Positions 1 to 64,000 of a stretch of DNA of 64,000 nt are shown here, piece by piece (the stretch's first letter is position 1; every line of letters starts with the position of its first letter). Below the pieces are notes generated by a model. That model saw only the letters and a program-made list of their open reading frames with translations. It was not told the DNA's origin and made no database searches. The stretch covers positions 186,001-250,000 of the forward strand of contig JAEURQ010000002.1 in NCBI GenBank assembly GCA_016788425.1, written 5' to 3'. The stretch comes from Chthonomonas sp. GTDB lineage: Bacteria; Armatimonadota; Fimbriimonadia; Fimbriimonadales; Fimbriimonadaceae. Position numbers and translations under genes: made by a program.

Positions 1-471
1 CACCTTTTCCAGCGAGGCCGGAATCGGCGCGCCGTCGCGGTTCATCGCCATCAGCTTGGCGTCCACCGAATAGCCGCTGCTATCGCCCACCCGCAGCGGA
101 ATGCCCTTGGTCAACACCACAAAATCAATCTGGTTTTTGCTCAGGCTCAGCACCGCCCGCACCTTGTTTTCAATGTCGCTGCGGTAGGCGGTTTCGCCCA
201 TTTGCTCGCCGTCCAAACACTTCACGCCGATCACCTGAGTGCGCGGAATGCGGCGCTTCGAGCCGTAGTACTCGGCAATCTTGCGGCTGATCGGGCTGGT
301 CGCGTTATACACCACCAGCACCCGCTTGCTTTCGCGCGGCGATTTGGCCGGGTCCACTCCGTAGCGTCCGCTTTCCACGTCGGGGGGAGGGGGCGGTTCC
401 ACCAGCGGTGCTTTGGGAGTCGAGCACCCCGCCGCCAAACTCAGCCACACGCTAAAGGAGGCGACGACCAT
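1..471 (-). CDS. TIGR03790 family lipoprotein, N-terminal part (runs off the window)
   Basis: Only the first 157 codons lie in the window. The N-terminus has a hydrophobic stretch ending in a lipobox (LAAGC, Cys at about 17), so the product is probably a lipoprotein. It is followed by a proline-rich linker and then the pattern VLVVYNATSPISRKIAEYY with RIP, typical of TIGR03790 proteins, whose function is unknown. The ATG at 471 is preceded by a good ribosome-binding site, GGAGG with 7 nt spacing, located inside the upstream gene. It overlaps the glycosyltransferase gene by 20 bp, so the two are probably co-translated. Family assignment is from sequence pattern; function is not known. Confidence 0.75.
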   Translation of the reverse strand, partial: MVVASFSVWLSLAAGCSTPKAPLVEPPPPPDVESGRYGVDPAKSPRESKRVLVVYNATSPISRKIAEYYGSKRRIPRTQVIGVKCLDGEQMGETAYRSDIENKVRAVLSLSKNQIDFVVLTKGIPLRVGDSSGYSVDAKLMAMNRDGAPIPASLEKV

Positions 472-1150
472 TTTTCGACCTCCGTTGTTTGCGTTTGCGG
501 GTCGCGATCTCGCGATTGCGAGTCTGCACCAGAGCTTTGGCAATTTCGGCATACATTTTTGTTCGGGCCGCCGTGCCTTGCACAAAGCCCATTTTTTCTT
601 CCTTGTGAGTGTTGCTCACGCCGTGCAAAAGCACGCGGCGCACCCGCAAAAACTGCTTCTTCGCCGCCTGATTCAGCGCAAGCTCAATGCCAAACCGCAC
701 GTCGGGGTTGATTTGGATGCTCGCAAAGAACGTGCGGAACATGGCGCGCTGCCCGCTAAAGTGGGGGGTCACGCGCTGGGCGGTTTCACTCCAAAACTTG
801 CCGCCCCGGAATACGCCCACCACCATGTCGGCGGTGCCGCTCAGCAGCGGCAGAATAATTTTGTCGATGTGCTCGGGTCGCAAATCCAAGAGGTCGGCGT
901 CCACAAAGCAGATAATCTCGCAGTCGGTGGAAGTCACGCCCATGGCCATCGCGCCGCCTTTGCCGACGTTCTGCTTCAGGTCAATCACGCGCACCTCGGG
1001 GAAGGTGGCGGCCACCTCGGCGGTGCGGTCGGTACAGCCATCGCACACCACCAGAATCTCGTGCGGCAACGCGGCCGCCGTAATGGGGCGGAGCACGTTC
1101 GCAATGCGGTGCTCCTCGTTGTAGGCGGGAATGATGACGGCGACCCTCAC
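452..1150 (-). CDS. Glycosyltransferase family 2 (DPM1/polyprenyl-type)
   Basis: A 232-residue GT-A fold enzyme predicted to transfer a sugar from a nucleotide-sugar donor. It opens with the family signature VIIPAYNEE, followed by DGCTDRT and the metal-binding DADLLDL motif, a DxD equivalent near residue 85. There is no membrane segment. The C-terminus is strongly basic (RKRKQRRSKNGRR), which may tether it to the membrane surface. It follows the FemAB-like gene by 3 bp and overlaps the TIGR03790 gene, so these belong to one transcript, probably for envelope glycan or glycolipid modification. The acceptor cannot be told from sequence. Confidence 0.85.
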   Translation of the reverse strand: MRVAVIIPAYNEEHRIANVLRPITAAALPHEILVVCDGCTDRTAEVAATFPEVRVIDLKQNVGKGGAMAMGVTSTDCEIICFVDADLLDLRPEHIDKIILPLLSGTADMVVGVFRGGKFWSETAQRVTPHFSGQRAMFRTFFASIQINPDVRFGIELALNQAAKKQFLRVRRVLLHGVSNTHKEEKMGFVQGTAARTKMYAEIAKALVQTRNREIATRKRKQRRSKNGRRLL

Positions 1151-1153
1151 TGG

Positions 1154-2215
1154 TTAGTGGAGCCCCTTTCCTTCAAGTCGTTTTCTAATTTGTTGCTCAA
1201 CTTTCCAACCCATGTTTTTGGCCCAAAGGCCGACGGTTCCGGCGGCGGGCGAGCCCTTCACCATCAAACGCACATTCCGCAGCGACCGTTGCGGTTGCCA
1301 GCGCCGCTTGTAGGCTTCGGCTCCGCGCAAAAAGTCAAACTCCGCATCGCCGCGTTCAATTGCCGCGCGAATCGCGCTCGCCACCAACACTGTTCCCGGT
1401 GACAGTTGATTATACGCAGGGTCGAAGCCCGACTGATAGAAGTACGTGCGTCCAGGGACGCGCATTCCGTAAAGAACGCCCGCCGGTTGATCATTCATCC
1501 ACAACAAATGGAAGTGCGCGTGGCCTTCGGCCCGCTGCAACCACTCGTAGTGAAGCCGTTTGAGGTGGGGCAGGGCAAACGCACCCGGCAGCCCGCGCTT
1601 GCGCCAGCGTTGCGCGTGCAGCTCTAAGAAAATGTCAAAGGCGCGGCGCATCGCCTCGGGTTCAGTGGCGGTTTCTAGCCGCGCGCCTTGGGTGAGGTAA
1701 GGCTCCTTTTCCGGGCGACGGACCTCGTAGCGCAAGCTCTTGTTCAGCGATTTGGCGTAGGCATCCCACGTGTCGGGGAGGTCGAGCACCAGGCATTCAG
1801 CTTGGTCGGTGGTCTCGCTGGAGGGAGCCGCGGCGAGGAGCGGATGGTTTTCGCGAATCTGGTGCAGGTCCAGCACGTCCGCCGGAAGCTGAGTGAGCGC
1901 GTCCCACATGGCGGCGGCGATGTCGGCGCGGTTCTCTAGAATCAACGGCCCCAGATAGTCACTCGGGCCGGTGCCCAACGGACGCACGCTGAGCCAAGGC
2001 TGGCGGCGACGCTCCAGCGGGTAGAGCGCGACCAAGTCGCGGCCCTCGTAGAGCGCGATCGTGCGCAGGCTGCGGCGGCGCAGGCGGGCCACGGTAAGCA
2101 GCCAGGCGGGAGTCTGAAACACGGTGCCGCTCGGCGAGTGGCGGAGCAGGTCCGCCCACGGCTCGGCGAGACCTTCGAGGGCCGCGACACCGGTCAGTAG
2201 CTCTGTTCGCAGCAC
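1154..2215 (-). CDS. GNAT/FemAB-like acyltransferase (CelD/BioF2 type)
   Basis: A 353-residue protein resembling the Acetyltransf_6 (FemAB/CelD-like) group: an N-terminal half with WLLTVARLRRRSLRTIALYE and YPLERRRQPW, and a C-terminal GNAT-type half (HFHLLWMNDQPAGVLYG, FYQSGFDPAYNQLSPG, FDFLRGAEAYKRRWQP). Such proteins modify envelope polymers or are linked to exopolysaccharide and PEP-CTERM systems. The frame is open further upstream into acs, but I start it at the GTG at 2215. That codon is preceded by CATAAT and 6 nt, the leaderless pattern seen throughout the window, and avoids overlapping acs. The substrate is unknown. Confidence 0.75.
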   Translation of the reverse strand: MLRTELLTGVAALEGLAEPWADLLRHSPSGTVFQTPAWLLTVARLRRRSLRTIALYEGRDLVALYPLERRRQPWLSVRPLGTGPSDYLGPLILENRADIAAAMWDALTQLPADVLDLHQIRENHPLLAAAPSSETTDQAECLVLDLPDTWDAYAKSLNKSLRYEVRRPEKEPYLTQGARLETATEPEAMRRAFDIFLELHAQRWRKRGLPGAFALPHLKRLHYEWLQRAEGHAHFHLLWMNDQPAGVLYGMRVPGRTYFYQSGFDPAYNQLSPGTVLVASAIRAAIERGDAEFDFLRGAEAYKRRWQPQRSLRNVRLMVKGSPAAGTVGLWAKNMGWKVEQQIRKRLEGKGLH

Positions 2216-2240
2216 TGCCCTATTATGGCCGACTAAGCCG

Positions 2241-4211
2241 CTACCCCTCGACGTTTTCGTACTGCTCTTTGAGGCTATTGACCACCGCCGAATCCGCAAG
2301 CGTCGTCGTGTCGCCAATGGCGCGGCCCTCGGCGATGTCGCGCAGGAGGCGACGCATGATCTTGCCGGAGCGCGTTTTGGGGAGGTCTGCCGAAAAGAAC
2401 AGGTCGTCGGGGCGGGCGATCGGGCCGATCTTGGTGCCGACGTGCGCTTTGATCTCGCGTTTAAGGTCCTCGCTGGCGGTGTGGCCGGCGCGGATGGTGA
2501 CGAAAGCGGCAATGGCCTGACCTTTCACCGAGTCGGTGCGGCCGATCACTGCCGCCTCAGCCACCGCGGGGTGGTCCACCAGCGCGCTCTCCACTTCCAT
2601 GGTCGAGATGTTGTGGCCAGCCACCAGCATAATGTCATCCACGCGGCCGAGCAACCAAATGTAGCCGTCAGCATCAACTTTCACGCCATCGCCGGGGAAG
2701 TATTTGCCCGGGAAGCGGCTCCAGTACACGTCCAAAAATCGCTGCGGATCGCCGTAGATGCCGCGCGCCATGCTCGGCCAAGGATGAGTGATCGCGAGGA
2801 TGCCGCCGTGCTCCTCGCCCGGCTGGCTCACCACCTCGTTGCCGTTTTCGTCCATCACGCAGACCTGAATTCCGGGGAACGCGCGCGTGGCCGAACCGGG
2901 CTTGGTCGCCACCAGACCCGGCAGCGGCGAAATCATGATGCCGCCCGTTTCGGTTTGCCACCAGGTGTCAACGATCGGGCACCGCCCGCCGCCGATGTTC
3001 TCGTGGTACCAAATCCAAGCTTCGGGGTTGATCGGCTCGCCGACCGAGCCAAGCAGGCGCAGGGAAGTCAGGTCGCAGCGGTCGGGGTACTCGGTGCCCC
3101 ACTTCATAAACGTCCGAATCGCGGTCGGCGCGGTGTAGAGAATCGTGACCCCGTGCCGCTCAATGATGCGCCAAAAACGGTCCTTGTCTGGCGTGTCCGG
3201 CGCGCCTTCGTACACCACCACGGTCGCGGCGTTGCTGAGCGGGCCGTACGTCAGGTAGCTGTGGCCGGTCACCCAGCCGCAGTCGGCGGTGCACCAGTAA
3301 ACGTCGTTCGGTTTGAGGTCGAACACCCAGTTGGCCGTCGCGGTGATTCCGGTCAGATAGCCGGCGGTGGAATGCATGATGCCCTTGGGCTTTCCGGTGG
3401 AGCCGCTCGTGTAGAGCACGAAAAGCAGGTCCTCGCTGTCCATGGGCTCGCAGGGGCAGTCGGTGGATTGCGCAGGCACGAGGTCGCTCCAGCGCACGTC
3501 GCGGCCCTCCACCCAGTTGGCGTCGGGCGCAAGGTCGGACCCAACTCGCTCCAGCACCAGCACCTTGTTGATGCTCGGGCAACCCATGGCAAGCGCGTCG
3601 TTTGTAATCTTTTTGAGTTGCACCACGGTTCCGCGACGCCATCCACCATCGGCGGTGACCACCGCCGAGCATTGCGAATCGTTGATGCGGTCGGACACGC
3701 TCTCCGCGCTGAATCCGCCAAACACCACCGAGTGCGCGGCACCAATGCGGGCGCACGCCAACATGGTCATGGGGAGCTCGGGCACCATCGGCAGATAGAT
3801 GCAAACGCGGTCACCTTTCTTGACGCCCATGGCTTTGAGGGCATTGGCGATTCGGCTGACCTCGTCTTGTAACTCCCGATAAGTCAGTCGGCGCGTGTCG
3901 CCGGGTTCGCCTTCAAAAATGATGGCCGTCTTGTCGCCCAGCCCGTTGCGCACGTGCCGATCAACGCAGTTGTCGCACGCGTTGAGGGTCCCGCCGGTAA
4001 ACCACTTGGCGTCGGGGAGATTCCACTCCAACGCCGTCGTCCACGGCGTCATCCAATCCAGAGTGTTGGCCCATTCCGACCAGAACGCCACGGGGCCGGC
4101 GGCGGCCCGCTCATAAATGGCGGGGTCGTTCATGTTGGCTTGGGCCACGAATTCGGCGGACGGCGCGAACTGGCGGTTTTCGTGGAGTAGAACCTCAATC
4201 GACTCTGACAT
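2241..4211 (-). CDS. acs: Acetyl-CoA synthetase (AMP-forming)
   Basis: A 656-residue enzyme of full family length that activates acetate to acetyl-CoA through acetyl-AMP. The adenylate-forming motif YTSGSTGKPKG lies near residue 270, WWQTETGG in the middle, and the acetylation-controlled lysine in RSGKIMRR at about residue 617. That lysine context implies possible regulation by a protein acetyltransferase, known in the family. A short leader is likely, because TAAACT ends 12 nt before the ATG. It is divergent from the gene at 4255. Confidence 0.97.
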   Translation of the reverse strand: MSESIEVLLHENRQFAPSAEFVAQANMNDPAIYERAAAGPVAFWSEWANTLDWMTPWTTALEWNLPDAKWFTGGTLNACDNCVDRHVRNGLGDKTAIIFEGEPGDTRRLTYRELQDEVSRIANALKAMGVKKGDRVCIYLPMVPELPMTMLACARIGAAHSVVFGGFSAESVSDRINDSQCSAVVTADGGWRRGTVVQLKKITNDALAMGCPSINKVLVLERVGSDLAPDANWVEGRDVRWSDLVPAQSTDCPCEPMDSEDLLFVLYTSGSTGKPKGIMHSTAGYLTGITATANWVFDLKPNDVYWCTADCGWVTGHSYLTYGPLSNAATVVVYEGAPDTPDKDRFWRIIERHGVTILYTAPTAIRTFMKWGTEYPDRCDLTSLRLLGSVGEPINPEAWIWYHENIGGGRCPIVDTWWQTETGGIMISPLPGLVATKPGSATRAFPGIQVCVMDENGNEVVSQPGEEHGGILAITHPWPSMARGIYGDPQRFLDVYWSRFPGKYFPGDGVKVDADGYIWLLGRVDDIMLVAGHNISTMEVESALVDHPAVAEAAVIGRTDSVKGQAIAAFVTIRAGHTASEDLKREIKAHVGTKIGPIARPDDLFFSADLPKTRSGKIMRRLLRDIAEGRAIGDTTTLADSAVVNSLKEQYENVEG

Positions 4212-4254
4212 GGTGTTTCGCCAAGTTTACTGGTCCTTGGGTAGTCTCGCTGAT

Positions 4255-4776
4255 ATGGTTTTGGAAGTTGCCTTTGAGGATTTCGCCGGCGAACTCGCGA
4301 GTCGGACGATCGAGAAGGTGGCTTACTATGCCCCCGCGCGGGCTGGTGGACAACTGACCGCGGGCAATCCGGGCAAAGAACTGATCTTGTTCTGCCGCAC
4401 GCAGCTGGGCGAGGACGAACTACGTGGCCAACTTCAAGAGCAGGGAATTGAGATGCGGCGCGGCGCTTGGATCGGCGAAGAAGCGATCGCGATTCATGCC
4501 AACTTCTTCGATTGCCATGTCGCGGGAGTCGCGTACCGCTCGGATTCGCGCAATCCGGGGCTTTGGATGGAGGCGTTCGACAACGAGCCGACGCAACTGG
4601 ACGTGTTGCGGCAGTTCTACCGCGAGTTTCAGGAAGCCGGGTTCGGCGAGAACCTGGACCTCGACAGCTTCATGCGCGCCGTTGATCCGACCGTGGTGAT
4701 TCTCAGTCCGGAAAGCATCCGCACGTTCGCGCAGAAGAGTTCGGCGGTGTTGCTCGGCCCGGGCGACGACGCCTAG
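4255..4776 (+). CDS. Hypothetical protein (173 aa)
   Basis: I do not recognise a family. The protein is acidic, soluble and without signal peptide or membrane segment. It starts MVLEVAFEDFAGELASRTIEK. The start at 4255 is favoured by TAGTCT ending 7 nt upstream (leaderless pattern) and because earlier in-frame starts lie inside acs. Its stop codon overlaps that of the convergent gene at 4773 within the palindrome CCTAGG. Confidence 0.7.
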   Translation: MVLEVAFEDFAGELASRTIEKVAYYAPARAGGQLTAGNPGKELILFCRTQLGEDELRGQLQEQGIEMRRGAWIGEEAIAIHANFFDCHVAGVAYRSDSRNPGLWMEAFDNEPTQLDVLRQFYREFQEAGFGENLDLDSFMRAVDPTVVILSPESIRTFAQKSSAVLLGPGDDA

Positions 4777-5039
4777 GCGGCCATCGCTTGGCTGGAGCGG
4801 CGCGAATAGGTGCGCATCAGCTTGAGGTTGCGCGGCGTTTGGTGAAGCCCGATCGCGTCCATGCACTCACTCTGCAGTTGCTTCGTTGTGATCTCTTCGC
4901 CTTCGGCCACCGTCACGTAAGCATGCATGCATCCGTCGGCCCAAAGCACCGAGGCTTCTAGCACCTGCGGGCGCGAGAGAAGAAAGTCTTCGGTGAGTCT
5001 AAGGCTAATGCCGCGGGGTACCACTTCACTGTGAGTCAT
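4773..5039 (-). CDS. Small protein resembling a free-standing acyl-CoA synthetase C-terminal subdomain
   Basis: An 88-residue protein. Residues about 17-75 (TEDFLLSRPQVLEASVLW, HAYVTVAEGEEIT, CMDAIGLHQTPRNLKLM) follow the order of the mobile C-terminal subdomain of AMP-forming ligases: pathway variation, beta strand, then xPxxLKLM-like. The large N-terminal domain and the catalytic lysine motif are absent. The ATG has TACTTT ending 7 nt upstream. Resemblance is by eye and moderate; it could be an unrelated small alpha/beta protein. Confidence 0.6.
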   Translation of the reverse strand: MTHSEVVPRGISLRLTEDFLLSRPQVLEASVLWADGCMHAYVTVAEGEEITTKQLQSECMDAIGLHQTPRNLKLMRTYSRRSSQAMAA

Positions 5040-5081
5040 TCCACAGAAAGTATCGGCTCGCGGGCCAGCAATTTGCAGAGA

Positions 5082-5807
5082 TTACACGAGCATTTGAACG
5101 GCTTGTTCATACTGCTCGATGTTGTCGATATCGTTGCCGATTTCGGCGTGCTCGGTGTAGATCGCCTTCACTCGCCCGCCCATGATCTTGCCGATTGCTT
5201 GCTCTAGGCTTTGCACGGTGAGCGTCTTAGGCAGAGCCGCGCCAACCACGAACCGTCCCAGAATCCCCGGCCCGATCAGCAGCGCGAGTTTGAGCACGTT
5301 TTTGCGGTTCTTGTACGCCTTTTCGAGCTTGGGCAGGCTGCGCCGCATCATTGCTGTGTTGACCAGCGCGATGTTGCCACCCGTCACCGGGCCAATGCTC
5401 AGCCGGTAGCTCGTGCGCTTGATGCCGGGGTAAGCGGCCTCGGCGGCGTCGAGCGGAATGATCGGGTAGTTGATGAGCGCGGTCTTGTCGCACCGCTCCA
5501 AAAAGTCATCAATCGCCTCGGCGGTGATAAACGGGATATCGGCGGTAACGAGCAGGAAAGTTTCGCTGGTGATCTGGGCGAGGCCGTTGCCCAAGCTCTC
5601 GACGAAACTGCGGCCAGCCGGAATCACCGGCAAACCCTCGACCTCGGCCGTGCTGACCACCTTGATGTTGCCGAATTTGCGGACCGCCTTCAGCACGCGC
5701 TCGAGCATGGTTTGCTTGCCAAACGGGAGCTGCGCGCGGTATTCCACGCCGATGCGCCTCCTCAACGTCTCGTCCACTTTTCCGCCCGCCAAGATCAAAA
5801 CATCCAT
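5082..5807 (-). CDS. MobA-like nucleotidyltransferase family protein
   Basis: A 241-residue GT-A fold NTP transferase. It begins MDVLILAGGKVDETLRRR, the LAGG nucleotide-binding loop, with a metal-binding aspartate in LVTADIPFI near residue 95 and YTEHAEIGNDIDN near the C-terminus. It is 9 bp downstream of ispE and so probably co-transcribed. The family includes molybdenum-cofactor guanylyltransferases and sugar-phosphate nucleotidyltransferases. The usual basic LGGGRSSRMGxDK signature of MobA is not intact, so the substrate is uncertain. Confidence 0.8.
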   Translation of the reverse strand: MDVLILAGGKVDETLRRRIGVEYRAQLPFGKQTMLERVLKAVRKFGNIKVVSTAEVEGLPVIPAGRSFVESLGNGLAQITSETFLLVTADIPFITAEAIDDFLERCDKTALINYPIIPLDAAEAAYPGIKRTSYRLSIGPVTGGNIALVNTAMMRRSLPKLEKAYKNRKNVLKLALLIGPGILGRFVVGAALPKTLTVQSLEQAIGKIMGGRVKAIYTEHAEIGNDIDNIEQYEQAVQMLV

Positions 5808-5816
5808 CGCCGAGCC

Positions 5817-6626
5817 TTACTGTACCGTAGCGAGACTTTCCACTCGGCTGAGCGAGCGGGTCACGAAGACTTGGCCGTGGTCGGTGACGCGTCGCGCGGC
5901 GGCTTCCGAGTCGGTGGCCGTGTCGAATTCACCGAACACCGCCGAGCCCGATCCGGTGAGCTGGGCGAGTTTGGCCCCGGCTTGTTGTAGAGCGGATATC
6001 GCCGCGTGGCATGGCGCGGGCGCGACGAGTTCGAAATCATTTCCCGCGTTTTGCGGCTCCCATTGAAAGTCGCCGCGCTGGTCGTCGAGTTGGCGATAGG
6101 CGTGAGGCGTGCTCATGCCGACCGGCGGTTTGATGACCACGAAGTGGCGGGGCGTACCGTCGGGCAGGGCCTCGATTTCGGTGCCCGTGCCGCTCACGTG
6201 GGCGCGTCCGCCGATCAGGAAAAACGGCACGTCCGCGCCGATGCTCGCCGCCACCGCGTGCTCCTGCCCCCAAGGCAGTTCGGTGCGCAGCAGCGCCAAA
6301 AGCCCGCGAATCATGCCCGCCGCGTTGGAGCTTCCGCCGCCAAGCCCGGCCTCGCTGGGGATGCGCTTTTCGAGGTGCACCCGCAGCGGCGGCACGTCAA
6401 TGAGCTCGTGCATCCGGCCCAGCACCTTTGTGAGCGTGTTCTCCGTCGGCAGGTCATCCCAGTTGGAGGTGATCAGGGTCCGTGGCCCATCGCTCAGGCT
6501 GAGGTCGATGGTATCGATCAGCGAGATCGCTTGGAACTCGCTGACGATGGCGTGGTACCCGCTCGACAACGGCGGACTGACGTTGAGAAACAGGTTAAGT
6601 TTTGCCGGGCACACCACGCGCACCAT
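5817..6626 (-). CDS. ispE: 4-diphosphocytidyl-2-C-methyl-D-erythritol kinase
   Basis: A 269-residue GHMP kinase that phosphorylates CDP-methylerythritol in the MEP isoprenoid pathway. It begins with the family pattern CPAKLNLFLNV (lysine and asparagine in the active site) and has the glycine-rich ATP loop EAGLGGGSSNAAG near residue 95, plus LTGSGSAVFG near residue 225. The ATG is preceded by TACAAC and 6 nt, suggesting a leaderless mRNA. The nucleotidyltransferase at 5807 follows in the same transcript. Its presence indicates that isoprenoids are made through the MEP route. Confidence 0.95.
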   Translation of the reverse strand: MVRVVCPAKLNLFLNVSPPLSSGYHAIVSEFQAISLIDTIDLSLSDGPRTLITSNWDDLPTENTLTKVLGRMHELIDVPPLRVHLEKRIPSEAGLGGGSSNAAGMIRGLLALLRTELPWGQEHAVAASIGADVPFFLIGGRAHVSGTGTEIEALPDGTPRHFVVIKPPVGMSTPHAYRQLDDQRGDFQWEPQNAGNDFELVAPAPCHAAISALQQAGAKLAQLTGSGSAVFGEFDTATDSEAAARRVTDHGQVFVTRSLSRVESLATVQ

Positions 6627-6648
6627 GCCCGCGTTGTACCCGACTCAG

Positions 6649-7716
6649 TCAGTTGCCGCGCTTGCGCCGGGCTCGTAGGGCGAGCGCACCGAATGCAATC
6701 GCCAGCAATGAAGTCGGCTCGGGGACGATGGTCGTGGTAAGGATCCCAGCTTGGCCTTGAACCTGCCCACCGATGGTGAGTTGGTTTCCGTCAAGTCGGA
6801 TTACCCCGGGGAGAACATTACGACCCGTTGCTTGATTCAGCATGACGAACTGTCCATTCGCAACATTCCAGACCATTCCTTCGAAAGCACCGTTGATCAG
6901 CGCGTAGCCGACGGCAAAGTTGCCGTCAATGTCCAAAATCGCCGATTCAGTCGCCCCATTCGGATGCAGGGACATGAAGGATGCTGCCGTCCCGCGCCAT
7001 ACTGCCGCCTGGCTCACTCCGTTGATCGTCGCTTGACCAACTTGAATCGAGCCGCTAACGCCATGAGCGGCCGAGGACGTTGCATTCGCGGGCCCAAGAG
7101 CGGTGATGGTTTGGCCGTTGTTGGTCCAAACCGCAGCTTGAGTTTGACCGTCAAAAACGCTTCCCACCTGGCTGTTTCCTCGGGAACCGAGGATTGACGA
7201 CTCAGTCCAGGGCCCACTGTGGAGCGAACTAGTGGTGCCGTCGGAAAAGTTCCAGCGCGTAGCTTGCCAGATCCCGTTAACTCGGGCGTCGCCATAGCCA
7301 AAGTTTGCATCGGCACCTGTGATCAACGACGACGTCGAGCCGACGGGAGCCAGGCTCATATAGGTGTTGGCGGCACCCGACCAGCGGGCTGCCTGAGATG
7401 CGCCGCTCAAAGTGGCTCGTGTGTAGCCGTACTGATTATTGCCGGCAATCGCGAGCACCTCAAGATAGGCGTGGTTGGGCGGCGACATGTCGACACCCGA
7501 TGCGGCAGTGCCTGACCAACTAAACGGTCGGTAGACAGGGCTTTGGCTGCGCTGAACATATCCGGCTTGCTTGCCAGGAGCCAAGGCGGTGACGCTTCCG
7601 CCGTTATAGGTTGAGCCTTGCACATTGACGGGTCGCAAGGACGTGACGGTCCACGCGAATGATTGAAAAGCGATGGCAGTGGCGACCACTGAAAGACACA
7701 AACGAGAATATTTCAT
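6649..7716 (-). CDS. PEP-CTERM sorted protein with HAF-type repeats
   Basis: A 355-residue exported protein. It has an N-terminal signal peptide (to about residue 22), then six or more degenerate repeats of the HAF type, in which phrases like QAARWSG, QATRWNF, QAAVWTNN and QAAVWRG recur about every 45 residues. It ends with a PEP-CTERM tail: VPEP, a hydrophobic helix and RARRKRGN. Such tails are cut by exosortases and lead to surface display. Translation uses a Shine-Dalgarno sequence (GAGGG, 4 nt before the ATG), unlike the leaderless neighbours. Confidence 0.9.
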   Translation of the reverse strand: MKYSRLCLSVVATAIAFQSFAWTVTSLRPVNVQGSTYNGGSVTALAPGKQAGYVQRSQSPVYRPFSWSGTAASGVDMSPPNHAYLEVLAIAGNNQYGYTRATLSGASQAARWSGAANTYMSLAPVGSTSSLITGADANFGYGDARVNGIWQATRWNFSDGTTSSLHSGPWTESSILGSRGNSQVGSVFDGQTQAAVWTNNGQTITALGPANATSSAAHGVSGSIQVGQATINGVSQAAVWRGTAASFMSLHPNGATESAILDIDGNFAVGYALINGAFEGMVWNVANGQFVMLNQATGRNVLPGVIRLDGNQLTIGGQVQGQAGILTTTIVPEPTSLLAIAFGALALRARRKRGN

Positions 7717-7794
7717 ATGACCCTCAAAAGACGGACATGCATTTGACGACAGCCGTCGGCTAGTGTTTCAAAGAATGGAAGAACCTTGCCAGCT

Positions 7795-8586
7795 TTAATG
7801 GCCTTGTTGCTGGTGCTCGTCGGTGGGCGGGGTGGGAGGCATAACCGCGATCATCTTGGGGAAGGGTTGCATCTCGATTTCCTCAAGCGCCTGATCAATC
7901 GCCGACAGCTGCATCTTGGTTTCCGCGATCGTGCTCAGAAAGTCCATGTTGTCGATATCCACGGTGCGCGCCGCCAACCGATGGCCGAGCATCCGCACGC
8001 GCAATCCGTCGAGCGTGGTGACGAACACCATGGCCTGCGCCTCGGTGCGTTCCACCGCCGCCCACACGCCGGCGAGCGCCTGATTGTATTCCACCACGTT
8101 GCGGTCGGCCATTTGCAACAAGGCTTGCGCCTGCGGATCCTTCGCGTGAGACATAGAGGGCCGACTCATCGAAGTTCCGCCTTCGCTGCGGATCACCTCA
8201 TCGGCCAGAATATCCGCCCGTCGCAGGGCATAGTAAATGTTGCGATCAACGCGCCGAACCGCTTGCGGAAGCTCGCTGAACACGCCGCTTCCGGACTCGC
8301 GCGAAAGGCGAATCGCCTTTTGCATGCGGGCGCTCCGATCCGCCACTTCCGTGTACAAATTTTTCAGGCGAATGTTATGGAACCGCCGCTGCGTGGATTC
8401 CAAATAAGCCGTGAACGCCCAGGCTCCAACGGCCACGAACCCCGTGCCGAATACGAGCGGCAACATGGCCCCTTGCGTACTGAGAAAGTAGCCACATAGG
8501 GCAAAGATGAATCCGCGCAAGATGGACGAAGGCTTGAGAAGGGTCTGCCAGAACACTTGCCAGTCGCGCTTCTGAACCTCTCTCAT
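7795..8586 (-). CDS. Hypothetical membrane protein with coiled-coil-like cytoplasmic part
   Basis: A 263-residue protein that I cannot assign to a named family. Two hydrophobic segments lie near residues 22-42 and 45-63 (ILRGFIFALCGYFLST, LVFGTGFVAVGAWAF). A long helical, charged region of about 190 residues follows, ending in a Pro-rich tail. It is 10 bp downstream of gatA on the same strand. The ATG has TAAAAT ending 7 nt upstream, so it may also be transcribed on its own as a leaderless mRNA from within the end of gatA. Confidence 0.75.
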   Translation of the reverse strand: MREVQKRDWQVFWQTLLKPSSILRGFIFALCGYFLSTQGAMLPLVFGTGFVAVGAWAFTAYLESTQRRFHNIRLKNLYTEVADRSARMQKAIRLSRESGSGVFSELPQAVRRVDRNIYYALRRADILADEVIRSEGGTSMSRPSMSHAKDPQAQALLQMADRNVVEYNQALAGVWAAVERTEAQAMVFVTTLDGLRVRMLGHRLAARTVDIDNMDFLSTIAETKMQLSAIDQALEEIEMQPFPKMIAVMPPTPPTDEHQQQGH

Positions 8587-8596
8587 GATGCTGATT

Positions 8597-10039
8597 TTAG
8601 CCGAAGGGAAGTTGCACCTTAGGCATCACTTGCTCTACGGTGTAAGCCAGTTGCAAGATGCGCTCATCGCCCATGACCGGGCCCATGAGTTGCAAGCCCA
8701 CCGGCAAGCCGTCGGCCAACCCGGCGTTGAGCGAAATCGCAGGGAAGCCGCCCATGTTCGCCGGAATCGTGCACGAGTCCAGCACTTTCAGAGCCATCGG
8801 GTCTTCGCTCAGCGAGCCAATAGTAAACGCAACGGTGGGGCTGGTCGGCGAGATCACGGCGTCAAAATCTCGATGCAGCGCGGCGAATTCGTCCGCCATC
8901 ACAGTTCGCACTTGCTGCGCGCGGCGGTAGTAGGCGTCGTAGTATCCGGCGCTCAGCACGTAGGTGCCGGTCATAATGCGAAGCTTCACCTCGCGCCCAA
9001 AGAGTTGTCCGCGAGTGCTGGCCGAGCTGCCCGCGTGACCGTCGCCTTCGATGCGCGGCCCGTAGCGAACACCGTCGAATCGGCCCAGGTTGCTACTGGC
9101 TTCGGCGGGGGCGATGATGTAGTAAATGGTGACGGCTTGCTTGACGCTCGGCACGGAAACCGGGACGATCTCGACACCCTCGCGGCGGAGCGTTTCGAAG
9201 GCGGCTTCGACCACTTGGCGAACGCCATCTTCCAGACCCTCCTCCATCATTTCGCGCGGCACGGCGAACCGCTTGCCCTTCAGGCTCCCACCCTTGAGGT
9301 CCGAAATGTCGATTTTCGCGTCGGGCAGAGACGTGCTGTCGTGTCCGCAGTGACCGCTGATGGCAGCGGTCAGGTGAGCAACATCTTCGACCGTGGTGCC
9401 GAACGGACCGATCTGATCGAGGCTACTGGCGAAGGCGACCAGCCCATAGCGCGACACGCGCCCGTAAGTTGGTTTGAACCCGACGATGCCGGTGAGGGCG
9501 GCGGGCTGCCGAATCGAGCCGCCGGTATCGCTACCCAGCGAGAGCGGCGTGATTCCACCCGCGACGGCGGCGGCCGATCCGCCGGAACTTCCGCCCGGCG
9601 ACCGCGTGAGGTCCCACGGATTGCGCGAAAGTTGGTAGGCGCTCGTTTCGGTGGAGCTGCCCATCGCAAACTCGTCGAGGTTGGTCTTGCCCGCGATGAG
9701 GCACCCCGCATCGCGCAATTGGTTGGTCACCGAGGCGCTGTAGGGAGGGATGTAGCCCTCCAAAATCTTGCTCGCGCAGGTGAGCGGTTGCCCTTCGACG
9801 GCGATGTTGTCCTTGACCGCGACGGGAACGCCCGCCAGCGGCGATGTCCAACCGGAATCGAGTTTGGCTTGGATCGCCGTGGCTTCCGCGCGCACGGCGT
9901 CGGCGTCGACGTTAAGGAACACGCCGAGCTCAGCGGCTCGCGCTTGTTTGGAAAGGAACTCTTCGGCCACTTCAGGCACGGAAATTTGCCGGGACGCGAT
10001 GGCGCGTGCGAGTTCGACCGCTGTTTTGGGGTGAGACAA
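8597..10039 (-). CDS. gatA: Asp-tRNA(Asn)/Glu-tRNA(Gln) amidotransferase subunit A
   Basis: A 480-residue amidase-signature enzyme that supplies ammonia from glutamine to misacylated tRNA in the GatCAB complex. The catalytic Ser-Ser-Lys triad is visible: the lysine in VAVKDNIA near residue 74, and [14 protein letters not shown] near residue 150 with both serines. It follows gatC with a 6 bp gap. The start is a TTG at 10039 with a GGAG ribosome-binding site 9 nt upstream, overlapping the end of gatC. gatB is not in this window. Confidence 0.97.
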
Positions 10040-10045
10040 CCGGGC

Positions 10046-10336
10046 TTACTCCTCGATGATAATGGGGACGACGAAGAGCCCAGCGCGAGACTTGGGAGCG
10101 GATTTGAAAATCACATCGCGCGAGAGCCCGGGCACGACCACATCGTCGGCAAGGACATTGGTAAGCGACACGGCGTGCGGTCGCGGGCGGATTCCCTCAA
10201 CATCAATTTCGTCCAAGTCGCTAAAATGACCGAGGAGCGCGTTGAGCTCACCTTGGAACACTCGGAGTTCCTGTTCGGTGAGGTCGAGTCGCGCGAGTCG
10301 GGCCACATGCTGGACCTCATCGAAGGAAATCGCCAT
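10046..10336 (-). CDS. gatC: Asp/Glu-tRNA amidotransferase subunit C
   Basis: A 96-residue GatC: begins MAISFDEVQHVARLARLDL, has an acidic middle (HFSDLDEIDVEGI) and PRPHAVSLTNVLADD. It stabilises GatA in the GatCAB complex. I use the ATG at 10336 rather than the one at 10345, because a perfect TATAAT box ends 7 nt upstream of 10336 and overlaps the other ATG. This predicts a leaderless gatCA mRNA. Confidence 0.93.
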   Translation of the reverse strand: MAISFDEVQHVARLARLDLTEQELRVFQGELNALLGHFSDLDEIDVEGIRPRPHAVSLTNVLADDVVVPGLSRDVIFKSAPKSRAGLFVVPIIIEE

Positions 10337-10374
10337 ACAATGCATTATAGCGCAGGAGGCAACTGGTCACCGTG
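10334..10374. promoter_or_regulatory. Divergent promoter region gatC / DUF255 gene
   Basis: Only 35 bp separate the two start codons. On the minus strand TATAAT (10344-10349) ends 7 nt before the gatC ATG. On the plus strand TACAAT (10336-10341) precedes a good ribosome-binding site (AGGAGG near 10353) for the GTG at 10372. The two -10 elements face each other around the palindromic TGCA. Clear -35 boxes are not visible. Confidence 0.6.
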
Positions 10375-12447
10375 AGGAAAGGCCCGCAGAAATCCTTGTT
10401 TCCCGCGAGCGTGCTGACGGTCACCACGCTCGTGGTGGCGACGTTCTTGTCGCAGGGTCTGCGTTCCTCGGTGCCGCGGATCGGCGCGGGAACCCTCCGC
10501 GAGGGTACCGAAGATTTTTTGCGTGCGGCGAGCAATCAGGACATTCCGTGGCAAGAACTTTCGGAAGAAGTGTTTCGCGAGGCCAAGCTTAAGGACAAGC
10601 CGATTTTGATGATCTGCGGCGATCGCATGGACCTGATGGCGCAGCGGATTGATGAGAAGGTATTCCTCGATCGGGAGGTTACGGCGTGGCTCAAAACCAG
10701 CTTTATCTGCGTGAGGGTGGACCTGGCCCAGCGGCCCGAGTGGCGTGACGTTTACCTGCAGGTGGAGCGCGGGCGCGCGCACGTAAACCCCAACTGGCAG
10801 GGTTGGATGCTGCTACCCAACGGCAAGACGTTCAATCGCATTTTGCTTAGCGGTGTGAGCCAACTGGATGCCCGCTGGTTCATGCCGATTGTACGCTCGA
10901 GCGTGCAACGGTTTCGCGAGATTCAGCGCGGCGGCGGCGGCGTGGTTCCCGGGGAAGCCCAGGCCAAAGATCGCAACTTCCTCATCGGCTCGCCTGCCGA
11001 AACGCCCGACACGAGTCGCTTTGGCGACTACCTGGAGGAGTACGCTCAACAATTGGCGAAAGCCGCGCCCGTGCCGGCCCACTTTTTGCCGCCCACCCAG
11101 CAGATTCAGTTTCTGCTGATTACGGGTCGAACGGAGGAGGCAACGGCGCTTTTGGACCGCCTCTTGATGTCGCCGTTTACCGATTGGGTGGATGGCGGCG
11201 TGTTTCAGCAGGCGCTCCGCATGGATTGGAGCGAGGTCGCGTTTCAGAAGTCCGCGGTGCGCGTGGCGGACTTCCTCAGCGTGCTGACCATTGCCTACTT
11301 GCGCACCCAAAACCCGCTGTACAAATACGCCGCGGACCTCGCCTTCTCGTGCCTGGCGGATCGGTTTCGCCTGGGAGGATTTGTGCGGGGTTCACAGTTT
11401 GCCGACATGTCGGCAAACGGACATTCGCCGATCTACTCGGTTCCGTTTTCCGAGCTGCGCGAGGGCCTGACGCCCGCGCAGCGCGACACGCTCTTCAAAT
11501 TCTTCCCGCTCAATCGTCGCCTTCCGGCGCAACAAACGCTGGTGCTCAACGATGTGCAATTCGCCAGCGAGAACCTTGCCGAACTCGCCGAAGTGCTGCT
11601 CCCGGTGCGCTTGGCCAAGGCCGGAAAGACGCGCTACTTTGGGGCCGAGCAGCAGGCCGACGTCGCCGGGATCGCAGTGGCGCGGATGTCGCGCATGGCG
11701 CGTCTGTTCCAAGATCACGACAAGTCGGACGTGGCTTCGGAACTGCGCGACAAACTGGAAACCTTGCTGGCGGGCGATTCGGTGCTGCACTCGCTGCGAG
11801 TGCTCAACGAGGGCCACAGCACCCTGAAAGACGCCTTGGCAGTCTCCGATGCGATGCTGGAGCAGTACCTGCTGAACGGCAATCTGGATAGTTTTGAGCG
11901 GGGTCTCCGCATTTTGCTCGCGGCGATGGAGGACTTCTCCGGTCCGCGCGACGGGGTGTTGGTGAATTGGAAACCGTTCGCCCCCGAAAACTGGCCGCCG
12001 GACATCACCACGCCGGGGCTGGTTGATTCGTTCGGCGAGAGCAGCGCGGCGATGGCGATTCGGCTAGCCAACAACTACGGCAAGATTCTGCGCGCGATAA
12101 AGATTGACGACCTGGGTCCGGCCGTGGGCGAGAAACTCGCGGCGTTCGCCGAAACCTCGGTGCGTGTGTTTTCGCAACCCGCCACAAGGGTCGGTTGGAA
12201 CGCGGCCGGCTATTTCTGCTCGGCGTGGCGCGTGCTCAAAGGCAGCGTCGTGCTGGTGAAAGGGCCGCTGGCGGTGGACGAGGCGACCACGTTGGCGCGC
12301 CGGATTCCTCATCGGTTTGTGGCGCCGCTGGTGGGTCAACTCACCGAGGGATGGAGCCTGAAGGCCGACGGCGTGTACGTGGTGAGCCCGGATGGGGTGG
12401 CCGGTCCGCTGACTCCGGACGAGGTAACCGGGCAATTGGGCGGCTAG
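10372..12447 (+). CDS. YyaL/DUF255-like thioredoxin-fold protein
   Basis: A 691-residue protein with an N-terminal signal or anchor (about residues 8-27), a region matching the DUF255 thioredoxin-like fold (IPWQELSEEVFREAKLKDKP, then EKVFLDREVTAWLKTSF and VDLAQRPEWRDVY), and a long C-terminal alpha-toroid-like half. Typical YyaL/SPATA20 proteins have CHWCH after the first beta strand. Here that place reads CGDRMDLMAQ, so the CxxC redox pair is lost. The start is GTG with AGGAGG upstream. Function in the family is unsettled; I infer a non-redox exported relative. Confidence 0.75.
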   Translation: MRKGPQKSLFPASVLTVTTLVVATFLSQGLRSSVPRIGAGTLREGTEDFLRAASNQDIPWQELSEEVFREAKLKDKPILMICGDRMDLMAQRIDEKVFLDREVTAWLKTSFICVRVDLAQRPEWRDVYLQVERGRAHVNPNWQGWMLLPNGKTFNRILLSGVSQLDARWFMPIVRSSVQRFREIQRGGGGVVPGEAQAKDRNFLIGSPAETPDTSRFGDYLEEYAQQLAKAAPVPAHFLPPTQQIQFLLITGRTEEATALLDRLLMSPFTDWVDGGVFQQALRMDWSEVAFQKSAVRVADFLSVLTIAYLRTQNPLYKYAADLAFSCLADRFRLGGFVRGSQFADMSANGHSPIYSVPFSELREGLTPAQRDTLFKFFPLNRRLPAQQTLVLNDVQFASENLAELAEVLLPVRLAKAGKTRYFGAEQQADVAGIAVARMSRMARLFQDHDKSDVASELRDKLETLLAGDSVLHSLRVLNEGHSTLKDALAVSDAMLEQYLLNGNLDSFERGLRILLAAMEDFSGPRDGVLVNWKPFAPENWPPDITTPGLVDSFGESSAAMAIRLANNYGKILRAIKIDDLGPAVGEKLAAFAETSVRVFSQPATRVGWNAAGYFCSAWRVLKGSVVLVKGPLAVDEATTLARRIPHRFVAPLVGQLTEGWSLKADGVYVVSPDGVAGPLTPDEVTGQLGG

Positions 12448-12451
12448 CACC

Positions 12452-12480
12452 CTGAAAATTTCTCCGGATCGGGCTATAAT
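12452..12480 (+). promoter_or_regulatory. Promoter of tRNA-Ser
   Basis: CTGAAA (12452-12457), a 17 nt spacer and a perfect TATAAT (12475-12480), 13 nt before the mature tRNA 5' end. This is the clearest sigma-70-type promoter in the window and supports the local -10 consensus. Confidence 0.8.
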
Positions 12481-12493
12481 CTTCCTTCGGATC

Positions 12494-12581
12494 GGAGAGG
12501 TCGCATAGTGGTCTAGTGCGCCGCACTCGAAATGCGGTGTGTCGCAAGGCACCGTGGGTTCGAATCCCACCCTCTCCTCCA
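12494..12581 (+). tRNA. tRNA-Ser (anticodon CGA)
   Basis: An 88 nt class II tRNA with encoded CCA. The acceptor stem GGAGAGG pairs with CCTCTCC, the anticodon stem CCGCA/TGCGG encloses loop CTCGAAA (anticodon CGA), and a long variable arm lies between the anticodon stem and the T arm (GTGGG TTCGAAT CCCAC). The long variable arm and CGA anticodon identify serine, reading UCG. The discriminator base appears to be T rather than the usual G, which is worth checking. Confidence 0.93.
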
Positions 12582-12601
12582 TTTCGCTTTTTTCGCCTAC
12601 A

Positions 12602-12629
12602 TTGAACCATCGAAACCGGGAACTATGAC
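12602..12629 (+). promoter_or_regulatory. Probable promoter of the frameshifted lipoprotein gene
   Basis: TTGAAC (12602-12607), a 16 nt spacer and TATGAC (12624-12629), 26 nt before the GTG start at 12656, whose likely ribosome-binding site is GGAAG. Confidence 0.5.
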
Positions 12630-12655
12630 AAGGTTTCGAAGGTTGGGAAGTTGTT

Positions 12656-13448
12656 GTGAAGCAACCCGCGTATCCGTTACTCATCATCGTTGCGTGTCTA
12701 GCTGCACATGGCTGTGGGTCTAAGCAAGTAGCCGCCGACGATAAGCGCGGCATCGTTCAGCATAATCCAAAGTTCTTAGCTTACGGCTTCTACCCGAAAG
12801 CTGGCAAAGTTGTTTTGATCGATGAGGACTCCCGTGAAGGGAGCGTGGCAGACTACAGCGCAAACATCACCGACAGTATAAAGTTGGGAAGAAACTCTAT
12901 TGTTGTTACGTTAATGGATAGCGGCTATGTCGTTCTTGATAGCGGCCCGCTTCAACAAATCAAGAAAGTTAACGCAAAAGGCAATACAATTTCTTCCATC
13001 CTCGTGAAGGGTGAATTCGTTCCTGTCCTTAGGATCGAGTAATTATGTTGTGACGATTTCTGGGGGAAAGGATTCAATCATCCTTGTCGACCTCTCCACT
13101 CTAAAATCTGTCCCAATCGGTGACCTTCCCAAATACCCATACATCGACGCATTTTGGACGGATCGAGGATTGGAGATTCTTGGCGATTTCAAGTCTTCTG
13201 GGCCTGTCAAACCTGGGAGCGGTGCGTTGCCACAAGTGCATTTTCACCCGTCCGAGACTAAGGTGGAGTTACGCATTGCTAACCAGTGGTTGTCATGGAT
13301 GGAATCTGGTGAGTTCTTGGACGCTTTCGGCAAGAAGTGGAGACCAGCTTTTGATGGACAATCACTGTTCCGAACGGTCGGCAAGGGCCGAACCGAGTTC
13401 GTCCTGGTCGAGGGGTACCGAATTGCCCCCAAGCCTGCGACCAAGTAG
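12656..13448 (+). pseudogene. Putative lipoprotein split by a +1 frameshift
   Basis: The first frame (12656-13042) encodes 128 residues with a lipoprotein signal peptide (AAHGC, Cys at about 20) and a beta-rich body. The second frame (in phase from 13011 to 13448) continues the same style (YVVTISGGKDSIILVDLSTL) and ends with EGYRIAPKPATK. The two overlap in 13011-13042 and differ by +1. Together they would make a protein of about 263 residues, perhaps a beta-propeller-like fragment. GC content is visibly lower than that of the neighbours. It may be a decayed acquired gene, a sequencing error or programmed frameshifting at CTT AGG. No family recognised. Confidence 0.6.
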
Positions 13449-13560
13449 CGACCAGCTTCTTGCCGCAATTCGCGCAACATCCGCCGAGACTGGCATTCTT
13501 AACAGCCGGACTGTCACATTGCTCGCTCCTAGGCGCAACTAGCAACAGGAGAAGAGAGCT

Positions 13561-14787
13561 ATGAAATCCATCCTTGTTTTGTCGTCGGTGGCGCTGGCCG
13601 CCCTTGCCTCCGCGTACGGCCACTACGGAAACACGGCCGGCCGTATGGACTTTGCCTCGAAATATGACATCGGTGCGCGCCTGCGCTACGCCGGGCAGAT
13701 GAACGCCAACGTCTACGATTTCGGCAAGATCGGCGCCTTTGGCGCGTTGCCGCCCGGCCTCGCGGCAGGCGATGTCGCCGCCGGGGTTGCCGCGGCGACC
13801 GCCGACTGGAGCACCTATCTCAACATTCGCTATGACAATTCGGCGATGGGCGCGGCCGGCACGGGCACCATTCGGTTGCGCTACGATCCGACGCGGGCGA
13901 CCGGCGCGTATGCCGATGGCATCGTCGGGGGCGTCGCCGGACAAGTGGATTACGCGGAGATCGTCCTTGGTCGGCGACCAACCGCGGGCGCGGCATGGAC
14001 CGCGGCGAACTTTGCGTGGACGGTTAAGCACGAGCTTGGCCACACGCTGGGCTTGCTCGACCTGTACGAAAACACGGCGGAGGACTTCGTGGATCACGAC
14101 GTGAACGCCGGGGCGAACCCGCGCCTCAACTACGATTCGCGCCGCGACAACATCATGTTCCAAATCAACAACGGCAACAACTACAACCTGCCGGGCGTGA
14201 CCGTGATTGATAACGACGAGATCTACGGAGCCGCCTGGTTCTGGGGTTCGCCGCACAGTTTCATCTACACCGGCGCGATGAACGCCGCCTACACCGCGGG
14301 TGCGTTCCCCCGTCGCGGTTCGGCGGAACACCACGGCCAAAACAACGCGAAGAAGTGGAAGTATCGCGGCAACTTCGGCACCAACCGATTGCTCACCACG
14401 AACCCCTATATCGACATTGAGTTCTGGGGCTATCAAGGGTTCACGGGCACGCTTTGGGGTCCGGGCGCACCGGCGGCGTTCACCTACGAAGGTGAGATCA
14501 GCCCGAATGTGCACCGCTTCAAGGCCAACCGAGCCGACTTCGTCGGCAACTTTGAGCTGGAACTGGAAAGCAAGTACGACCGCGAATCGCGAATGTACGC
14601 CCAGGTGGTCGCGGGGAACAACGGCACCTCGTTCACGCTCGATCGCAACCTCAACGGCCTCGCCCACGACACCGGATTCTTGGGGACCCACAAGTTCGCC
14701 ATGGTCTTCGGCGCGGTCCCCGAACCCAGTTCGATGATGGCCTTGGCCATTGGCGCAGTTGCTCTCCTGCGTCGCAAAAAGAGCTAA
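13561..14787 (+). CDS. PEP-CTERM sorted zinc metalloprotease-like protein
   Basis: A 408-residue exported protein with a signal peptide (about 1-18) and the extended zinc motif HELGHTLGLLD at residues 157-167 (His157, Glu158, His161, Asp167). That is the HExxHxxGxxD form of metzincins with an Asp third ligand. The C-terminus is a PEP-CTERM tail, VPEPSS followed by a hydrophobic helix and RRKKS. It is likely a surface-anchored protease. The ribosome-binding site AGGAG is 11-12 nt upstream. The metalloprotease call rests on the motif; the subfamily is uncertain. Confidence 0.88.
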   Translation: MKSILVLSSVALAALASAYGHYGNTAGRMDFASKYDIGARLRYAGQMNANVYDFGKIGAFGALPPGLAAGDVAAGVAAATADWSTYLNIRYDNSAMGAAGTGTIRLRYDPTRATGAYADGIVGGVAGQVDYAEIVLGRRPTAGAAWTAANFAWTVKHELGHTLGLLDLYENTAEDFVDHDVNAGANPRLNYDSRRDNIMFQINNGNNYNLPGVTVIDNDEIYGAAWFWGSPHSFIYTGAMNAAYTAGAFPRRGSAEHHGQNNAKKWKYRGNFGTNRLLTTNPYIDIEFWGYQGFTGTLWGPGAPAAFTYEGEISPNVHRFKANRADFVGNFELELESKYDRESRMYAQVVAGNNGTSFTLDRNLNGLAHDTGFLGTHKFAMVFGAVPEPSSMMALAIGAVALLRRKKS

Positions 14788-14794
14788 GGACCAC

Positions 14795-14826
14795 ATCCGC
14801 CCGGTTTCGGCCGGGCGGATTTTTTG
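14795..14826 (+). terminator. Rho-independent terminator
   Basis: A GC-rich stem ATCCGCCCGG / CCGGGCGGAT with a short TTTCGG-type loop, followed by TTTTTTG, directly after the metalloprotease gene and before the convergent end of pheT. Confidence 0.9.
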
Positions 14827-16890
14827 TTACCGCAGGACGCCGCCGAGCGAAGTCACCGCCGACACCGCGCGGTCGCGCACGGCATTGGCTTCCTCGTCGG
14901 TAAACGTCGCGCCCATTTTGCGGAATTGCAACGCCAGCGCCAGGCTGTGGTTGCCCTCGGGCACACCTTGCCCCTCGTACACGTCAAAGAGCCAACTGTC
15001 TTCCAGCACGTCGCCGCACGCGTCATTGACAGCGGCGATCACGGTGGCAAACGGCACGCTCTTGGGGAGCATCACCGCGATGTCGCGGCGCGTGGCCGGG
15101 TGCCGACTGATGTCGTGGATCGCGTGCTCCATGTCGTCCTGAATCGCGAAGACCAGCAGATCGAGTTCGGCCATGAAGGTGGCTTCGGGCAGACCCAATT
15201 CATTGGCGAGGTCGGGGTGAATTTGACCCACGGTGCCCGCCCAAAGACGGCCGTGGTCAAGCAACACGCCGGCCTGCCGAGTCGGGTGGAAGCGGCGATC
15301 CGGATCGTGCGGCAGATCAAAGGTGATGCTGTCGTTGAGGGCGCCGGCCAGCTCCTCGACCATTCCCTTGATGCTAAAGAAGTCTGCCTCCGACGGGTTG
15401 CCGCCGGACCAGTGCGAGCGGGTCAACTGCCCGGTCGAGAGGATCGCGACTTCCGGGCTTTCATCCACCTGATAATCGCCCTGCAGAAAGACTTGCCCGA
15501 CCTCGAACAGGTGGACGTTTCGGCCTCCGTTGCGCAGGGCCGACTCGGCGAGGCCGGGCAACAAGCTGTCGCGCATCAGCGCCATTTCGGGGCTATGCGG
15601 ATTGCGCGGTCCGAGCCGCCAACTCTCGCTGAAATCCAGCGCGTGCTTATCGCGCAGCGTGTGGTTGATCACCTGATCGCAGCCGCAGCGGAGCAGTGCG
15701 GCGCGGGCTTGGTCGGCGAGTTTCGGCACGCCAAAAATGCCGCCGCGATTTGCGTGCCCGACAATCGGTGACTCAGGAATCTTGTCGTAGCCGTGAACGC
15801 GGCCAAGCTCTTCCACAAGATCTTCCTCGCGCAGAATATCGGGCCGCCACGAAGGCAGCGCAACGCGCAAGGTATCGCCATCGGAGCGCACGTCCATGCC
15901 GAGTCGGCTGAGGTGTTGAATCGCCTCGCCAGTGGTGATCGGCATTCCCAACAGTTCCACGGCGCGCGGGATTCGCAAGGTCACTTCGCGGCGCTGCGGA
16001 GGCCGCGGATAGACGTCGGCCACGCCGCTCAGTACGCCCGCATCCATCGGCGTTTGCGCGCCGACGGCCTCCATGTAGAGCTCGACAAAGCGGTTGAGCG
16101 CCGAGACCACTCCCTCGGGGTCCACCGACCGCTCAAACCGGTAACTCGCGTCGGTGTTGAGGCCGTTTTCTTTGCGCGTCTTGCGCACGCGGGTGTTCAC
16201 AAAGTGCGCGGCCTCCAGCAAAACGTCGGTCGTGTTCTCGTCGCACTCGGTACTCAGGCCGCCCATCACGCCAGCCAGACCAATCGCGCCGTTCGCGTTG
16301 AAAATCACCATGTGATCGGTCGTCAGCTTATGCTCGTCGCCGTTCAGCGTGGTCAGCGTCTCGCCGGCATTGGCCAGTCGCACGCCAAGATCGGGGCCGC
16401 CCAGTTTGCCGAGGTCATAGGCGTGGAGCGGTTGTCCCATTTCGAGCATCACATAGTTGGTCAGGTCAACCAGCAGGCTAATCGGGCGCAGACCCGCCGC
16501 CTCAAGCACCGCCTGCAGCGGCGCCGGGCTGGCACCATTTTTCACGCCACGAATCAGGCGGGCGGCGAACCGGGTGCAGTCCTCGGTTTCAATCTGAATG
16601 CGAATGCCGGGGTTGCCGTTTTCGTCGCCAAAGGCGATGCGATCGGCCAGGCGATTGTAAAGTTCGGTCGGCTTGGCTGCGGCATCTTTCGCCAGAATCT
16701 CGCGCGCCAAACCGAGGGCGCTCAGGCCGTCGCCGCGGTTGGCCATGACTTTGATGTCCAGCACGTCTTGCCCCGCCACCACATCCAAGCCCTCCAACTC
16801 AAAGCCTGCCATCGTCAGCAGGTCGCCGATCTGCTCGGCGCTGAGGTTTGTCTCGACAAGAGACCGGAGAAGGGAGACGGGAAGCTTCAT
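14827..16890 (-). CDS. pheT: Phenylalanyl-tRNA synthetase beta subunit, lacking the OB-fold domain
   Basis: 687 residues from the ATG at 16890, which has GAGG 5 nt upstream. The catalytic-like B3/B4, B5, core and C-terminal FDX-ACB domains are all visible (SRHPATRRDIAVMLP near the end). The usual tRNA-binding OB domain (B2, about 110 residues) is missing: the sequence passes from MAGFELEGLDVVAG straight to VMANRGDGLSALGLAREI. That explains the short length against about 790 residues in typical bacteria. It pairs with PheS as an alpha2beta2 enzyme charging tRNA-Phe. It is divergent from pheS instead of downstream of it. Confidence 0.95.
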   Translation of the reverse strand: MKLPVSLLRSLVETNLSAEQIGDLLTMAGFELEGLDVVAGQDVLDIKVMANRGDGLSALGLAREILAKDAAAKPTELYNRLADRIAFGDENGNPGIRIQIETEDCTRFAARLIRGVKNGASPAPLQAVLEAAGLRPISLLVDLTNYVMLEMGQPLHAYDLGKLGGPDLGVRLANAGETLTTLNGDEHKLTTDHMVIFNANGAIGLAGVMGGLSTECDENTTDVLLEAAHFVNTRVRKTRKENGLNTDASYRFERSVDPEGVVSALNRFVELYMEAVGAQTPMDAGVLSGVADVYPRPPQRREVTLRIPRAVELLGMPITTGEAIQHLSRLGMDVRSDGDTLRVALPSWRPDILREEDLVEELGRVHGYDKIPESPIVGHANRGGIFGVPKLADQARAALLRCGCDQVINHTLRDKHALDFSESWRLGPRNPHSPEMALMRDSLLPGLAESALRNGGRNVHLFEVGQVFLQGDYQVDESPEVAILSTGQLTRSHWSGGNPSEADFFSIKGMVEELAGALNDSITFDLPHDPDRRFHPTRQAGVLLDHGRLWAGTVGQIHPDLANELGLPEATFMAELDLLVFAIQDDMEHAIHDISRHPATRRDIAVMLPKSVPFATVIAAVNDACGDVLEDSWLFDVYEGQGVPEGNHSLALALQFRKMGATFTDEEANAVRDRAVSAVTSLGGVLR

Positions 16891-16968
16891 AGACGCCTCT
16901 TTTTTACCCAAAACAAGGCGACCCCTGGGTTAGATTGAGCGGGTTCTGGGTAAACAGTGGGGCAGAGT

Positions 16969-17964
16969 ATGGAGTTGATTGACCGCGTTGAAAGCCAGGC
17001 GCGCGCTGCCTTGGCGAGTGCGAACACGACCGATGACCTGAAAAAGGTGTATAGCCAGTTTCTTGGGAAGTCGGGTTCGGTGGGCGGGCTGATGAAGGAA
17101 TTGGGCGGCTTGCCGGCCGATCAGCGCCCGATGTTTGGCAAAGCGGTGAACGAGGCGAAGGGTCGTCTGGAAACCGAATACGAGTCGCGATTTGCCGAAG
17201 CGCACACCGCCGAGCGATCGGTGCAGTTTGAACGCGAGCGGCTGGACATCACCCTCCCCTCGCGGCCCGTGGCCGCCGGGCGCGAGCACGTGTTGCAACT
17301 TACGATGAACCGGATCAAAGAGGTGTTCGTCGGGCTGGGCTTTGAATACGCCGAGTCGCCGGAACTCGAAAAGTTTGCCTACAACTTCGACGCGCTGAAC
17401 TATCCGCCCGATCATCCCGCGATGGACGATCAGGACACGTTTTACATTGACGACGACCTGCTGCTGCGCACCCAGTGCACGGCGTTGCAGGGCCACGTTT
17501 TCGAAACGCGCAAGCCGCCGTTCCGCATGTTCACCATCGGGCGGACCTTCCGCAACGAGGCGGTGGATCGCACTCACTCGCACACGTTCCACCAAGTGGA
17601 CGTGTTTATGGTGGACGAAAAGGTGAGCATGGCGAACCTGAAATGGACGCTGGGCACCTTTGCTCGGGCCATGTTCGGCGACGACGTGACGGTGCGGTTT
17701 CGCCCCGACTTCTTCCCGTTTGTCGAGCCGGGCGTGGACTACGCGATTAGCACACCAAAGCTATTCAATGGTCGCTGGGTGGAACTTGGCGGCGCGGGAC
17801 TGATCCATCCGAACATCCTGGAGCGCTACGGAATCGACACCGACAAATACAGTGGCTTTGCGTTTGGATTGGGTGTCGAGCGGATTCCGATGATGGCGCA
17901 CGGCGTGGACGATCTGCGACATTTCTTGGAGAACGATCTGCGATTCCTCCGGCAATTCCGCTAG
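16969..17964 (+). CDS. pheS: Phenylalanyl-tRNA synthetase alpha subunit
   Basis: 331 residues, full length. The N-terminal coiled coil is followed by the class II core with motif 2 (FRMFTIGRTFRNEAVDRTHS) and motif 3 (GFAFGLGVERIPMM). It holds the catalytic site for phenylalanyl-tRNA formation. I use the ATG at 16969; a GTG 12 nt upstream is possible. pheT starts 78 bp away on the other strand. Confidence 0.97.
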   Translation: MELIDRVESQARAALASANTTDDLKKVYSQFLGKSGSVGGLMKELGGLPADQRPMFGKAVNEAKGRLETEYESRFAEAHTAERSVQFERERLDITLPSRPVAAGREHVLQLTMNRIKEVFVGLGFEYAESPELEKFAYNFDALNYPPDHPAMDDQDTFYIDDDLLLRTQCTALQGHVFETRKPPFRMFTIGRTFRNEAVDRTHSHTFHQVDVFMVDEKVSMANLKWTLGTFARAMFGDDVTVRFRPDFFPFVEPGVDYAISTPKLFNGRWVELGGAGLIHPNILERYGIDTDKYSGFAFGLGVERIPMMAHGVDDLRHFLENDLRFLRQFR

Positions 17965-18025
17965 ACATGTGAATTCCTGGCAAAAGTGTGGAATCTCCTT
18001 GGTGATCCCTTAAGGAGCACACAGG

Positions 18026-18598
18026 ATGTCAGCAAAACCCACGGAAGAAGGAGCCCCCAAGAAGAAAGGCAAAATGCCTCTCGTCATGATCGTCGCGCTA
18101 GTCATTGGCGGCGGCGGCTACATGAAGATGTCGGGCGGCAAGAAGAAGAAGGAAGAGCCGAAGATTGAGCTCGGCGCCGTGGTGCCGCTGCCCAAGGAAG
18201 TGCTCGTGAATCTTCGCGAACAGGAAAGCTATCTTCGTACGGAAGTCTCGCTTCACCTGCTCAAGGGTGTTGATGCGAAGCACTTTGAGGAGTACTTCCC
18301 GGCGATTCAAAACGCGTTCATCATGCGGCTCAGCGGGCTCGATCTCAAGGACCTTACGACGCCCGAGGACAAGGCGGCGCTCAAGCGAGTGTTGGCCAAA
18401 GACGCCAACGATGCGTTGCACGTAGCCGGCTTCCACATGCCTGGCGAAGAGCCGGCGGAAGAGGAAGACAGCAAGGACAAGAAGAAAAAGAAGAAGCACG
18501 CGGAAGAGGAGGAATCTACCGAGATCGAGTATCCGGAATTCGATTCCGACACCGGTCCAATCCTGAAGATTTACTTCACGAGCTTCGCCACGCAATAA
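18026..18598 (+). CDS. fliL: Flagellar basal body-associated protein FliL
   Basis: A 190-residue single-pass membrane protein: a short Lys-rich cytoplasmic start, a membrane helix at about residues 17-34 (MPLVMIVALVIGGGG), a Lys/Glu linker, then the FliL periplasmic domain (LVNLREQESYLRTEVSLHL, FPAIQNAFIMRLSG). FliL supports stator function in the flagellar motor. An acidic/basic low-complexity insert lies near residues 140-170, unusual for the family. No other flagellar gene is in the window. AAGGAG serves as ribosome-binding site. Confidence 0.85.
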   Translation: MSAKPTEEGAPKKKGKMPLVMIVALVIGGGGYMKMSGGKKKKEEPKIELGAVVPLPKEVLVNLREQESYLRTEVSLHLLKGVDAKHFEEYFPAIQNAFIMRLSGLDLKDLTTPEDKAALKRVLAKDANDALHVAGFHMPGEEPAEEEDSKDKKKKKKHAEEEESTEIEYPEFDSDTGPILKIYFTSFATQ

Positions 18599-18612
18599 GC
18601 GATTTTTGACGG

Positions 18613-18633
18613 AAAGGGTAAAGGGTAAAGGGT
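18613..18633 (+). repeat. Three tandem copies of the heptamer AAAGGGT
   Basis: Three perfect 7 bp copies, with a fourth degenerate copy, between the end of fliL and the terminator. No function is evident. Confidence 0.85.
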
Positions 18634-18643
18634 AAATGGGGTG

Positions 18644-18671
18644 CCGGTCGAGCAATCGGCCGGATTTTTTT
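18644..18671 (+). terminator. Rho-independent terminator after fliL
   Basis: Stem CCGGTCGA / TCGGCCGG (one T-G wobble) closed by a GCAA tetraloop, followed by ATTTTTTT. It sits just before the -10 box of ubiX. Confidence 0.85.
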
Positions 18672-18686
18672 CGTAGTATGGGGGCA

Positions 18687-19283
18687 GTGAGTACCGGACG
18701 AATTGTGGTCGGAGTGACGGGCGCCAGCGGGGCGATTTATGCCCAGCGGCTGCTGCGCCAGTTGGCGCGGCGCTACGAGGAAGTGCTGCTGATTCTCAGC
18801 GAGCAAGCCATTCAGGTCGCCAGCACCGAGCTCGATGTCAACCTCAGCCGCGAGCAGTTTTCAACGGTGTCTTGGCTCGGCGAAGACCTGCCAAACATCC
18901 GGCTGCTGGATTCGAAAAACTTCTTTACGCCGCCCGCGAGCGGCAGTTATCGGCACGACGGCATGATCATTTGCCCGTGCAGCATGGGCACCGCCGGGCG
19001 CATCGCCAACGGAATCAGCAACGACTTGCTGACCCGGGCGGCGGATGTCTGCCTTAAGGAGCGGCGACCTTTGGTATTGGTCCCGCGCGAAATGCCATGG
19101 AACCTGATCATGCTGCGCAACCTCACGACGCTCGCTGAGGCGGGCGCAACCGTCTTGCCGGCGTGCCCGGCCTGGTACCGCAACCCCACCTCGCTGGAGG
19201 AACTCGCCGACAGCGTGGTCGCCCGCATTCTGCAGGCCGTCGGCCAGCCGCAAGAGCTGTTTTCGGAGTGGATGAGCCAGTGA
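18687..19283 (+). CDS. ubiX: Flavin prenyltransferase UbiX
   Basis: A 198-residue protein that makes prenylated FMN for UbiD-type decarboxylases. It begins GRIVVGVTGASGAIYAQ, the FMN-binding signature, and has PCSMGTAGRIANG and the R-E-x-P motif (PREMPWNLIMLRN). I choose the GTG at 18687 because TAGTAT ends 7 nt upstream; an ATG at 18678 would add three residues. The next gene overlaps by 4 bp (GTGA). No ubiD is present in the window. Confidence 0.93.
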   Translation: MSTGRIVVGVTGASGAIYAQRLLRQLARRYEEVLLILSEQAIQVASTELDVNLSREQFSTVSWLGEDLPNIRLLDSKNFFTPPASGSYRHDGMIICPCSMGTAGRIANGISNDLLTRAADVCLKERRPLVLVPREMPWNLIMLRNLTTLAEAGATVLPACPAWYRNPTSLEELADSVVARILQAVGQPQELFSEWMSQ

Positions 19284-20179
19284 AGGTCGTCATCGCCGGG
19301 GGCACCGGCTTCATCGGGCGCAGTCTCCAAGCCGAACTGACGCACGCAGGTCACGAGTTTGTCTTGCTTTCGCGCCGATCGGGCGAGGGCATGGTGCAGT
19401 GGGATGGCCAAACCCTTGGCCCGTGGACCGAGGCTCTGGCCGGCGCGCACGCCCTCATCAACCTGGTCGGCGAATCGATTTCGCTTCCTTGGACGGCGGA
19501 GAATCGCCGCAAGATTTTGGCCAGCCGAGTGGATTCGTGCCATGTGCTGGGTCGGGCTTTGGCAGGTTTGCAATCGCCGCCGCCGGTGTGGGTGCAGTCG
19601 AGCGCGACCGGATTTTATGGCAATCGCGGCGATGAGGTGCTCACCGAAGAATCTGCCGCGGGCAACACGAGCGAGTTTCTGGTGGAAACCTGCTTGGCGT
19701 GGGAGGGGGCGGCTCGCGAAGCATGCCCGAGCACGGTTGAACTGCGGCTGGTGAGAACCGGGCTTGTGCTCGGCGATGGGGGCGGCGCGTTGCCGCCGAT
19801 CCTAAAGGTCGCGCGCATGTACCTGGGCGGCTCGCTCGGTTCGGGTCAGCAATACATGAGCTGGATTCACGAACTCGACCTGGTTCGGCAGTACGTGTGG
19901 CTCTGCGACCACTGCGAGCGCCCGGCGATTGTCAATGGCACCGCGCCGAATCCGGCGCGGAACGTAGATTTTATGGCGACCTTGCGCCGCGTGATCGGTC
20001 GGCCCTGGGCGCCACCAGCGCCGGCCTTGGCGATGAAGCTCATGGCGAAACTCGGCGGCCCCGCCAGCGAACTGGTCTTGGATAGTTGCCGCGCGATTCC
20101 GCAGGCTGCGCAACGCGCCGATTTTGAGTTTAAGTTTTCTGATTTGGAATCTGCCTTGCGCGATTTAGTGCCAAAGTAA
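19280..20179 (+). CDS. TIGR01777 family epimerase (YfcH-like)
   Basis: A 299-residue short-chain dehydrogenase-like protein with an N-terminal NAD(P)-binding loop (GGTGFIGRSL), LINLVGESI, the SSATGFYGNRGDE active-site region, and the C-terminal DUF1731 part (RNVDFMATLRR, RPWAPPAPALAMKL). Its physiological role is not known; some members affect cell division. The GTG start overlaps the ubiX stop by 4 bp, so the two are translationally coupled. Confidence 0.9.
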   Translation: MKVVIAGGTGFIGRSLQAELTHAGHEFVLLSRRSGEGMVQWDGQTLGPWTEALAGAHALINLVGESISLPWTAENRRKILASRVDSCHVLGRALAGLQSPPPVWVQSSATGFYGNRGDEVLTEESAAGNTSEFLVETCLAWEGAAREACPSTVELRLVRTGLVLGDGGGALPPILKVARMYLGGSLGSGQQYMSWIHELDLVRQYVWLCDHCERPAIVNGTAPNPARNVDFMATLRRVIGRPWAPPAPALAMKLMAKLGGPASELVLDSCRAIPQAAQRADFEFKFSDLESALRDLVPK

Positions 20180-20182
20180 GGC

Positions 20183-20638
20183 ATGTTCACGGTTGAGCAA
20201 CTCGACGGCACTTGGCACGGGCTAAGCCAACTTCACCTTAACGACTGGCCTCCGGGGTCGGGCGACCGCGTCTTTGAAAGCGAGTCGTCGCTGGCGCTCC
20301 ACGCCGTCGCGTCGAATCCGGTGCTGGATGGAGCCTATACGTGGTCGCACGACAACGAGCAGCAAACCGGCCGCTACATGATCGTTGTCGCGGGCAACGA
20401 TGTCGAGGTCGCTTGGACGGATACGTGGCACATGGCCGGCCAGATCATGCATTGCAAGGGCACGCTCACCGAGAAAGGCATGGTGTTTCAAGGCTCCTAT
20501 GGCGGCGGCGATGAGGTTTGGGGTTGGCGCACTGAGCTGCGAATGCTCGCGCCGAATGTGATGGAACTTCACATGACGAACATCACGCCGAGTGGGGAAG
20601 AGGATTGGGCGGTGAAAGCCGCGTACTCGAAGCAGTAG
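20183..20638 (+). CDS. DUF1579-like protein
   Basis: A 151-residue soluble protein with a lipocalin-like beta pattern (LDGTWHGLSQLHLNDW, GAYTWSHDNEQQTGRYMIVV, HCKGTLTEKGMVFQGSYGG), as in DUF1579 proteins. It begins 3 bp after the epimerase and is probably in the ubiX transcript. Function unknown. Confidence 0.75.
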   Translation: MFTVEQLDGTWHGLSQLHLNDWPPGSGDRVFESESSLALHAVASNPVLDGAYTWSHDNEQQTGRYMIVVAGNDVEVAWTDTWHMAGQIMHCKGTLTEKGMVFQGSYGGGDEVWGWRTELRMLAPNVMELHMTNITPSGEEDWAVKAAYSKQ

Positions 20639-20645
20639 TCCGCCC

Positions 20646-20675
20646 TTGACAACCCCCAGGTGAGCACGACATAAT
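20646..20675 (+). promoter_or_regulatory. Promoter P1 of the rpsL-rpsG-fusA operon
   Basis: A consensus TTGACA (20646-20651), an 18 nt spacer and CATAAT (20670-20675). This predicts a leader of about 160 nt before rpsL. Confidence 0.75.
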
Positions 20676-20735
20676 ATCGTTTGGTCTGGCGTATGCCATG
20701 CCAAACCACAACGGGGCGAGCCTATCGCGGAGCAT

Positions 20736-20764
20736 TTGACAGCTATGAATGAGTCAAATTCAAT
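20736..20764 (+). promoter_or_regulatory. Possible second promoter P2 of the str operon
   Basis: Consensus TTGACA (20736-20741), exactly 17 nt, then TTCAAT (20759-20764). Downstream, at about 20791-20816, lies a hairpin CGCCGGG / CCCGGTG with a run of eight T in its loop. It may be a leader structure but is not a standard terminator. Confidence 0.55.
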
Positions 20765-20842
20765 GAGACTGGACGTCCCTGCGTGAACAATCGCCGGGAT
20801 TTTTTTTGCCCGGTGACAACGAAATAGAAATTAGGATCAGTA

Positions 20843-21226
20843 ATGCCGACAGTCAATCAGCTCGTACGCAAAGGACGCAAGACGCCATCGTTGAAGTCCA
20901 AATCGCCTGCGCTGAAGGGAAATCCCTTCCGACGTGGGGTGTGCACCATTGTGCGGACCCAAACGCCCAAGAAGCCGAACTCGGCTTTGCGTAAGGTCGC
21001 TCGTGTGCGCTTGACGAACGGTATTGAAGTGACGGCCTACATCCCCGGCGTTGGCCACAACCTCCAAGAGCACTCGGTTGTGCTCGTCCGCGGTGGCCGG
21101 GTCAAGGACCTTCCGGGCGTCCGCTACCACATCGTCCGCGGTACCCAACAAACCTCGGGTACCAACAACCGCAAGCAGGGCCGTTCGAAGTACGGCACCA
21201 AGCGACCGAAGCCGGCCGCGAAGTAA
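20843..21226 (+). CDS. rpsL: 30S ribosomal protein S12
   Basis: A 127-residue protein with all hallmark motifs: [22 protein letters not shown] and [13 protein letters not shown]. It is located in the decoding centre. The residues at the classical streptomycin-resistance sites look wild-type (Lys in KKPNSA and GRVKDLP). First gene of rpsL-rpsG-fusA, with GGA-type ribosome binding just upstream. Confidence 0.98.
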
Positions 21227-21239
21227 GGAGAATTGAACA

Positions 21240-21710
21240 ATGCCACGAAAAGGACCAGCTGCTAAGCGCGTCATCGCTCCGGACCCCGTGTACGGTAGCG
21301 AACTGATGCAACGATTTATCAACCGCCTGATGCTCGACGGCAAGAAAACCGCCGCCGAACGTATTTTCTACACCGCGATTAAGACCGCTTCGGAAAAGCT
21401 CGAAGCCGATCCGGTGGAAGTCTTCGAAAAGGTCGTGCAAAACGTCACGCCGGCCGTCGAAGTTCGACCGCGACGCGTTGGTGGACAAACCTACCAAGTG
21501 CCGATGGACGTTCGCCACGAGCGCAAGCGCACCCTGGCGTTCCGCTGGTTGGTCAACAACTCGCGCAAGCGCGGCGGCAAGTCGATGATCGAAAAGCTCA
21601 GCGCGGAATTCATTGACGCCTACAACAACACTGGCTCCTCGATCAAGAAGAAGGAAGAAACGCACCGTATGGCCGATGCCAACAAGGCGTTCTCCCACTA
21701 CCGATTCTAG
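21240..21710 (+). CDS. rpsG: 30S ribosomal protein S7
   Basis: 156 residues, normal length. It begins PRKGPAAKRVIAPDPVYGS, with RPRRVGGQTYQVPM and the C-terminal TNKAFSHYRF-like ending (ANKAFSHYRF). It is a primary 16S rRNA binder of the small-subunit head. Gap to rpsL is 13 bp, with an AAGGAG ribosome-binding site. Confidence 0.98.
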   Translation: MPRKGPAAKRVIAPDPVYGSELMQRFINRLMLDGKKTAAERIFYTAIKTASEKLEADPVEVFEKVVQNVTPAVEVRPRRVGGQTYQVPMDVRHERKRTLAFRWLVNNSRKRGGKSMIEKLSAEFIDAYNNTGSSIKKKEETHRMADANKAFSHYRF

Positions 21711-21791
21711 GAACCCGGGCCGATTCTCGGCCCACGACAGCTTTAACCTGCAATTAACCGCTGGGCGGTAACGTCCAGCGAACCCAAAACT

Positions 21792-23921
21792 ATGCCACGC
21801 TCACACCCACTGGATCTCGTTCGAAATATTGGTATCGCGGCCCACATTGACGCCGGAAAAACCACGACTACCGAGCGCATTCTCTATTACACCGGTCGCT
21901 CGCACAAGATCGGGGAAGTCCACGACGGCGCTGCCACCATGGACTGGATGGAGCAAGAGCAAGAGCGCGGCATTACGATTACGTCGGCTGCCACCTCGTG
22001 CTTCTGGCGCGGTTCCAAGGAAGACAAGCCGGAACACAAGATCAACATCATCGACACTCCGGGCCACGTTGACTTCACGGTTGAAGTCGAACGCTCGCTG
22101 CGGGTTCTCGATGGTCTGGTCGCGGTGTATTGCGCGGTCGGTGGCGTTCAGCCTCAGTCCGAAACCGTGTGGCGTCAAGCCAACAAGTACAACGTCCCTC
22201 GCATCGCGTACGTCAACAAGATGGACCGCTTGGGCGCGGACTTCTACGCCGTGGTCGAAAAGCTGCGCGGACGCTTGGGTGCGAACGCCGCTCCGATCCA
22301 AATTCCGATCGGCGCCGAATCGAACTACCAGGGCTACGTTGACCTCATCACGATGAAGGCGACCCTGTACAAGAACGATGACGGCAAGGTCTTTGAAGTC
22401 ACCGACATCCCCGCCGAAATGAAGGCCGAGGCCGACAAGTGGCGCGAAACCATGATCGAATCCATTGCTGACTTTGATGACAGCATCATGGAGCGATTCT
22501 TGGAAGGCGAAGAAATTCCGGAAGCTGACCTCAAGAAGGCGATTCGCACCGGCGTTCTCGCGAACCTTTTCGTGCCGTGCATCTCGGGTTCGTCGTTCAA
22601 GAACAAGGGTGTACAAGCCATGATCGACTCGGTCGTGGAATACCTGCCTTCGCCGCTGGATAACGGCGGTCAAGTTGGCGGTGTGGATCCGCGCTCGGAA
22701 GAGCCCCTGGTCCGCAAGGCTGATGACACCGAGCCGTTCTCGGCGCTCGCCTTTAAGATCATGTCGGACAAGTTCGTGGGTCGTCTCACGTTCCTCCGCA
22801 TCTACTCGGGCAAGCTCAAGAAGGGCACGCCGGTCACGGTCGCTTTCCGCGACCCGGTGAGCAACGACTTCCGCACTCGCACCGAGCGGATTGGCCGCAT
22901 CATGGAAATGCACGCGAACAACCGTCAAGACATTGACGAAGCGTACGCGGGCGAAATCGTGGGCGTCATCGGTCTGAGCGACGTTCGCACGGGTTACTCG
23001 ATCTGCGACGAAGCGAAGCCGATCTCGCTGGAATCGATCAAGTTCCCTGAGCCGGTTATCCAAATTGCCATTGAGCCGAAGAGCCGCGCCGACCAAGAAA
23101 AGCTTGGGACGTCGCTGCAACGCCTCGCCGAAGAAGATCCGACGTTCCGCGTCTTTACCGACCAAGAGTCGGGCCAAACGATCATCTCGGGGATGGGTGA
23201 ACTTCACCTCGAAATTATTGTTGACCGCCTGAACCGTGAATTCGGCGTGCAAGCCAACCAAGGCAAGCCGCAGGTTGCGTACCGCGAAACGGTCCGCACC
23301 AGCGCCAAGGCCGAAGGCCGATTCGTCCGCCAAACGGGTGGTTCGGGTCAGTACGGTCACTGCTGGCTGGAAATCTCGCCAATGGAATCCGGTAAGGGAT
23401 TCGTGTTCGAGAACAAGGTTGTTGGTGGTTCGATTCCGAAGGAATACATCCCCGCCATCGAAAAGGGTGTGCGCGAAGGTCTGCTGAGCGGCGTTCTCGC
23501 CGGAGCTCCGGTTGTGGACGTGAAGGTCACGGTCTTCGATGGTAGCTACCACGACGTTGACTCGAACGAAAACGCCTTTAAGCAAGCTGGCATTCTTGGC
23601 TTCCGCGAAGCCATGAAGAAGGCAAACCCGGTCATCAAGGAACCGATCATGCACGTCGAAGTTACGACGCCGGAAAACAACGTCGGCGACGTAGTCGGCG
23701 ACATCAACGGACGCCGGGGCCGCATCGAAGGCATGGAAACCGCGATGGGCGCCACGATTGTGAATGCGCACGTGCCGCTGGCCGAAATGTTCGGTTACGT
23801 CACGACGCTTCGCTCGCTGACGCAGGGCCGCGCGATTCCGAACGTAACGCCGTCGCACTACGAAGAAGTGCCGAAGGGTATCGCCGACGACATCATCGGC
23901 AAGGCGCAGAGCGGCCACTAA
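21792..23921 (+). CDS. fusA: Translation elongation factor G
   Basis: 709 residues, full five-domain length. GTPase motifs are G1 [14 protein letters not shown] (residues 16-29), DTPGHVDF and NKMDR. Domain IV contains [10 protein letters not shown]. It drives ribosomal translocation and, with the recycling factor, ribosome recycling. Last gene of the str transcript here: tuf does not follow but lies 5.3 kb downstream. Confidence 0.98.
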
Positions 23922-23941
23922 GTCGTCGTCAGCCAAAGTCG

Positions 23942-23980
23942 AAGGGTGGGTCGCATAGTTTGCGACCCACCCTTTTGTTT
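23942..23980 (+). terminator. Strong rho-independent terminator after fusA
   Basis: A perfect 14 bp stem AAGGGTGGGTCGCA / TGCGACCCACCCTT with loop TAGTT, then TTGTTTT. It separates the str operon from the convergent GH20 gene. Confidence 0.93.
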
Positions 23981-24021
23981 TGGTTCGACGTCGAGATCCT
24001 CGCGAAGATGTCCAGGCACCT

Positions 24022-25758
24022 CTATCGCAGCTCCACCTCATGAACCCGGCCGACGAACGGGGGATGCTGATCGCTACCCGTCACGGTCAGCCGCACGAAT
24101 CGAACCGGGCGCGCGCCAAACGACAGCGTCGATCCCGCGGCCGTCGAAGCCGACCCCGACCCGACCCGCGTCCACTGCTTACCGTCTAAGCTCACCTCGA
24201 CCCGGAACTGGGTCGCCTTGTTCGCGGCGAAGAAGGTCACTACGCGCACTTGCGAGGCGGTCCGAACTCGGCCAAAGTCAATGGTCGCTGAGGCGGGCAG
24301 GGGGTACGCGAGCCAATGCCGCCCCACGGAGGTGGAGTCGCCATCCACCAGGGCATCCGGCGAAAAATGAGGGTCCGCCGCCGTACTGGTTCGAACACGT
24401 GCCGCCGTAAAAGCCGGTCGGCCCGGCATTACGCGCGCAAGATCTTCTTGCGTTCGCACGGCAAAATCGGCGTATGAGGAGGTCAGATTAGGGTTCCAGA
24501 GCCGCGCGCCAAACGCCAATATCCGTTCGGGCAAAATCCGCAAGGCGTCCGGCTCCTTGCCTTCCCACCAACAGAGCATGCTCCCCTCGATCCCGCGCCG
24601 ACTGTCGAGTGTCCGCGACTCGTTGCTCATCCGGCCAAACCGGCGCGGATTGATCTGAAAGAGCTTCGGCAGCGGTGTCAGTGTGAAGGCGTCCCACGGG
24701 TAGTGGCCGACCACGTAGCACGGGTCCCAACACGCGTTCACCACGGAAAAGCCGTCGGCAATCAAGTGGTCTGGGCGATACCAATCCATGGACCAACTGA
24801 TTACCACCGCCTTCCTGCTGATCCGCGACCGAGAGAATTCCGACCGCCGAAACCCTTCCCACATGAGCGGCGTCCGCCCCTTTTTGATCACAAAATCCGT
24901 GGTTTCACCGAGGAAATCTACGAACGCGGCTTCGTTGGCGGCCCCGCCCGGGAACATCGCCTCGTCGCCGCCGATGTGGACGTACGGCGAATCGGGGAAC
25001 AACTCGATGGCCTCGGCGAGAATCTTTTTCACATCCCCGCGAACCCAGGGCGAACGAAAATCAATGCAGTTCCACGTGCCTGGAAACCGCCACTGCCGTC
25101 CAAGCTTGCAGAGAATTTGACTATGCCCAGGCACGTCTATCTCAGGAATCAAGGTGACGCCTCGCGCCTTGGCAAACTCGTTGAGCGCCCGGAGTTCGGG
25201 CCGAGAATACGCTGGCTTTTTGTGCCGATTGAAGAGCGGGGCCGTGGGCACCACCCGGGAAGGGAACATCCAGTTTTGGTCGTCGGTCAGATGCAGGCTA
25301 ACGTACGGCACGCGTGCCAGACTAGCGCACTGAATCAGCTTCCGCAATGCATCGGGCGAGTGGTATCGCCGCGCGACATCCAAGCTCACCGCACGAAAGT
25401 TCCACGCGGGCTTGTCGCGAAACTCTCTTGGCCGTTGACCAGCGAGGGCGAGCGAACGTAGCTTCTGTAGCCCCCACACCACGGCCCGCTCCGACCCGGC
25501 CCGCAAGGACACGCCCGCTCCAACCTCCACGACAAATGCATCTGGACCCAGTTTGGGCTCCAGCGAGATCGTCCCCGAGACCCTTTTGCCCTGACCGATC
25601 GGCCCGTGATCTTCAATAAACGCCGCCACCACCGGCTCCAACGATGGCTTCAGACCGGAGAACTGCACGGTGTACGGCCCCGACACCGGCGACGGAGCGG
25701 GCGCTGGCCGACACCCTAGCGCCATCGCCAGCACCAACACTCCCAAGCCTCGCGCCAT
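24022..25758 (-). CDS. GH20 beta-N-acetylhexosaminidase lipoprotein with C-terminal discoidin-like domain
   Basis: 578 residues. The N-terminus is a lipoprotein signal (MALGC, Cys16). A GH20b-like domain is followed by the catalytic barrel (SLHLTDDQNW, IPEIDVPGHS), with the catalytic Asp265-Glu266 pair in HIGGDEA. The last 140 residues look like an F5/8 type C (CBM32) carbohydrate-binding module (SVGRHWLAYPLPASATIDFG). It should release terminal GlcNAc/GalNAc outside the cytoplasm. The ATG at 25758 has TATACT ending 6 nt upstream, with TTGCGG 17 nt further on, so the earlier in-frame start is rejected. Confidence 0.93.
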   Translation of the reverse strand: MARGLGVLVLAMALGCRPAPAPSPVSGPYTVQFSGLKPSLEPVVAAFIEDHGPIGQGKRVSGTISLEPKLGPDAFVVEVGAGVSLRAGSERAVVWGLQKLRSLALAGQRPREFRDKPAWNFRAVSLDVARRYHSPDALRKLIQCASLARVPYVSLHLTDDQNWMFPSRVVPTAPLFNRHKKPAYSRPELRALNEFAKARGVTLIPEIDVPGHSQILCKLGRQWRFPGTWNCIDFRSPWVRGDVKKILAEAIELFPDSPYVHIGGDEAMFPGGAANEAAFVDFLGETTDFVIKKGRTPLMWEGFRRSEFSRSRISRKAVVISWSMDWYRPDHLIADGFSVVNACWDPCYVVGHYPWDAFTLTPLPKLFQINPRRFGRMSNESRTLDSRRGIEGSMLCWWEGKEPDALRILPERILAFGARLWNPNLTSSYADFAVRTQEDLARVMPGRPAFTAARVRTSTAADPHFSPDALVDGDSTSVGRHWLAYPLPASATIDFGRVRTASQVRVVTFFAANKATQFRVEVSLDGKQWTRVGSGSASTAAGSTLSFGARPVRFVRLTVTGSDQHPPFVGRVHEVELR

Positions 25759-25844
25759 GCGCGGAGTATACGTTTTTTGAAAAAGGACCGCAAAAACCCT
25801 TGCTCCAGGCAAAAATCTCGCTTATGCTACAAGCGGAGCACATC
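25759..25844. promoter_or_regulatory. Divergent promoters for GH20 gene and small secreted protein
   Basis: Minus strand: TATACT at 25765-25770, a leaderless GH20 start. Plus strand: TTGCTC (25800-25805), 17 nt, TATGCT (25823-25828), then a GGAG ribosome-binding site and the ATG at 25845. Confidence 0.65.
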
Positions 25845-26126
25845 ATGAAGTTCGCAAAAATCTCCTTGTTCTTCGCTTTGGTCGCCCTTGCCACCGCCGG
25901 CGTTGCGGCGCCCGACAAAGTTTGGGTGAGCAAGAGCGGGGATAAGTACCACCTGTCGAAGGCGTGCCCCTCCCTAAAGGGCGCCAAAAACGTGCACGAG
26001 ATCACGATGACGGAGGCTCGCAAGAAGAAGATCACGATGTGCAAGCACTGCCAGGAAGCGAAGAAGGGGCGCACGAAGAGTGCCCCGAAATCGCCGCCAA
26101 ACTCGCCACGCAAAAAGCCCAGTTAA
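25845..26126 (+). CDS. Small exported protein with a YHxxxC...CxxC zinc-site motif
   Basis: 93 residues: a signal peptide (about 1-22, ending AGVAA), then VWVSKSGDKYHLSKACPSLK, TMTEARKKKITMCKHC and a Lys/Pro/Ser-rich tail. The spacing Tyr-His-x3-Cys ... EA ... Cys-x2-Cys matches a small zinc-binding module found in exported proteins and next to nuclease or peptidase domains. Its job is unknown. The start follows the ribosome-binding site GGAG. Confidence 0.75.
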   Translation: MKFAKISLFFALVALATAGVAAPDKVWVSKSGDKYHLSKACPSLKGAKNVHEITMTEARKKKITMCKHCQEAKKGRTKSAPKSPPNSPRKKPS

Positions 26127-26226
26127 TCGAAATCACTTCGAATCCCCGAAAATATGCCGGGGTGTTCGCTCTCGGGCTTGCAATATACTGTAGGCTGTGG
26201 CTCATTCACGGGCCCGAGAGAGGAAT

Positions 26227-26844
26227 ATGAATCGAGTAATTTTCACCAGCGCCTTGCTGGCCACCGTTGTTTCGGCTGCATTTGCTGCACCGTACACGGT
26301 CAAGTTCAAGTCCACGAGCGTGGGCCAATCGACGAGCATCAAGTTCTATGGTTCGAGCAAGAACGTGTTTGCCGGCAAGCTCAAGTTTAACAACGTGGCC
26401 AAGGGTAGCGACTTCTTTACCGTTTGCGCCGACCTCGCTGTTCAAATCAGCGGCGGTCAAACGTACAACGTGAACAACCAGTTCGCCTCGGCCAGCCCGC
26501 TTGGCATCGCCAAGGCCGGTCGCATCGTGGCTAAGCACTTCAATTCGGCAAATACCAACGAAAAGGCAGCTGCGCTGCAACTCGCCGTTTGGGAAGCCAT
26601 CTACGACACGGGATCGAGCCCCTCGTTCTCGAGCGGTAACTTCAAGGCAACCGTCAGCACCTCGGTGAAGAACCAAGCCTACTCGTACTACAGCGCGATC
26701 TCGACGCCCGGCGAAGCCCTTTATCTGAAGGCAACTCCGACGAACTCGGGTCAATCGCAACTCACCGTTGTTCCGGAACCGGCTGCTTTGGCCGCTCTGG
26801 TGATCGGCGCAGGCATGATTGTCCTTCGCCGCAAGAAGGCCTAA
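26227..26844 (+). CDS. PEP-CTERM protein with a predicted Cys-Gln thioester domain
   Basis: 205 residues. A signal peptide (about 1-21) is followed by a beta-rich domain containing FFTVCADL (Cys67) and AALQLAVWEAIYD (Gln118), the two motifs that flank an internal thioester bond in TED adhesin domains. It ends with VPEPAALAALVIG and RRKKA, a PEP-CTERM sorting tail. The thioester is inferred from motif pattern only. A TATACT box (26182-26187) lies about 40 nt upstream and AGAGG sits just before the ATG. Confidence 0.88.
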   Translation: MNRVIFTSALLATVVSAAFAAPYTVKFKSTSVGQSTSIKFYGSSKNVFAGKLKFNNVAKGSDFFTVCADLAVQISGGQTYNVNNQFASASPLGIAKAGRIVAKHFNSANTNEKAAALQLAVWEAIYDTGSSPSFSSGNFKATVSTSVKNQAYSYYSAISTPGEALYLKATPTNSGQSQLTVVPEPAALAALVIGAGMIVLRRKKA

Positions 26845-26863
26845 GCACCTTCAACTCATCCTC

Positions 26864-26899
26864 AAAAGAGTGTCGCTTTGGCGGCACTCTTTTGTTTTC
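26864..26899 (+). terminator. Rho-independent terminator
   Basis: A 13 bp stem AAAAGAGTGTCGC / GCGGCACTCTTTT (one T-G pair) with loop TTTG and a T-rich tail. Its tail overlaps the -35 region of the next gene. Confidence 0.85.
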
Positions 26900-26925
26900 G
26901 TTAACATTTGGTGTACTATGCGAAC

Positions 26926-27765
26926 ATGAGGGCTAGGGCTTTTACACTCATCGAACTTCTTGTCGTAATCGCGATCATCGCGATTCTTGCGGCGATTTTG
27001 TTCCCCGTCTTTACTCAGGCAAAGGAATCCGCCAAGCGCACCCAGTGCCTCAGCAACATGAAGCAGATCGGGTTGGCGACGATGATGTATGCCGACCAGA
27101 ACGACGACAACTATCCGGCCTGGGCCACGCTGCAAAACCCGGTGAATGGCGGCACCACCAACTTCGTCAGTCCGGACATCCAGGTGATGCCGTTCATCAA
27201 AAACGAGCAGATTTGGACGTGCCCGACCGACCACAAAAAGCGGATGCCCGCTTCCTCGGTGATCTTCCAAGACGGGAAGTATCGCACCAAGGCCATCCCT
27301 CGCAGCTACCAGTACGTGGGGAACATCTACACCCGCGAGTTTGGCGCCTCGGGCATTGACCAAAACACGGGGATTACGACTTGGCTCGGCCCGGGTGCTT
27401 GGACTTACAAGGGCCGCGCGACGACCGAACTGGAATCCAGTGCCGACTCCGTCGCGTGGGTGGAAATCTGGCCGATCGACGTGAACGACCCGTACGTGGG
27501 CGGCATCTGGGGCTCGGGATTCATCGACTGCGATACGTTTAAGCTTGCTGGTCGGACGTATCCTTCGAGTGCACCCAGCGATCAGGCTCCCACCGCGAAC
27601 TGCACGACGGCTTACACCCGCAAGCACACGCCGGGTCACGCTAATAAGATGGCGAACTACATCTTCGCCGACGGCCACGCCGGCGCGAAGACGTGGGGAT
27701 TCATTCGTCGGAACGACTTCTACGTCTTTAAGGCGGCGAAGCCGACGACAACCGTCAGCCCGTAA
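26926..27765 (+). CDS. Type II secretion pseudopilin-like protein (prepilin N-terminal methylation motif)
   Basis: 279 residues. It begins [19 protein letters not shown], a class III prepilin leader with Phe+1 and Glu+5 and the membrane-spanning helix. It continues [20 protein letters not shown] and ends with YIFADGHAG, the DGH motif of the large pseudopilin-like families in Planctomycetes and Armatimonadota. The leader peptidase should cut before the Phe. The ATG is preceded by TACTAT (26914-26919) and 6 nt, the leaderless pattern. Role unknown; envelope or pseudopilus. Confidence 0.92.
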
Positions 27766-27790
27766 GGTGATCGCCTGGTCTACCTAGTAA

Positions 27791-27829
27791 TGAGGCTTGC
27801 CCGGGTTTCGGGCAAGCCTCAATCAGTTT
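27791..27829 (+). terminator. Terminator-like hairpin
   Basis: A perfect 13 bp stem TGAGGCTTGCCCG / CGGGCAAGCCTCA with loop GGTTT, followed by ATCAGTTTT. The U-tract is weak, so termination is probable but not certain. Confidence 0.7.
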
Positions 27830-27892
27830 TGCGGACCAGCGTGTGGCTCAATGCCTTGAAAGAATAGTCTCGGACCGGAATTCAAACGGATG

Positions 27893-28123
27893 TTATCGGA
27901 GACTTGGCAGATCCTCGCCTTCTTCGCTTGGAAAAGCGGCTTTCGTTTGTGCGCGAAGCTCTTCAAGGGACACCGGGCGCCGAACCAGGTCTTTCGGGTT
28001 CCGGCCCGGCTGACGCGTGAATGCGCCGACGAAGTTGCTCCACCAGGTGAGGACCGTGCCTACAAAAAACATCAAACTGTTAGACGGTTTTGGTGCCTTT
28101 GAGTTCTGGCGAGGAGCATCCAT
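27893..28123 (-). CDS. Possible small membrane protein (76 aa)
   Basis: A small ORF with one hydrophobic helix (SLMFFVGTVLTWWSNFVGAF) and a charged tail ending SEEGEDLPSLR. No homologue recognised. The ATG at 28123 is chosen; the frame is open to an ATG at 28186. It lies in a lower-GC islet next to the HExxH gene. Confidence 0.4.
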   Translation of the reverse strand: MDAPRQNSKAPKPSNSLMFFVGTVLTWWSNFVGAFTRQPGRNPKDLVRRPVSLEELRAQTKAAFPSEEGEDLPSLR

Positions 28124-28268
28124 TAAGTAGGATTGTTGGCTCCGCTCGCTTGCATTCGCAGGTTCAGGCTCCAAAATGGCAGGCATTTACGGAGTATGGC
28201 ACCGAGGAGTTTCCGTTTGTCAAGTACTCCTGCCAGGTATAGTTGGACGACGAAAATGGAGGGGTCAT

Positions 28269-29123
28269 ATGTCGGTTGAATGGTGGGGTGCTCCACCTGC
28301 TTCATTCCGATCCGAGTTTGAGCTCGCCATGCAAATGGTGCAGGCTTGTCACAGCCTCCCGCCACCCACAATCCATCGTTGCTTCAAGCATCTAAGCCAG
28401 TTCGATTCTCAGGAATACTTGGTTCGTGTCCGCGAGTTGGTCGCGGGTCCCGGATCGAGCGAAGTTGGGGAGTTTGAGCCGAGCTTGCGGGCGCCCTGGT
28501 GGAGAAAGGCAGATTCCTCGGGGGCGACGATTCGTATCGTACCGCCAGCCGTGGCCACCCACAAGGACTCGGTGATCCCAACTCTCCTTCATGAGATTGG
28601 CCACGTCGTTGATCGCGAGGTCGTTGGCCGCGGGAAACTACTTTCGTCCCGCAGTCAGCTGTTTTCTCCTCCGGCCAAGATCATCAAGCTCATCTGCCGA
28701 GAGATTAGGACAAGCAACGAGTTCCAACTTTGGCAGGGTCACCTCCGTGAAGTCGCCCTATTCGTAGATGCCTGGGCCGATCCATCGATTCAGGATGAAT
28801 TGACGGAAGCAGATCGAAGGGAGGCGTCTCGCCTTAAACGGAAACTAAAGGTTGCTGAGCGCTACTGCTCCATTCCAGAGTGGTTTGCGAACGAATATGC
28901 CCGACATGTCATTGAGCAGGCGTTTGCCCTGGACATCATCTCAACTGCGGACCGCACAAGATTCATGAACTCCTTTGAGTACGAGGAGGACAAAATCTGG
29001 GAGCATCACTTCCGAGGAAGTCATGCGCAATCGAGGGCATCCGTGCTCGTGAGGAGTACAAATGGCGAGACAAGGCTCACGAGATACTTTTCGTCCCTCT
29101 TCAAAAACATGGAGCTTGCCTAG
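28269..29123 (+). CDS. HExxH zinc metallopeptidase-like protein of unknown family
   Basis: 284 residues without signal peptide. LLHEIGHVVDREV gives the zinc motif His108-Glu109-x2-His112, and PEWFANEYARHVIE (Glu205/Glu210) is a good candidate for the third ligand, as in gluzincins and ImmA-like peptidases. The start has a strong GGAGGGG ribosome-binding site. Base composition is lower in GC than that of the neighbours and the codon choice is less biased, which suggests an acquired gene. No partner regulator is visible. Confidence 0.7.
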   Translation: MSVEWWGAPPASFRSEFELAMQMVQACHSLPPPTIHRCFKHLSQFDSQEYLVRVRELVAGPGSSEVGEFEPSLRAPWWRKADSSGATIRIVPPAVATHKDSVIPTLLHEIGHVVDREVVGRGKLLSSRSQLFSPPAKIIKLICREIRTSNEFQLWQGHLREVALFVDAWADPSIQDELTEADRREASRLKRKLKVAERYCSIPEWFANEYARHVIEQAFALDIISTADRTRFMNSFEYEEDKIWEHHFRGSHAQSRASVLVRSTNGETRLTRYFSSLFKNMELA

Positions 29124-29134
29124 GCTCATTACCC

Positions 29135-29164
29135 TTGCCTTGCACACGGTTCGCCGGGTAAAAT
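29135..29164 (+). promoter_or_regulatory. Promoter of tuf
   Basis: TTGCCT (29135-29140), an 18 nt spacer, TAAAAT (29159-29164); an untranslated leader of about 90 nt precedes the tuf ATG. Confidence 0.65.
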
Positions 29165-29263
29165 ACCTTCAGTCGTTGATTCGGTGTATTGAAGCTGGAG
29201 GCAGAGCGCGAGCAAAGCCGCTTTATTCGATCACGATCTAATCTCTTCAATCAAGGAAAATTT

Positions 29264-30487
29264 ATGGCAAGAGCTAAATTTGAACGAACAAAGCCGCACG
29301 TCAACATCGGCACCATTGGCCACGTTGACCACGGGAAGACCACCCTCACCGCCGCTATCACCGGCGTTCTCCAAACCAAGGGCCTCGCAAAGGCGCGCAA
29401 GTACGATGAAATCGACAGCGCTCCCGAAGAAAAGGCACGCGGTATCACCATCAACATTTCGCACCAAGAGTACGAAACCGACACTCGGCACTACGCTCAC
29501 GTAGACTGCCCTGGTCACGCTGACTTTATCAAGAACATGATCACCGGTGCCGCCCAAATGGACGGCGCGATCCTGGTTGTTGCCGGTACCGACGGTCCGA
29601 TGCAACAAACGCGAGAGCACATCCTCTTGGCCCGCCAAGTTGGTGTTCCGTACATCGTGGTCTACATCAACAAGTGCGACCAAGTCGACGACGACGAACT
29701 GATCGAACTGGTCGAAATGGAAGTCCGCGAGCTGCTCAGCAAGTACGGCTTCGATGGCGACAACACCCCGATCATCAAGGGTTCGGCCCGCAAGGCTCTG
29801 GACCAAGTTGAAGCTGGCACCGTGGACTACAACGACAAGTACGTCAAGTCGATCACCGACCTGATGGACGCCGTTGATAGCTACATCCCGACGCCGGAGC
29901 GCGACATGGACAAGAGCTTCCTGATGGCCGTTGAAGACGTCTTCACGATCACGGGTCGCGGTACGGTTGCCACCGGTCGTGTCGAGCGCGGTACGCTGAA
30001 CGTCAACACCGAAGTCGAAATCGTGGGCATCACCGATACCCGCAAGACGACCTGTACGGGCGTTGAAATGTTCCGCAAGCTGCTCGACAGCTGCCAAGCG
30101 GGCGACAACGTGGGTCTGCTCCTTCGCGGTGTGGATCGCAAGGACATTGAGCGCGGCATGGTTATCTGCAAGCCGGGTTCGATCAAGCCGCACACCAACT
30201 TCGACGCCCAGGTCTATGTCCTGTCGAAGGAAGAAGGCGGACGACACACCCCGTTTGTGGCCGGTTACCGACCGCAGTTCTACTTCCGCACGACCGACGT
30301 CACCGGTACCATCGATGGCATCAAGGGTTCGGACGGATCGAAGGCTGAAATGTGTATGCCGGGCGACAACGTCATCATGACCATCAACCTGATCGCTCCG
30401 ATCGCCATGGAAGATGGTTCGAAGTTCGCCATCCGCGAAGGTGGTCGAACGGTTGGCGCAGGCTCGATCTCCAAGATCCACGCCTAA
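29264..30487 (+). CDS. tuf: Elongation factor Tu
   Basis: 407 residues. G1 GHVDHGKT near residue 19, the effector region [22 protein letters not shown] and NKCD are intact, followed by domains II and III. It delivers aminoacyl-tRNA to the ribosome. The ATG is preceded by AAGGAAAATTT. It is monocistronic here: its own promoter, and a terminator follows. It is separated from rpsL-rpsG-fusA by unrelated genes, unlike the common str operon. The G-domain motif NKCDQVDD replaces NKxD-M, as in other bacteria with Cys. Confidence 0.98.
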
Positions 30488-30506
30488 GCCGACTCCGGTC
30501 AACGAC

Positions 30507-30536
30507 AAAGCGTCGCCCAACTGGGCGACGCTTTTA
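30507..30536 (+). terminator. Rho-independent terminator after tuf
   Basis: Stem AAAGCGTCGCCC / GGGCGACGCTTT with loop AACT and a short TATTCT tail. Confidence 0.85.
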
Positions 30537-30553
30537 TTCTAAATTCTCCCAGG

Positions 30554-30985
30554 ATGGAAACCAAGATGGAAACTGAACGCCACATGCGCGTGGCGGCCTA
30601 CGCCCTGCTTCTCGATGAGCAGGACCGCATCCTCTTGTGCCACCTCTCCGAAGTCACCGACGCCCCCGGATCGTGGACGCTTCCTGGTGGCGGAATCGAG
30701 TTTGGCGAGCATCCCCGCGACGCCGTCGTGCGCGAAGTCCGCGAAGAAACCGGCTACGAAATTGAGCTGGACGAAGTCATCGGCGTGGATAGCATTGTGT
30801 TCAATGGCTCCGAGCGCCAGGTGCACAGCCTGCGCATCGTCTACACGGCGCGCGTGGTGGGTGGCGCCATGCGGCACGAACTGAACGGCTCCACCGATCG
30901 CTGCGAGTGGTTCTCGCTGCACGCACTCAAGGAATTGCCGCTCGTGCGGCTGGTCAACCTCGCCATCGAAATGGCGACCGCTTAG
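30554..30985 (+). CDS. Nudix hydrolase
   Basis: 143 residues with a complete Nudix box, GGGIEFGEHPRDAVVREV followed by REETGYEIE (the GX5EX7REUXEEXGU pattern) near residues 47-69. It hydrolyses a nucleoside diphosphate linked to another group; the substrate cannot be read from sequence. Two ATGs 15 bp apart (30554 and 30569) could serve; the first is used. Confidence 0.9.
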   Translation: METKMETERHMRVAAYALLLDEQDRILLCHLSEVTDAPGSWTLPGGGIEFGEHPRDAVVREVREETGYEIELDEVIGVDSIVFNGSERQVHSLRIVYTARVVGGAMRHELNGSTDRCEWFSLHALKELPLVRLVNLAIEMATA

Positions 30986-31029
30986 CCCGAAAGTCCCACG
31001 CAGCCCGCAAAAGGCCGTATGCTGTCTTT

Positions 31030-31683
31030 ATGAAGCCAGCAATTGCGCTTGTCGTCGCCTCCGCCATGCTCGCCGGATGCCATTTCCACATCGGCAGCGG
31101 AGAACAGATCACGGGGTCGGGCAAGGTCAAGTCCGAGAAACGCGCCGCCGACGAGTTCACCCGAATCCGGCTCAACATGCCCGCGTCAGTCGAAGTCGAA
31201 GTCGGCAAGACGCAACTCGTCGAAATTTCGGCCGACGATAACATCCTGCCCAAGATCACCTCATCAGTCGGAAGTGGCGAGTTGCGACTGGACCTGAAAA
31301 ACGGCTCCTACACCAACAGCACGATCCGCGTGAGGATTCAGGTGCCGAGCCTGGAGGCCTGCGAGATCAATGGCGCGGGCACCATCAACATCGTAGGGCT
31401 CAAAGGCAGCGAGTTCCGAGCCAAAATCAACGGCTCCGGAGCGGTCACCGCCGCTGGCGCGGTCTCCTCAACGGACTCCAACATCAGCGGGTCGGGCACG
31501 ATTGACCTGCACGGAGTGAAGTCGGACAATGCCGACACCCACATCAACGGTTCGGGGAATATCTTGCTGAACGCCAGCAAGGTGGTGGATGCGAAGATCA
31601 ACGGTTCGGGCAGCGTCGAGGTCGCGGGCGGAGCTCAGATTAACGAGAGCATCAACGGCTCGGGCGTGGTCACGAAGAAGTAA
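31030..31683 (+). CDS. DUF2807 (head-GIN domain) lipoprotein
   Basis: 217 residues: lipoprotein signal with MLAGC (Cys17), then a right-handed beta-helix-like DUF2807 domain with repeated INGSG phrases (NGAGTI, INGSGA, ISGSGT, INGSGN, INGSGS, INGSGV). Function is unknown; such proteins are envelope-associated. The ATG is preceded by TATGCT (31018-31023) and 6 nt (leaderless). The end overlaps the convergent DUF2087 gene by 14 bp. Confidence 0.9.
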   Translation: MKPAIALVVASAMLAGCHFHIGSGEQITGSGKVKSEKRAADEFTRIRLNMPASVEVEVGKTQLVEISADDNILPKITSSVGSGELRLDLKNGSYTNSTIRVRIQVPSLEACEINGAGTINIVGLKGSEFRAKINGSGAVTAAGAVSSTDSNISGSGTIDLHGVKSDNADTHINGSGNILLNASKVVDAKINGSGSVEVAGGAQINESINGSGVVTKK

Positions 31684-31945
31684 CCACCCGATACTCGGTG
31701 CCGAGCGGATCGCGAGCGAGCAATCCAAGGTCGATCATTTCGCGCCGCAACAGCGCGTGGTCGTCAAAAGTGTGCCAACGCTTGATGATCTCGCTCACCG
31801 CTCGCTCGTGGTAAACCTCAGCCGCGTCGAACTTGCCCACGAGCCAATGGAGCGCCGCGATCTGCAGGGCGCGACGATGACGGCTCGGCCATTCTTTCAG
31901 GCGGCCCGCTTCATCAAAGTATCGGTCGAGGGTTGGCGTTTTCAT
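31670..31945 (-). CDS. DUF2087 domain protein
   Basis: 91 residues covering one DUF2087 domain: YFDEAGRLKEWPSRHRR, then KRWHTFDDHALLRREMIDLG and GTEYR. The domain is often fused to winged-helix regulators; here it stands alone, and its function is not known. The ATG at 31945 has TATTTC ending 6 nt upstream. Confidence 0.85.
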   Translation of the reverse strand: MKTPTLDRYFDEAGRLKEWPSRHRRALQIAALHWLVGKFDAAEVYHERAVSEIIKRWHTFDDHALLRREMIDLGLLARDPLGTEYRVVTSS

Positions 31946-31952
31946 GGCTAAG

Positions 31953-31988
31953 AAATAGGAGCGGTCCACCGAAAGATCGGTGGACCGC
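31953..31988 (-). terminator. Terminator-like hairpin after rplJL
   Basis: A perfect 12 bp stem GCGGTCCACCGA / TCGGTGGACCGC with a 4 nt loop; on the minus strand it is followed by TCCTATTTCTT. It lies 24 nt past the rplL stop and next to the -10 box of the DUF2087 gene. Confidence 0.75.
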
Positions 31989-32011
31989 AACCAGTTGTGT
32001 CGGAGTTGAAA

Positions 32012-32401
32012 CTACTTCAGCTCGACCTTGGCGCCGGCTTCGACAAGCGCGGCCTTCATCTTTTCGGCTTCGTCCTTGCCGACGCCTTCCTTGATGGTTT
32101 GCGGAGCGCCGTCTACGAGGTCCTTGGCTTCCTTGAGGCCGAGACCGGTCATTTCGCGGACAACCTTGATGACGTTCAGCTTGCCTGCACCAGCGTCGGT
32201 CAGAACGACATTGAATTCGGTCTTCTCTTCGGCTGCAGCTGCGCCGCCACCGTCGCCACCACCCATCATCATGGGCATGCCCATCATGGGAGCAGCGGCG
32301 GTTACGCCGAACTTGTCTTCGAGAGCGGTCTTCAGTTCGCTCAGTTCCAGGGCGGTCATGCCGCTAATCGTTTCAACGAGTTTTTCAACAGTAGATGCCA
32401 T
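32012..32401 (-). CDS. rplL: 50S ribosomal protein L7/L12
   Basis: 129 residues. It has an N-terminal dimerisation part ([20 protein letters not shown]), a Met/Gly/Ala-rich hinge ([15 protein letters not shown]) and the C-terminal factor-binding domain ([18 protein letters not shown]). It forms the stalk that recruits GTPase factors. The Met/Gly-rich hinge is unusual. It follows rplJ by 59 bp in the classic order. Confidence 0.98.
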
Positions 32402-32460
32402 TGTCTTGGTTACTTCTTAATTTGGTTGGTCGTGGCCTTGGGGGCGGGGAGGAGAGAAAC

Positions 32461-32988
32461 TTAGTTGCCTTCGGCGACCTTGTCGGCCACAGCGCCAATC
32501 GTGCGGATGGGCTGAGCGTAAAGGGCCTCGATGACGCCCACAACATTCGTCAGCGGGGCGGCAATCGCTCCGATAACTTGTGCAATCAGGATTTCGCGGC
32601 TTGGGAGCTTGCTGAGCGCTTCGACTTGCTTGGCATCAAAGGTCTTGCCTGCGAACAGGCCTCCCTTGACGGCTAGCTTCTTGCTGCTCGTCACAAAATC
32701 CATGAGGATCTTGCTGCACTCGGCTTCGTTCTCGGTAAAGAACGCTACGGCCGTCGGTCCATTGTGGAATTCATAGGGCAACTGCGCGACGATTTCTTCG
32801 CCGGCCGCAATGCGGAAGAGCGTGTTTTTGATAACGTGAATGTCGCCACCCTTGGCCTTAAGATCGCCACGGAGCTTTTGCATCTCCTTGACGGTCAGAC
32901 CTCGGTAGTCGGCAAACACCATACCAGCGGCACCTTGGTACCACTCACGCGCCTGATCGATTACGGCTGCTTTTTCTGCAGTTGGCAT
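32461..32988 (-). CDS. rplJ: 50S ribosomal protein L10
   Basis: 175 residues; begins MPTAEKAAVIDQAREWYQG, with FADYRGLTVKEMQKLR and VIKNTLFRIA, and ends in the L12-binding helix. It anchors L7/L12 dimers on 23S rRNA and in many bacteria represses its own operon. No Shine-Dalgarno sequence is evident; an intrinsic terminator hairpin lies immediately upstream (see the leader). Confidence 0.97.
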   Translation of the reverse strand: MPTAEKAAVIDQAREWYQGAAGMVFADYRGLTVKEMQKLRGDLKAKGGDIHVIKNTLFRIAAGEEIVAQLPYEFHNGPTAVAFFTENEAECSKILMDFVTSSKKLAVKGGLFAGKTFDAKQVEALSKLPSREILIAQVIGAIAAPLTNVVGVIEALYAQPIRTIGAVADKVAEGN

Positions 32989-33126
32989 AGTTTTGTCAAT
33001 GAAAAAGCCTCTGGACGGGTAGAGTCCAGAGGCTTGGTGGCGAGCGATCGCCGAAACCTTCTAACTTTTCCCCCTCGGCAGGAAATTAAGGGCGAACCCT
33101 CCTGCTGTCTTCAGAGCTTTTCGACT
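32989..33126 (-). promoter_or_regulatory. L10-type leader with attenuator hairpin upstream of rplJ
   Basis: About 130 nt of untranslated leader in the mRNA sense. It ends in a perfect 12 bp stem AAGCCTCTGGAC / GTCCAGAGGCTT (33005-33035) followed by TTTTT, only 14 nt before the rplJ ATG. This has the form of the ribosomal-protein L10 leader, where L10(L12)4 binding could favour termination. L10 binding is inferred from position and family knowledge. Confidence 0.7.
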
Positions 33127-33156
33127 ATTGTACCGCTTGGAGCGGGGCAGGCGCAA
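33127..33156 (-). promoter_or_regulatory. Promoter of rplJ-rplL
   Basis: In minus-strand sense: TTGCGC (33151-33156), an 18 nt spacer and TACAAT (33127-33132). Confidence 0.7.
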
Positions 33157-33166
33157 GGGGGGCGGT

Positions 33167-33538
33167 TTAGCTGGTCCAGTCTTGAAGCAACTTGAGCAGC
33201 TCGTCAAAGTTGAATCTCCCGTCTTCAAGCAGTTGAATCATGAGGCCGTGGGCTTCGCGACTCCGCACGCGAATGGCCGTCCCGTTCATGCGCAAGAACA
33301 CGTCGGTGGTGGCGAGGGCGACACGCTTGTTTCCGTCAACAAACGGATGGTACTGCCAGAGGCTTTCCCACAGCGCAGCTGCTTCTTCGAGGAGGCCAGG
33401 GTAGTAGCCCGATTGCGGGCGCGCCAAGGCCGCTTGGATCAGTCCCTTGTCACGGATGCCCGTCGAGCCACCCTGCCGCTCAATGAGGAAGTCGTGCAAC
33501 GCCAACACCTCGTCGAGGGTTGGGTACAGAAACCTCAT
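33167..33538 (-). CDS. doc: Doc-type Fic-domain toxin
   Basis: 123 residues, the length of Doc (death on curing). The Fic signature HPFVDGNKR is at residues 64-72, with the catalytic His and the Gly-Asn-Lys-Arg phosphate loop intact. Doc toxins phosphorylate or otherwise modify EF-Tu. It overlaps the upstream antitoxin gene by 4 bp (ATGA). Toxin identity is from family knowledge. Confidence 0.9.
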   Translation of the reverse strand: MRFLYPTLDEVLALHDFLIERQGGSTGIRDKGLIQAALARPQSGYYPGLLEEAAALWESLWQYHPFVDGNKRVALATTDVFLRMNGTAIRVRSREAHGLMIQLLEDGRFNFDELLKLLQDWTS

Positions 33539-33783
33539 TGAGCCAGCAGTTTGTAGAGCTCTTCGTTATCGCGGTAGCTGTCCTCAAAGTGTCGCAGCAC
33601 AAATGGACGAACGCCCACGCCGCTCTCTTTGACAAGGTAGTCGGCAAGGGCCTCTTCAACCACCATCTGGAGTTGCTTGCCCTCGGAGGCGGCGTACTCG
33701 CGCGTCCTGGCGAGGAGCTCTTCGCTGACCTGCGTCGCAAATTTTTGTCGCTTTATCTTCCCCATGAATCCTTCGACGCTCAC
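33535..33783 (-). CDS. Antitoxin of the Doc module, ribbon-helix-helix-like
   Basis: 82 residues. The N-terminal part KRQKFATQVSEELLARTREY followed by EGKQLQMVVEEALADYL looks like a ribbon-helix-helix DNA-binding domain. The C-terminal third (RHFEDSYRDNEELYKLLAQ) is probably the toxin-wrapping helix. This differs from the usual Phd antitoxin. The GTG start at 33783 has TTTATT ending 5 nt upstream; an ATG at 33765 with AAGGA upstream is an alternative. Confidence 0.8.
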   Translation of the reverse strand: MSVEGFMGKIKRQKFATQVSEELLARTREYAASEGKQLQMVVEEALADYLVKESGVGVRPFVLRHFEDSYRDNEELYKLLAQ

Positions 33784-33793
33784 TGCCCAATAA

Positions 33794-33809
33794 ATGTTTC
33801 ATGAAACAT
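33794..33809. promoter_or_regulatory. Palindromic operator of the toxin-antitoxin operon
   Basis: A perfect 16 bp inverted repeat, ATGTTTCA/TGAAACAT, directly upstream of the predicted -10 box of the antitoxin gene. This is the expected place for autorepression by a dimeric RHH antitoxin. Confidence 0.7.
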
Positions 33810-33836
33810 CATGATATTTCTTGATGGTTCCACATT

Positions 33837-35069
33837 TTAGGTGCTTCCGCGAACTTTGACGACCAATTCCGTGGACAGCAGGAACGCCACCGCTGCCACC
33901 GTGAAGGCGATGGTGTAGCCTTGGCCCTTTCCCAGAGAGCGGTTAAGCGCCTCGATTCCGAAGCCGAGCCCGCCGCTGATGATCTGCGGCGCGACGCTGG
34001 CCATGCTCCACACGCCCATCTGTGCGCCGGCCTGATTGGGATCGGGCAACACGTCGCTGACGAGGGCCCAGTCCGCGCTAAGGTACATGCCGTAGCCAAT
34101 GCCAAACACCGCCGCCGCGCCAAGCAGCACCGCCTGCTGGTGCACGAAAATAAACAGCACGATGGCGACCAGCATGATGTAACCGGACATGCGGACCGTG
34201 CGCTTGCGTCCCTTCATGCGGGAGGATACGAGCGCCCCCACGATGCCGGTGACGGCGATGATGAGCGCGATCATCTGCGTGAGTTGGCCCGCGGCCTTCG
34301 CCGCGTCTGGCCCCGGATTCACCACCACGTCTTGCAGAAAGTATTGGATGTACGTGACGATGATGTAAAACCCAAACGCATTGAGGAACCGCGTAAACCA
34401 CACCCAAAAGAAGTCGCGGTCGCGCCACGGCTCGCGCCACGCCGCAAAGAACCCGACTTTGGTCTCGCTGGCCGCGGGAGCCAACGAAACCGCGCCGGCA
34501 ACCGTGCGCTGCACGATGATGGCGGCGAGAATGTGGATTACGCCGAGCCCGATGTAGATGAGCTCGGGCTTGCCCACCGCCTGAGCATAGAGGGCGATGG
34601 CCACCTGGGCCGCGCTGGTCATGACGCCATAAGCCGCGCTGGCTTGGCCTCGATGCTCGGCGGGCACCAAATCGGGGATCATCGCCTGATAGGGCCCTTG
34701 GCCAAGGTCGTCGGCCACTTGGAGCAACAGGTAGCCAATGATAATCATGGGCACCGAGCGCGCGCCATAAAGCATGATCAGCGCGATACACGTGGCGGCC
34801 GCGGCGATGCCGATCATGCGACTTCGCGCGCCGACTTTGGCTTCCAGTCGGTCGGTAAGGAACCCAAACAGCGACGGACCAAACACGCCCCAGCAGGCGC
34901 CAATCATGACGACAGTGCCCCACGTCGAGCCCTTTTCGCCGCCCGGAACCAGGTCTCGAACCTGCCCCGGCAACACGACAAGAAGCAGAATGAACCACTT
35001 GGCACTGGTGGCAAACCAATAGGCGCTAAGGCCGTAGTACCATGACCAACGATTGGTGAACGCGCTCAC
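33837..35069 (-). CDS. MFS transporter
   Basis: A 410-residue major facilitator with about 12 hydrophobic helices. The motif-A-like loop is GFLTDRLEAKVGARSRM after helix 2. Other features are LLQVADDLGQGPYQAMIPDLVP and the second-half loop SRMKGRKRTVRM. The pattern resembles the SLC45/GPH-like sugar transporter branch, but the substrate is not predictable. The GTG start has CACAAT and 6 nt upstream. No sugar-use genes are adjacent. Confidence 0.88.
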   Translation of the reverse strand: MSAFTNRWSWYYGLSAYWFATSAKWFILLLVVLPGQVRDLVPGGEKGSTWGTVVMIGACWGVFGPSLFGFLTDRLEAKVGARSRMIGIAAAATCIALIMLYGARSVPMIIIGYLLLQVADDLGQGPYQAMIPDLVPAEHRGQASAAYGVMTSAAQVAIALYAQAVGKPELIYIGLGVIHILAAIIVQRTVAGAVSLAPAASETKVGFFAAWREPWRDRDFFWVWFTRFLNAFGFYIIVTYIQYFLQDVVVNPGPDAAKAAGQLTQMIALIIAVTGIVGALVSSRMKGRKRTVRMSGYIMLVAIVLFIFVHQQAVLLGAAAVFGIGYGMYLSADWALVSDVLPDPNQAGAQMGVWSMASVAPQIISGGLGFGIEALNRSLGKGQGYTIAFTVAAVAFLLSTELVVKVRGST

Positions 35070-35190
35070 AGCCCCATTGTGCGCAACTTTACCGGCCCGT
35101 AACCATACCGCCAGTGATCGTGCGCGTTTGTGCGGCGACCGCAGTTTCTACCAGGATCAGCCGATCGGTCGGGTGGCATATGACCCGTGA

Positions 35191-35289
35191 ATGGAATGGA
35201 TGAACATTGTTGGAATGGTTGTTGGGGTCGCGGGAATCACGGGTCTTTCGACGCTGATTAAGGATTCGCTTTCGCCGCCCGAACCCTAG
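35191..35289 (+). CDS. Possible 32-residue membrane peptide
   Basis: A short ORF beginning MEWMNIVGMVVGVAGITG, with one hydrophobic helix and the tail IKDSLSPPEP. The ATG is preceded by TATGAC and 6 nt, the leaderless pattern, and the stop precedes the metH start by 17 bp. No family known; it could be a chance ORF. Confidence 0.35.
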   Translation: MEWMNIVGMVVGVAGITGLSTLIKDSLSPPEP

Positions 35290-35306
35290 GGCGTCATAAT
35301 GGAGAG

Positions 35307-37253
35307 GTGAAGTTTGACTCCCCCTTTCTCGAATCTCTCGCAGAAAAGGTTTTAGTTTTTGATGGTGCGACGGGGACCCAATTCCAAATGGCCGGTCTCA
35401 ATCGCGACGACTTCACTCTCAAATCCCGACCCCACTTATCCCCCGCCGTCAACGCCGCCGCGGAACGGCTGGCGGGGGAGTTTCTTGAAGGCTGCAACGA
35501 GATTTTGCCCTTCACTCGGCCCGACGTAGTGGCCGACGTCCACCGCAGCTACTTTGCCGCCGGTTCGGACATTGCCGAGACCAACACGTTTGGCTCAACC
35601 AGCATCGTTTTAGCTGAGTACGACATCGCCGAACTGGTCTACGAGGTGTCGCTGGCCGCGACTCAGGTCGCTCGCGGAGTGGCCGACGAGTTCACCGATC
35701 GCCGCCGGTTTGTCGCGGGTGGGCTCGGTCCGGGCACAAAACTCGTCACGCTCGGGCAAGTCACCTTCGACGAGCTGGTCGCCACGTATGGACTCTCCTT
35801 TAAGGGCTGCCTCGATGGCGGCGCCGACGTGCTGCTGTTGGAGACGCTGCAAGACCTCTTGATGGTGAAGGCCGGGCTTGTGGCCGCCCGCAACGCGATG
35901 CAGGAAACCGGCCGCTTGTTGCCAGTTATTGTGCAAGTTACCGTTGAGCAGACTGGTACTTTACTCCTCGGCTCCGAGATCAGCGCGGCTCTGAACATGA
36001 TCGAGTGCTTCCCGGAGGTGGTGGCGGTCGGTATGAATTGCGCCACCGGCCCCGCCGAGATGATGCCGCACATTCGGTTCCTCGGCCAAAACTCCACGCG
36101 CCCCTTGAGCGTGCAACCCAACGCCGGATTGCCGATGATGGAGAATGGTCAGGCTGTGTATAAGCTTTCTCCGGGAGAACTTGCTGATTTCCATGAGATT
36201 TTTGTCGCCGAGCATGGCGTGGCGCTGTGCGGTGGTTGTTGCGGCACGACGCCCGATCACATCCGCGCGGTCGCGCAGCGCGTGGGTGGTCGCGCGCACT
36301 CGTCGCCCGCGCACTGGATGCAGGTCCGCAACCTCTATCCTGGGTTCGACTTCGACATGTCGAGCCAGGAACGCGCGGAGGGCCTCAAGCTGGTTGGCTC
36401 GTCTAGCCTCTACCAGTTCCAGCCTTACCAGCAAGATTCCAGCTTCCTGATCGTCGGCGAGAAGACCAATGCGAATGGCTCGAAGGCGTTCCGCGACATG
36501 CTCGCCGCCGAGAACTGGGACGGCCTGACCGAACTCGCCCGCGAGCTGGAGGGCGAGGGTTCGCACATGCTCGACGTGTGCTGTGCCTACGTGGGCCGCA
36601 ACGAGAGCTCGGACATGCGCGAACTGCTGAGCCGCTATAACCAGCACATCACCGTGCCGATCATGATCGACTCCACGGAGGCGCCGGTGGTGGAGGAATC
36701 GCTCAAGATGCTCGCCGGAAAGCCGCTAATCAATTCCATCAACTTTGAGGATGGCGAGGACCGCACCCAGCGTGTGCTGGGCCTTTGCCGCAAGTACGGC
36801 GCGGCGGTGGTGGGTCTGACCATCGACGAAGATGGCATGGCGAAAACCGCCGACAAGAAGGTCGAGATCGCCCTGCGAATTCTGGATCGAACCCGCGCGG
36901 CGGGCCTCCCCGACCACGACGTGTTTATCGACGCCCTGACCTTTACGCTCGGCTCCGGCGATGAGGAGTTTCGGCAGGCGGGCATCGAAACCATCGAAGC
37001 GATTCGCCGCCTCAAAGAACTGGCCCCGCGAGTCAACACCACCCTCGGCATTAGCAACATTAGCTTTGGCCTGCGACCGGCCGCGCGCCAAGTGCTCAAC
37101 AGCGTGTTCCTGCAGCGATGCCTCGAAGCCGGCCTCACCAGCGCAATTGTGCATTTTAGCAAAATCAAACCTCAGGACCGGATTGATCCTGAGGTTTGGC
37201 AGATTGGCGACGACCTGGTTTACGACCGCCGCAAGTTCGCCGTCGCTACGTAG
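35307..37253 (+). CDS. metH: Methionine synthase MetH, homocysteine and methyltetrahydrofolate modules only
   Basis: 648 residues. The homocysteine-binding barrel begins VLVFDGATGTQFQ and has the zinc site in LCGGCCGTTPDHIRA near residue 310. The pterin-binding barrel begins FLIVGEKTNANGSKAF near residue 380. The protein stops where the cobalamin-binding and AdoMet activation modules would begin (about residue 650 of about 1,230 in E. coli). Those parts must be encoded elsewhere or be absent. The GTG start has CATAAT and 6 nt upstream. Confidence 0.92.
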   Translation: MKFDSPFLESLAEKVLVFDGATGTQFQMAGLNRDDFTLKSRPHLSPAVNAAAERLAGEFLEGCNEILPFTRPDVVADVHRSYFAAGSDIAETNTFGSTSIVLAEYDIAELVYEVSLAATQVARGVADEFTDRRRFVAGGLGPGTKLVTLGQVTFDELVATYGLSFKGCLDGGADVLLLETLQDLLMVKAGLVAARNAMQETGRLLPVIVQVTVEQTGTLLLGSEISAALNMIECFPEVVAVGMNCATGPAEMMPHIRFLGQNSTRPLSVQPNAGLPMMENGQAVYKLSPGELADFHEIFVAEHGVALCGGCCGTTPDHIRAVAQRVGGRAHSSPAHWMQVRNLYPGFDFDMSSQERAEGLKLVGSSSLYQFQPYQQDSSFLIVGEKTNANGSKAFRDMLAAENWDGLTELARELEGEGSHMLDVCCAYVGRNESSDMRELLSRYNQHITVPIMIDSTEAPVVEESLKMLAGKPLINSINFEDGEDRTQRVLGLCRKYGAAVVGLTIDEDGMAKTADKKVEIALRILDRTRAAGLPDHDVFIDALTFTLGSGDEEFRQAGIETIEAIRRLKELAPRVNTTLGISNISFGLRPAARQVLNSVFLQRCLEAGLTSAIVHFSKIKPQDRIDPEVWQIGDDLVYDRRKFAVAT

Positions 37254-37256
37254 AGA

Positions 37257-37937
37257 CTACTCGAGCTTAAACTTCACGTTCGCGAACTCGAACTTCATGC
37301 CCGCCGTGAGGCCGTCCTTCTTCATCACGCCGGCGCGGAATTCGACGGCGTACATCGCATTGCCCTTGCTGGGCACGCCCGTTTCGTCGTAAGCCTTCAT
37401 GGTCGTGCCGTTGAGCCCGACCTTCTTGTCGCTGAGGAACATGATGTCGAGGTCAATGCGCGTGTTCTTCATCCAGAAGCTGAGTGCGCCCGCCTTCGGA
37501 TAGGCAAAGATCATCGCCTCGTCCTCGGCAAGCTCGTTCTTTTCCAGGTGCATGCACCCTTCCATCATCTTGGATTCGGTGTCCATTACGTAGCAGTAGT
37601 AACTCTTCTTGTTGACCACCAGCTTCACCACTTGAAGCTCATCCAGCTGATACAAACGAACGGCGTTGTAGGGCTTCTTGCGTGCCTTGAGGCCCTCTTC
37701 AATGAGCTTGTCATCAACCGTTGTGGGGTTGGGCGGCGAGCCAGCGGGAGGATCAGCTTTCACGGGATTGGTGGTGGAATTGGTGCCCGTCGGCCCGGTG
37801 GGGTCGCCACCGGCTTGCTTGGTCACCGCGGTGACTTTCGCCGGCAGCGGGGCGGGCGTGGACTCGGGTGTTGCGGAGCCACAACCCATGGCAGCAAGGG
37901 CAATAAGGGAAGTAATCATGAGATTCGGACGGCGCAT
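37257..37937 (-). CDS. DUF192 domain lipoprotein
   Basis: 226 residues: a lipoprotein signal (AAMGC, Cys19), a Thr/Pro/Gly-rich spacer of about 50 residues, then a DUF192 domain (SFWMKNTRIDLDIMFL, the family core). DUF192 proteins are small exported or lipoprotein domains of unclear function. It is convergent with metH, with a 3 bp gap, and divergent from the photolyase-like gene. Confidence 0.88.
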   Translation of the reverse strand: MRRPNLMITSLIALAAMGCGSATPESTPAPLPAKVTAVTKQAGGDPTGPTGTNSTTNPVKADPPAGSPPNPTTVDDKLIEEGLKARKKPYNAVRLYQLDELQVVKLVVNKKSYYCYVMDTESKMMEGCMHLEKNELAEDEAMIFAYPKAGALSFWMKNTRIDLDIMFLSDKKVGLNGTTMKAYDETGVPSKGNAMYAVEFRAGVMKKDGLTAGMKFEFANVKFKLE

Positions 37938-37997
37938 TCAGCATAAGTTTAGACGTACCGGCCCGCAAAAGGTTAGGTTCGCCGCGTAGAAATCGTC

Positions 37998-39446
37998 ATG
38001 CCCACGATTCTCGTCCTTGGCGATCAGCTATTCGATGGGTTGCCAGGCATGCCGGATGGCCCAGTTTTCATGCAAGAAGACCGGGCGCTGGCCACGGGCA
38101 TGCGGCATCACCAGCAAAAGGTGACGCTGTTCTTTTCGGCGATGCGGCACTTCGCGGCCGGGTGCGGGCGCGAGGTCCGCTACGTGCGGTGGGGTGAATC
38201 CGACCGCGGATTGCTGGAGAATCTTCTCGCTCAGGAGCAGCAAGAGGTGGTGACCTACGAGCCGCACGACGCGGGCTTTGCCAAGCAACTGCGCAGTGCC
38301 TGCGCCAAGCAGGGGGTGCGGCTGACCCTACTAGATAGTCCGGGATTTTTGACGAGCGCCGACGATTGGACGCACTGTGCGGCGGGCACGAAGCGTCGGC
38401 TGATGGCCGATTTTTACCAAAGGCAGCGGCTTCGTCTCGGCGTGCTGATGGATGGCGATCAACCCGAAGGCGGCCAGTGGAGCTTCGATGCCGACAATCG
38501 CAAACCGGTTCCGCGCGGCAAGCGGCCGCCAAGCATCTGGTGGCCCGAGCCGGACGGCGTCACCCAGGAAGTCATCAAGCTTGTGGAGCGCGAGTTCACC
38601 GACCACCCGGGCGCGGCGAGCGACTTTCGATGGCCGGTCACTCACGAGGGCGCCCGCGAGTGGCTGAGCGAATTCCTCGAATCCCGATTCGCCGAGTTCG
38701 GGCCCTACGAAGACGCGATGCTGAGCGAGGAAGTCATGCTGTGGCACAGCGGCCTGAGCATGCTGATCAACTGCGGCCTCCTCACCCCGCGCGAGGTGGT
38801 GGACGCCGCGTTGCAAATGCCCGGCATTCCGATCGCCAGCCGCGAAGGATTCATCCGCCAAGTTATCGGCTGGCGCGAGTTCATTCGGGGCATCGACCGC
38901 GACTACCATCAGGCGCAACGGAGCTTCAGCAGCCCGTTTGGCAACTCGCGAAAGCTCGGCTCGGCGTGGTGGGATGGCTCCACCGGGCTGCCGCCGCTGG
39001 ATACGGTGATCCGCCGAGTGCAGCGGCACGGCTGGTGCCACCATATCGAGCGGTTGATGATCGCCGGGTCGGCCATGCTCATGAGCGACGTGGACCCGCA
39101 CGAGGCATACCGCTGGTTCACGGAGATGTTCATCGACAGCGCCGATTGGGTGATGGCGCCGAACGTCTACGGCATGTCGCAACTCGCCGACGGCGGACTC
39201 TTCGCGACCAAGCCCTACATCAGCGGGTCGGCGTACATTCTGAAGATGAGCGATTTACCGCGCGGTGAGTGGTGCGAGGTGTGGGACGGGCTGTACTGGC
39301 GGTTCATCCACCGCAACCGCAATTGGATTGCCGCCAACCGTCGCATGGGACCGGTGGTCGGCGGATTCGATCGGCTCGAACCGCAGCGGCGGGACCGCAT
39401 TTTGAACCTAGCCGACGAGTTTATTGCCCGGACAACCACGGCGTGA
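37998..39446 (+). CDS. Cryptochrome/photolyase-related protein (PhrB-like)
   Basis: 482 residues of the deoxyribodipyrimidine photolyase-related (DUF523/PhrB) branch: an N-terminal Rossmann-like part (ILVLGDQLF), then the FAD-binding helical part (FATKPYISGSAYILKMSDLP, WDGLYWRFI). Such proteins repair UV photoproducts or act as light sensors. The CxxC...C cluster ligands seen in iron-sulfur members near the C-terminus are absent: only one Cys is seen in GEWCEVW. Start: TAGAAA and 5 nt before the ATG. The 3' end overlaps arginase by 26 bp. Confidence 0.85.
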   Translation: MPTILVLGDQLFDGLPGMPDGPVFMQEDRALATGMRHHQQKVTLFFSAMRHFAAGCGREVRYVRWGESDRGLLENLLAQEQQEVVTYEPHDAGFAKQLRSACAKQGVRLTLLDSPGFLTSADDWTHCAAGTKRRLMADFYQRQRLRLGVLMDGDQPEGGQWSFDADNRKPVPRGKRPPSIWWPEPDGVTQEVIKLVEREFTDHPGAASDFRWPVTHEGAREWLSEFLESRFAEFGPYEDAMLSEEVMLWHSGLSMLINCGLLTPREVVDAALQMPGIPIASREGFIRQVIGWREFIRGIDRDYHQAQRSFSSPFGNSRKLGSAWWDGSTGLPPLDTVIRRVQRHGWCHHIERLMIAGSAMLMSDVDPHEAYRWFTEMFIDSADWVMAPNVYGMSQLADGGLFATKPYISGSAYILKMSDLPRGEWCEVWDGLYWRFIHRNRNWIAANRRMGPVVGGFDRLEPQRRDRILNLADEFIARTTTA

Positions 39447-40395
39447 GATCGGGTTCCCAACCGCCAAGGATGCGCTTGCCGAAGAGCGAACAAATCCACT
39501 CGGTGGCCATGGTCGCGGTGAGATTGAACTGGTCAAGGGTCGGGTTCACCTCCACCACATCGAGCCCCACCAGATTCACATCGCGAAGCATTTTGCTGAG
39601 CAACTCGGCGATCATGTGGCCCTCGCGGTAGGTCAGTCCGCCGCGAACGGTGGTGCCGGTGCCCGGCGCGTAGATGGGGTCGAGGCTGTCGAGGTCGAAG
39701 CTAACCCAAAGGTTGCGCGTACCGCTCGCCTCCACCCAACGCCGAATCCCTTCGATCAGCTTGGGAATGCCGTGCTGGTCAATATTTTGCATGGTCAGCG
39801 GCAGGCAGCCGGGGAGTTGCGCCATGTGCCGACTCTCGCCGGGATCAACCGACCGGAGCCCGAGCCACGCCACACGGTGCGATTCCAGATGATGCGGACC
39901 GGCCAAATCCACCAATTGCTGCCATTGGTCGAGCCATTTTTGGTTCGGCGCGGAACCCGGAGCCAGCCCGAGCAAGGCCGCCAACGGCGTGCCGTGCAGG
40001 TTCCCGCTCGGCGAAGTCGCCGGCGTGTTCAGGTCGGCGTGAGCGTCAATCCAAAGCACGGCGAGATCGCCTTGCAGGTGCCGCAACGCCGCGCTGACGG
40101 TGCCGAGCGCCACGTCGTGCGAGCCGGCGAGCACCAGCGGCGTGTTACCGCGCGCCAGAACCTGAGCGACCTTTTGCTGAGCGAGTTGGTAGCTCGGAAA
40201 CGCTTCATCGAACTCTCGCCAACCGCCTGCGGGTGTGTCGGTTTCGGGCACGCTAAAGTCGCCAAGGTCGGAGATCGGGTGGCCGAGCTCGGCCATCGCC
40301 GGGATGAGACCCGCCAATCGAATGGCCGCCGGGCCAAGCCGACTTCCGCGCGTGCGCCCGCCTTTGTCAAAGGGCAATCCCAACAATTCCAGCAT
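39421..40395 (-). CDS. rocF: Arginase
   Basis: 324 residues of the ureohydrolase family. Binuclear manganese motifs are visible: GSHDVALG, WIDAHADLNTPATSPSGN and SFDLDSLDP. The Asn/Ser-rich TSPSGNLHG region favours arginase over agmatinase. It converts arginine to ornithine and urea. No urease gene is in the window. The ATG has AATAAT and 6 nt upstream. Convergent overlap with the photolyase-like gene. Confidence 0.88.
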   Translation of the reverse strand: MLELLGLPFDKGGRTRGSRLGPAAIRLAGLIPAMAELGHPISDLGDFSVPETDTPAGGWREFDEAFPSYQLAQQKVAQVLARGNTPLVLAGSHDVALGTVSAALRHLQGDLAVLWIDAHADLNTPATSPSGNLHGTPLAALLGLAPGSAPNQKWLDQWQQLVDLAGPHHLESHRVAWLGLRSVDPGESRHMAQLPGCLPLTMQNIDQHGIPKLIEGIRRWVEASGTRNLWVSFDLDSLDPIYAPGTGTTVRGGLTYREGHMIAELLSKMLRDVNLVGLDVVEVNPTLDQFNLTATMATEWICSLFGKRILGGWEPDLTPWLSGQ

Positions 40396-40436
40396 AAGGA
40401 GATTATTCCACCCTGGCGGGGCAGGTAAGTTGGATC

Positions 40437-41048
40437 GTGGCCTTGCTGGACCTGCTGTATCCGAGCAAATGCGCCCTTTGCCTGCGGCTGGGGCCAGCCG
40501 CGCTTTGCCAAGATTGCCGCCGAACGATGCGTCCGCTCGGGAAAATCGCGATCCCGCCGAACGGCGTCATCGTGGCGGGCTGGGCGATCCACACGTATCG
40601 CTCGGCGTATCCCGTGGTGCAGGCTCTGAAGTACCACCGGAGCACCTCGTTGGGCCGCACCATGAGCCGCGAATTGATGCTGTTTGCGTCCAAGCACAAC
40701 CTGCTCGGCCCGGATGACTTGGTGATTCCGGTGCCGATTCACCCGCGCCGCCGCTACGAGCGCGGCTTTAATCAGGCGGAGTATCTGGTGCGCGCGTTCC
40801 CCGCCGCGCAGGTTCAAATTGACACGTTGGAGCGGCATCGCTACACCAAGCAGCAGGTCGGGCAATCGCCGTTTGAACGCAGCGAGAACGTCGCCAACGC
40901 GTTTACCGTGAACGGCGACCTCGGTGGCCGCGACGTCTTGCTGGTGGATGACGTGTTTACGAGCGGCGCGACGGCTCGCGAATGCGCAAAAACGCTCCTC
41001 GCCGCGGGGGCGGGGAGCATTCAAGTGCTGGTCTACGCCGGGAAGTAG
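40437..41048 (+). CDS. comF: ComF family phosphoribosyltransferase-like protein
   Basis: 203 residues. An N-terminal zinc ribbon (Cys12, Cys15, Cys24, Cys27) precedes a phosphoribosyltransferase fold with RRYERGFNQAEYL and the PRPP loop VLLVDDVFTSGATAREC. ComF proteins take part in DNA uptake or natural transformation; other competence genes are not in the window. The GTG start has TAAGTT and 5 nt upstream. Confidence 0.88.
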   Translation: MALLDLLYPSKCALCLRLGPAALCQDCRRTMRPLGKIAIPPNGVIVAGWAIHTYRSAYPVVQALKYHRSTSLGRTMSRELMLFASKHNLLGPDDLVIPVPIHPRRRYERGFNQAEYLVRAFPAAQVQIDTLERHRYTKQQVGQSPFERSENVANAFTVNGDLGGRDVLLVDDVFTSGATARECAKTLLAAGAGSIQVLVYAGK

Positions 41049-41051
41049 AGC

Positions 41052-41627
41052 TTACTTCGCCGCGAGCGCGGCTTCGACCGCGGCGACGAACTTCTCGTCC
41101 GTCGGCTTGAGGCGCGAGCCGAACCGCTGCACGGACTTGCCGTCGCGGCCTACCACAAACTTGGCGAAGTTCCACTCGATCGGAGACTTATCGCCGCTTT
41201 GCTCGATCAGCCAGCGATAGATGCCGACCGTGTTGTCGCCGGTCACCTCGACCTTGGCGAACATCGGGAAGGTCACGTCGTACTTCGTGCTGCAGAACGT
41301 CTTGATTTCTTCTTCGGTGCCCGGTTCTTGGCCGCCAAAATCGTTGGCGGGGAAGCCAAGCACCACCAAACCTTTATCCTTGTACTTGCGGTAGAGCGCT
41401 TCCAGCGCCTCGTATTGCGGCGTGAGACCGCACTTGCTGGCGACATTCACCACGATGAGCACCTTGCCCTTGTACTTGTCGAGCTTCACCGGCTTCTTGT
41501 CAATCGAGTTCATCTGGAACTCGTAAATGGTTTTGGCGACCGGCACGAGTTCGGCTGGCATGGAACCCACGCTGACTCCGGCGAGGGCGGCGATTCCTGT
41601 AACGGCGGACTTAAGTTTGTCGAGCAT
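41052..41627 (-). CDS. Glutathione/thioredoxin peroxidase
   Basis: 191 residues of the GPx family with the peroxidatic cysteine Cys66 in NVASKCGLTPQY, the GFPANDFGGQEPG glutamine motif and the WNFAKFVV tryptophan motif. It has Cys in place of selenocysteine. The start is a short hydrophobic N-terminal stretch, possibly an uncleaved signal. TAGAAT plus 5 nt before the ATG. Confidence 0.93.
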   Translation of the reverse strand: MLDKLKSAVTGIAALAGVSVGSMPAELVPVAKTIYEFQMNSIDKKPVKLDKYKGKVLIVVNVASKCGLTPQYEALEALYRKYKDKGLVVLGFPANDFGGQEPGTEEEIKTFCSTKYDVTFPMFAKVEVTGDNTVGIYRWLIEQSGDKSPIEWNFAKFVVGRDGKSVQRFGSRLKPTDEKFVAAVEAALAAK

Positions 41628-41635
41628 GCCCTATT

Positions 41636-41926
41636 CTACGCGGGTCCGTGCTCTCGTAGTCGCTCAATCTTTTCGGCGAGGGCAAAGTCGGTGTCGGTCA
41701 CGCCGCCCGCATCGTGCGTGTTCAGGCTGATGGTGACCTTGCGCCACTGAATCAGAATGTCCGGGTGGTGGTCCATGCCCTCGGCGAGCAGGCCCACGCC
41801 GGCGGCAAACTGCGAGCCGTGCGCATAGCTGGGAAACTCGTAGATGCGGTGGATCATGTTGTCGCGGAACGTCCATCCGGCGGTCAATTTTTCCCCAATT
41901 TGGGCTTCGGTGAGCTTGGTGCGCAT
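41636..41926 (-). CDS. Pterin-4-alpha-carbinolamine dehydratase
   Basis: 96 residues; YAHGSQFAAGVGLLAEGMDHHPDIL contains the paired histidines of the family active site (split here: MDHHPD). It dehydrates 4a-hydroxytetrahydropterin and may recycle pterin cofactor. The ATG has CATAAT ending 5 nt upstream. It is 8 bp upstream of the peroxidase gene and likely co-transcribed. Confidence 0.93.
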   Translation of the reverse strand: MRTKLTEAQIGEKLTAGWTFRDNMIHRIYEFPSYAHGSQFAAGVGLLAEGMDHHPDILIQWRKVTISLNTHDAGGVTDTDFALAEKIERLREHGPA

Positions 41927-41976
41927 GCCTCATTATGGCCGAGAACGCGGACCGGCTCCAGGTAAACTTACGGATC

Positions 41977-42327
41977 GTGAACAAGCTCCAAATCCTCGTG
42001 TTGGTTTACGGTCTGGCCCTCATTGGCGGCGGCGCCATGGGGTTGAAAGCCGGCAGTTCTACCTCTCTGATCGTCGGCGGGACCGCGGGTCTGCTGGCGG
42101 TGATTGCCGCCGTGATCGCGGGCAAAAATCCCAGTCTCGGCTATCGCTTGGCGGGCGTGGTTTCGCTGGCCATGGTGATTCTCTGGACCACGCGGCTGAT
42201 CGGGGCGATGCAAGCGGGCAAGTCGCCGGGCATGGCTGGCGGCGTACTCGGGCTGTCGCTGATCGTATTTGTAGCGTTGGGGATGGCGCACATGCGAGCC
42301 GTGAAGGCGCGAAAAGTCAACCAATAA
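41977..42327 (+). CDS. TMEM14-like small membrane protein
   Basis: 116 residues with four hydrophobic helices separated by short loops (LVLVYGLALIGGGAMGLKAG, SLIVGGTAGLLAVIAAVIAG, YRLAGVVSLAMVILW, VLGLSLIVFVALGMAHM), as in the TMEM14/UPF0136 family. Function unknown in bacteria. GTG at 41977 is preferred over an upstream ATG at 41935, because the latter would overlap the divergent promoter. Confidence 0.75.
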   Translation: MNKLQILVLVYGLALIGGGAMGLKAGSSTSLIVGGTAGLLAVIAAVIAGKNPSLGYRLAGVVSLAMVILWTTRLIGAMQAGKSPGMAGGVLGLSLIVFVALGMAHMRAVKARKVNQ

Positions 42328-42367
42328 GCGGCTTTTTTCCTAGCTTTCTCGTCCAAAACCATAACCT

Positions 42368-42748
42368 ATGATCCGGATTGTTACCATCGAACACTCCGAC
42401 TTGGCGTCGTCGGAATTTGTGATCTTGCAGAACCAGGGCGGTTTGCGAGTGCGGCTTCGTGGGCACGTGCTGCTCAGCGAAACTTGCCTCGATCACAACT
42501 CGGTGTCGTGCCACATGTTCACCGACGACGTGACCATTAACCCCGGCCACTTCGTGATTTTGGGCACCGGCCAAGGGCCAAGCCGATGGGTGACGCTGGA
42601 CGACGGGCGCTACGCCTACCAAACGTTTATCGGGCGAGCGACGCCGATTTGGGGTCGCGAACAGCTACCGCTTCACGTGCTGAGCGTGCAACATTCATAC
42701 GAAGAGCGCGCCTGCAAGAAGGTCCTTACCGGGGCCGCTGCCGGTTAA
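42368..42748 (+). CDS. Lamin-tail-like (LTD) single-domain protein
   Basis: 126 residues without signal peptide. The pattern SSEFVILQNQGGLRVRLRGH, CHMFTDDVTINPGHFVILGT resembles the immunoglobulin-like lamin-tail domain (E-x-V-x-I-x-N, then H-x-F, then PG-x-x-V-x-x-x-TG). In bacteria such domains are usually part of exported nucleases; here it is alone and cytosolic. Recognition is by eye and moderate. Its end overlaps convergent pth by 23 bp. Confidence 0.65.
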   Translation: MIRIVTIEHSDLASSEFVILQNQGGLRVRLRGHVLLSETCLDHNSVSCHMFTDDVTINPGHFVILGTGQGPSRWVTLDDGRYAYQTFIGRATPIWGREQLPLHVLSVQHSYEERACKKVLTGAAAG

Positions 42749-43331
42749 GCTCGGCGATCCCCCGGTCAATGCCGTGTAACGCCACGGTTTCGAGGCACTC
42801 GGCCACGCGCGCGATCACCTTGTTCACGTCCACGCGATCTTCCGGACGAAACCGCCCGAGCACGTGATCAATCGTTTCGTCTTCGCCCTTGCCGATGCCG
42901 ATTTTGATGCGCGCGTACTCGGTCGAACCCAGCGTCGCGATCAGCGACTTGTGACCGTTGTGGCCACCCGCCGAACCCTTCGGCGAGAACTTGGCGTCGC
43001 CGACGGGAAGGTCAAGTTCGTCGGTGATCACCACGAGGCGGTCGAGCCCGAGCCGGAATTCCTTGAGGATCGGTGACACCGCCTGCCCGCTGAGGTTCAT
43101 GAAGGTCATTGGCTTGACCAGCAAGCACGGCACACCGGCCACGGGGACGACTTCGTACACCGCCGAGTGCTTGCGCGTTTTCAGCGTGTGCTTGGCCGCT
43201 TCGGCCAGATGATCAATGAGGTCGAAGCCGACGTTGTGGCGCGTGTGCGCGTACTGCGGACCCGGATTGCCGAGCCCGACGAAGATCCATTCGGGCGGAA
43301 GTGTGGGCGCACTTGGCTTGCGGCGGAACAT
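42726..43331 (-). CDS. pth: Peptidyl-tRNA hydrolase
   Basis: 201 residues. The N-terminal signature FVGLGNPGPQYAHTRHNVGF carries the catalytic His, and MNLSGQAV and DELDLPVG follow. It frees tRNA from dropped-off peptidyl-tRNA. Last gene of the recG-led operon, starting 1 bp after uppP ends. Confidence 0.97.
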   Translation of the reverse strand: MFRRKPSAPTLPPEWIFVGLGNPGPQYAHTRHNVGFDLIDHLAEAAKHTLKTRKHSAVYEVVPVAGVPCLLVKPMTFMNLSGQAVSPILKEFRLGLDRLVVITDELDLPVGDAKFSPKGSAGGHNGHKSLIATLGSTEYARIKIGIGKGEDETIDHVLGRFRPEDRVDVNKVIARVAECLETVALHGIDRGIAELNRQRPR

Positions 43332-43332
43332 G

Positions 43333-44196
43333 CTACTTGCTGCTGGTCTTGGCGGCTTCGGGCGGCAGTCCCGCCATGGGTTCTAGCCGACCCGTGCCGA
43401 TGAGCACGAGCAGTAGGGCGCCGAGCGCCAATCGGTAGTAGATGAACACGTTGGTGGAGTGCTTGCCCAAAAAGTCCATGAACCACTTGATCGTCGCGAA
43501 CCCGACGACAAACGACACGACGGTGGCCACGCCAACGTTCGCCACGTTCAGCGATACCAATTGATCGCGCGCGTCGAACACTTCCTTGATGCCCGCCGCG
43601 AGGATGCTCGGCACGCTCAACAGGAACGAAAATCGCGCCGCGCTCTTGCGGTCGAATCCGGCCAAAAGACCGCCGGTGATGGTGCTTCCGCTGCGGCTCG
43701 CGCCCGGAATCAGCGCCACTGCTTGCCAGAGCCCGACCCACAACCCGCGCATCGGCGTGACGTCCTCCATGCTGAGTTTCTTGCGGCTCACGCGTTCGGC
43801 GATAAAGAGCAGAATCCCGACCACGATGAGGCTGGTCGCGATGACCGTGAGGCTACGAAGCGGTCCCTTGATCTGATGCTCAAACAACTTGCCCAGAACC
43901 ACGATCGGCAACGTGCCGATGAAGATCGCCCAGCCTTGCTTGGCTTCCAGCGACCCTCGCTTCGACTTGTCGGTGAGCGAGCCAAGCCAGCCCAAAAACA
44001 CTTTCGTAAGGTCGCCCCAAAAGTAGATGAGGATGGCGGCGAGCGTCCCGAGCTGGATCACGGCGGTGAAACCCGCGCCGGGGTCCGACCAGCCAAAGAG
44101 CAGCGGCGCGAGCCGCAGGTGGGCCGTGCTGCTGATGGGCAGCCATTCGGTGACGCCTTGGATGATGCCGAGGACGACGGCTTCGACTATGCCCAT
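43333..44196 (-). CDS. uppP: Undecaprenyl-diphosphatase (BacA type)
   Basis: 287 residues and about eight membrane helices. The family motif EWLPISSTAHL is at residues 17-27 and the second motif PGASRSGSTI near residue 165. It recycles undecaprenyl pyrophosphate to the monophosphate carrier lipid. Start overlaps wecB by 10 bp, which fits coupling with glycan assembly. Confidence 0.96.
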   Translation of the reverse strand: MGIVEAVVLGIIQGVTEWLPISSTAHLRLAPLLFGWSDPGAGFTAVIQLGTLAAILIYFWGDLTKVFLGWLGSLTDKSKRGSLEAKQGWAIFIGTLPIVVLGKLFEHQIKGPLRSLTVIATSLIVVGILLFIAERVSRKKLSMEDVTPMRGLWVGLWQAVALIPGASRSGSTITGGLLAGFDRKSAARFSFLLSVPSILAAGIKEVFDARDQLVSLNVANVGVATVVSFVVGFATIKWFMDFLGKHSTNVFIYYRLALGALLLVLIGTGRLEPMAGLPPEAAKTSSK

Positions 44197-45320
44197 AGCG
44201 GCACCTCTGGACTGGAAATATGTAAGTCTTGGAGCAAAAGATATCGAATTCTCTCCGCCGCCCGACCGTCGCCATAGGGGCTCGCCGCGGTCGCCATCTT
44301 GCCGTAGGCGTCGGCGTCGGTCAACAATGTGCGCGCCTCGCTCAGAATCAGTTCCTCGTCGGTGCCCACTAACTTCGCCACGCCGCGATCCACGCCTTCG
44401 GGACGCTCGGTGGTTTCGCGCAGCACCAGCACGGGACGGGCAAAGGCGGGCGCCTCTTCTTGCACACCGCCTGAATCGCTGAGAATCAACTTCGCGCGCT
44501 CCATGAGCTTCACAAAATCTGGGTAGTCGGGCGGCTCAATCAGTCGCACGCGTGCGTGGTCGCCGAGCTCGCGTTGCAGCGTCTCGCGCACGGCTGGATT
44601 GCGGTGCATCGCGGCCACCAAAACGGTGTTGGGCAGTTCGTCCAGGAGTCGCCGGCACGCGCGCGCGATGCGGGTTTGCGGGTCGCCCCAGTTTTCGCGG
44701 CGGTGCGTGGTGAGCAGAATGATGTCGCGCGTCTCCTCGGGATACCACGCGGTCGCCGACTGCTTGGCAATCTGGAGCACGGCGTCGATGCCGGTGTTAC
44801 CCGTCACAAAAATTTGATCCTCGGGCACACCCTCGCGGCGCAGATTGTCGGCGGCTTGCGAGGTCGGCGCGTAGTGATGCTGCGCGAAGAGGCCCACCGT
44901 GCGGCGATTGAACTCCTCGGGAAACGGGTTCCAGATCGTGGGCGTGCGGAGGCCGGCCTCAAAGTGTCCGAACGGAATCTGCAAGTAGAAGCTGGCCAGG
45001 CCCGCGACAAACGTGGTGGTCGTGTCGCCTTGCGCTAGTACCCATTCCGGGTTCACATCTTGGAAAATCTGGTCGAGCCCCACCAGCGCTCGGCTCGTCA
45101 GCTGAGCCAGCGATTGCCCGGCTTGCATGAGGTCGAGGTCGTAGTCGGCGGTAATGCCAAACGCATCGAGCGCCTGGGCGAGCATTTCGCGGTGTTGACC
45201 GGTCGACACGACGACGGTTTCAACCTGCGGATATTTCTTGAATTCAAGGATCGCGGGAGCGCTCTTAATCGCATCCGGACGCGTTCCGACGACAAAAATG
45301 ATACGGGGTCGTTCAGCCAT
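44187..45320 (-). CDS. wecB: UDP-N-acetylglucosamine 2-epimerase
   Basis: 377 residues, non-hydrolysing type: FVVGTRPDAIKSAP at the start, VSTGQHREML, LAQGDTTTTF, HFEAGLRT, TTHRRENWG and LSDSGGVQEEAP. It makes UDP-ManNAc, a precursor for surface polysaccharide or teichoic-acid-like linkers. Between wecA/tagO and uppP in the same operon. Confidence 0.96.
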   Translation of the reverse strand: MAERPRIIFVVGTRPDAIKSAPAILEFKKYPQVETVVVSTGQHREMLAQALDAFGITADYDLDLMQAGQSLAQLTSRALVGLDQIFQDVNPEWVLAQGDTTTTFVAGLASFYLQIPFGHFEAGLRTPTIWNPFPEEFNRRTVGLFAQHHYAPTSQAADNLRREGVPEDQIFVTGNTGIDAVLQIAKQSATAWYPEETRDIILLTTHRRENWGDPQTRIARACRRLLDELPNTVLVAAMHRNPAVRETLQRELGDHARVRLIEPPDYPDFVKLMERAKLILSDSGGVQEEAPAFARPVLVLRETTERPEGVDRGVAKLVGTDEELILSEARTLLTDADAYGKMATAASPYGDGRAAERIRYLLLQDLHISSPEVPLWA

Positions 45321-45335
45321 CAGAGACGCTTCAAG

Positions 45336-46364
45336 TTACCCCAAGGCTCGGGCGGCCACCACCACGATGCCGCCGAGGACCGCCGCCACCGCATAGAGCA
45401 CAAGCACGGTTTGGCGTTGATCGAGGCCCTTGCGCAGAAGCGTGTGGTGCAGGTGGCGCTTGTCGGGAGCCGTAATCGGCTGGCCGCTGAGCAGTCGCCG
45501 GGTGACCACGAAGAAGGCGTCGAAGATCGGCACGCCGAACACGAAGATGGGGATGATGAGCATGATGGTGGCGGCGGTTTTCATCGCGCCAACAATGCTC
45601 AGGCAGGCGAGCGTAAAGCCGAGGAACTGGGCGCCACCCGTTCCCATGAAGATCTTAGCGGGGTTATAGTTGTGTCGCAAAAATCCGATGGCCGAGCCCG
45701 CGACCGCCGCCGCAATGAGCGCCACGCGCGGCTGCACGCCCACGCCGACGATGGCGAGCGTCGCCGCGCTGATGGCCGCGATCCCCGCGGCGAGGCCGTC
45801 AATCCCGTCAATCGTGTCCATCGTCTTGGTCACGACAAAGATGTAAACCGCGGTCAGCGGAATGGCGACGTACGGCGCGAAGGCGATCCAATGCGCGCCG
45901 TCACTGAACATCGGCCACGAAATGCCCTGAACCTGCACCTTGTTGGTGCCCGAGCCAAAGAACTGCACGGCCACGCCCGCGGCCAGCAAGATGCCCATCT
46001 GAATCTTCGCGGAGAACTGGTGAAGGTCATCAGCCGCGCCGGCCAAAGTGATGACCGCACCCAGCCCTAGCAATCCGATGACCCACGGGGCGAACGGCTG
46101 AACCGGCCAGCGCAGCGGAAGGCAGATCAGCACCGAGATCAGGGCTCCCGCGAAGATCGCAAACCCGCCCCAGCGCGGCGTGATCTTGGTGTGCACGCGC
46201 CGGTCGTCGCGCGTCGGGTCGTCCACCGCCCCCTTGGCGATGGCGAGCTTCATCACCCACGGCGTGAGCGCCCAGGTGATGACCAGGGCGATGGCTCCGG
46301 CAAGCAAGGCGGTGCCGAACCCGCGCAGCGGGGAATTGGTAACGGTGGCGGCAAGAAAATTCAA
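45336..46364 (-). CDS. wecA: Polyprenyl-phosphate GlcNAc-1-phosphate transferase (WecA/TagO type)
   Basis: A 342-residue membrane protein with about ten helices. Conserved acid motifs are AADDLHQF and TMDTIDGIDGLAAG; other family marks are RVHTKITPRWGG and the HxH-like loop DKRHLHHTLL. It starts lipid-linked glycan synthesis by moving GlcNAc-1-P onto undecaprenyl phosphate. The start overlaps the deaminase gene by 4 bp. It could equally be called tagO. Confidence 0.93.
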   Translation of the reverse strand: MNFLAATVTNSPLRGFGTALLAGAIALVITWALTPWVMKLAIAKGAVDDPTRDDRRVHTKITPRWGGFAIFAGALISVLICLPLRWPVQPFAPWVIGLLGLGAVITLAGAADDLHQFSAKIQMGILLAAGVAVQFFGSGTNKVQVQGISWPMFSDGAHWIAFAPYVAIPLTAVYIFVVTKTMDTIDGIDGLAAGIAAISAATLAIVGVGVQPRVALIAAAVAGSAIGFLRHNYNPAKIFMGTGGAQFLGFTLACLSIVGAMKTAATIMLIIPIFVFGVPIFDAFFVVTRRLLSGQPITAPDKRHLHHTLLRKGLDQRQTVLVLYAVAAVLGGIVVVAARALG

Positions 46365-46843
46365 CTCAGTTGCACCGGCTCCAGTTCGGGCGAGCCTTTA
46401 ATGTAGCGAAGCACTTCCAGACCCGACTCGCGGAAGAGTTCCAGCGAGAACGCGTCGGGATAGTCTCCTTCATAGATGACGCGCTCGATGCCCGCATTGA
46501 TGATCATTTTCGCGCAGGAATTGCACGGCTGGCAAGTCACATACATCGTCGCCCCCGCGCAAGGAATGCCGATCATTGCCGCTTGCAGTAGCGCGTTTTG
46601 CTCGGCGTGGAGCGCCCGCTGACAATGGCCGGCGAGGAGGCAGCCCTCCGGCCACTCGTGGGTCGGCCCGTTCGGCGGACAGTGGCTCATGCCGCGCGGC
46701 GCGCCGTTATAGCCCGTGCAGAGAATGCGGCGGTCCCGTACAATCACCGCGCCGACGCTGCGTCGCGGACACGTGGCGCGCGTCGCGACCAGGTGGGCGA
46801 TGTCCATAAAGTAGGTATCCCAACTGGGGCGCGTCGCCGTCAT
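46361..46843 (-). CDS. Deoxycytidylate (dCMP) deaminase
   Basis: 160 residues of the ComEB type. The zinc site is His79-Ala-Glu81 and Cys107-x2-Cys110 (RALHAEQNALL, CQPCNSC), and GYNGAPRGMSHC marks dCMP rather than cytidine specificity. It supplies dUMP for thymidylate synthesis. Second gene of the recG operon. Confidence 0.94.
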   Translation of the reverse strand: MTATRPSWDTYFMDIAHLVATRATCPRRSVGAVIVRDRRILCTGYNGAPRGMSHCPPNGPTHEWPEGCLLAGHCQRALHAEQNALLQAAMIGIPCAGATMYVTCQPCNSCAKMIINAGIERVIYEGDYPDAFSLELFRESGLEVLRYIKGSPELEPVQLS

Positions 46844-46857
46844 CCTGTTATTTTGAC

Positions 46858-48993
46858 CTAAGAGACGACGGCCACGGCTTGAATCGCGCGACGTTCGCGC
46901 ACGCGCTCGAGCATCACCGCATGATCAGGGCGCGCGAGGTCGGGGTCTTGCTCCAACACCTCCATGGCCAAGGCGCGTGATTCCTCGAGCAACTTGGTGT
47001 CTTGCACCAAGTCAGCGAGTTTGAAATCGAACTGACCCGACTGCCGGGTTCCCGCGACGTCACCCGGGCCGCGTAATTGCAGGTCCACTTCGGCGATCTT
47101 AAATCCGTCGGTTGTATCGCGGATCGTGGACATGCGCGTGATGGACTCGTCGGTTTTGGCATCGGCGATGAGAATGCAGTAGCTTTGGAACGAGCCCCGC
47201 CCAACGCGGCCACGCAGCTGGTGGAGTTGGGCGAGGCCAAACCGGTTGGCATCTTCGATGGTCATTACCGTGGCGTTCGGCACGTCGACGCCGACTTCGA
47301 TGACGACCGTGCTGACCAAAATGTCGAGTTCGTGGCGGCGGAACGCGCCCATGATCTCCTCCTTCTCGGCGCTTTTCATGTTGCCGTGGAGCAGGCCGAC
47401 GCGGTAGTCGGGGAAATGCTCCGTCCGCAGCCGTTCGTAGAGTTCTTCCGCTGCCTGCGCCTGAAGCTTCTCGCTCTCGGCGATCATCGGGCACACAAAG
47501 TAGGCTTGCCGACCTTGCGTCAAGATGTCCCGGACCGCGCTATAGACTTGGTCGCGTTCGTGCGGCCGCTTCCAGTGAGTTTTGATCGGGCGTCGGCCGG
47601 GCGGCAACTCGTCAATGATGCTCACATCGAGGTCGCCATACAGCGTCATGGTGAGCGTCCGCGGAATCGGGGTCGCGGTCATCACCAGCACGTCAGGATT
47701 CTCGCGACCCTTCTGCCGGAGGGCGGCTCGTTGCAACACGCCAAAGCGGTGCTGCTCGTCCACGACGGCGAGGCCAAGTTTGTGGAATGTGACGGACTCT
47801 TGAACTAGCGCATGGGTGCCGACCAGAATCTGCGCCTCGCCGTTCTCGGCTTGCTGAGTCGCTTTGCGTTTTTTCGGTGCGGGCATCTTGCCGTGAAGGA
47901 GCACCACTTTGATGCCCACCCGATCGAACACCGCTTGCAAGTTAAGGAAATGCTGTTCGGCGAGGATTTCCGTCGGCGCCATGAGCGCGGCTTGATACCC
48001 CGCGCGAACCGCGGCGAGCATTGCGGCGGCGGCCACCGCGGTCTTGCCGGAACCCACATCGCCCTGCACCAAACGGTTCATCGGCGCGGGCCGCTGCATG
48101 TCGTTCCAAACGTCTTGAATCACCCGCTTTTGCGCGCCCGTGAGTTCAAATGGCAGCATCACGCCCAGTTGATCGCGGATGTCCATCCGTTGGCCGTCGG
48201 CAAAAAGGCCGCCGCCACTGAGATTCGGCTCGTCCCAATCGAACCCGATTCCGACTTCTTGCTGGGTTTCTCGCCGCCGCATTTGCAGCGCCAACTGCAT
48301 AAAGAAGAACTCCTCAAACACGAGTCGCCGCCGGGCCGCACGGCGCGTGTCCTCCGAATCCGGGCGGTGAATTTGGGTGAGCGCCTCGCGGATGCCGATG
48401 AGGTTGGCGCGTTGTCGCCATTGACGCGGCAGCGCCTCTGCCACCGCAGAGATATAGCCCTGCAACGCGCTATCGGTGGCCTTGCGGAGCACTGTTTGCG
48501 GAACGCCTTCGGTACTCGGATAGACCGGCGTGAGGCGGGCGAACGCCTCAACATCATCTTCGTCTTCGGGAAGCTCAATCTCGGGGGCCGAAATCTCAAG
48601 CGTGCGCGAGCCGCGGCTCTCGCGTACCATGCCGAACGCGATCACATCCTCGGCGCCGTCCAGCTTTTTGCGAATCCACGGTTGGTTGAACCAGGTGAGC
48701 GTGACCTCGCCGGTGCCGTCGGTGAGCGTGGCGGTGAGGATCACGCGACCACCGCGCAGCGTGCGGCTTTCAAGGCGACGGATTTCTCCCCGCACGGTCG
48801 CAACTTCGCCGGGCACGAGTAGGCGAATCGGCGGTAAATTGCGCCGGTCTTCGTAGCGGCGGGGGAAGTGGTAGAGCACGTCGCGGACTTTGCGCAGACC
48901 CAACTTGCCCAGCGGGACGGCCCACTTGGGGCCGACACCTTTGAGATATTGTATTTCAGTCGCGAGGCGATCCTGGGGCGCAAAGTCGTCCAT
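46858..48993 (-). CDS. recG: ATP-dependent DNA helicase RecG
   Basis: 711 residues: the N-terminal wedge OB fold (VATVRGEIRRLESRTLRGG), Walker A GDVGSGKTAVAAA, the DEQH box in VVDEQHRFG, and helicase C motifs (QLRGRVGRG). It remodels stalled forks and Holliday junctions. It leads a six-gene operon and starts only 19 bp from the divergent ATP synthase operon. Confidence 0.97.
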   Translation of the reverse strand: MDDFAPQDRLATEIQYLKGVGPKWAVPLGKLGLRKVRDVLYHFPRRYEDRRNLPPIRLLVPGEVATVRGEIRRLESRTLRGGRVILTATLTDGTGEVTLTWFNQPWIRKKLDGAEDVIAFGMVRESRGSRTLEISAPEIELPEDEDDVEAFARLTPVYPSTEGVPQTVLRKATDSALQGYISAVAEALPRQWRQRANLIGIREALTQIHRPDSEDTRRAARRRLVFEEFFFMQLALQMRRRETQQEVGIGFDWDEPNLSGGGLFADGQRMDIRDQLGVMLPFELTGAQKRVIQDVWNDMQRPAPMNRLVQGDVGSGKTAVAAAAMLAAVRAGYQAALMAPTEILAEQHFLNLQAVFDRVGIKVVLLHGKMPAPKKRKATQQAENGEAQILVGTHALVQESVTFHKLGLAVVDEQHRFGVLQRAALRQKGRENPDVLVMTATPIPRTLTMTLYGDLDVSIIDELPPGRRPIKTHWKRPHERDQVYSAVRDILTQGRQAYFVCPMIAESEKLQAQAAEELYERLRTEHFPDYRVGLLHGNMKSAEKEEIMGAFRRHELDILVSTVVIEVGVDVPNATVMTIEDANRFGLAQLHQLRGRVGRGSFQSYCILIADAKTDESITRMSTIRDTTDGFKIAEVDLQLRGPGDVAGTRQSGQFDFKLADLVQDTKLLEESRALAMEVLEQDPDLARPDHAVMLERVRERRAIQAVAVVS

Positions 48994-49015
48994 CTAGTGC
49001 TTTAATTCAAGTATG
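48991..49015. promoter_or_regulatory. Overlapping divergent -10 boxes, recG / atp operon
   Basis: Plus strand: TTTAAT (49001-49006) and 6 nt before the ATG at 49013. Minus strand: TTAAAG (49000-49005 complement) and 6 nt before the ATG at 48993. The two -10 boxes share almost the same base pairs, so the operons should compete for polymerase. -35 boxes would fall inside the opposing coding sequences. Confidence 0.6.
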
Positions 49016-49492
49016 AATGACGACCGCCTGCCGCCTGATGACGCGCTGGACGCCGAAATCCGGGAGCTCGAAACCAAGCTGGATGACGCCGAGCGGTCTC
49101 CGCTCGACCCGCCGAAGACGCGACTCGATGCGCTAGAGGAAGAAGCCAATTCGTTGCTCTCGTCCGCGAGCGAGCGAAAAGTCAACCTTCCCGATCCGCC
49201 CGATTTTGACAAACTGGACGAGATTCACCAGCGGGGAACTGCCGGGCAGCAGGCGTTGCAAAGCGAGCGAGAAATCCCTGAGGGCCAGCGCGCTTATATG
49301 AAAGCGACGAGCGTCGGCATGGCGGCAGCTTACGGATTTCTTGCCGTGCCCGCCGGATTTTTTCTCATCGGACTAATGCTGCAGAATACCGTCTGGCCCG
49401 GCCCAAACGCGGTCAAAGTCATGACCCTTGTAGGCGTCGTTAGCGGGTTTGCCTACATGCTCGTCGTGCTTTCGCGTGGGAACAAGGATTGA
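49013..49492 (+). CDS. AtpZ-like membrane protein
   Basis: 159 residues: a long acidic cytoplasmic N-terminus (about 95 residues) and two membrane helices (SVGMAAAYGFLAVPAGFFLIGLM, VKVMTLVGVVSGFAYMLVVL shortened here in part). Position and topology match AtpZ, which with AtpI helps ATP synthase c-ring assembly. First gene of the atp operon; overlaps the next gene by 4 bp. The N-terminal extension is longer than usual. Confidence 0.7.
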   Translation: MNDDRLPPDDALDAEIRELETKLDDAERSPLDPPKTRLDALEEEANSLLSSASERKVNLPDPPDFDKLDEIHQRGTAGQQALQSEREIPEGQRAYMKATSVGMAAAYGFLAVPAGFFLIGLMLQNTVWPGPNAVKVMTLVGVVSGFAYMLVVLSRGNKD

Positions 49493-49851
49493 GACGCTTT
49501 TTCCGCTTGGTGCCGGCGCTAATCTTGGGCAGCGGGATCGTGCTGGCGGTGCTTGCGGTGCGGGGATTGGAGTACGTGACAGGCGGCCTCATCGGCATGG
49601 CTGCGGGAGGACAAGCGTTTATCACGTACCAGGCCTACGCAAAGTTCTTGGCGACAAGCAACGAGAACAGTCCCGAAAAGCTGAGGCTGACCATCGTGAT
49701 GATGACGGCATTTGCCCTGAAAGTCATTACGATAGCCATGGGCTTCCGGTTGCAATCTGAATGGGGAAATCCGGCCAGCATGGGCCTTGCAGTGGGTTTG
49801 CTTTGGGTATACTTTGCGGTCATAGGGTGGTTGATGGCCGCAGATTCGTAG
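49489..49851 (+). CDS. AtpI-like protein
   Basis: 120 residues with four hydrophobic helices (LVPALILGSGIVLAVLAV, GGLIGMAAGGQAFITY, RLTIVMMTAFALKVITIAMG, LAVGLLWVYFAVIGWLMA). The place just before atpB fits AtpI, a c-ring assembly chaperone. TTG start overlapping the previous stop. Confidence 0.72.
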   Translation: MRRFFRLVPALILGSGIVLAVLAVRGLEYVTGGLIGMAAGGQAFITYQAYAKFLATSNENSPEKLRLTIVMMTAFALKVITIAMGFRLQSEWGNPASMGLAVGLLWVYFAVIGWLMAADS

Positions 49852-49872
49852 CCAGAACGCCCATTTTGCTGT

Positions 49873-50622
49873 ATGGACATCACCAGCCAACTAAGTACGT
49901 TTTTGGCCGCCGGGGGCGGAGAAGAGGGCCATAAGGTTACGGTTAACTTTATCGGCACGATGGTGTACTTTGGGCTCGTGCTCGCGGTGGTCTTTGGACT
50001 CCTCTCTGTCGCCCGCAAAGGCTTCCGGCCCGGAGTTTTCCAGGGGCGGTTAGCCAACTGGTCGGAGCAGCTCTACCTCTTTATTGAGAATCTTTGCGTG
50101 AGCATCATTGGCTCGCATGGCCGCAAGTACGTTCCGTTCATCATTACCTTTTGGCTCATCATCTTCATCAGCAACTTGGTGGCTCTGTTCTTCCCGACTT
50201 CGCCGACCGCGCTGCTAAGTTTCAACCTTGGGATGGCGATCATTTCGATCTTCTACGTTCAGTGGGAAGGCATCAAACAGAATGGATTCATCGGCCACTT
50301 CAGCCACTTTGCGGGCCCGAAACTCGGGGGCGCTCTTGTCCTCATCTCCGTGATGCTGTTCTTTATCGAGTTGGTTTCGGAGACCATGAAAATGGTGTCG
50401 CTCAGCCTCCGACTCTACGGAAACATCCATGGCGGTCACGAGGCCGTGCATGGAATGAACCAGATCACTTCCGCGTTCCCCATGGGTGAACTGCTGATTC
50501 CCGTGAAGATGCTCACGGTTGTTGTCCAGGCGCTTATCTTCTGCCTGCTCACCTGCGTCTACATCAGCTTGGTTACCCACGAGCCGCACGACGAACATCA
50601 CGGCGAGGCTCACGCCCATTAA
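49873..50622 (+). CDS. atpB: ATP synthase F0 subunit a
   Basis: 249 residues. The essential arginine is in the helix SLRLYGNIHGGHE, and FIELVSETMKMVSLSLR precedes it. It forms the proton half-channels next to the c-ring. The C-terminal tail is His/Glu-rich. 21 bp after the atpI-like gene. Confidence 0.96.
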   Translation: MDITSQLSTFLAAGGGEEGHKVTVNFIGTMVYFGLVLAVVFGLLSVARKGFRPGVFQGRLANWSEQLYLFIENLCVSIIGSHGRKYVPFIITFWLIIFISNLVALFFPTSPTALLSFNLGMAIISIFYVQWEGIKQNGFIGHFSHFAGPKLGGALVLISVMLFFIELVSETMKMVSLSLRLYGNIHGGHEAVHGMNQITSAFPMGELLIPVKMLTVVVQALIFCLLTCVYISLVTHEPHDEHHGEAHAH

Positions 50623-50679
50623 ATCGCTTTTGCCCTCGGGCAAATATCAACACTCAAACGAAAATTAGGACTAAAAAAT

Positions 50680-50886
50680 ATGTACCTTCCCATTGCACTT
50701 GGACTCGCAGCTCTCGGGGTCGCCATCGGCCTCGGCATGATCGGTAACGGCGCTATGAACGGCATGAGCCGCCAGCCCGAAGCCATCGGCAAAATGCAGA
50801 CCGCCATGCTTATCGCTATGGCGTTCGTCGAACTCGTCTTCCTGCTCACCGTCTTCGTTGGCGCGGGCGCGTTCAAGGGTAGCTAA
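50680..50886 (+). CDS. atpE: ATP synthase F0 subunit c
   Basis: 68 residues in two hairpin helices with the RQPEA loop (residues 31-35). The ion-carrying carboxylate is Glu51 in MAFVELVFLL. The residues around it lack the Gln/Ser set of sodium enzymes, so proton coupling is inferred. Confidence 0.97.
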   Translation: MYLPIALGLAALGVAIGLGMIGNGAMNGMSRQPEAIGKMQTAMLIAMAFVELVFLLTVFVGAGAFKGS

Positions 50887-50948
50887 CCCGACACGGTTCC
50901 TTGGGGCAACCCAAGGAACCTCCCTAAATTTTTTGAACAGTTTCTGAA

Positions 50949-51587
50949 ATGGCAACGCAAAAATCTTCTGGAATTCCATACATCGTCAAGCTCATTGTGG
51001 GCGTGGGGATGGCGGTTGGTGGCTTCAAGCTCTCGCACATGGCACACGAGCCAGGCAACGGGCTGTACGACATCACGCATAAGATGTCGGAAATGGGGAT
51101 CCCCATTGACCTTGGGATTACCATCGCCGTCATTGGCGTTTTCCTTATTGTTTTCCCGGCAATCCAATCGTTCTATGTTACGCCGCTGGAAGATGCTGTC
51201 AACGAGCGCACCTCGCGCCTCGAAAGCACGTTTAGCGAAGCCGAAAGCCTGCGGTCGGAAATGACGCAGATGAAGGCCGACTACGAAACCCGCCTGGCGA
51301 AAGCCGAAGGTGAAGCTCGGGCCGCCATTCAAGAAGAGATTAAGAAAGCTCAGGACCTTCGGGCGCAAATGCAAGCCGAAGTGGCCGCCCAACGGGCGGA
51401 TATGCTGAAGAAGGCCGAGGATGAAATTTCGGCCCAGCGAGCTGGCGTTGTTAGCCAACTCCGCACCCAAACCGTGAACCTCACGATGAGCGCCACCGAA
51501 AAGTTAATTGGCGCGAAGCTCGATTCCGAAGCGGATCGCAAGCTTATCGAAGAATTCATCGACAAGGCCGAGGTGCCCAGCTTCTAA
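50949..51587 (+). CDS. atpF: ATP synthase F0 subunit b with an extra N-terminal hydrophobic segment
   Basis: 212 residues against about 160 in most bacteria. Two hydrophobic segments are seen (about 10-28 and 53-73: DLGITIAVIGVFLIVFPAIQ), then the long charged stalk helix (EDAVNERTSRLESTF onward). The second segment corresponds to the usual membrane anchor. Directly followed by atpH (1 bp overlap). Confidence 0.93.
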   Translation: MATQKSSGIPYIVKLIVGVGMAVGGFKLSHMAHEPGNGLYDITHKMSEMGIPIDLGITIAVIGVFLIVFPAIQSFYVTPLEDAVNERTSRLESTFSEAESLRSEMTQMKADYETRLAKAEGEARAAIQEEIKKAQDLRAQMQAEVAAQRADMLKKAEDEISAQRAGVVSQLRTQTVNLTMSATEKLIGAKLDSEADRKLIEEFIDKAEVPSF

Positions 51588-52138
51588 TGGACCAACGCGT
51601 CGCCCTCCGATACGCTCAAGCGCTCTTTAATGCCGCCAAGAAGCAAGGGGTGGTAGGCGCCGTGGGCGATGACCTTAACGCGATTGGCGGTGCTATCCAA
51701 GGTGAACCGCGACTCGCGAAGATCATCGGCGACCAAGATACGCCGCGCCACCAAAAGCAGGGTCTGCTGGAGCGGTTGTTCTCCGACCGCGTGACCTCGC
51801 TCACCATGCAAGTGCTGCGGCTCATGCTGGAAAAGAAGCGTGAAGGCGGGCTGCTCGAATTGCGCGATGCCTACGACGCTCTCCGCAAAGAAGATGAGCG
51901 CGTGCTCAGCATCAACGTGGTTTCGGCGCGCGAACTCACCGCCGACCAAAAGCAACGAATTGAAAAGAAGATTGCCGACGCGACCAAAAAGTCGGTGACG
52001 GCAACTTACGAAATTGAACCCAAAGTGCAAGGCGGGGTCAAGGTCGAACTCGGGGGGTACGTCATTGACGGCACCGTCACCGGCGGCCTGAACCGACTGC
52101 GAGAGACCCTGAAATACGACTTCCTGAACCAACGATAA
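51587..52138 (+). CDS. atpH: ATP synthase F1 subunit delta
   Basis: 183 residues. It begins [19 protein letters not shown] and ends with the [20 protein letters not shown] signature. It connects the b stalk to the alpha subunits. Between atpF and atpA as usual. Confidence 0.96.
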
Positions 52139-52146
52139 CTGCAACC

Positions 52147-53691
52147 ATGGCTATCCGACCCGAAGAAATTACATCGATTCTTGAACAAGAACTTACGAAG
52201 TTCGACCGCAAGACAGACACCGAACACGTCGGCACCGTTCTCCAGGTGGGTGACGGGATCGCTCGTATTTACGGCCTCCCCGACTGCCAAATGGGTGAGC
52301 TGCTCGAATTCCCGGAAGCGGGCGTTCAAGGCCTCGCTCTGAACCTGGAAGAAGATTCGATCGGTGCGGTTATCATCGGCGACGAAACCCTCGTTAAGGA
52401 AGGTCACACGGTCCGCGAAACCGGCCGCATTATCGAAATCCCGACCGGCAAGGGTCTGCTCGGACGCGTCGTCAACTCGCTCGGTCAACCGGTCGACAAC
52501 AAGGGTCCGATCAACGCCGAATCCAGCAGCCGTATCGAAGTCATCGCCCCCGGCGTTGTCGAGCGACAGCCCGTTAAGCAGCCGCTGCAAACCGGCATCA
52601 AGGCCGTTGACTCCATGATTCCCGTCGGCCGCGGCCAACGCGAACTCGTCATCGGCGACCGCCAAACCGGCAAGACCTCGGTTTGTATCGACACGATTAT
52701 TAACCAGAAGCGCACCCACGAACCGGGTGGCCTTCCGGTCTACTGCATCTACGTTGCCGTCGGTCAAAAGATGGCCAACGTCGCCCGCGTCGTGGAAACC
52801 CTCCGCGAAGCCGGTGCCCTCGAATACACCATCGTCGTTCTCGCTTCGGCCTCCGACTCGAACGCCATGCAATACCTCGCGCCGTTCGCCGGAGCCGCCA
52901 TCGGCGAGTTCTTCCGCAACAACGGAATGCACGCGCTTGTGGTTTACGATGACCTTACCAAGCACGCCGCCGCCTACCGCGCGCTGTCGCTGCTTCTGCG
53001 ACGACCGCCCGGACGCGAAGCGTTCCCCGGCGACGTTTTCTACCTGCACAGCCGCTTGCTCGAGCGCGCCGCCAAGCTCAGCGATGAGCTCGGTGGTGGT
53101 TCGCTCACCGCGCTGCCGGTTATCGAAACCCAATCGGGCGACGTTTCGGCGTACATCCCGACCAACGTTATCTCGATTACCGACGGTCAAATCTATCTCG
53201 AACCGGACCTCTTCCTCGCCGGTGTCCGCCCCGCCATCAACGTCGGGATCTCGGTCAGCCGCGTGGGTGGGAACGCCCAGGTGAAGGCGATGAAGCAAGT
53301 CGCCGGGAAGCTGAAGCTCGAAATGGCTCAGTACCGCGACGTGGCTGCCTTCGCGCAGTTCGCCAGCGACCTCGACCGCGCCACGCAGATGCAGTTGCTC
53401 CGCGGCCAACGCCTTACCGAGCTTCTTAAGCAGGGTCTCAGCAAGCCGTACAGCAACACCGACCAAGTTCTTTCGATTTTTGCCGGTACCAACGGATTCC
53501 TCGACGATCTCCCGCTCGATCAAATCGCCAACTTCGAAACCTTCCTGCTCGCGTTCCTCAAGGATAAGTATCCGGACGCCGTGGAAGAAATCAACGCGAA
53601 GAACGAGCTGAGCGGTGACGTCGAAGCCAAGCTGAAGACGGCCTACGCCGAAGCGGTCAGCGCCTTCAAGAAGGAAAAGGGACTCAGCTAA
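52147..53691 (+). CDS. atpA: ATP synthase F1 subunit alpha
   Basis: 514 residues with the Walker A motif GDRQTGKTS near residue 171, the alpha-specific [20 protein letters not shown], and [13 protein letters not shown]. It binds nucleotide at non-catalytic sites. Full length. Confidence 0.98.
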
Positions 53692-53700
53692 CCACAAGCT

Positions 53701-54558
53701 ATGGCGACACTCAAGGAAATTCGACAGCGAATCCGGTCGGCGAAGAATATTCGCCAGATCACGCGAGCGATGAAGCTTGTCGCCGCCGCACGCCTTAAGA
53801 AAGCGCAAGATCGCGTGCTGGAATCGCGCCCCTACGCCGATAAGCTCCATGAATTCATGGCCAGCATCAGCTCGGCGGGCTCGCTACCTTCGCATGAGCT
53901 GCTCGAAAAGCGCCCGGTCAAGCGCGTCGGCCTCATCCTCATCACCGCCGAGCGCGGATTGGCGGGTGGTTACAACACCAACCTCATCCGTAAGGCGGCG
54001 GATTTTGTGAAGAATTCGCAACATCCGATTGACCTGCTTTCGGTTGGCAAGAAGGGTGGCCAGTTCTTTGGCAAGCGCGGCGTGAACGTGGTGTTCAACT
54101 ACGCTTTGCCGACGAGCGGCGCCAAGACAACTTGCGCCGATACGGTCGTGAAGAAGGCGGTGGAAATGTTCACCACCGGCGAAGTGGACGCGATCTACGT
54201 GATCTACAGCAAGTTCTATTCGGCGATTCGCCAAGTCCCGACCGTCATGCAACTGCTGCCGATTGAGCCGCCTGCGCAAGAGGGCAAGGCTGCCAGCAAA
54301 GAGTACGAATTCGAGCCCTCGCCCGAAGGATTGCTGCAAACGCTGCTGCCGCGCTACGTGTTTACGCTCACGTTCCAGGCTCTGCTCGAGGCCACGGCCA
54401 GCGAGCACGGCGCCCGGATGAGCGCGATGACCGCCGCCACGGACAACGCCGGCAAGATGATCAACGATCTGACTCTGGTGGCCAACCGCGAACGCCAAGC
54501 CGCGATCACGACCCAGATTCTGGAAGTCGTCGGCGGCGCCGAAGCGCTCAAGGGCTAG
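53701..54558 (+). CDS. atpG: ATP synthase F1 subunit gamma
   Basis: 285 residues: N-terminal MATLKEIRQRIRSAKNIRQI, and the C-terminal signature TAATDNAGKMINDLTLVANR. It is the central rotor. It is the last gene of the operon here; atpD and atpC do not follow. Confidence 0.97.
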   Translation: MATLKEIRQRIRSAKNIRQITRAMKLVAAARLKKAQDRVLESRPYADKLHEFMASISSAGSLPSHELLEKRPVKRVGLILITAERGLAGGYNTNLIRKAADFVKNSQHPIDLLSVGKKGGQFFGKRGVNVVFNYALPTSGAKTTCADTVVKKAVEMFTTGEVDAIYVIYSKFYSAIRQVPTVMQLLPIEPPAQEGKAASKEYEFEPSPEGLLQTLLPRYVFTLTFQALLEATASEHGARMSAMTAATDNAGKMINDLTLVANRERQAAITTQILEVVGGAEALKG

Positions 54559-54850
54559 TTTCTATCTGAGGCTTGGGCCGAGGCTGATGCCAGCAGTACG
54601 ACGCGGTGACTTTGTCCTCCGTCGTATTAGAATTTTGTCTGTATTCTTCTGGTATACTAGGTGCCCACAAGGGTACCCAGTCCGATCTGGCTCGTTTCAG
54701 GGCTTTATGGGGTGCGAGTAGCCCCTTGTATTCTAAAATGAAGAAGAAAATCTCTTTCTCTATCAACCCGCTGGTATCAATCAGCATAGACCTTTGGCCG
54801 GCCAAGGAGCTCGCTTCTATGGAGTGCCTCGACTAACCATTCTGATTCTT
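54559..54850 (+). other. Gene-poor, AT-richer stretch after atpG
   Basis: No convincing gene. An extended -10 element TGG-TATACT (TATACT at 54653-54658) could drive the small ORF that follows. No clear terminator for the atp operon is seen. Base composition differs from both sides. Confidence 0.5.
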
Positions 54851-55096
54851 GTGTTTCTGCCGAAACCCGGTGAAGGAACCAAGATCTACCGCATTGTTAA
54901 CGCAAACCCAGGTCACCACCTGTCTTTTCAGGCACGGTTTGACCCGGCAGGCAAGTTAAGAACACTCATGTTCAGTCAAGATCCACGTGATCCCCGCTCA
55001 ATTCTCTGTCATTTTGAGGATGAGTTTGGGGAGATGGTGGAAACAGAACACGGGATGGATCCATCCACGCGTGTCTACCTTAAGGCCCCCGGCTAA
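54851..55096 (+). CDS. Hypothetical small protein
   Basis: 81 residues from the GTG at 54851 (CATTCT ends 7 nt upstream); the frame is open to a TTG at 54794. Visible features: FLPKPGEGTKIYRIVNANPG and HFEDEFGEMVETEHGMD. Unrecognised. It ends just before a strong bidirectional hairpin. Confidence 0.5.
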   Translation: MFLPKPGEGTKIYRIVNANPGHHLSFQARFDPAGKLRTLMFSQDPRDPRSILCHFEDEFGEMVETEHGMDPSTRVYLKAPG

Positions 55097-55112
55097 GCAA
55101 AAGCAATCTACC

Positions 55113-55157
55113 AAAAAAGAATAGCGCGAGACTTACACAAGTCTCGCGCTATTTTGC
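55113..55157. terminator. Bidirectional rho-independent terminator
   Basis: A perfect 15 bp stem AATAGCGCGAGACTT / AAGTCTCGCGCTATT with loop ACAC (55120-55153). T-rich flanks on both sides (TTGCGTT on plus, CTTTTTTGG on minus). Confidence 0.92.
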
Positions 55158-55179
55158 GTTAGGTGGATGGATCGCCAGC

Positions 55180-55821
55180 TTACGCGGCGAGTTGAATCTC
55201 GCCGTTGCCGCCGTTTTCGTAGATGGTGTACGTGTTGCTCGGCGCGCTATTTTGGTCGGCCTTCGTGGCGTACACGCGGAACGTTTCGCGCACGCCCGGG
55301 GTGAAACCGGTCAGCTCCACGCGGATGCGCGTGCCGACCCAAATGACCTCCCACTGGTTGTCGGCGCTCAGTTGCTCCAGCACAAACGTCGTCGCGGTGG
55401 TGTTCTGATTGCGCTTCCATTTGGCCGCAATGTAGCCATTTGTGCTCGGAGTGACCACCAATTCCAGCGGCTGACGCACGGGGCGAACGGTGCGCGAAGG
55501 ACGCGAATCGAGCCCAATGCTCGCCAACGCGGCATCAGTGACGGCGGGATTTGCGTAACTTTGTTGCAGATAAGTGGTAAACACGTTCGCGAAATTGTCC
55601 CGCGCGGAGGCCTTTGCCTTCACGGCGGAATCGAACGCAGATTTCGCCGCGAGATATTCGTCGTAGCGCGTGCTGAGCAGGGCCGAAGCCGTGTTGATGG
55701 CAGAGGCTCCACCAGCGGTGAGGCCAAAAATGCCGGGCGCGGCGCCGATGGTGTTGGCGGCAAACTCGGCCGAGCTGACCAGAGGGGCATCGGCTTGCGT
55801 GACAAAAGAAGATAGGTTCAT
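55180..55821 (-). CDS. Hypothetical protein with a fibronectin type III-like domain
   Basis: 213 residues. An N-terminal helical, Ala-rich part (about 1-115) is followed by a beta domain with PLELVVTPSTNGYIAAKWKR and FTPGVRETFRVYATK, typical of fibronectin type III. No signal peptide. The ATG at 55821 has GGAG 8 nt upstream. Function unknown. Confidence 0.7.
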   Translation of the reverse strand: MNLSSFVTQADAPLVSSAEFAANTIGAAPGIFGLTAGGASAINTASALLSTRYDEYLAAKSAFDSAVKAKASARDNFANVFTTYLQQSYANPAVTDAALASIGLDSRPSRTVRPVRQPLELVVTPSTNGYIAAKWKRNQNTTATTFVLEQLSADNQWEVIWVGTRIRVELTGFTPGVRETFRVYATKADQNSAPSNTYTIYENGGNGEIQLAA

Positions 55822-56021
55822 CTTGATAACTCCACGGAAGGGATTCCACACTTTTCGCTAGAAATGGGGAAGTTTGCGCGAGAAATCGGGATTTTGCGTG
55901 AAGAGATGAGGATGGGGTCGCTCAAGTTTGCGGCAGAACCACAACCTTTGGCAAGCGGTTGCGACTTCGCTCGCACAATTATCGGTCTTTGCTCGAAAAT
56001 GTGACCACTTTTTGCGCCTTT

Positions 56022-56037
56022 CCCCTATAATAGGGGC
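56022..56037 (+). promoter_or_regulatory. Leaderless -10 element inside a palindrome
   Basis: TATAAT (56026-56031) sits in CCCCTA-TAA-TAGGGG and ends 6 nt before the ATG at 56038. No consensus -35 is seen. The palindrome could be an operator. Confidence 0.65.
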
Positions 56038-56970
56038 ATGCGAACGAGTGTCTCCGTTCTTGTGTTGCTTTGTGCTGGCGCTAGCTATGCCAGTTTCGAC
56101 CTTATGCTCCTGCCCGGTTCCAACGGCAAGATCCACCGCTACGATCCGGTGAATAGCGTCTACATGGGTTCGTTTGGTCTTGGTTCCAGTTCAACCGACC
56201 TTGAGGTGAATCCGTCCAACGGCACCGTGCTCGCCTTGCGCGGAGGTTCGACCGCCATCTACGACTACAGTTCGGGCGAACGGTTGGCTTTTAATGCGTC
56301 GTTCGGTCTTTCCAAGTACTCGATGTACAATAGCGCGGCCGGAAATTTTGATGTTCTCTATGCGAGTTCCTCGAGTTCTTTTCTTGACACCATTACCCCG
56401 TCTTCAGCGGCCTATAACGCTGGTCCGAATATTGGCGTTGCCAATGTACAATCCTTTATGCGATTTGGAACCAATAGTGGCTTCGGCTTATCGATTACCG
56501 CAGGGCAAGTGAACTTCCACACCTGGGCAACAATTGGTTTCACGTCAACACAGAGCGGACCGACGCTTTCCTCAATCACTCGTGTGAGCCAATTGGTGCG
56601 ATCGGGCGCGACGAGCGCTTACTATGTCTCTCAAACGGCAAGTTCGGCAAGTGTTCAAATCGTACTTGGACTAGGCGGTACGCCTAGTCAGTTTGTGGCC
56701 GCCAACTTGAGTGGATACGACTTCACAAGTGCAATCCACATCGTTGCTCACCATACCGGCTTTTATGCCGTGGGTCGTGATGCATCGGTCAGCGAGTATC
56801 GCATAACTGACTTGGGCCTAACGCCCAGCCTCGGCCTTACCACAGTAAGTACGACTACGCTCAGCGGCATTGGATATTCAAGTGCGCGCCCGGGAATGGT
56901 GCTCGCGCCTGAGCCAAGCTCGATGGTGGCGATTGCGTTTGGCGCGCTGCTGCTGCGACGACGTAAGTAA
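56038..56970 (+). CDS. PEP-CTERM sorted protein
   Basis: 310 residues: signal peptide (about 1-18), a beta-propeller-like body rich in Ser/Gly/Thr (NGKIHRYDPVNSVYMGSFG, SSTDLEVNPSNGTVLAL), and the tail PEPSSMVAIAFGALLLRRRK. Exported and probably surface-anchored. Function unknown. Confidence 0.88.
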   Translation: MRTSVSVLVLLCAGASYASFDLMLLPGSNGKIHRYDPVNSVYMGSFGLGSSSTDLEVNPSNGTVLALRGGSTAIYDYSSGERLAFNASFGLSKYSMYNSAAGNFDVLYASSSSSFLDTITPSSAAYNAGPNIGVANVQSFMRFGTNSGFGLSITAGQVNFHTWATIGFTSTQSGPTLSSITRVSQLVRSGATSAYYVSQTASSASVQIVLGLGGTPSQFVAANLSGYDFTSAIHIVAHHTGFYAVGRDASVSEYRITDLGLTPSLGLTTVSTTTLSGIGYSSARPGMVLAPEPSSMVAIAFGALLLRRRK

Positions 56971-56988
56971 AGCGTTCAAAATCGGAGG

Positions 56989-58668
56989 ATGCCGCACCAG
57001 CCGCCGCTTCCGGCGCCGTCGCCTTGCATCCTCCATTGCGGCATCGATGAGTCGTTGCGGTGTTCGGGGTGCAAGCGCACCGGGCGACAGATCGCGGCTT
57101 GGACGGGCTTAAGCGACGAGGAACGCTGGCGCATCATTTTGGAACCCGGCAGCCCGCCAAGCGGTATCCTTGACCCTATGTCAACTGTTGAAAAGCTGAA
57201 AGATCGCTTGTTCGAAGTGAACGCGCTGCACGCCGCGATCAATATCATGGATTGGGATCAGCAGGTGCTGATGCCGCGCGGAGGAAGCGAGGCGCGCGCC
57301 GCCCACGTCGGAATCCTCAGTCGCATGGCGCACGAGATTTTTACGGACGAGAAAACCGGCAAACTGATCGACCAAGCCGGTGGCGAAGTGGATCCGATGA
57401 GCGAAGAAGGCGTGATGGTGAAAGTTGCCAAACGCGACCTCGACCTAAGCACGAAGATTCCCTCAGAACTTGTCGGTCGCAAAAGCGAGTTAGCGAGTAT
57501 AGCTCACGAAAAGTGGGTGGAAGCTCGCGCAGATAACAACTTTGCCGGATTCGCACCTGTACTGCAGCAGATGTTTGATATCGCCAAAGAAGAAGCCGAG
57601 TATCTGGGCTACACCGATAACATCTACGACGCGCTTTTGGATCAATACGAAGAAGGCGCAACCGCCGCCGATTGCACGCGCATGTTCGAAACGTTGAAAG
57701 CGCCGACTGTGCAACTGGTGCGCGAGATCAAGGAGAACGGAAAGCCCGTTGACGACTCCGCGTTCTACGGCAACTGGGACGAAGCCGCTCAGCGCGATTT
57801 CAGCGTCAAAATCACCACGGCCATTGGTTACGACTACAATCGTGGCCGCCTCGATACCGCGCCGCACCCGTTCTGCACGGGTTGGTCGGTCAACGACGTG
57901 CGCCTGACAACGCGCTACAAGGATTATCTGGGCTCCGCAATCTTCGGTTCGCTGCACGAGGCGGGTCACGGCATGTACGAGCAAGGCTCGCCGACCAAGT
58001 GGGACCGCACGCCGCTCGCCGGCGGCACCTCGTTGGGCGTCCACGAAAGCCAAAGCCGAACGTGGGAAAACATTGTTGGCCGCAGCAAGGCGTTTTGGCA
58101 GTGGGCGTTGCCCGATCTGCAAGCCGCGTTCCCGTCGATGAGCAACTACAGCCTCAACGACTTCTACCGCATGATCAACAAGGTCGAGCCTTCGCTCATT
58201 CGCGTGGAAGCGGACGAGTTAACCTATAACTTGCACGTCATGATTCGCTTCGAAATCGAATGCGATATCCTCACCGGCAAGCTCGCGATTCTCGATCTTC
58301 CGCACGCCTGGAACGCAAAATACGAAGAGTATTTAGGCGTTACTCCGGATAGCGATAAGAACGGCTGTTTGCAAGATGTGCACTGGTCCATGGGCAGCAT
58401 CGGATACTTCCCGACTTACTCGATGGGTAACTTGCTGAGCTACCAATTCTGGACCGCCATGAAGAAGGACATTCCGAATCCGGATGAGCTGATGGCGCAA
58501 GGCAACTTTGCCCCGATTCATAACTGGTTGCGCGAGCACATTTATGCCAAGGGTCGCAGCATGTCGCCTAAGAATTTGGTGCAACATGTGACGGGTAAGC
58601 CGATTGGCGCCGATGACTACGTGTCGAATCTGCATGCCAAGTACCGCGAAATCTACGGCCTGAGCTAA
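56989..58668 (+). CDS. Carboxypeptidase Taq (M32) with in-frame N-terminal DUF1289-like segment
   Basis: The open frame gives 559 residues. Residues 1-60 contain SPCILHCGIDESLRCSGCKR followed by IAAWTGLSDEERWRIILE, a cysteine-rich DUF1289 module normally found as a separate small protein. From residue 64 (ATG at 57178) comes a full 496-residue M32 peptidase with HEAGHG (zinc) and the third ligand in HESQSR. M32 enzymes trim C-terminal residues. The internal ATG has TATCCT ending 7 nt upstream and matches the normal family length. The first ATG has CAAAAT and 6 nt, so both forms may be made. Confidence 0.85.
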   Translation: MPHQPPLPAPSPCILHCGIDESLRCSGCKRTGRQIAAWTGLSDEERWRIILEPGSPPSGILDPMSTVEKLKDRLFEVNALHAAINIMDWDQQVLMPRGGSEARAAHVGILSRMAHEIFTDEKTGKLIDQAGGEVDPMSEEGVMVKVAKRDLDLSTKIPSELVGRKSELASIAHEKWVEARADNNFAGFAPVLQQMFDIAKEEAEYLGYTDNIYDALLDQYEEGATAADCTRMFETLKAPTVQLVREIKENGKPVDDSAFYGNWDEAAQRDFSVKITTAIGYDYNRGRLDTAPHPFCTGWSVNDVRLTTRYKDYLGSAIFGSLHEAGHGMYEQGSPTKWDRTPLAGGTSLGVHESQSRTWENIVGRSKAFWQWALPDLQAAFPSMSNYSLNDFYRMINKVEPSLIRVEADELTYNLHVMIRFEIECDILTGKLAILDLPHAWNAKYEEYLGVTPDSDKNGCLQDVHWSMGSIGYFPTYSMGNLLSYQFWTAMKKDIPNPDELMAQGNFAPIHNWLREHIYAKGRSMSPKNLVQHVTGKPIGADDYVSNLHAKYREIYGLS

Positions 58669-58671
58669 GGC

Positions 58672-59523
58672 ATGCCCACGCTCGTCGCCATCTACGGCGA
58701 AACAGGGTCGGGCAAGTCAGACCTCGCCGAACGTTGGGCGTCGGAGCGATCAGCCGTGCTGATCAACTTCGACGCCTTCCAAATGTATCGCGGGTTCAAT
58801 ATCGGGACCAACAAGCCGGCGGACCTCGCCGCGTACGAACTGATCGACCATAAGGATCCGACCGAGCAAACCGGCGTCGGCCAGTTCATCCGCGAGGCCC
58901 TGCCCATCCTGGAGCAAGCGTTTGCCGCCAGCCGCGATGTCGTGATGGTCGGCGGAACCGGGCTCTATGCCCGCGCTTTGCTGGACCAGTGGAGCGAACT
59001 CAAACCCGCGCCGACCCCTGAACTAAGAGAGCAACTCGAAGGAAAGTCGCGAGAAGAGAACCTCCAGCACCTAAAGAGCCTTGACCCGAACGCCCAGGTC
59101 GATGAGCTGAACCCCGTGCGGGTGCGCCGCGCGCTGGAGCGAGCCCTCACCCCGGGCGAGAGCTTCCAGTTCAGTCTGCCAGGTTTCAAGATAATCAAGG
59201 TCGCGCCGCAGTGGCTCACGGAAATCCTCGATGAGCGCATCGCCCAGCGCGCCAAAACCATGCTGGCCAATGGCTGGATTGAGGAGACTGAACACCTGCT
59301 CGCCAGCGGCTTAACAACCGCTTGCCCCGCATTTCGGGCCATTGGGTATATTCCCATTGCGCGTTTCCTCAGCGGGTTGCTGAGCGCGAGTGAACTCGAA
59401 ACCGAGATTGTTTCGCAGACTCGCCGCTATGCAAAACGACAAAGGACTTGGTTGCGAGGCGAACAAGGTTTGCAGTGGGAGAGCGAATTGGACCGGGCAG
59501 CATGGCCTGGCCAAATGGAGTGA
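58672..59523 (+). CDS. miaA: tRNA dimethylallyltransferase
   Basis: 283 residues. P-loop GETGSGKS (residues 9-16), INFDAFQMYRG (the DSxQ-equivalent carries Ala), VGGTGLYARALL and FRAIGYIPIARFL. It adds an isopentenyl group at A37. A short gap of 3 bp after the peptidase gene; the family usually has DSxQVYRG, so DAFQMYRG is a slight change. Confidence 0.92.
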   Translation: MPTLVAIYGETGSGKSDLAERWASERSAVLINFDAFQMYRGFNIGTNKPADLAAYELIDHKDPTEQTGVGQFIREALPILEQAFAASRDVVMVGGTGLYARALLDQWSELKPAPTPELREQLEGKSREENLQHLKSLDPNAQVDELNPVRVRRALERALTPGESFQFSLPGFKIIKVAPQWLTEILDERIAQRAKTMLANGWIEETEHLLASGLTTACPAFRAIGYIPIARFLSGLLSASELETEIVSQTRRYAKRQRTWLRGEQGLQWESELDRAAWPGQME

Positions 59524-59529
59524 GTGGCA

Positions 59530-59778
59530 ATGGCAAAGTCAATTAATTTGCAGGATATGTTTCTGAACCAAGTCCGAAAGGAAGGGATCAGTGTTACGAT
59601 TTATTTGATGGGCGGCGTGCAATTGCGCGGTCAAGTCCGCGGCTTTGATGCCTTTACCATCATGCTGGATTCGCCCGGCAAGCCGACCCAACTGGTCTAC
59701 AAGCACGCAGTGACGAGCATCGTTCCGGCGCGCGGCGTGGGTGAAAAGGAAGGCGAAGAGCACACCAGCGACGAATAG
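59530..59778 (+). CDS. hfq: RNA chaperone Hfq
   Basis: 82 residues: [37 protein letters not shown] in part, and the second Sm motif [10 protein letters not shown]. It binds sRNAs and poly(A). The conserved miaA-hfq order is kept. GTG at 59524, right after the miaA stop, is an alternative start. Confidence 0.96.
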
Positions 59779-59782
59779 GCGC

Positions 59783-60541
59783 TTGGCTCAACTCAACTTT
59801 ACTAAGATGCACGGAGCCGGAAACGACTTCGTGCTTCTTCACGCCAGCGAACCCGCTCAAGGCTGGGCGGCCCTGGCCAAGATTCTTTGCGATCGGCGCT
59901 TCAGCGTCGGCTCAGATGGCCTTGTGGTGGCCGAGCAACGCGGCGACGATCTTTGGATGCGGATGTGGAACCCGGACGGCTCTGAGGCGGAGATGTGCGG
60001 GAACGGTTTGCGCTGTTTTGGCGCGTATGCTGTGGCGCAGGAGCTTGTTTCCGGTAGCGATTTCGAGGTCGTCACCAAGGCGGGGCGGCATCAGATTTCC
60101 GTGGGTGCCAAGGACCTGGTCAGTTGTACGATGGGTGAACCCACGCTGCTCGCCGCCGACCTTGACCTCGCTCCGCTGCCCCTGAAAGGAACTTCGGTGA
60201 GCATGGGCAATCCGCACCTGGTGGTCGAGGGCGATCCGGCGCTGGCCGCTCGCCTCGGCGCACAATTGGAAAAGCATCCGCTGTTTCCGAATCGCACGAA
60301 CGTGCACTTCGCGCGGGTCATCAACGGCCAAATCGAAATGGCGACGTGGGAGCGGGGAGCCGGGCTCACTTTGGCCTGCGGAACGGGCGCTTGCGCCACC
60401 GCGTTTGCCTTGCGCAGGCAGGTCACTCTGCCGGTGCGCGTGAATGTGCCCGGCGGCTGGGTAGAAATCGATAGCTCGGGCAACGACTACGTTTTGCGCG
60501 GCCCGGTGGAAACCGTGTTTACCGGCGCGATCGAAGCCTAA
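59783..60541 (+). CDS. dapF: Diaminopimelate epimerase
   Basis: 252 residues with both catalytic cysteines, Cys72 (EMCGNGLRCFG) and Cys199 (LACGTGACAT). It converts LL- to meso-diaminopimelate for lysine and peptidoglycan. I start it at the TTG at 59783 (LNFTKMHGAGNDF), 4 bp after hfq. Its stop overlaps the convergent GGDEF/EAL gene by 4 bp. Confidence 0.95.
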   Translation: MAQLNFTKMHGAGNDFVLLHASEPAQGWAALAKILCDRRFSVGSDGLVVAEQRGDDLWMRMWNPDGSEAEMCGNGLRCFGAYAVAQELVSGSDFEVVTKAGRHQISVGAKDLVSCTMGEPTLLAADLDLAPLPLKGTSVSMGNPHLVVEGDPALAARLGAQLEKHPLFPNRTNVHFARVINGQIEMATWERGAGLTLACGTGACATAFALRRQVTLPVRVNVPGGWVEIDSSGNDYVLRGPVETVFTGAIEA

Positions 60542-63384
60542 GCCGCGCGTTGCCAGTGGCAGTCGGTCATGCACTGCTCAACAAAATCCTTCTCGTCTAG
60601 CGGCTTCGCAAAGAGGTAGCCCTGGCCATAATCGCAACCCAGCGAAGTCAGCACGGCGCGTTGCTCGGTGGTCTCAATGCCTTCGCCGGTCACGTTGAGT
60701 TCGAGGGCCTGACAAAGGGAGATAATGGCCTTGACAATCGCGGTCGGCTGCTTTTCCACGCCGAGCATGCTCACAAAGCTCTGGTCAATCTTCACGTTAT
60801 GCACGGGCAAGCGTCGCAGGTAGGAAAGAGAACTGTGCCCAGTTCCAAAGTCGTCGACGGCGAGTTGCAGGCCGAGTTCGCGTAGACCTTCGAGGCGAGC
60901 GATCCCGACCTCCACGTCCTCCATCATCGCCGACTCCGTGATTTCGATCTTCAGGTTCTGCGGCCGAATCCCGGCCGAGTTGATCGCGTTCATCACAACT
61001 TCGCTGAGATTGTCGATGAGAAGCTGCCGCGCCGAAAGGTTAATGGACATCACGAAATTGCTATCGGGAAACTCGTCGAGAATGCGCCGAGTCTGGTTGC
61101 AGGCTTGCTTCAACACCCATTCACCCAGCGGAATAATCAGGCCCGTTTCTTCAGCAATCGGCACAAATTTGGCCGGCGAGATCGCGCCGCGCTCGGGGTG
61201 ATTCCAACGCACCAAGGCTTCCGCGCCTGTGGTCGCGCCGGTAGCAAGGTCAACAATCGGTTGGTAGACGAGGCGAAACTCGTTGAGCTCGATTGCGCGC
61301 CGCAGGCCGACTTCGATCTCCATGCGCTCCAAAATGTTCTCGTTCATCGCCGAGTGGTACATCGCGAAACCGGCCTTACCGCGCGATTTGGCCTCGTACA
61401 TGGCGGTTTCCGCGCCCTTAAACAGCTTCTCAACGGTGTCGCATTCCTCGTTGTTCAGCGCGATGCCGATGGTACACGAGATAAACACTTCGCGATTGCC
61501 GAGGATAATCGGCGGCCGCATCTTTCTAAAGACCAGGTTGGCCACGTCGGCGGCCATATCCGGGCTACAGTTCGGCACAAGCATGGCAAACTCGTCGCCC
61601 GAGATTCGCGCCAGAACCGCGCCCCGCGGCGACAGGTCGCGCAGACGGTCGGCGAACAAGCCCAGGAGGCGGTCGCCTTCGGAGTGGCCGTAGCTGTCGT
61701 TCACGTACTTAAAGTTGTCGACGTCGAATAGCAACACGGCGAGCTCGTTGTTGCCGTGGGTGCCGCGCAGTTCAGTCTCAAGGTGAGCCGTGAACATGCT
61801 GCGGTTGGGCAGCCCCGTGAGTTCGTCGTTAAACGCCTGGAAGGTAATCCGTGCTTCGAGCCGCTTGCGTTCGGTGATATCGCGGACAAACCAATACATG
61901 CCCGCGTAGGCGCCCTCTTCGTCGCGCTGCGGAATCGCGGTCACTTCGAGCATTGCGTGCGAGCTATCGCGGCGGATGCATTCGGTATCAAATTGGGTCT
62001 TCGCGTTTTCGGCGATTGACTTCTCGAGCTCGTGGTAAACGCGATCGAGGTCCGAGAAGCTCATCATCTGCTCCCAGTTCTGGCCGATGATTTCGTCGGG
62101 AACGAAGCCGAGCATCGCGGCAAACGTGGTGTTTGCCTCGAGGATTTTGCCCGTCGGATTGAATCGCGCGATGCCTTCCACGGCGTTTTCCAAAACCGAG
62201 TTTAGTTCGCCGAGCCGCGCGGTGCGCTCTTCCACCACGGTCTCCAAGTTTTCGTTGGCCTGGCGCAGGAGTTCTTCGCGCCGCTCGATCTCGCGCTGAG
62301 CGGCAGCCTGCCGCTCCAGCATCTTGTTCACCTGCGTGGCGAGCCAGCCGATCTCGTCGGTGCTATCCACGCCCACGCGCTTGTCAACTCGCTCGCCGAC
62401 GTTCTGCACGTCGGAAGTAAAGGTTTCCAGCCGGCGCAGAACGGTGCGGCTGATATACATCCAAAACATGAGCCCGACGGCGATGGTGGTCACCGACACC
62501 GAGAAGATCAGCGCAGTGATGTTGTCCTTACCCTCCGAGAGAATCGTTTGCGGAACCTTGGTATCCAACGTTGCGAAGGTGCGCGATGAGAAATTGATGA
62601 GTGGCACCGAGATTTTCAGAATGCCATCTTGCAGCTTGGTCACCGCGGCCGAGGAGGTGCCGGCTACGTTTTCGAAGTTAACGTCGAGCGCCGAATTCAG
62701 ATTGTTCAACCGACCAAGATCGCCGAGGTGCGTGTTGTTGAGCACTTGCACCGTCGCCAGGAATCCAGACTTGCCGCTGGTTTGCGACTTCCACGGCACC
62801 AGCGAAACCAGTCCGACCAGGCTGTCGCCCACCGAAAGCGCCTTGCCCCACCCGCGTTTCAGCACCGGGCTTAGCCGAATCTGCTCCTGAAGCTCAGCCG
62901 CTTTGACCCATTGGCGGGCCTTTAGCGAGATCGGGAGAAGCGTGTTGTCGCTGCGAGTGCTGGTAAAGGGTCGTCCGGCGGACTGCAGTATTGAGCCGTG
63001 CGAATCGATGATGACCGCGCCGTGAAACGCGCTCGCCGAATCGGTTTTGCTAAACACCTGAGCCAAGGGCCGGGTTCGGCACGATACGCTGAGGGCCTCC
63101 GCCGCAGCCGTCAGGGCCTCCAGCCGAACCTGCAACACTTTTTCGATTCGGTCGCCGGTGCGCAATGCGTTCCGGTTCTCCAAACTATCGTAACCGCTCA
63201 GCAGCACGAACCGCGAGATAAGGCCGATCATGCCGACCAACAGAATGACAAGCAGGCCGACGCCCAGTATGAACTGAGTTCTTAGTTTTTTGCTCCGGCT
63301 TACTTGGGTTACCATGGCTCTCGGTTCCATGTCGGCTGTTTTGACCCTAAACCGCAGGGGCACCTTGAGCTTTTCCGGTAACAT
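60538..63384 (-). CDS. Membrane GGDEF-EAL cyclic-di-GMP protein with periplasmic, HAMP and PAS domains
   Basis: 948 residues. The order is: membrane helix (about residues 40-60), an extracytoplasmic CHASE4-like sensor of about 220 residues, a second helix, HAMP, coiled coil, PAS (NAVEGIARFNPTGKILEAN), GGDEF (degenerate first residue: RISGDEFAML, with DELTGLPNR before it) and EAL (GAEALVRWNHPE, NLSARQL, DDFGTGHSSL). Cyclic-di-GMP hydrolysis looks likely and synthesis possible. The ATG at 63384 has AAGG upstream. Confidence 0.92.
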   Translation of the reverse strand: MLPEKLKVPLRFRVKTADMEPRAMVTQVSRSKKLRTQFILGVGLLVILLVGMIGLISRFVLLSGYDSLENRNALRTGDRIEKVLQVRLEALTAAAEALSVSCRTRPLAQVFSKTDSASAFHGAVIIDSHGSILQSAGRPFTSTRSDNTLLPISLKARQWVKAAELQEQIRLSPVLKRGWGKALSVGDSLVGLVSLVPWKSQTSGKSGFLATVQVLNNTHLGDLGRLNNLNSALDVNFENVAGTSSAAVTKLQDGILKISVPLINFSSRTFATLDTKVPQTILSEGKDNITALIFSVSVTTIAVGLMFWMYISRTVLRRLETFTSDVQNVGERVDKRVGVDSTDEIGWLATQVNKMLERQAAAQREIERREELLRQANENLETVVEERTARLGELNSVLENAVEGIARFNPTGKILEANTTFAAMLGFVPDEIIGQNWEQMMSFSDLDRVYHELEKSIAENAKTQFDTECIRRDSSHAMLEVTAIPQRDEEGAYAGMYWFVRDITERKRLEARITFQAFNDELTGLPNRSMFTAHLETELRGTHGNNELAVLLFDVDNFKYVNDSYGHSEGDRLLGLFADRLRDLSPRGAVLARISGDEFAMLVPNCSPDMAADVANLVFRKMRPPIILGNREVFISCTIGIALNNEECDTVEKLFKGAETAMYEAKSRGKAGFAMYHSAMNENILERMEIEVGLRRAIELNEFRLVYQPIVDLATGATTGAEALVRWNHPERGAISPAKFVPIAEETGLIIPLGEWVLKQACNQTRRILDEFPDSNFVMSINLSARQLLIDNLSEVVMNAINSAGIRPQNLKIEITESAMMEDVEVGIARLEGLRELGLQLAVDDFGTGHSSLSYLRRLPVHNVKIDQSFVSMLGVEKQPTAIVKAIISLCQALELNVTGEGIETTEQRAVLTSLGCDYGQGYLFAKPLDEKDFVEQCMTDCHWQRAA

Positions 63385-63396
63385 AACCTTTCCTTC

Positions 63397-64000
63397 ATGC
63401 TCAAGATTTCGGACATTAACGTTTACTACGGGGCGATCCACGCCCTAAAAGGCGTCAGCATGGAGGTCGAAAAGGGCGAGATCGTCTCCATCATCGGCTC
63501 CAACGGAGCCGGCAAGAGCACCCTCCTCCGCACCATCTCGGGCTTGCTCAAGCCTCGCAATGGCTCAATCCAGTTTTTGGGCGATGATATTGGCGGCATG
63601 CGAGCCGACCTGATCGTGAAAGCCGGGATCGGTCAGAGTCCCGAAGGTCGCCGAATCTTTACGAACATGAGCGTGCAGGAAAACCTGCAACTCGGAGCCT
63701 TCATTCGGCGCGACGCCGCGGGCATTGCCGAGGATGTCGAAAAGGTGCTCGGCCTGTTTCCGCGGCTACAAGAGCGGTACAAGCAAAACGCCGGGACCCT
63801 CAGTGGCGGCGAGCAGCAGATGCTGGCCATTGGCCGCGCCATGATGAGTCGCCCGCAGTTGCTGCTTTTGGATGAACCCAGCATGGGCCTCGCGCCGAAC
63901 TTGGTGGCCGAGATTTTCCGGATCATCCTCAACATCAGTGCCACCGGCGTGACCGTTCTCGTGGTCGAGCAAAACGCGCACCGCGCCCTCGAAATTGCGA
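63397..64000 (+). CDS. livF: Branched-chain amino acid ABC transporter ATP-binding protein LivF (partial)
   Basis: The first 201 residues are in the window. Walker A GSNGAGKST, the LivF-type PEGRRIFTNMSVQENLQLGA, signature LSGGEQQMLAIGRAM, Walker B LLLLDEPSMGLAP and the H-loop VEQNAHRALE are intact. It powers uptake of branched-chain amino acids or related amides. It starts 12 bp from the divergent GGDEF/EAL gene; permease genes probably lie beyond the window. Confidence 0.9.
   Translation, partial: MLKISDINVYYGAIHALKGVSMEVEKGEIVSIIGSNGAGKSTLLRTISGLLKPRNGSIQFLGDDIGGMRADLIVKAGIGQSPEGRRIFTNMSVQENLQLGAFIRRDAAGIAEDVEKVLGLFPRLQERYKQNAGTLSGGEQQMLAIGRAMMSRPQLLLLDEPSMGLAPNLVAEIFRIILNISATGVTVLVVEQNAHRALEIA

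Follow-up and report, generated by a model that had tools for sequence, protein, structure and literature searches.

A putative compact bidirectional promoter shared by the recG and ATP-synthase operons of Chthonomonas sp.

We judge it reasonably probable that the 19-bp gap between recG and a divergent atpZ-like gene, taken together with the atpZ start codon, serves as a compact bidirectional sigma70-type promoter in Chthonomonas sp. The analysis was centred on the window, a 64,000-nucleotide stretch of this genome, and the model is built from sequence comparisons. RNA polymerase moving rightward would use TTTAAT as its −10 element and initiate on the A of the start codon of atpZ, yielding a leaderless ATP-synthase mRNA. 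Polymerase moving leftward would use CATACT, which combines the atpZ start codon with the three preceding bases, and would initiate near position 49003, so that the recG mRNA would carry a leader of about 10 nt. The two predicted start sites, each placed with a 6-nt spacer, are 10 bp apart, and each falls within the −10 element of the opposing promoter. Thus, the two polymerases would exclude each other, and simultaneous initiation of both operons is probably impossible. If this model is correct, an ATP-synthase operon and a DNA-repair/envelope operon share a promoter wherein polymerase loading in one direction prevents loading in the other, and the opposite strand imposes a promoter constraint on a start codon.

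Divergent operons and the conservation of their linkage

The recG ATG occupies positions 48993 to 48991 of the minus strand and the atpZ-like ATG occupies positions 49013 to 49015 of the plus strand, which agrees with the 19-bp separation given in a preliminary description of this DNA. The same description correctly placed TTTAAT (plus) and TTAAAG (minus) each 6 nt from its own start codon. The features discussed here are listed in Table 1.

Table 1. Positions of genes, candidate promoter elements and predicted transcript starts at the recG/atpZ locus.
Feature	Position	Strand	Basis
recG	46858..48993	−	NCBIfam RecG, 944 bits, above cut-off; Pfam RecG wedge and helicase domains
Intergenic gap with promoter elements	48994..49012		19 bp, ctagtgctttaattcaagt; 25/54 linked pairs have at most 40 bp
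TTAAAG, hexamer proposed earlier for recG, probably not its −10	49000..49005	−	Background score; position not conserved
TTTAAT, predicted −10 of atpZ (leaderless)	49001..49006	+	Score 5.0, p = 0.022; position conserved; lacks −11A
recG transcript start (A), predicted	49003..49003	−	Inferred from CATACT and a 6-nt spacer; leader about 10 nt
CATACT, predicted recG −10, overlaps atpZ start codon	49010..49015	−	AGT conservation; best candidate in 12/13 carriers
atpZ-like gene, heads ATP-synthase operon	49013..49492	+	Precedes atpB, order kept in relatives; homologues match PF09527 weakly
atpZ transcript start (A of ATG), predicted	49013..49013	+	Inferred from 6-nt spacer rule

The identity of recG is certain from its Pfam and NCBIfam matches. 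It is the first gene of the leftward operon and is followed by a deaminase gene and envelope-type genes down to about position 42726. The protein encoded by the rightward gene matches no Pfam family, PF09527 included, and three of its homologues match AtpZ (PF09527) below the curated cut-off (best 24.1 versus 26.6 bits, 3.9e-5). We therefore use the name atpZ-like, which reflects position and weak similarity. The same operon includes atpB at 49873. This ATP-synthase operon (49013–54558) apparently ends with a gamma-like gene (53701–54558), and the next 2 kb hold no open reading frame of beta-subunit length; the genes for beta and epsilon appear to be located elsewhere.

Comparison supports both starts: the recG frame offers no alternative in-frame start upstream, and the AtpZ-like proteins of relatives open with the same acidic M-x-D/E pattern. 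Neither start is preceded by a Shine-Dalgarno site, and a scan of positions 48700 to 49300 on both strands for consensus −35/−10 promoters found none.

Divergent recG/atpZ-like pairs are present in 54 genomes from 26 genera of the Fimbriimonadaceae (Armatimonadota), the family to which this genome belongs, with atpB just past the atpZ-like gene in the linked genomes examined. The preliminary description had named conservation of the short spacing in relatives as a check, and this check bears it out for 25 of the 54 pairs, whose gaps measure 40 bp or less; the remaining 29 pairs are distant. RecG has long terminal branches, with a median of 0.48 changes per column, such that gap sequence without constraint should be scrambled by now. 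No recG/atpZ link was seen in those other families of the same order that were looked at. In four genomes of one such family (f2; G053, G056, G058 and G059), where the atpZ link is absent, a GTATAC repeat precedes recG (GGTATACTCATGTATACCATG and similar) and possibly represents another compact promoter.

The Chthonomonas sp. genome comprises 2.67 Mb in 4 contigs, and genome-wide figures given here derive from a 457-kb sample in which genes were called with a simple codon-usage finder, except for the G[CG]CATA[AC]T pattern search described below. Six of the 57 divergent gaps in this sample are shorter than 20 bp, at least one of which resembles a gene-calling artefact. Thus, the recG/atpZ gap is short, yet not unique in the genome.

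Leaderless genes and the atpZ promoter

Among the 369 genes predicted in the 457 kb, 31 have an upstream TANNNT hexamer separated from the start codon by 6 nt and 15 have one at 7 nt, against a background of approximately 4 per position; the start codon is ATG in 43 of these 46. A motif model fitted on all predicted genes of the sample returned G-G/C-T-A-n-A-(A/C)-T with a spacer mode of 6, assigned to 32% of genes. Pooled data from five relatives also exhibit an excess of TANNNT, at spacers of 6 to 9 and unevenly across genomes. This signature indicates that leaderless genes are widely used in this genome.

The sequence upstream of atpZ has the character of this class, in that TTTAAT is a −10-like hexamer scoring above background and located within the 6- to 7-nt distance. 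It is not strictly TANNNT, as it carries the −7T and has a T at −11, and many relatives carry TANNNT at this place. When scored with a matrix learned from the genome's own genes, 26 relatives have a median of 5.1 in the atpZ direction versus −3.0 for the null (p = 1e-13), and a composition-matched shuffle using one pair per genus gave a combined p of 2.5e-7. Most relatives have a −10-like hexamer 6 to 7 nt before atpZ; its letters vary by genus (TTTAAT, TACAAT, TACCTT, TAACGT, TATAAT) and its position is constant. Of the two leaderless transcripts claimed in the preliminary description, the atpZ transcript is thus consistent with the genome-wide 6-nt spacing and with the hexamers of relatives. 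The recG transcript is not, since the best score near its start is at background.

The palindromic TTTAA core that the preliminary description emphasised does not hold up as a conserved feature, being common to only a few relatives; others have GGTACC, TACAAT or TATAAT cores.

Candidate recG promoters and their alternatives

Conservation within the gap is strongest at AGT, directly before the atpZ ATG, and is absent between this triplet and the atpZ hexamer. Read on the recG strand, AGT-ATG becomes CATACT, which has −11A, −9A and −7T. AGT precedes atpZ in 13 of 26 relatives versus 6 of 653 genes generally (about 1%) and none of 70 leaderless-like genes. Of the close pairs, 15 of 25 carry it, versus 2 of 29 distant pairs (p = 3e-5, by a test that ignores ancestry), so that it is kept in two distant pairs (G020 and G095) and missing from 10 close ones; tree-based independent contrasts provided too few independent pairs to show a link between AGT and short gaps. 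CATACT is the top-scoring −10 candidate in the recG direction in 12 of the 13 AGT carriers examined. In the window itself it ranks second, with 2.4, under TTGAAT (2.8; spacer 11, no −11A). The shuffle test for recG, again with one pair per genus, gave a combined p of 2e-4, and for this species alone p = 0.43, which is not significant. The case for CATACT is thereby one of comparison between species, the element being weak in the window. On this comparison, recG more likely has a leader of approximately 10 nt and a CATACT −10 element that overlaps the atpZ start codon.

The preliminary description had assigned TTAAAG to recG, an arrangement in which both transcripts would be leaderless, TTTAAT and TTAAAG would overlap on the palindromic core, and 20 bp would separate the start sites, a distance close to the common 18-bp class of bidirectional promoters. 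The exact 6-nt spacing on either side is the genome's leaderless mode, and ATTAAAGC-like or TTAAGC-like cores occur before recG in six relatives (G005, G015, G031, G034, G088 and G090). TTAAAG nevertheless lacks both −11A and −7T, and relative to the recG start no position is conserved. The best hexamer at a leaderless distance from recG scores only −0.6 (p = 0.28), which places it at background. We have rejected TTAAAG as the recG −10, and the doubly leaderless arrangement appears improbable.

One could instead regard AGT as a discriminator or initiator of atpZ, with recG transcription depending on a different weak site, within the gap or past it, for which TTGAAT (49009–49004) is one candidate. 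AGT sits where an atpZ discriminator would be expected, and TTGAAT scores slightly above CATACT in the window. Against this explanation, which we consider unlikely, are the absence of AGT from all leaderless-like genes, its rarity where recG is distant, and its absence from the unlinked atpZ genes of G002, G019 and G026. There is a still smaller chance that both transcripts begin farther upstream, within the opposing genes, and that the AT-richness of the gap is incidental or marks a regulator site. The gap region has no −35 match and its AT-rich core is partly palindromic, as such an explanation would have it, but the missing Shine-Dalgarno and consensus promoter sequences argue otherwise, as do the constant position of the atpZ hexamer despite its letter changes and the failure of the core to persist as a palindrome. 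The arrangement we prefer, wherein CATACT and TTTAAT form one compact site for both operons, retains from the preliminary description the idea of a single site, and mutually exclusive binding of RNA polymerase is its expected consequence.

Start codons within the neighbour's −10 element are also suggested elsewhere in the genome. The pattern G[CG]CATA[AC]T-N4-8-ATG occurs 18 times, versus 4 for the reversed control, and the majority of the G[CG]CATA[AC]T sites precede a coding open reading frame with a spacer of 5 to 8. At four sites, a coding gene on the divergent side also uses this CAT as its start codon; these sites include pterin dehydratase/Tmemb_14 (window 41926/41935), purL with a gene of unknown function, and two more. 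The top two start-overlap scores among 531 ATG genes belong to gaps of 8 and 10 bp, and across these same genes the score distributions do not differ in a way that would indicate general enrichment at short divergent gaps (p = 0.2). The excess of the pattern and the divergent start-codon sites together suggest that nesting of a −10 element in the neighbour's start codon is recurrent. We propose, tentatively and with slightly less than even confidence, that the Fimbriimonadaceae repeatedly use a start codon as the core of the −10 element that drives the opposite operon: about 11 genera would conserve this design at recG/atpZ, and about four other divergent pairs in this genome, with gaps of 8 to 10 bp, would also show it. 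If so, translation start, leaderless transcription and promoter competition would be tied into the same six bases.

At window positions 41927 to 41934, the genes for pterin-4a-carbinolamine dehydratase (minus) and the Tmemb_14 protein (plus) diverge with 8 bp between their start codons, and a CATAAT that draws on the Tmemb_14 start codon lies 5 nt before the dehydratase ATG. A different layout is found on L126 (897–914), where an 18-bp gap with near-symmetric −10 sequences, TAGACT (spacer 6) and TAGAGT (spacer 9), lies between the divergent genes pnuC (NMN transporter) and one encoding a HIT-domain protein. This pair is a clearer candidate for a doubly near-leaderless bidirectional promoter than recG/atpZ.

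Relation to known leaderless genes and bidirectional promoters

The leaderless class seen here shares its motif, its 6- to 7-nt spacing and its mostly ATG starts with leaderless TANNNT genes described previously (PMC3160421; Deinococcus-Thermus, PMC12340547), and the fitted share of 32% is similar to that in D. radiodurans, for which nearly one-third is reported. It differs in its phylum, Armatimonadota, which is not named in the text of PMC3160421 as searched, in the GG or GC favoured directly upstream of the −10, and in the use of the motif in a divergent pair. Among the titles and abstracts covered by a literature search, there was no precedent for leaderless divergent pairs or for leaderless genes in Armatimonadota.

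The bidirectional promoters of Warman and Grainger commonly have start sites spaced by 18, 10 or 23 bp (PMC12825309, PMC10268837), and at 10 bp two polymerases cannot bind together (PMC12825309). In E. coli, competition between polymerases becomes apparent only under strong activity of one direction (PMC12825309), and we thus expect conditional interference at recG/atpZ rather than constant antagonism. The likeness to these E. coli and Salmonella promoters consists of closely packed divergent −10 elements, a predicted 10-bp spacing and mutually exclusive binding. Their start sites are 7 to 25 bp apart, a range that holds both the 10 bp predicted here and the 20 bp that would apply if both transcripts were leaderless. 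Of the −11A and −7T that define such promoters in both directions, CATACT has the two, whereas TTTAAT of the window has only −7T. Unlike the Warman and Grainger promoters, the −10 elements here are predicted rather than mapped, at least one transcript is predicted to be leaderless, operon mRNAs are the products in both directions, and the −10 of one gene extends over the start codon of the other. If our model holds, Armatimonadota would join the groups with bidirectional promoters and with leaderless genes, and the locus would provide a simple, conserved case in which the two are combined.
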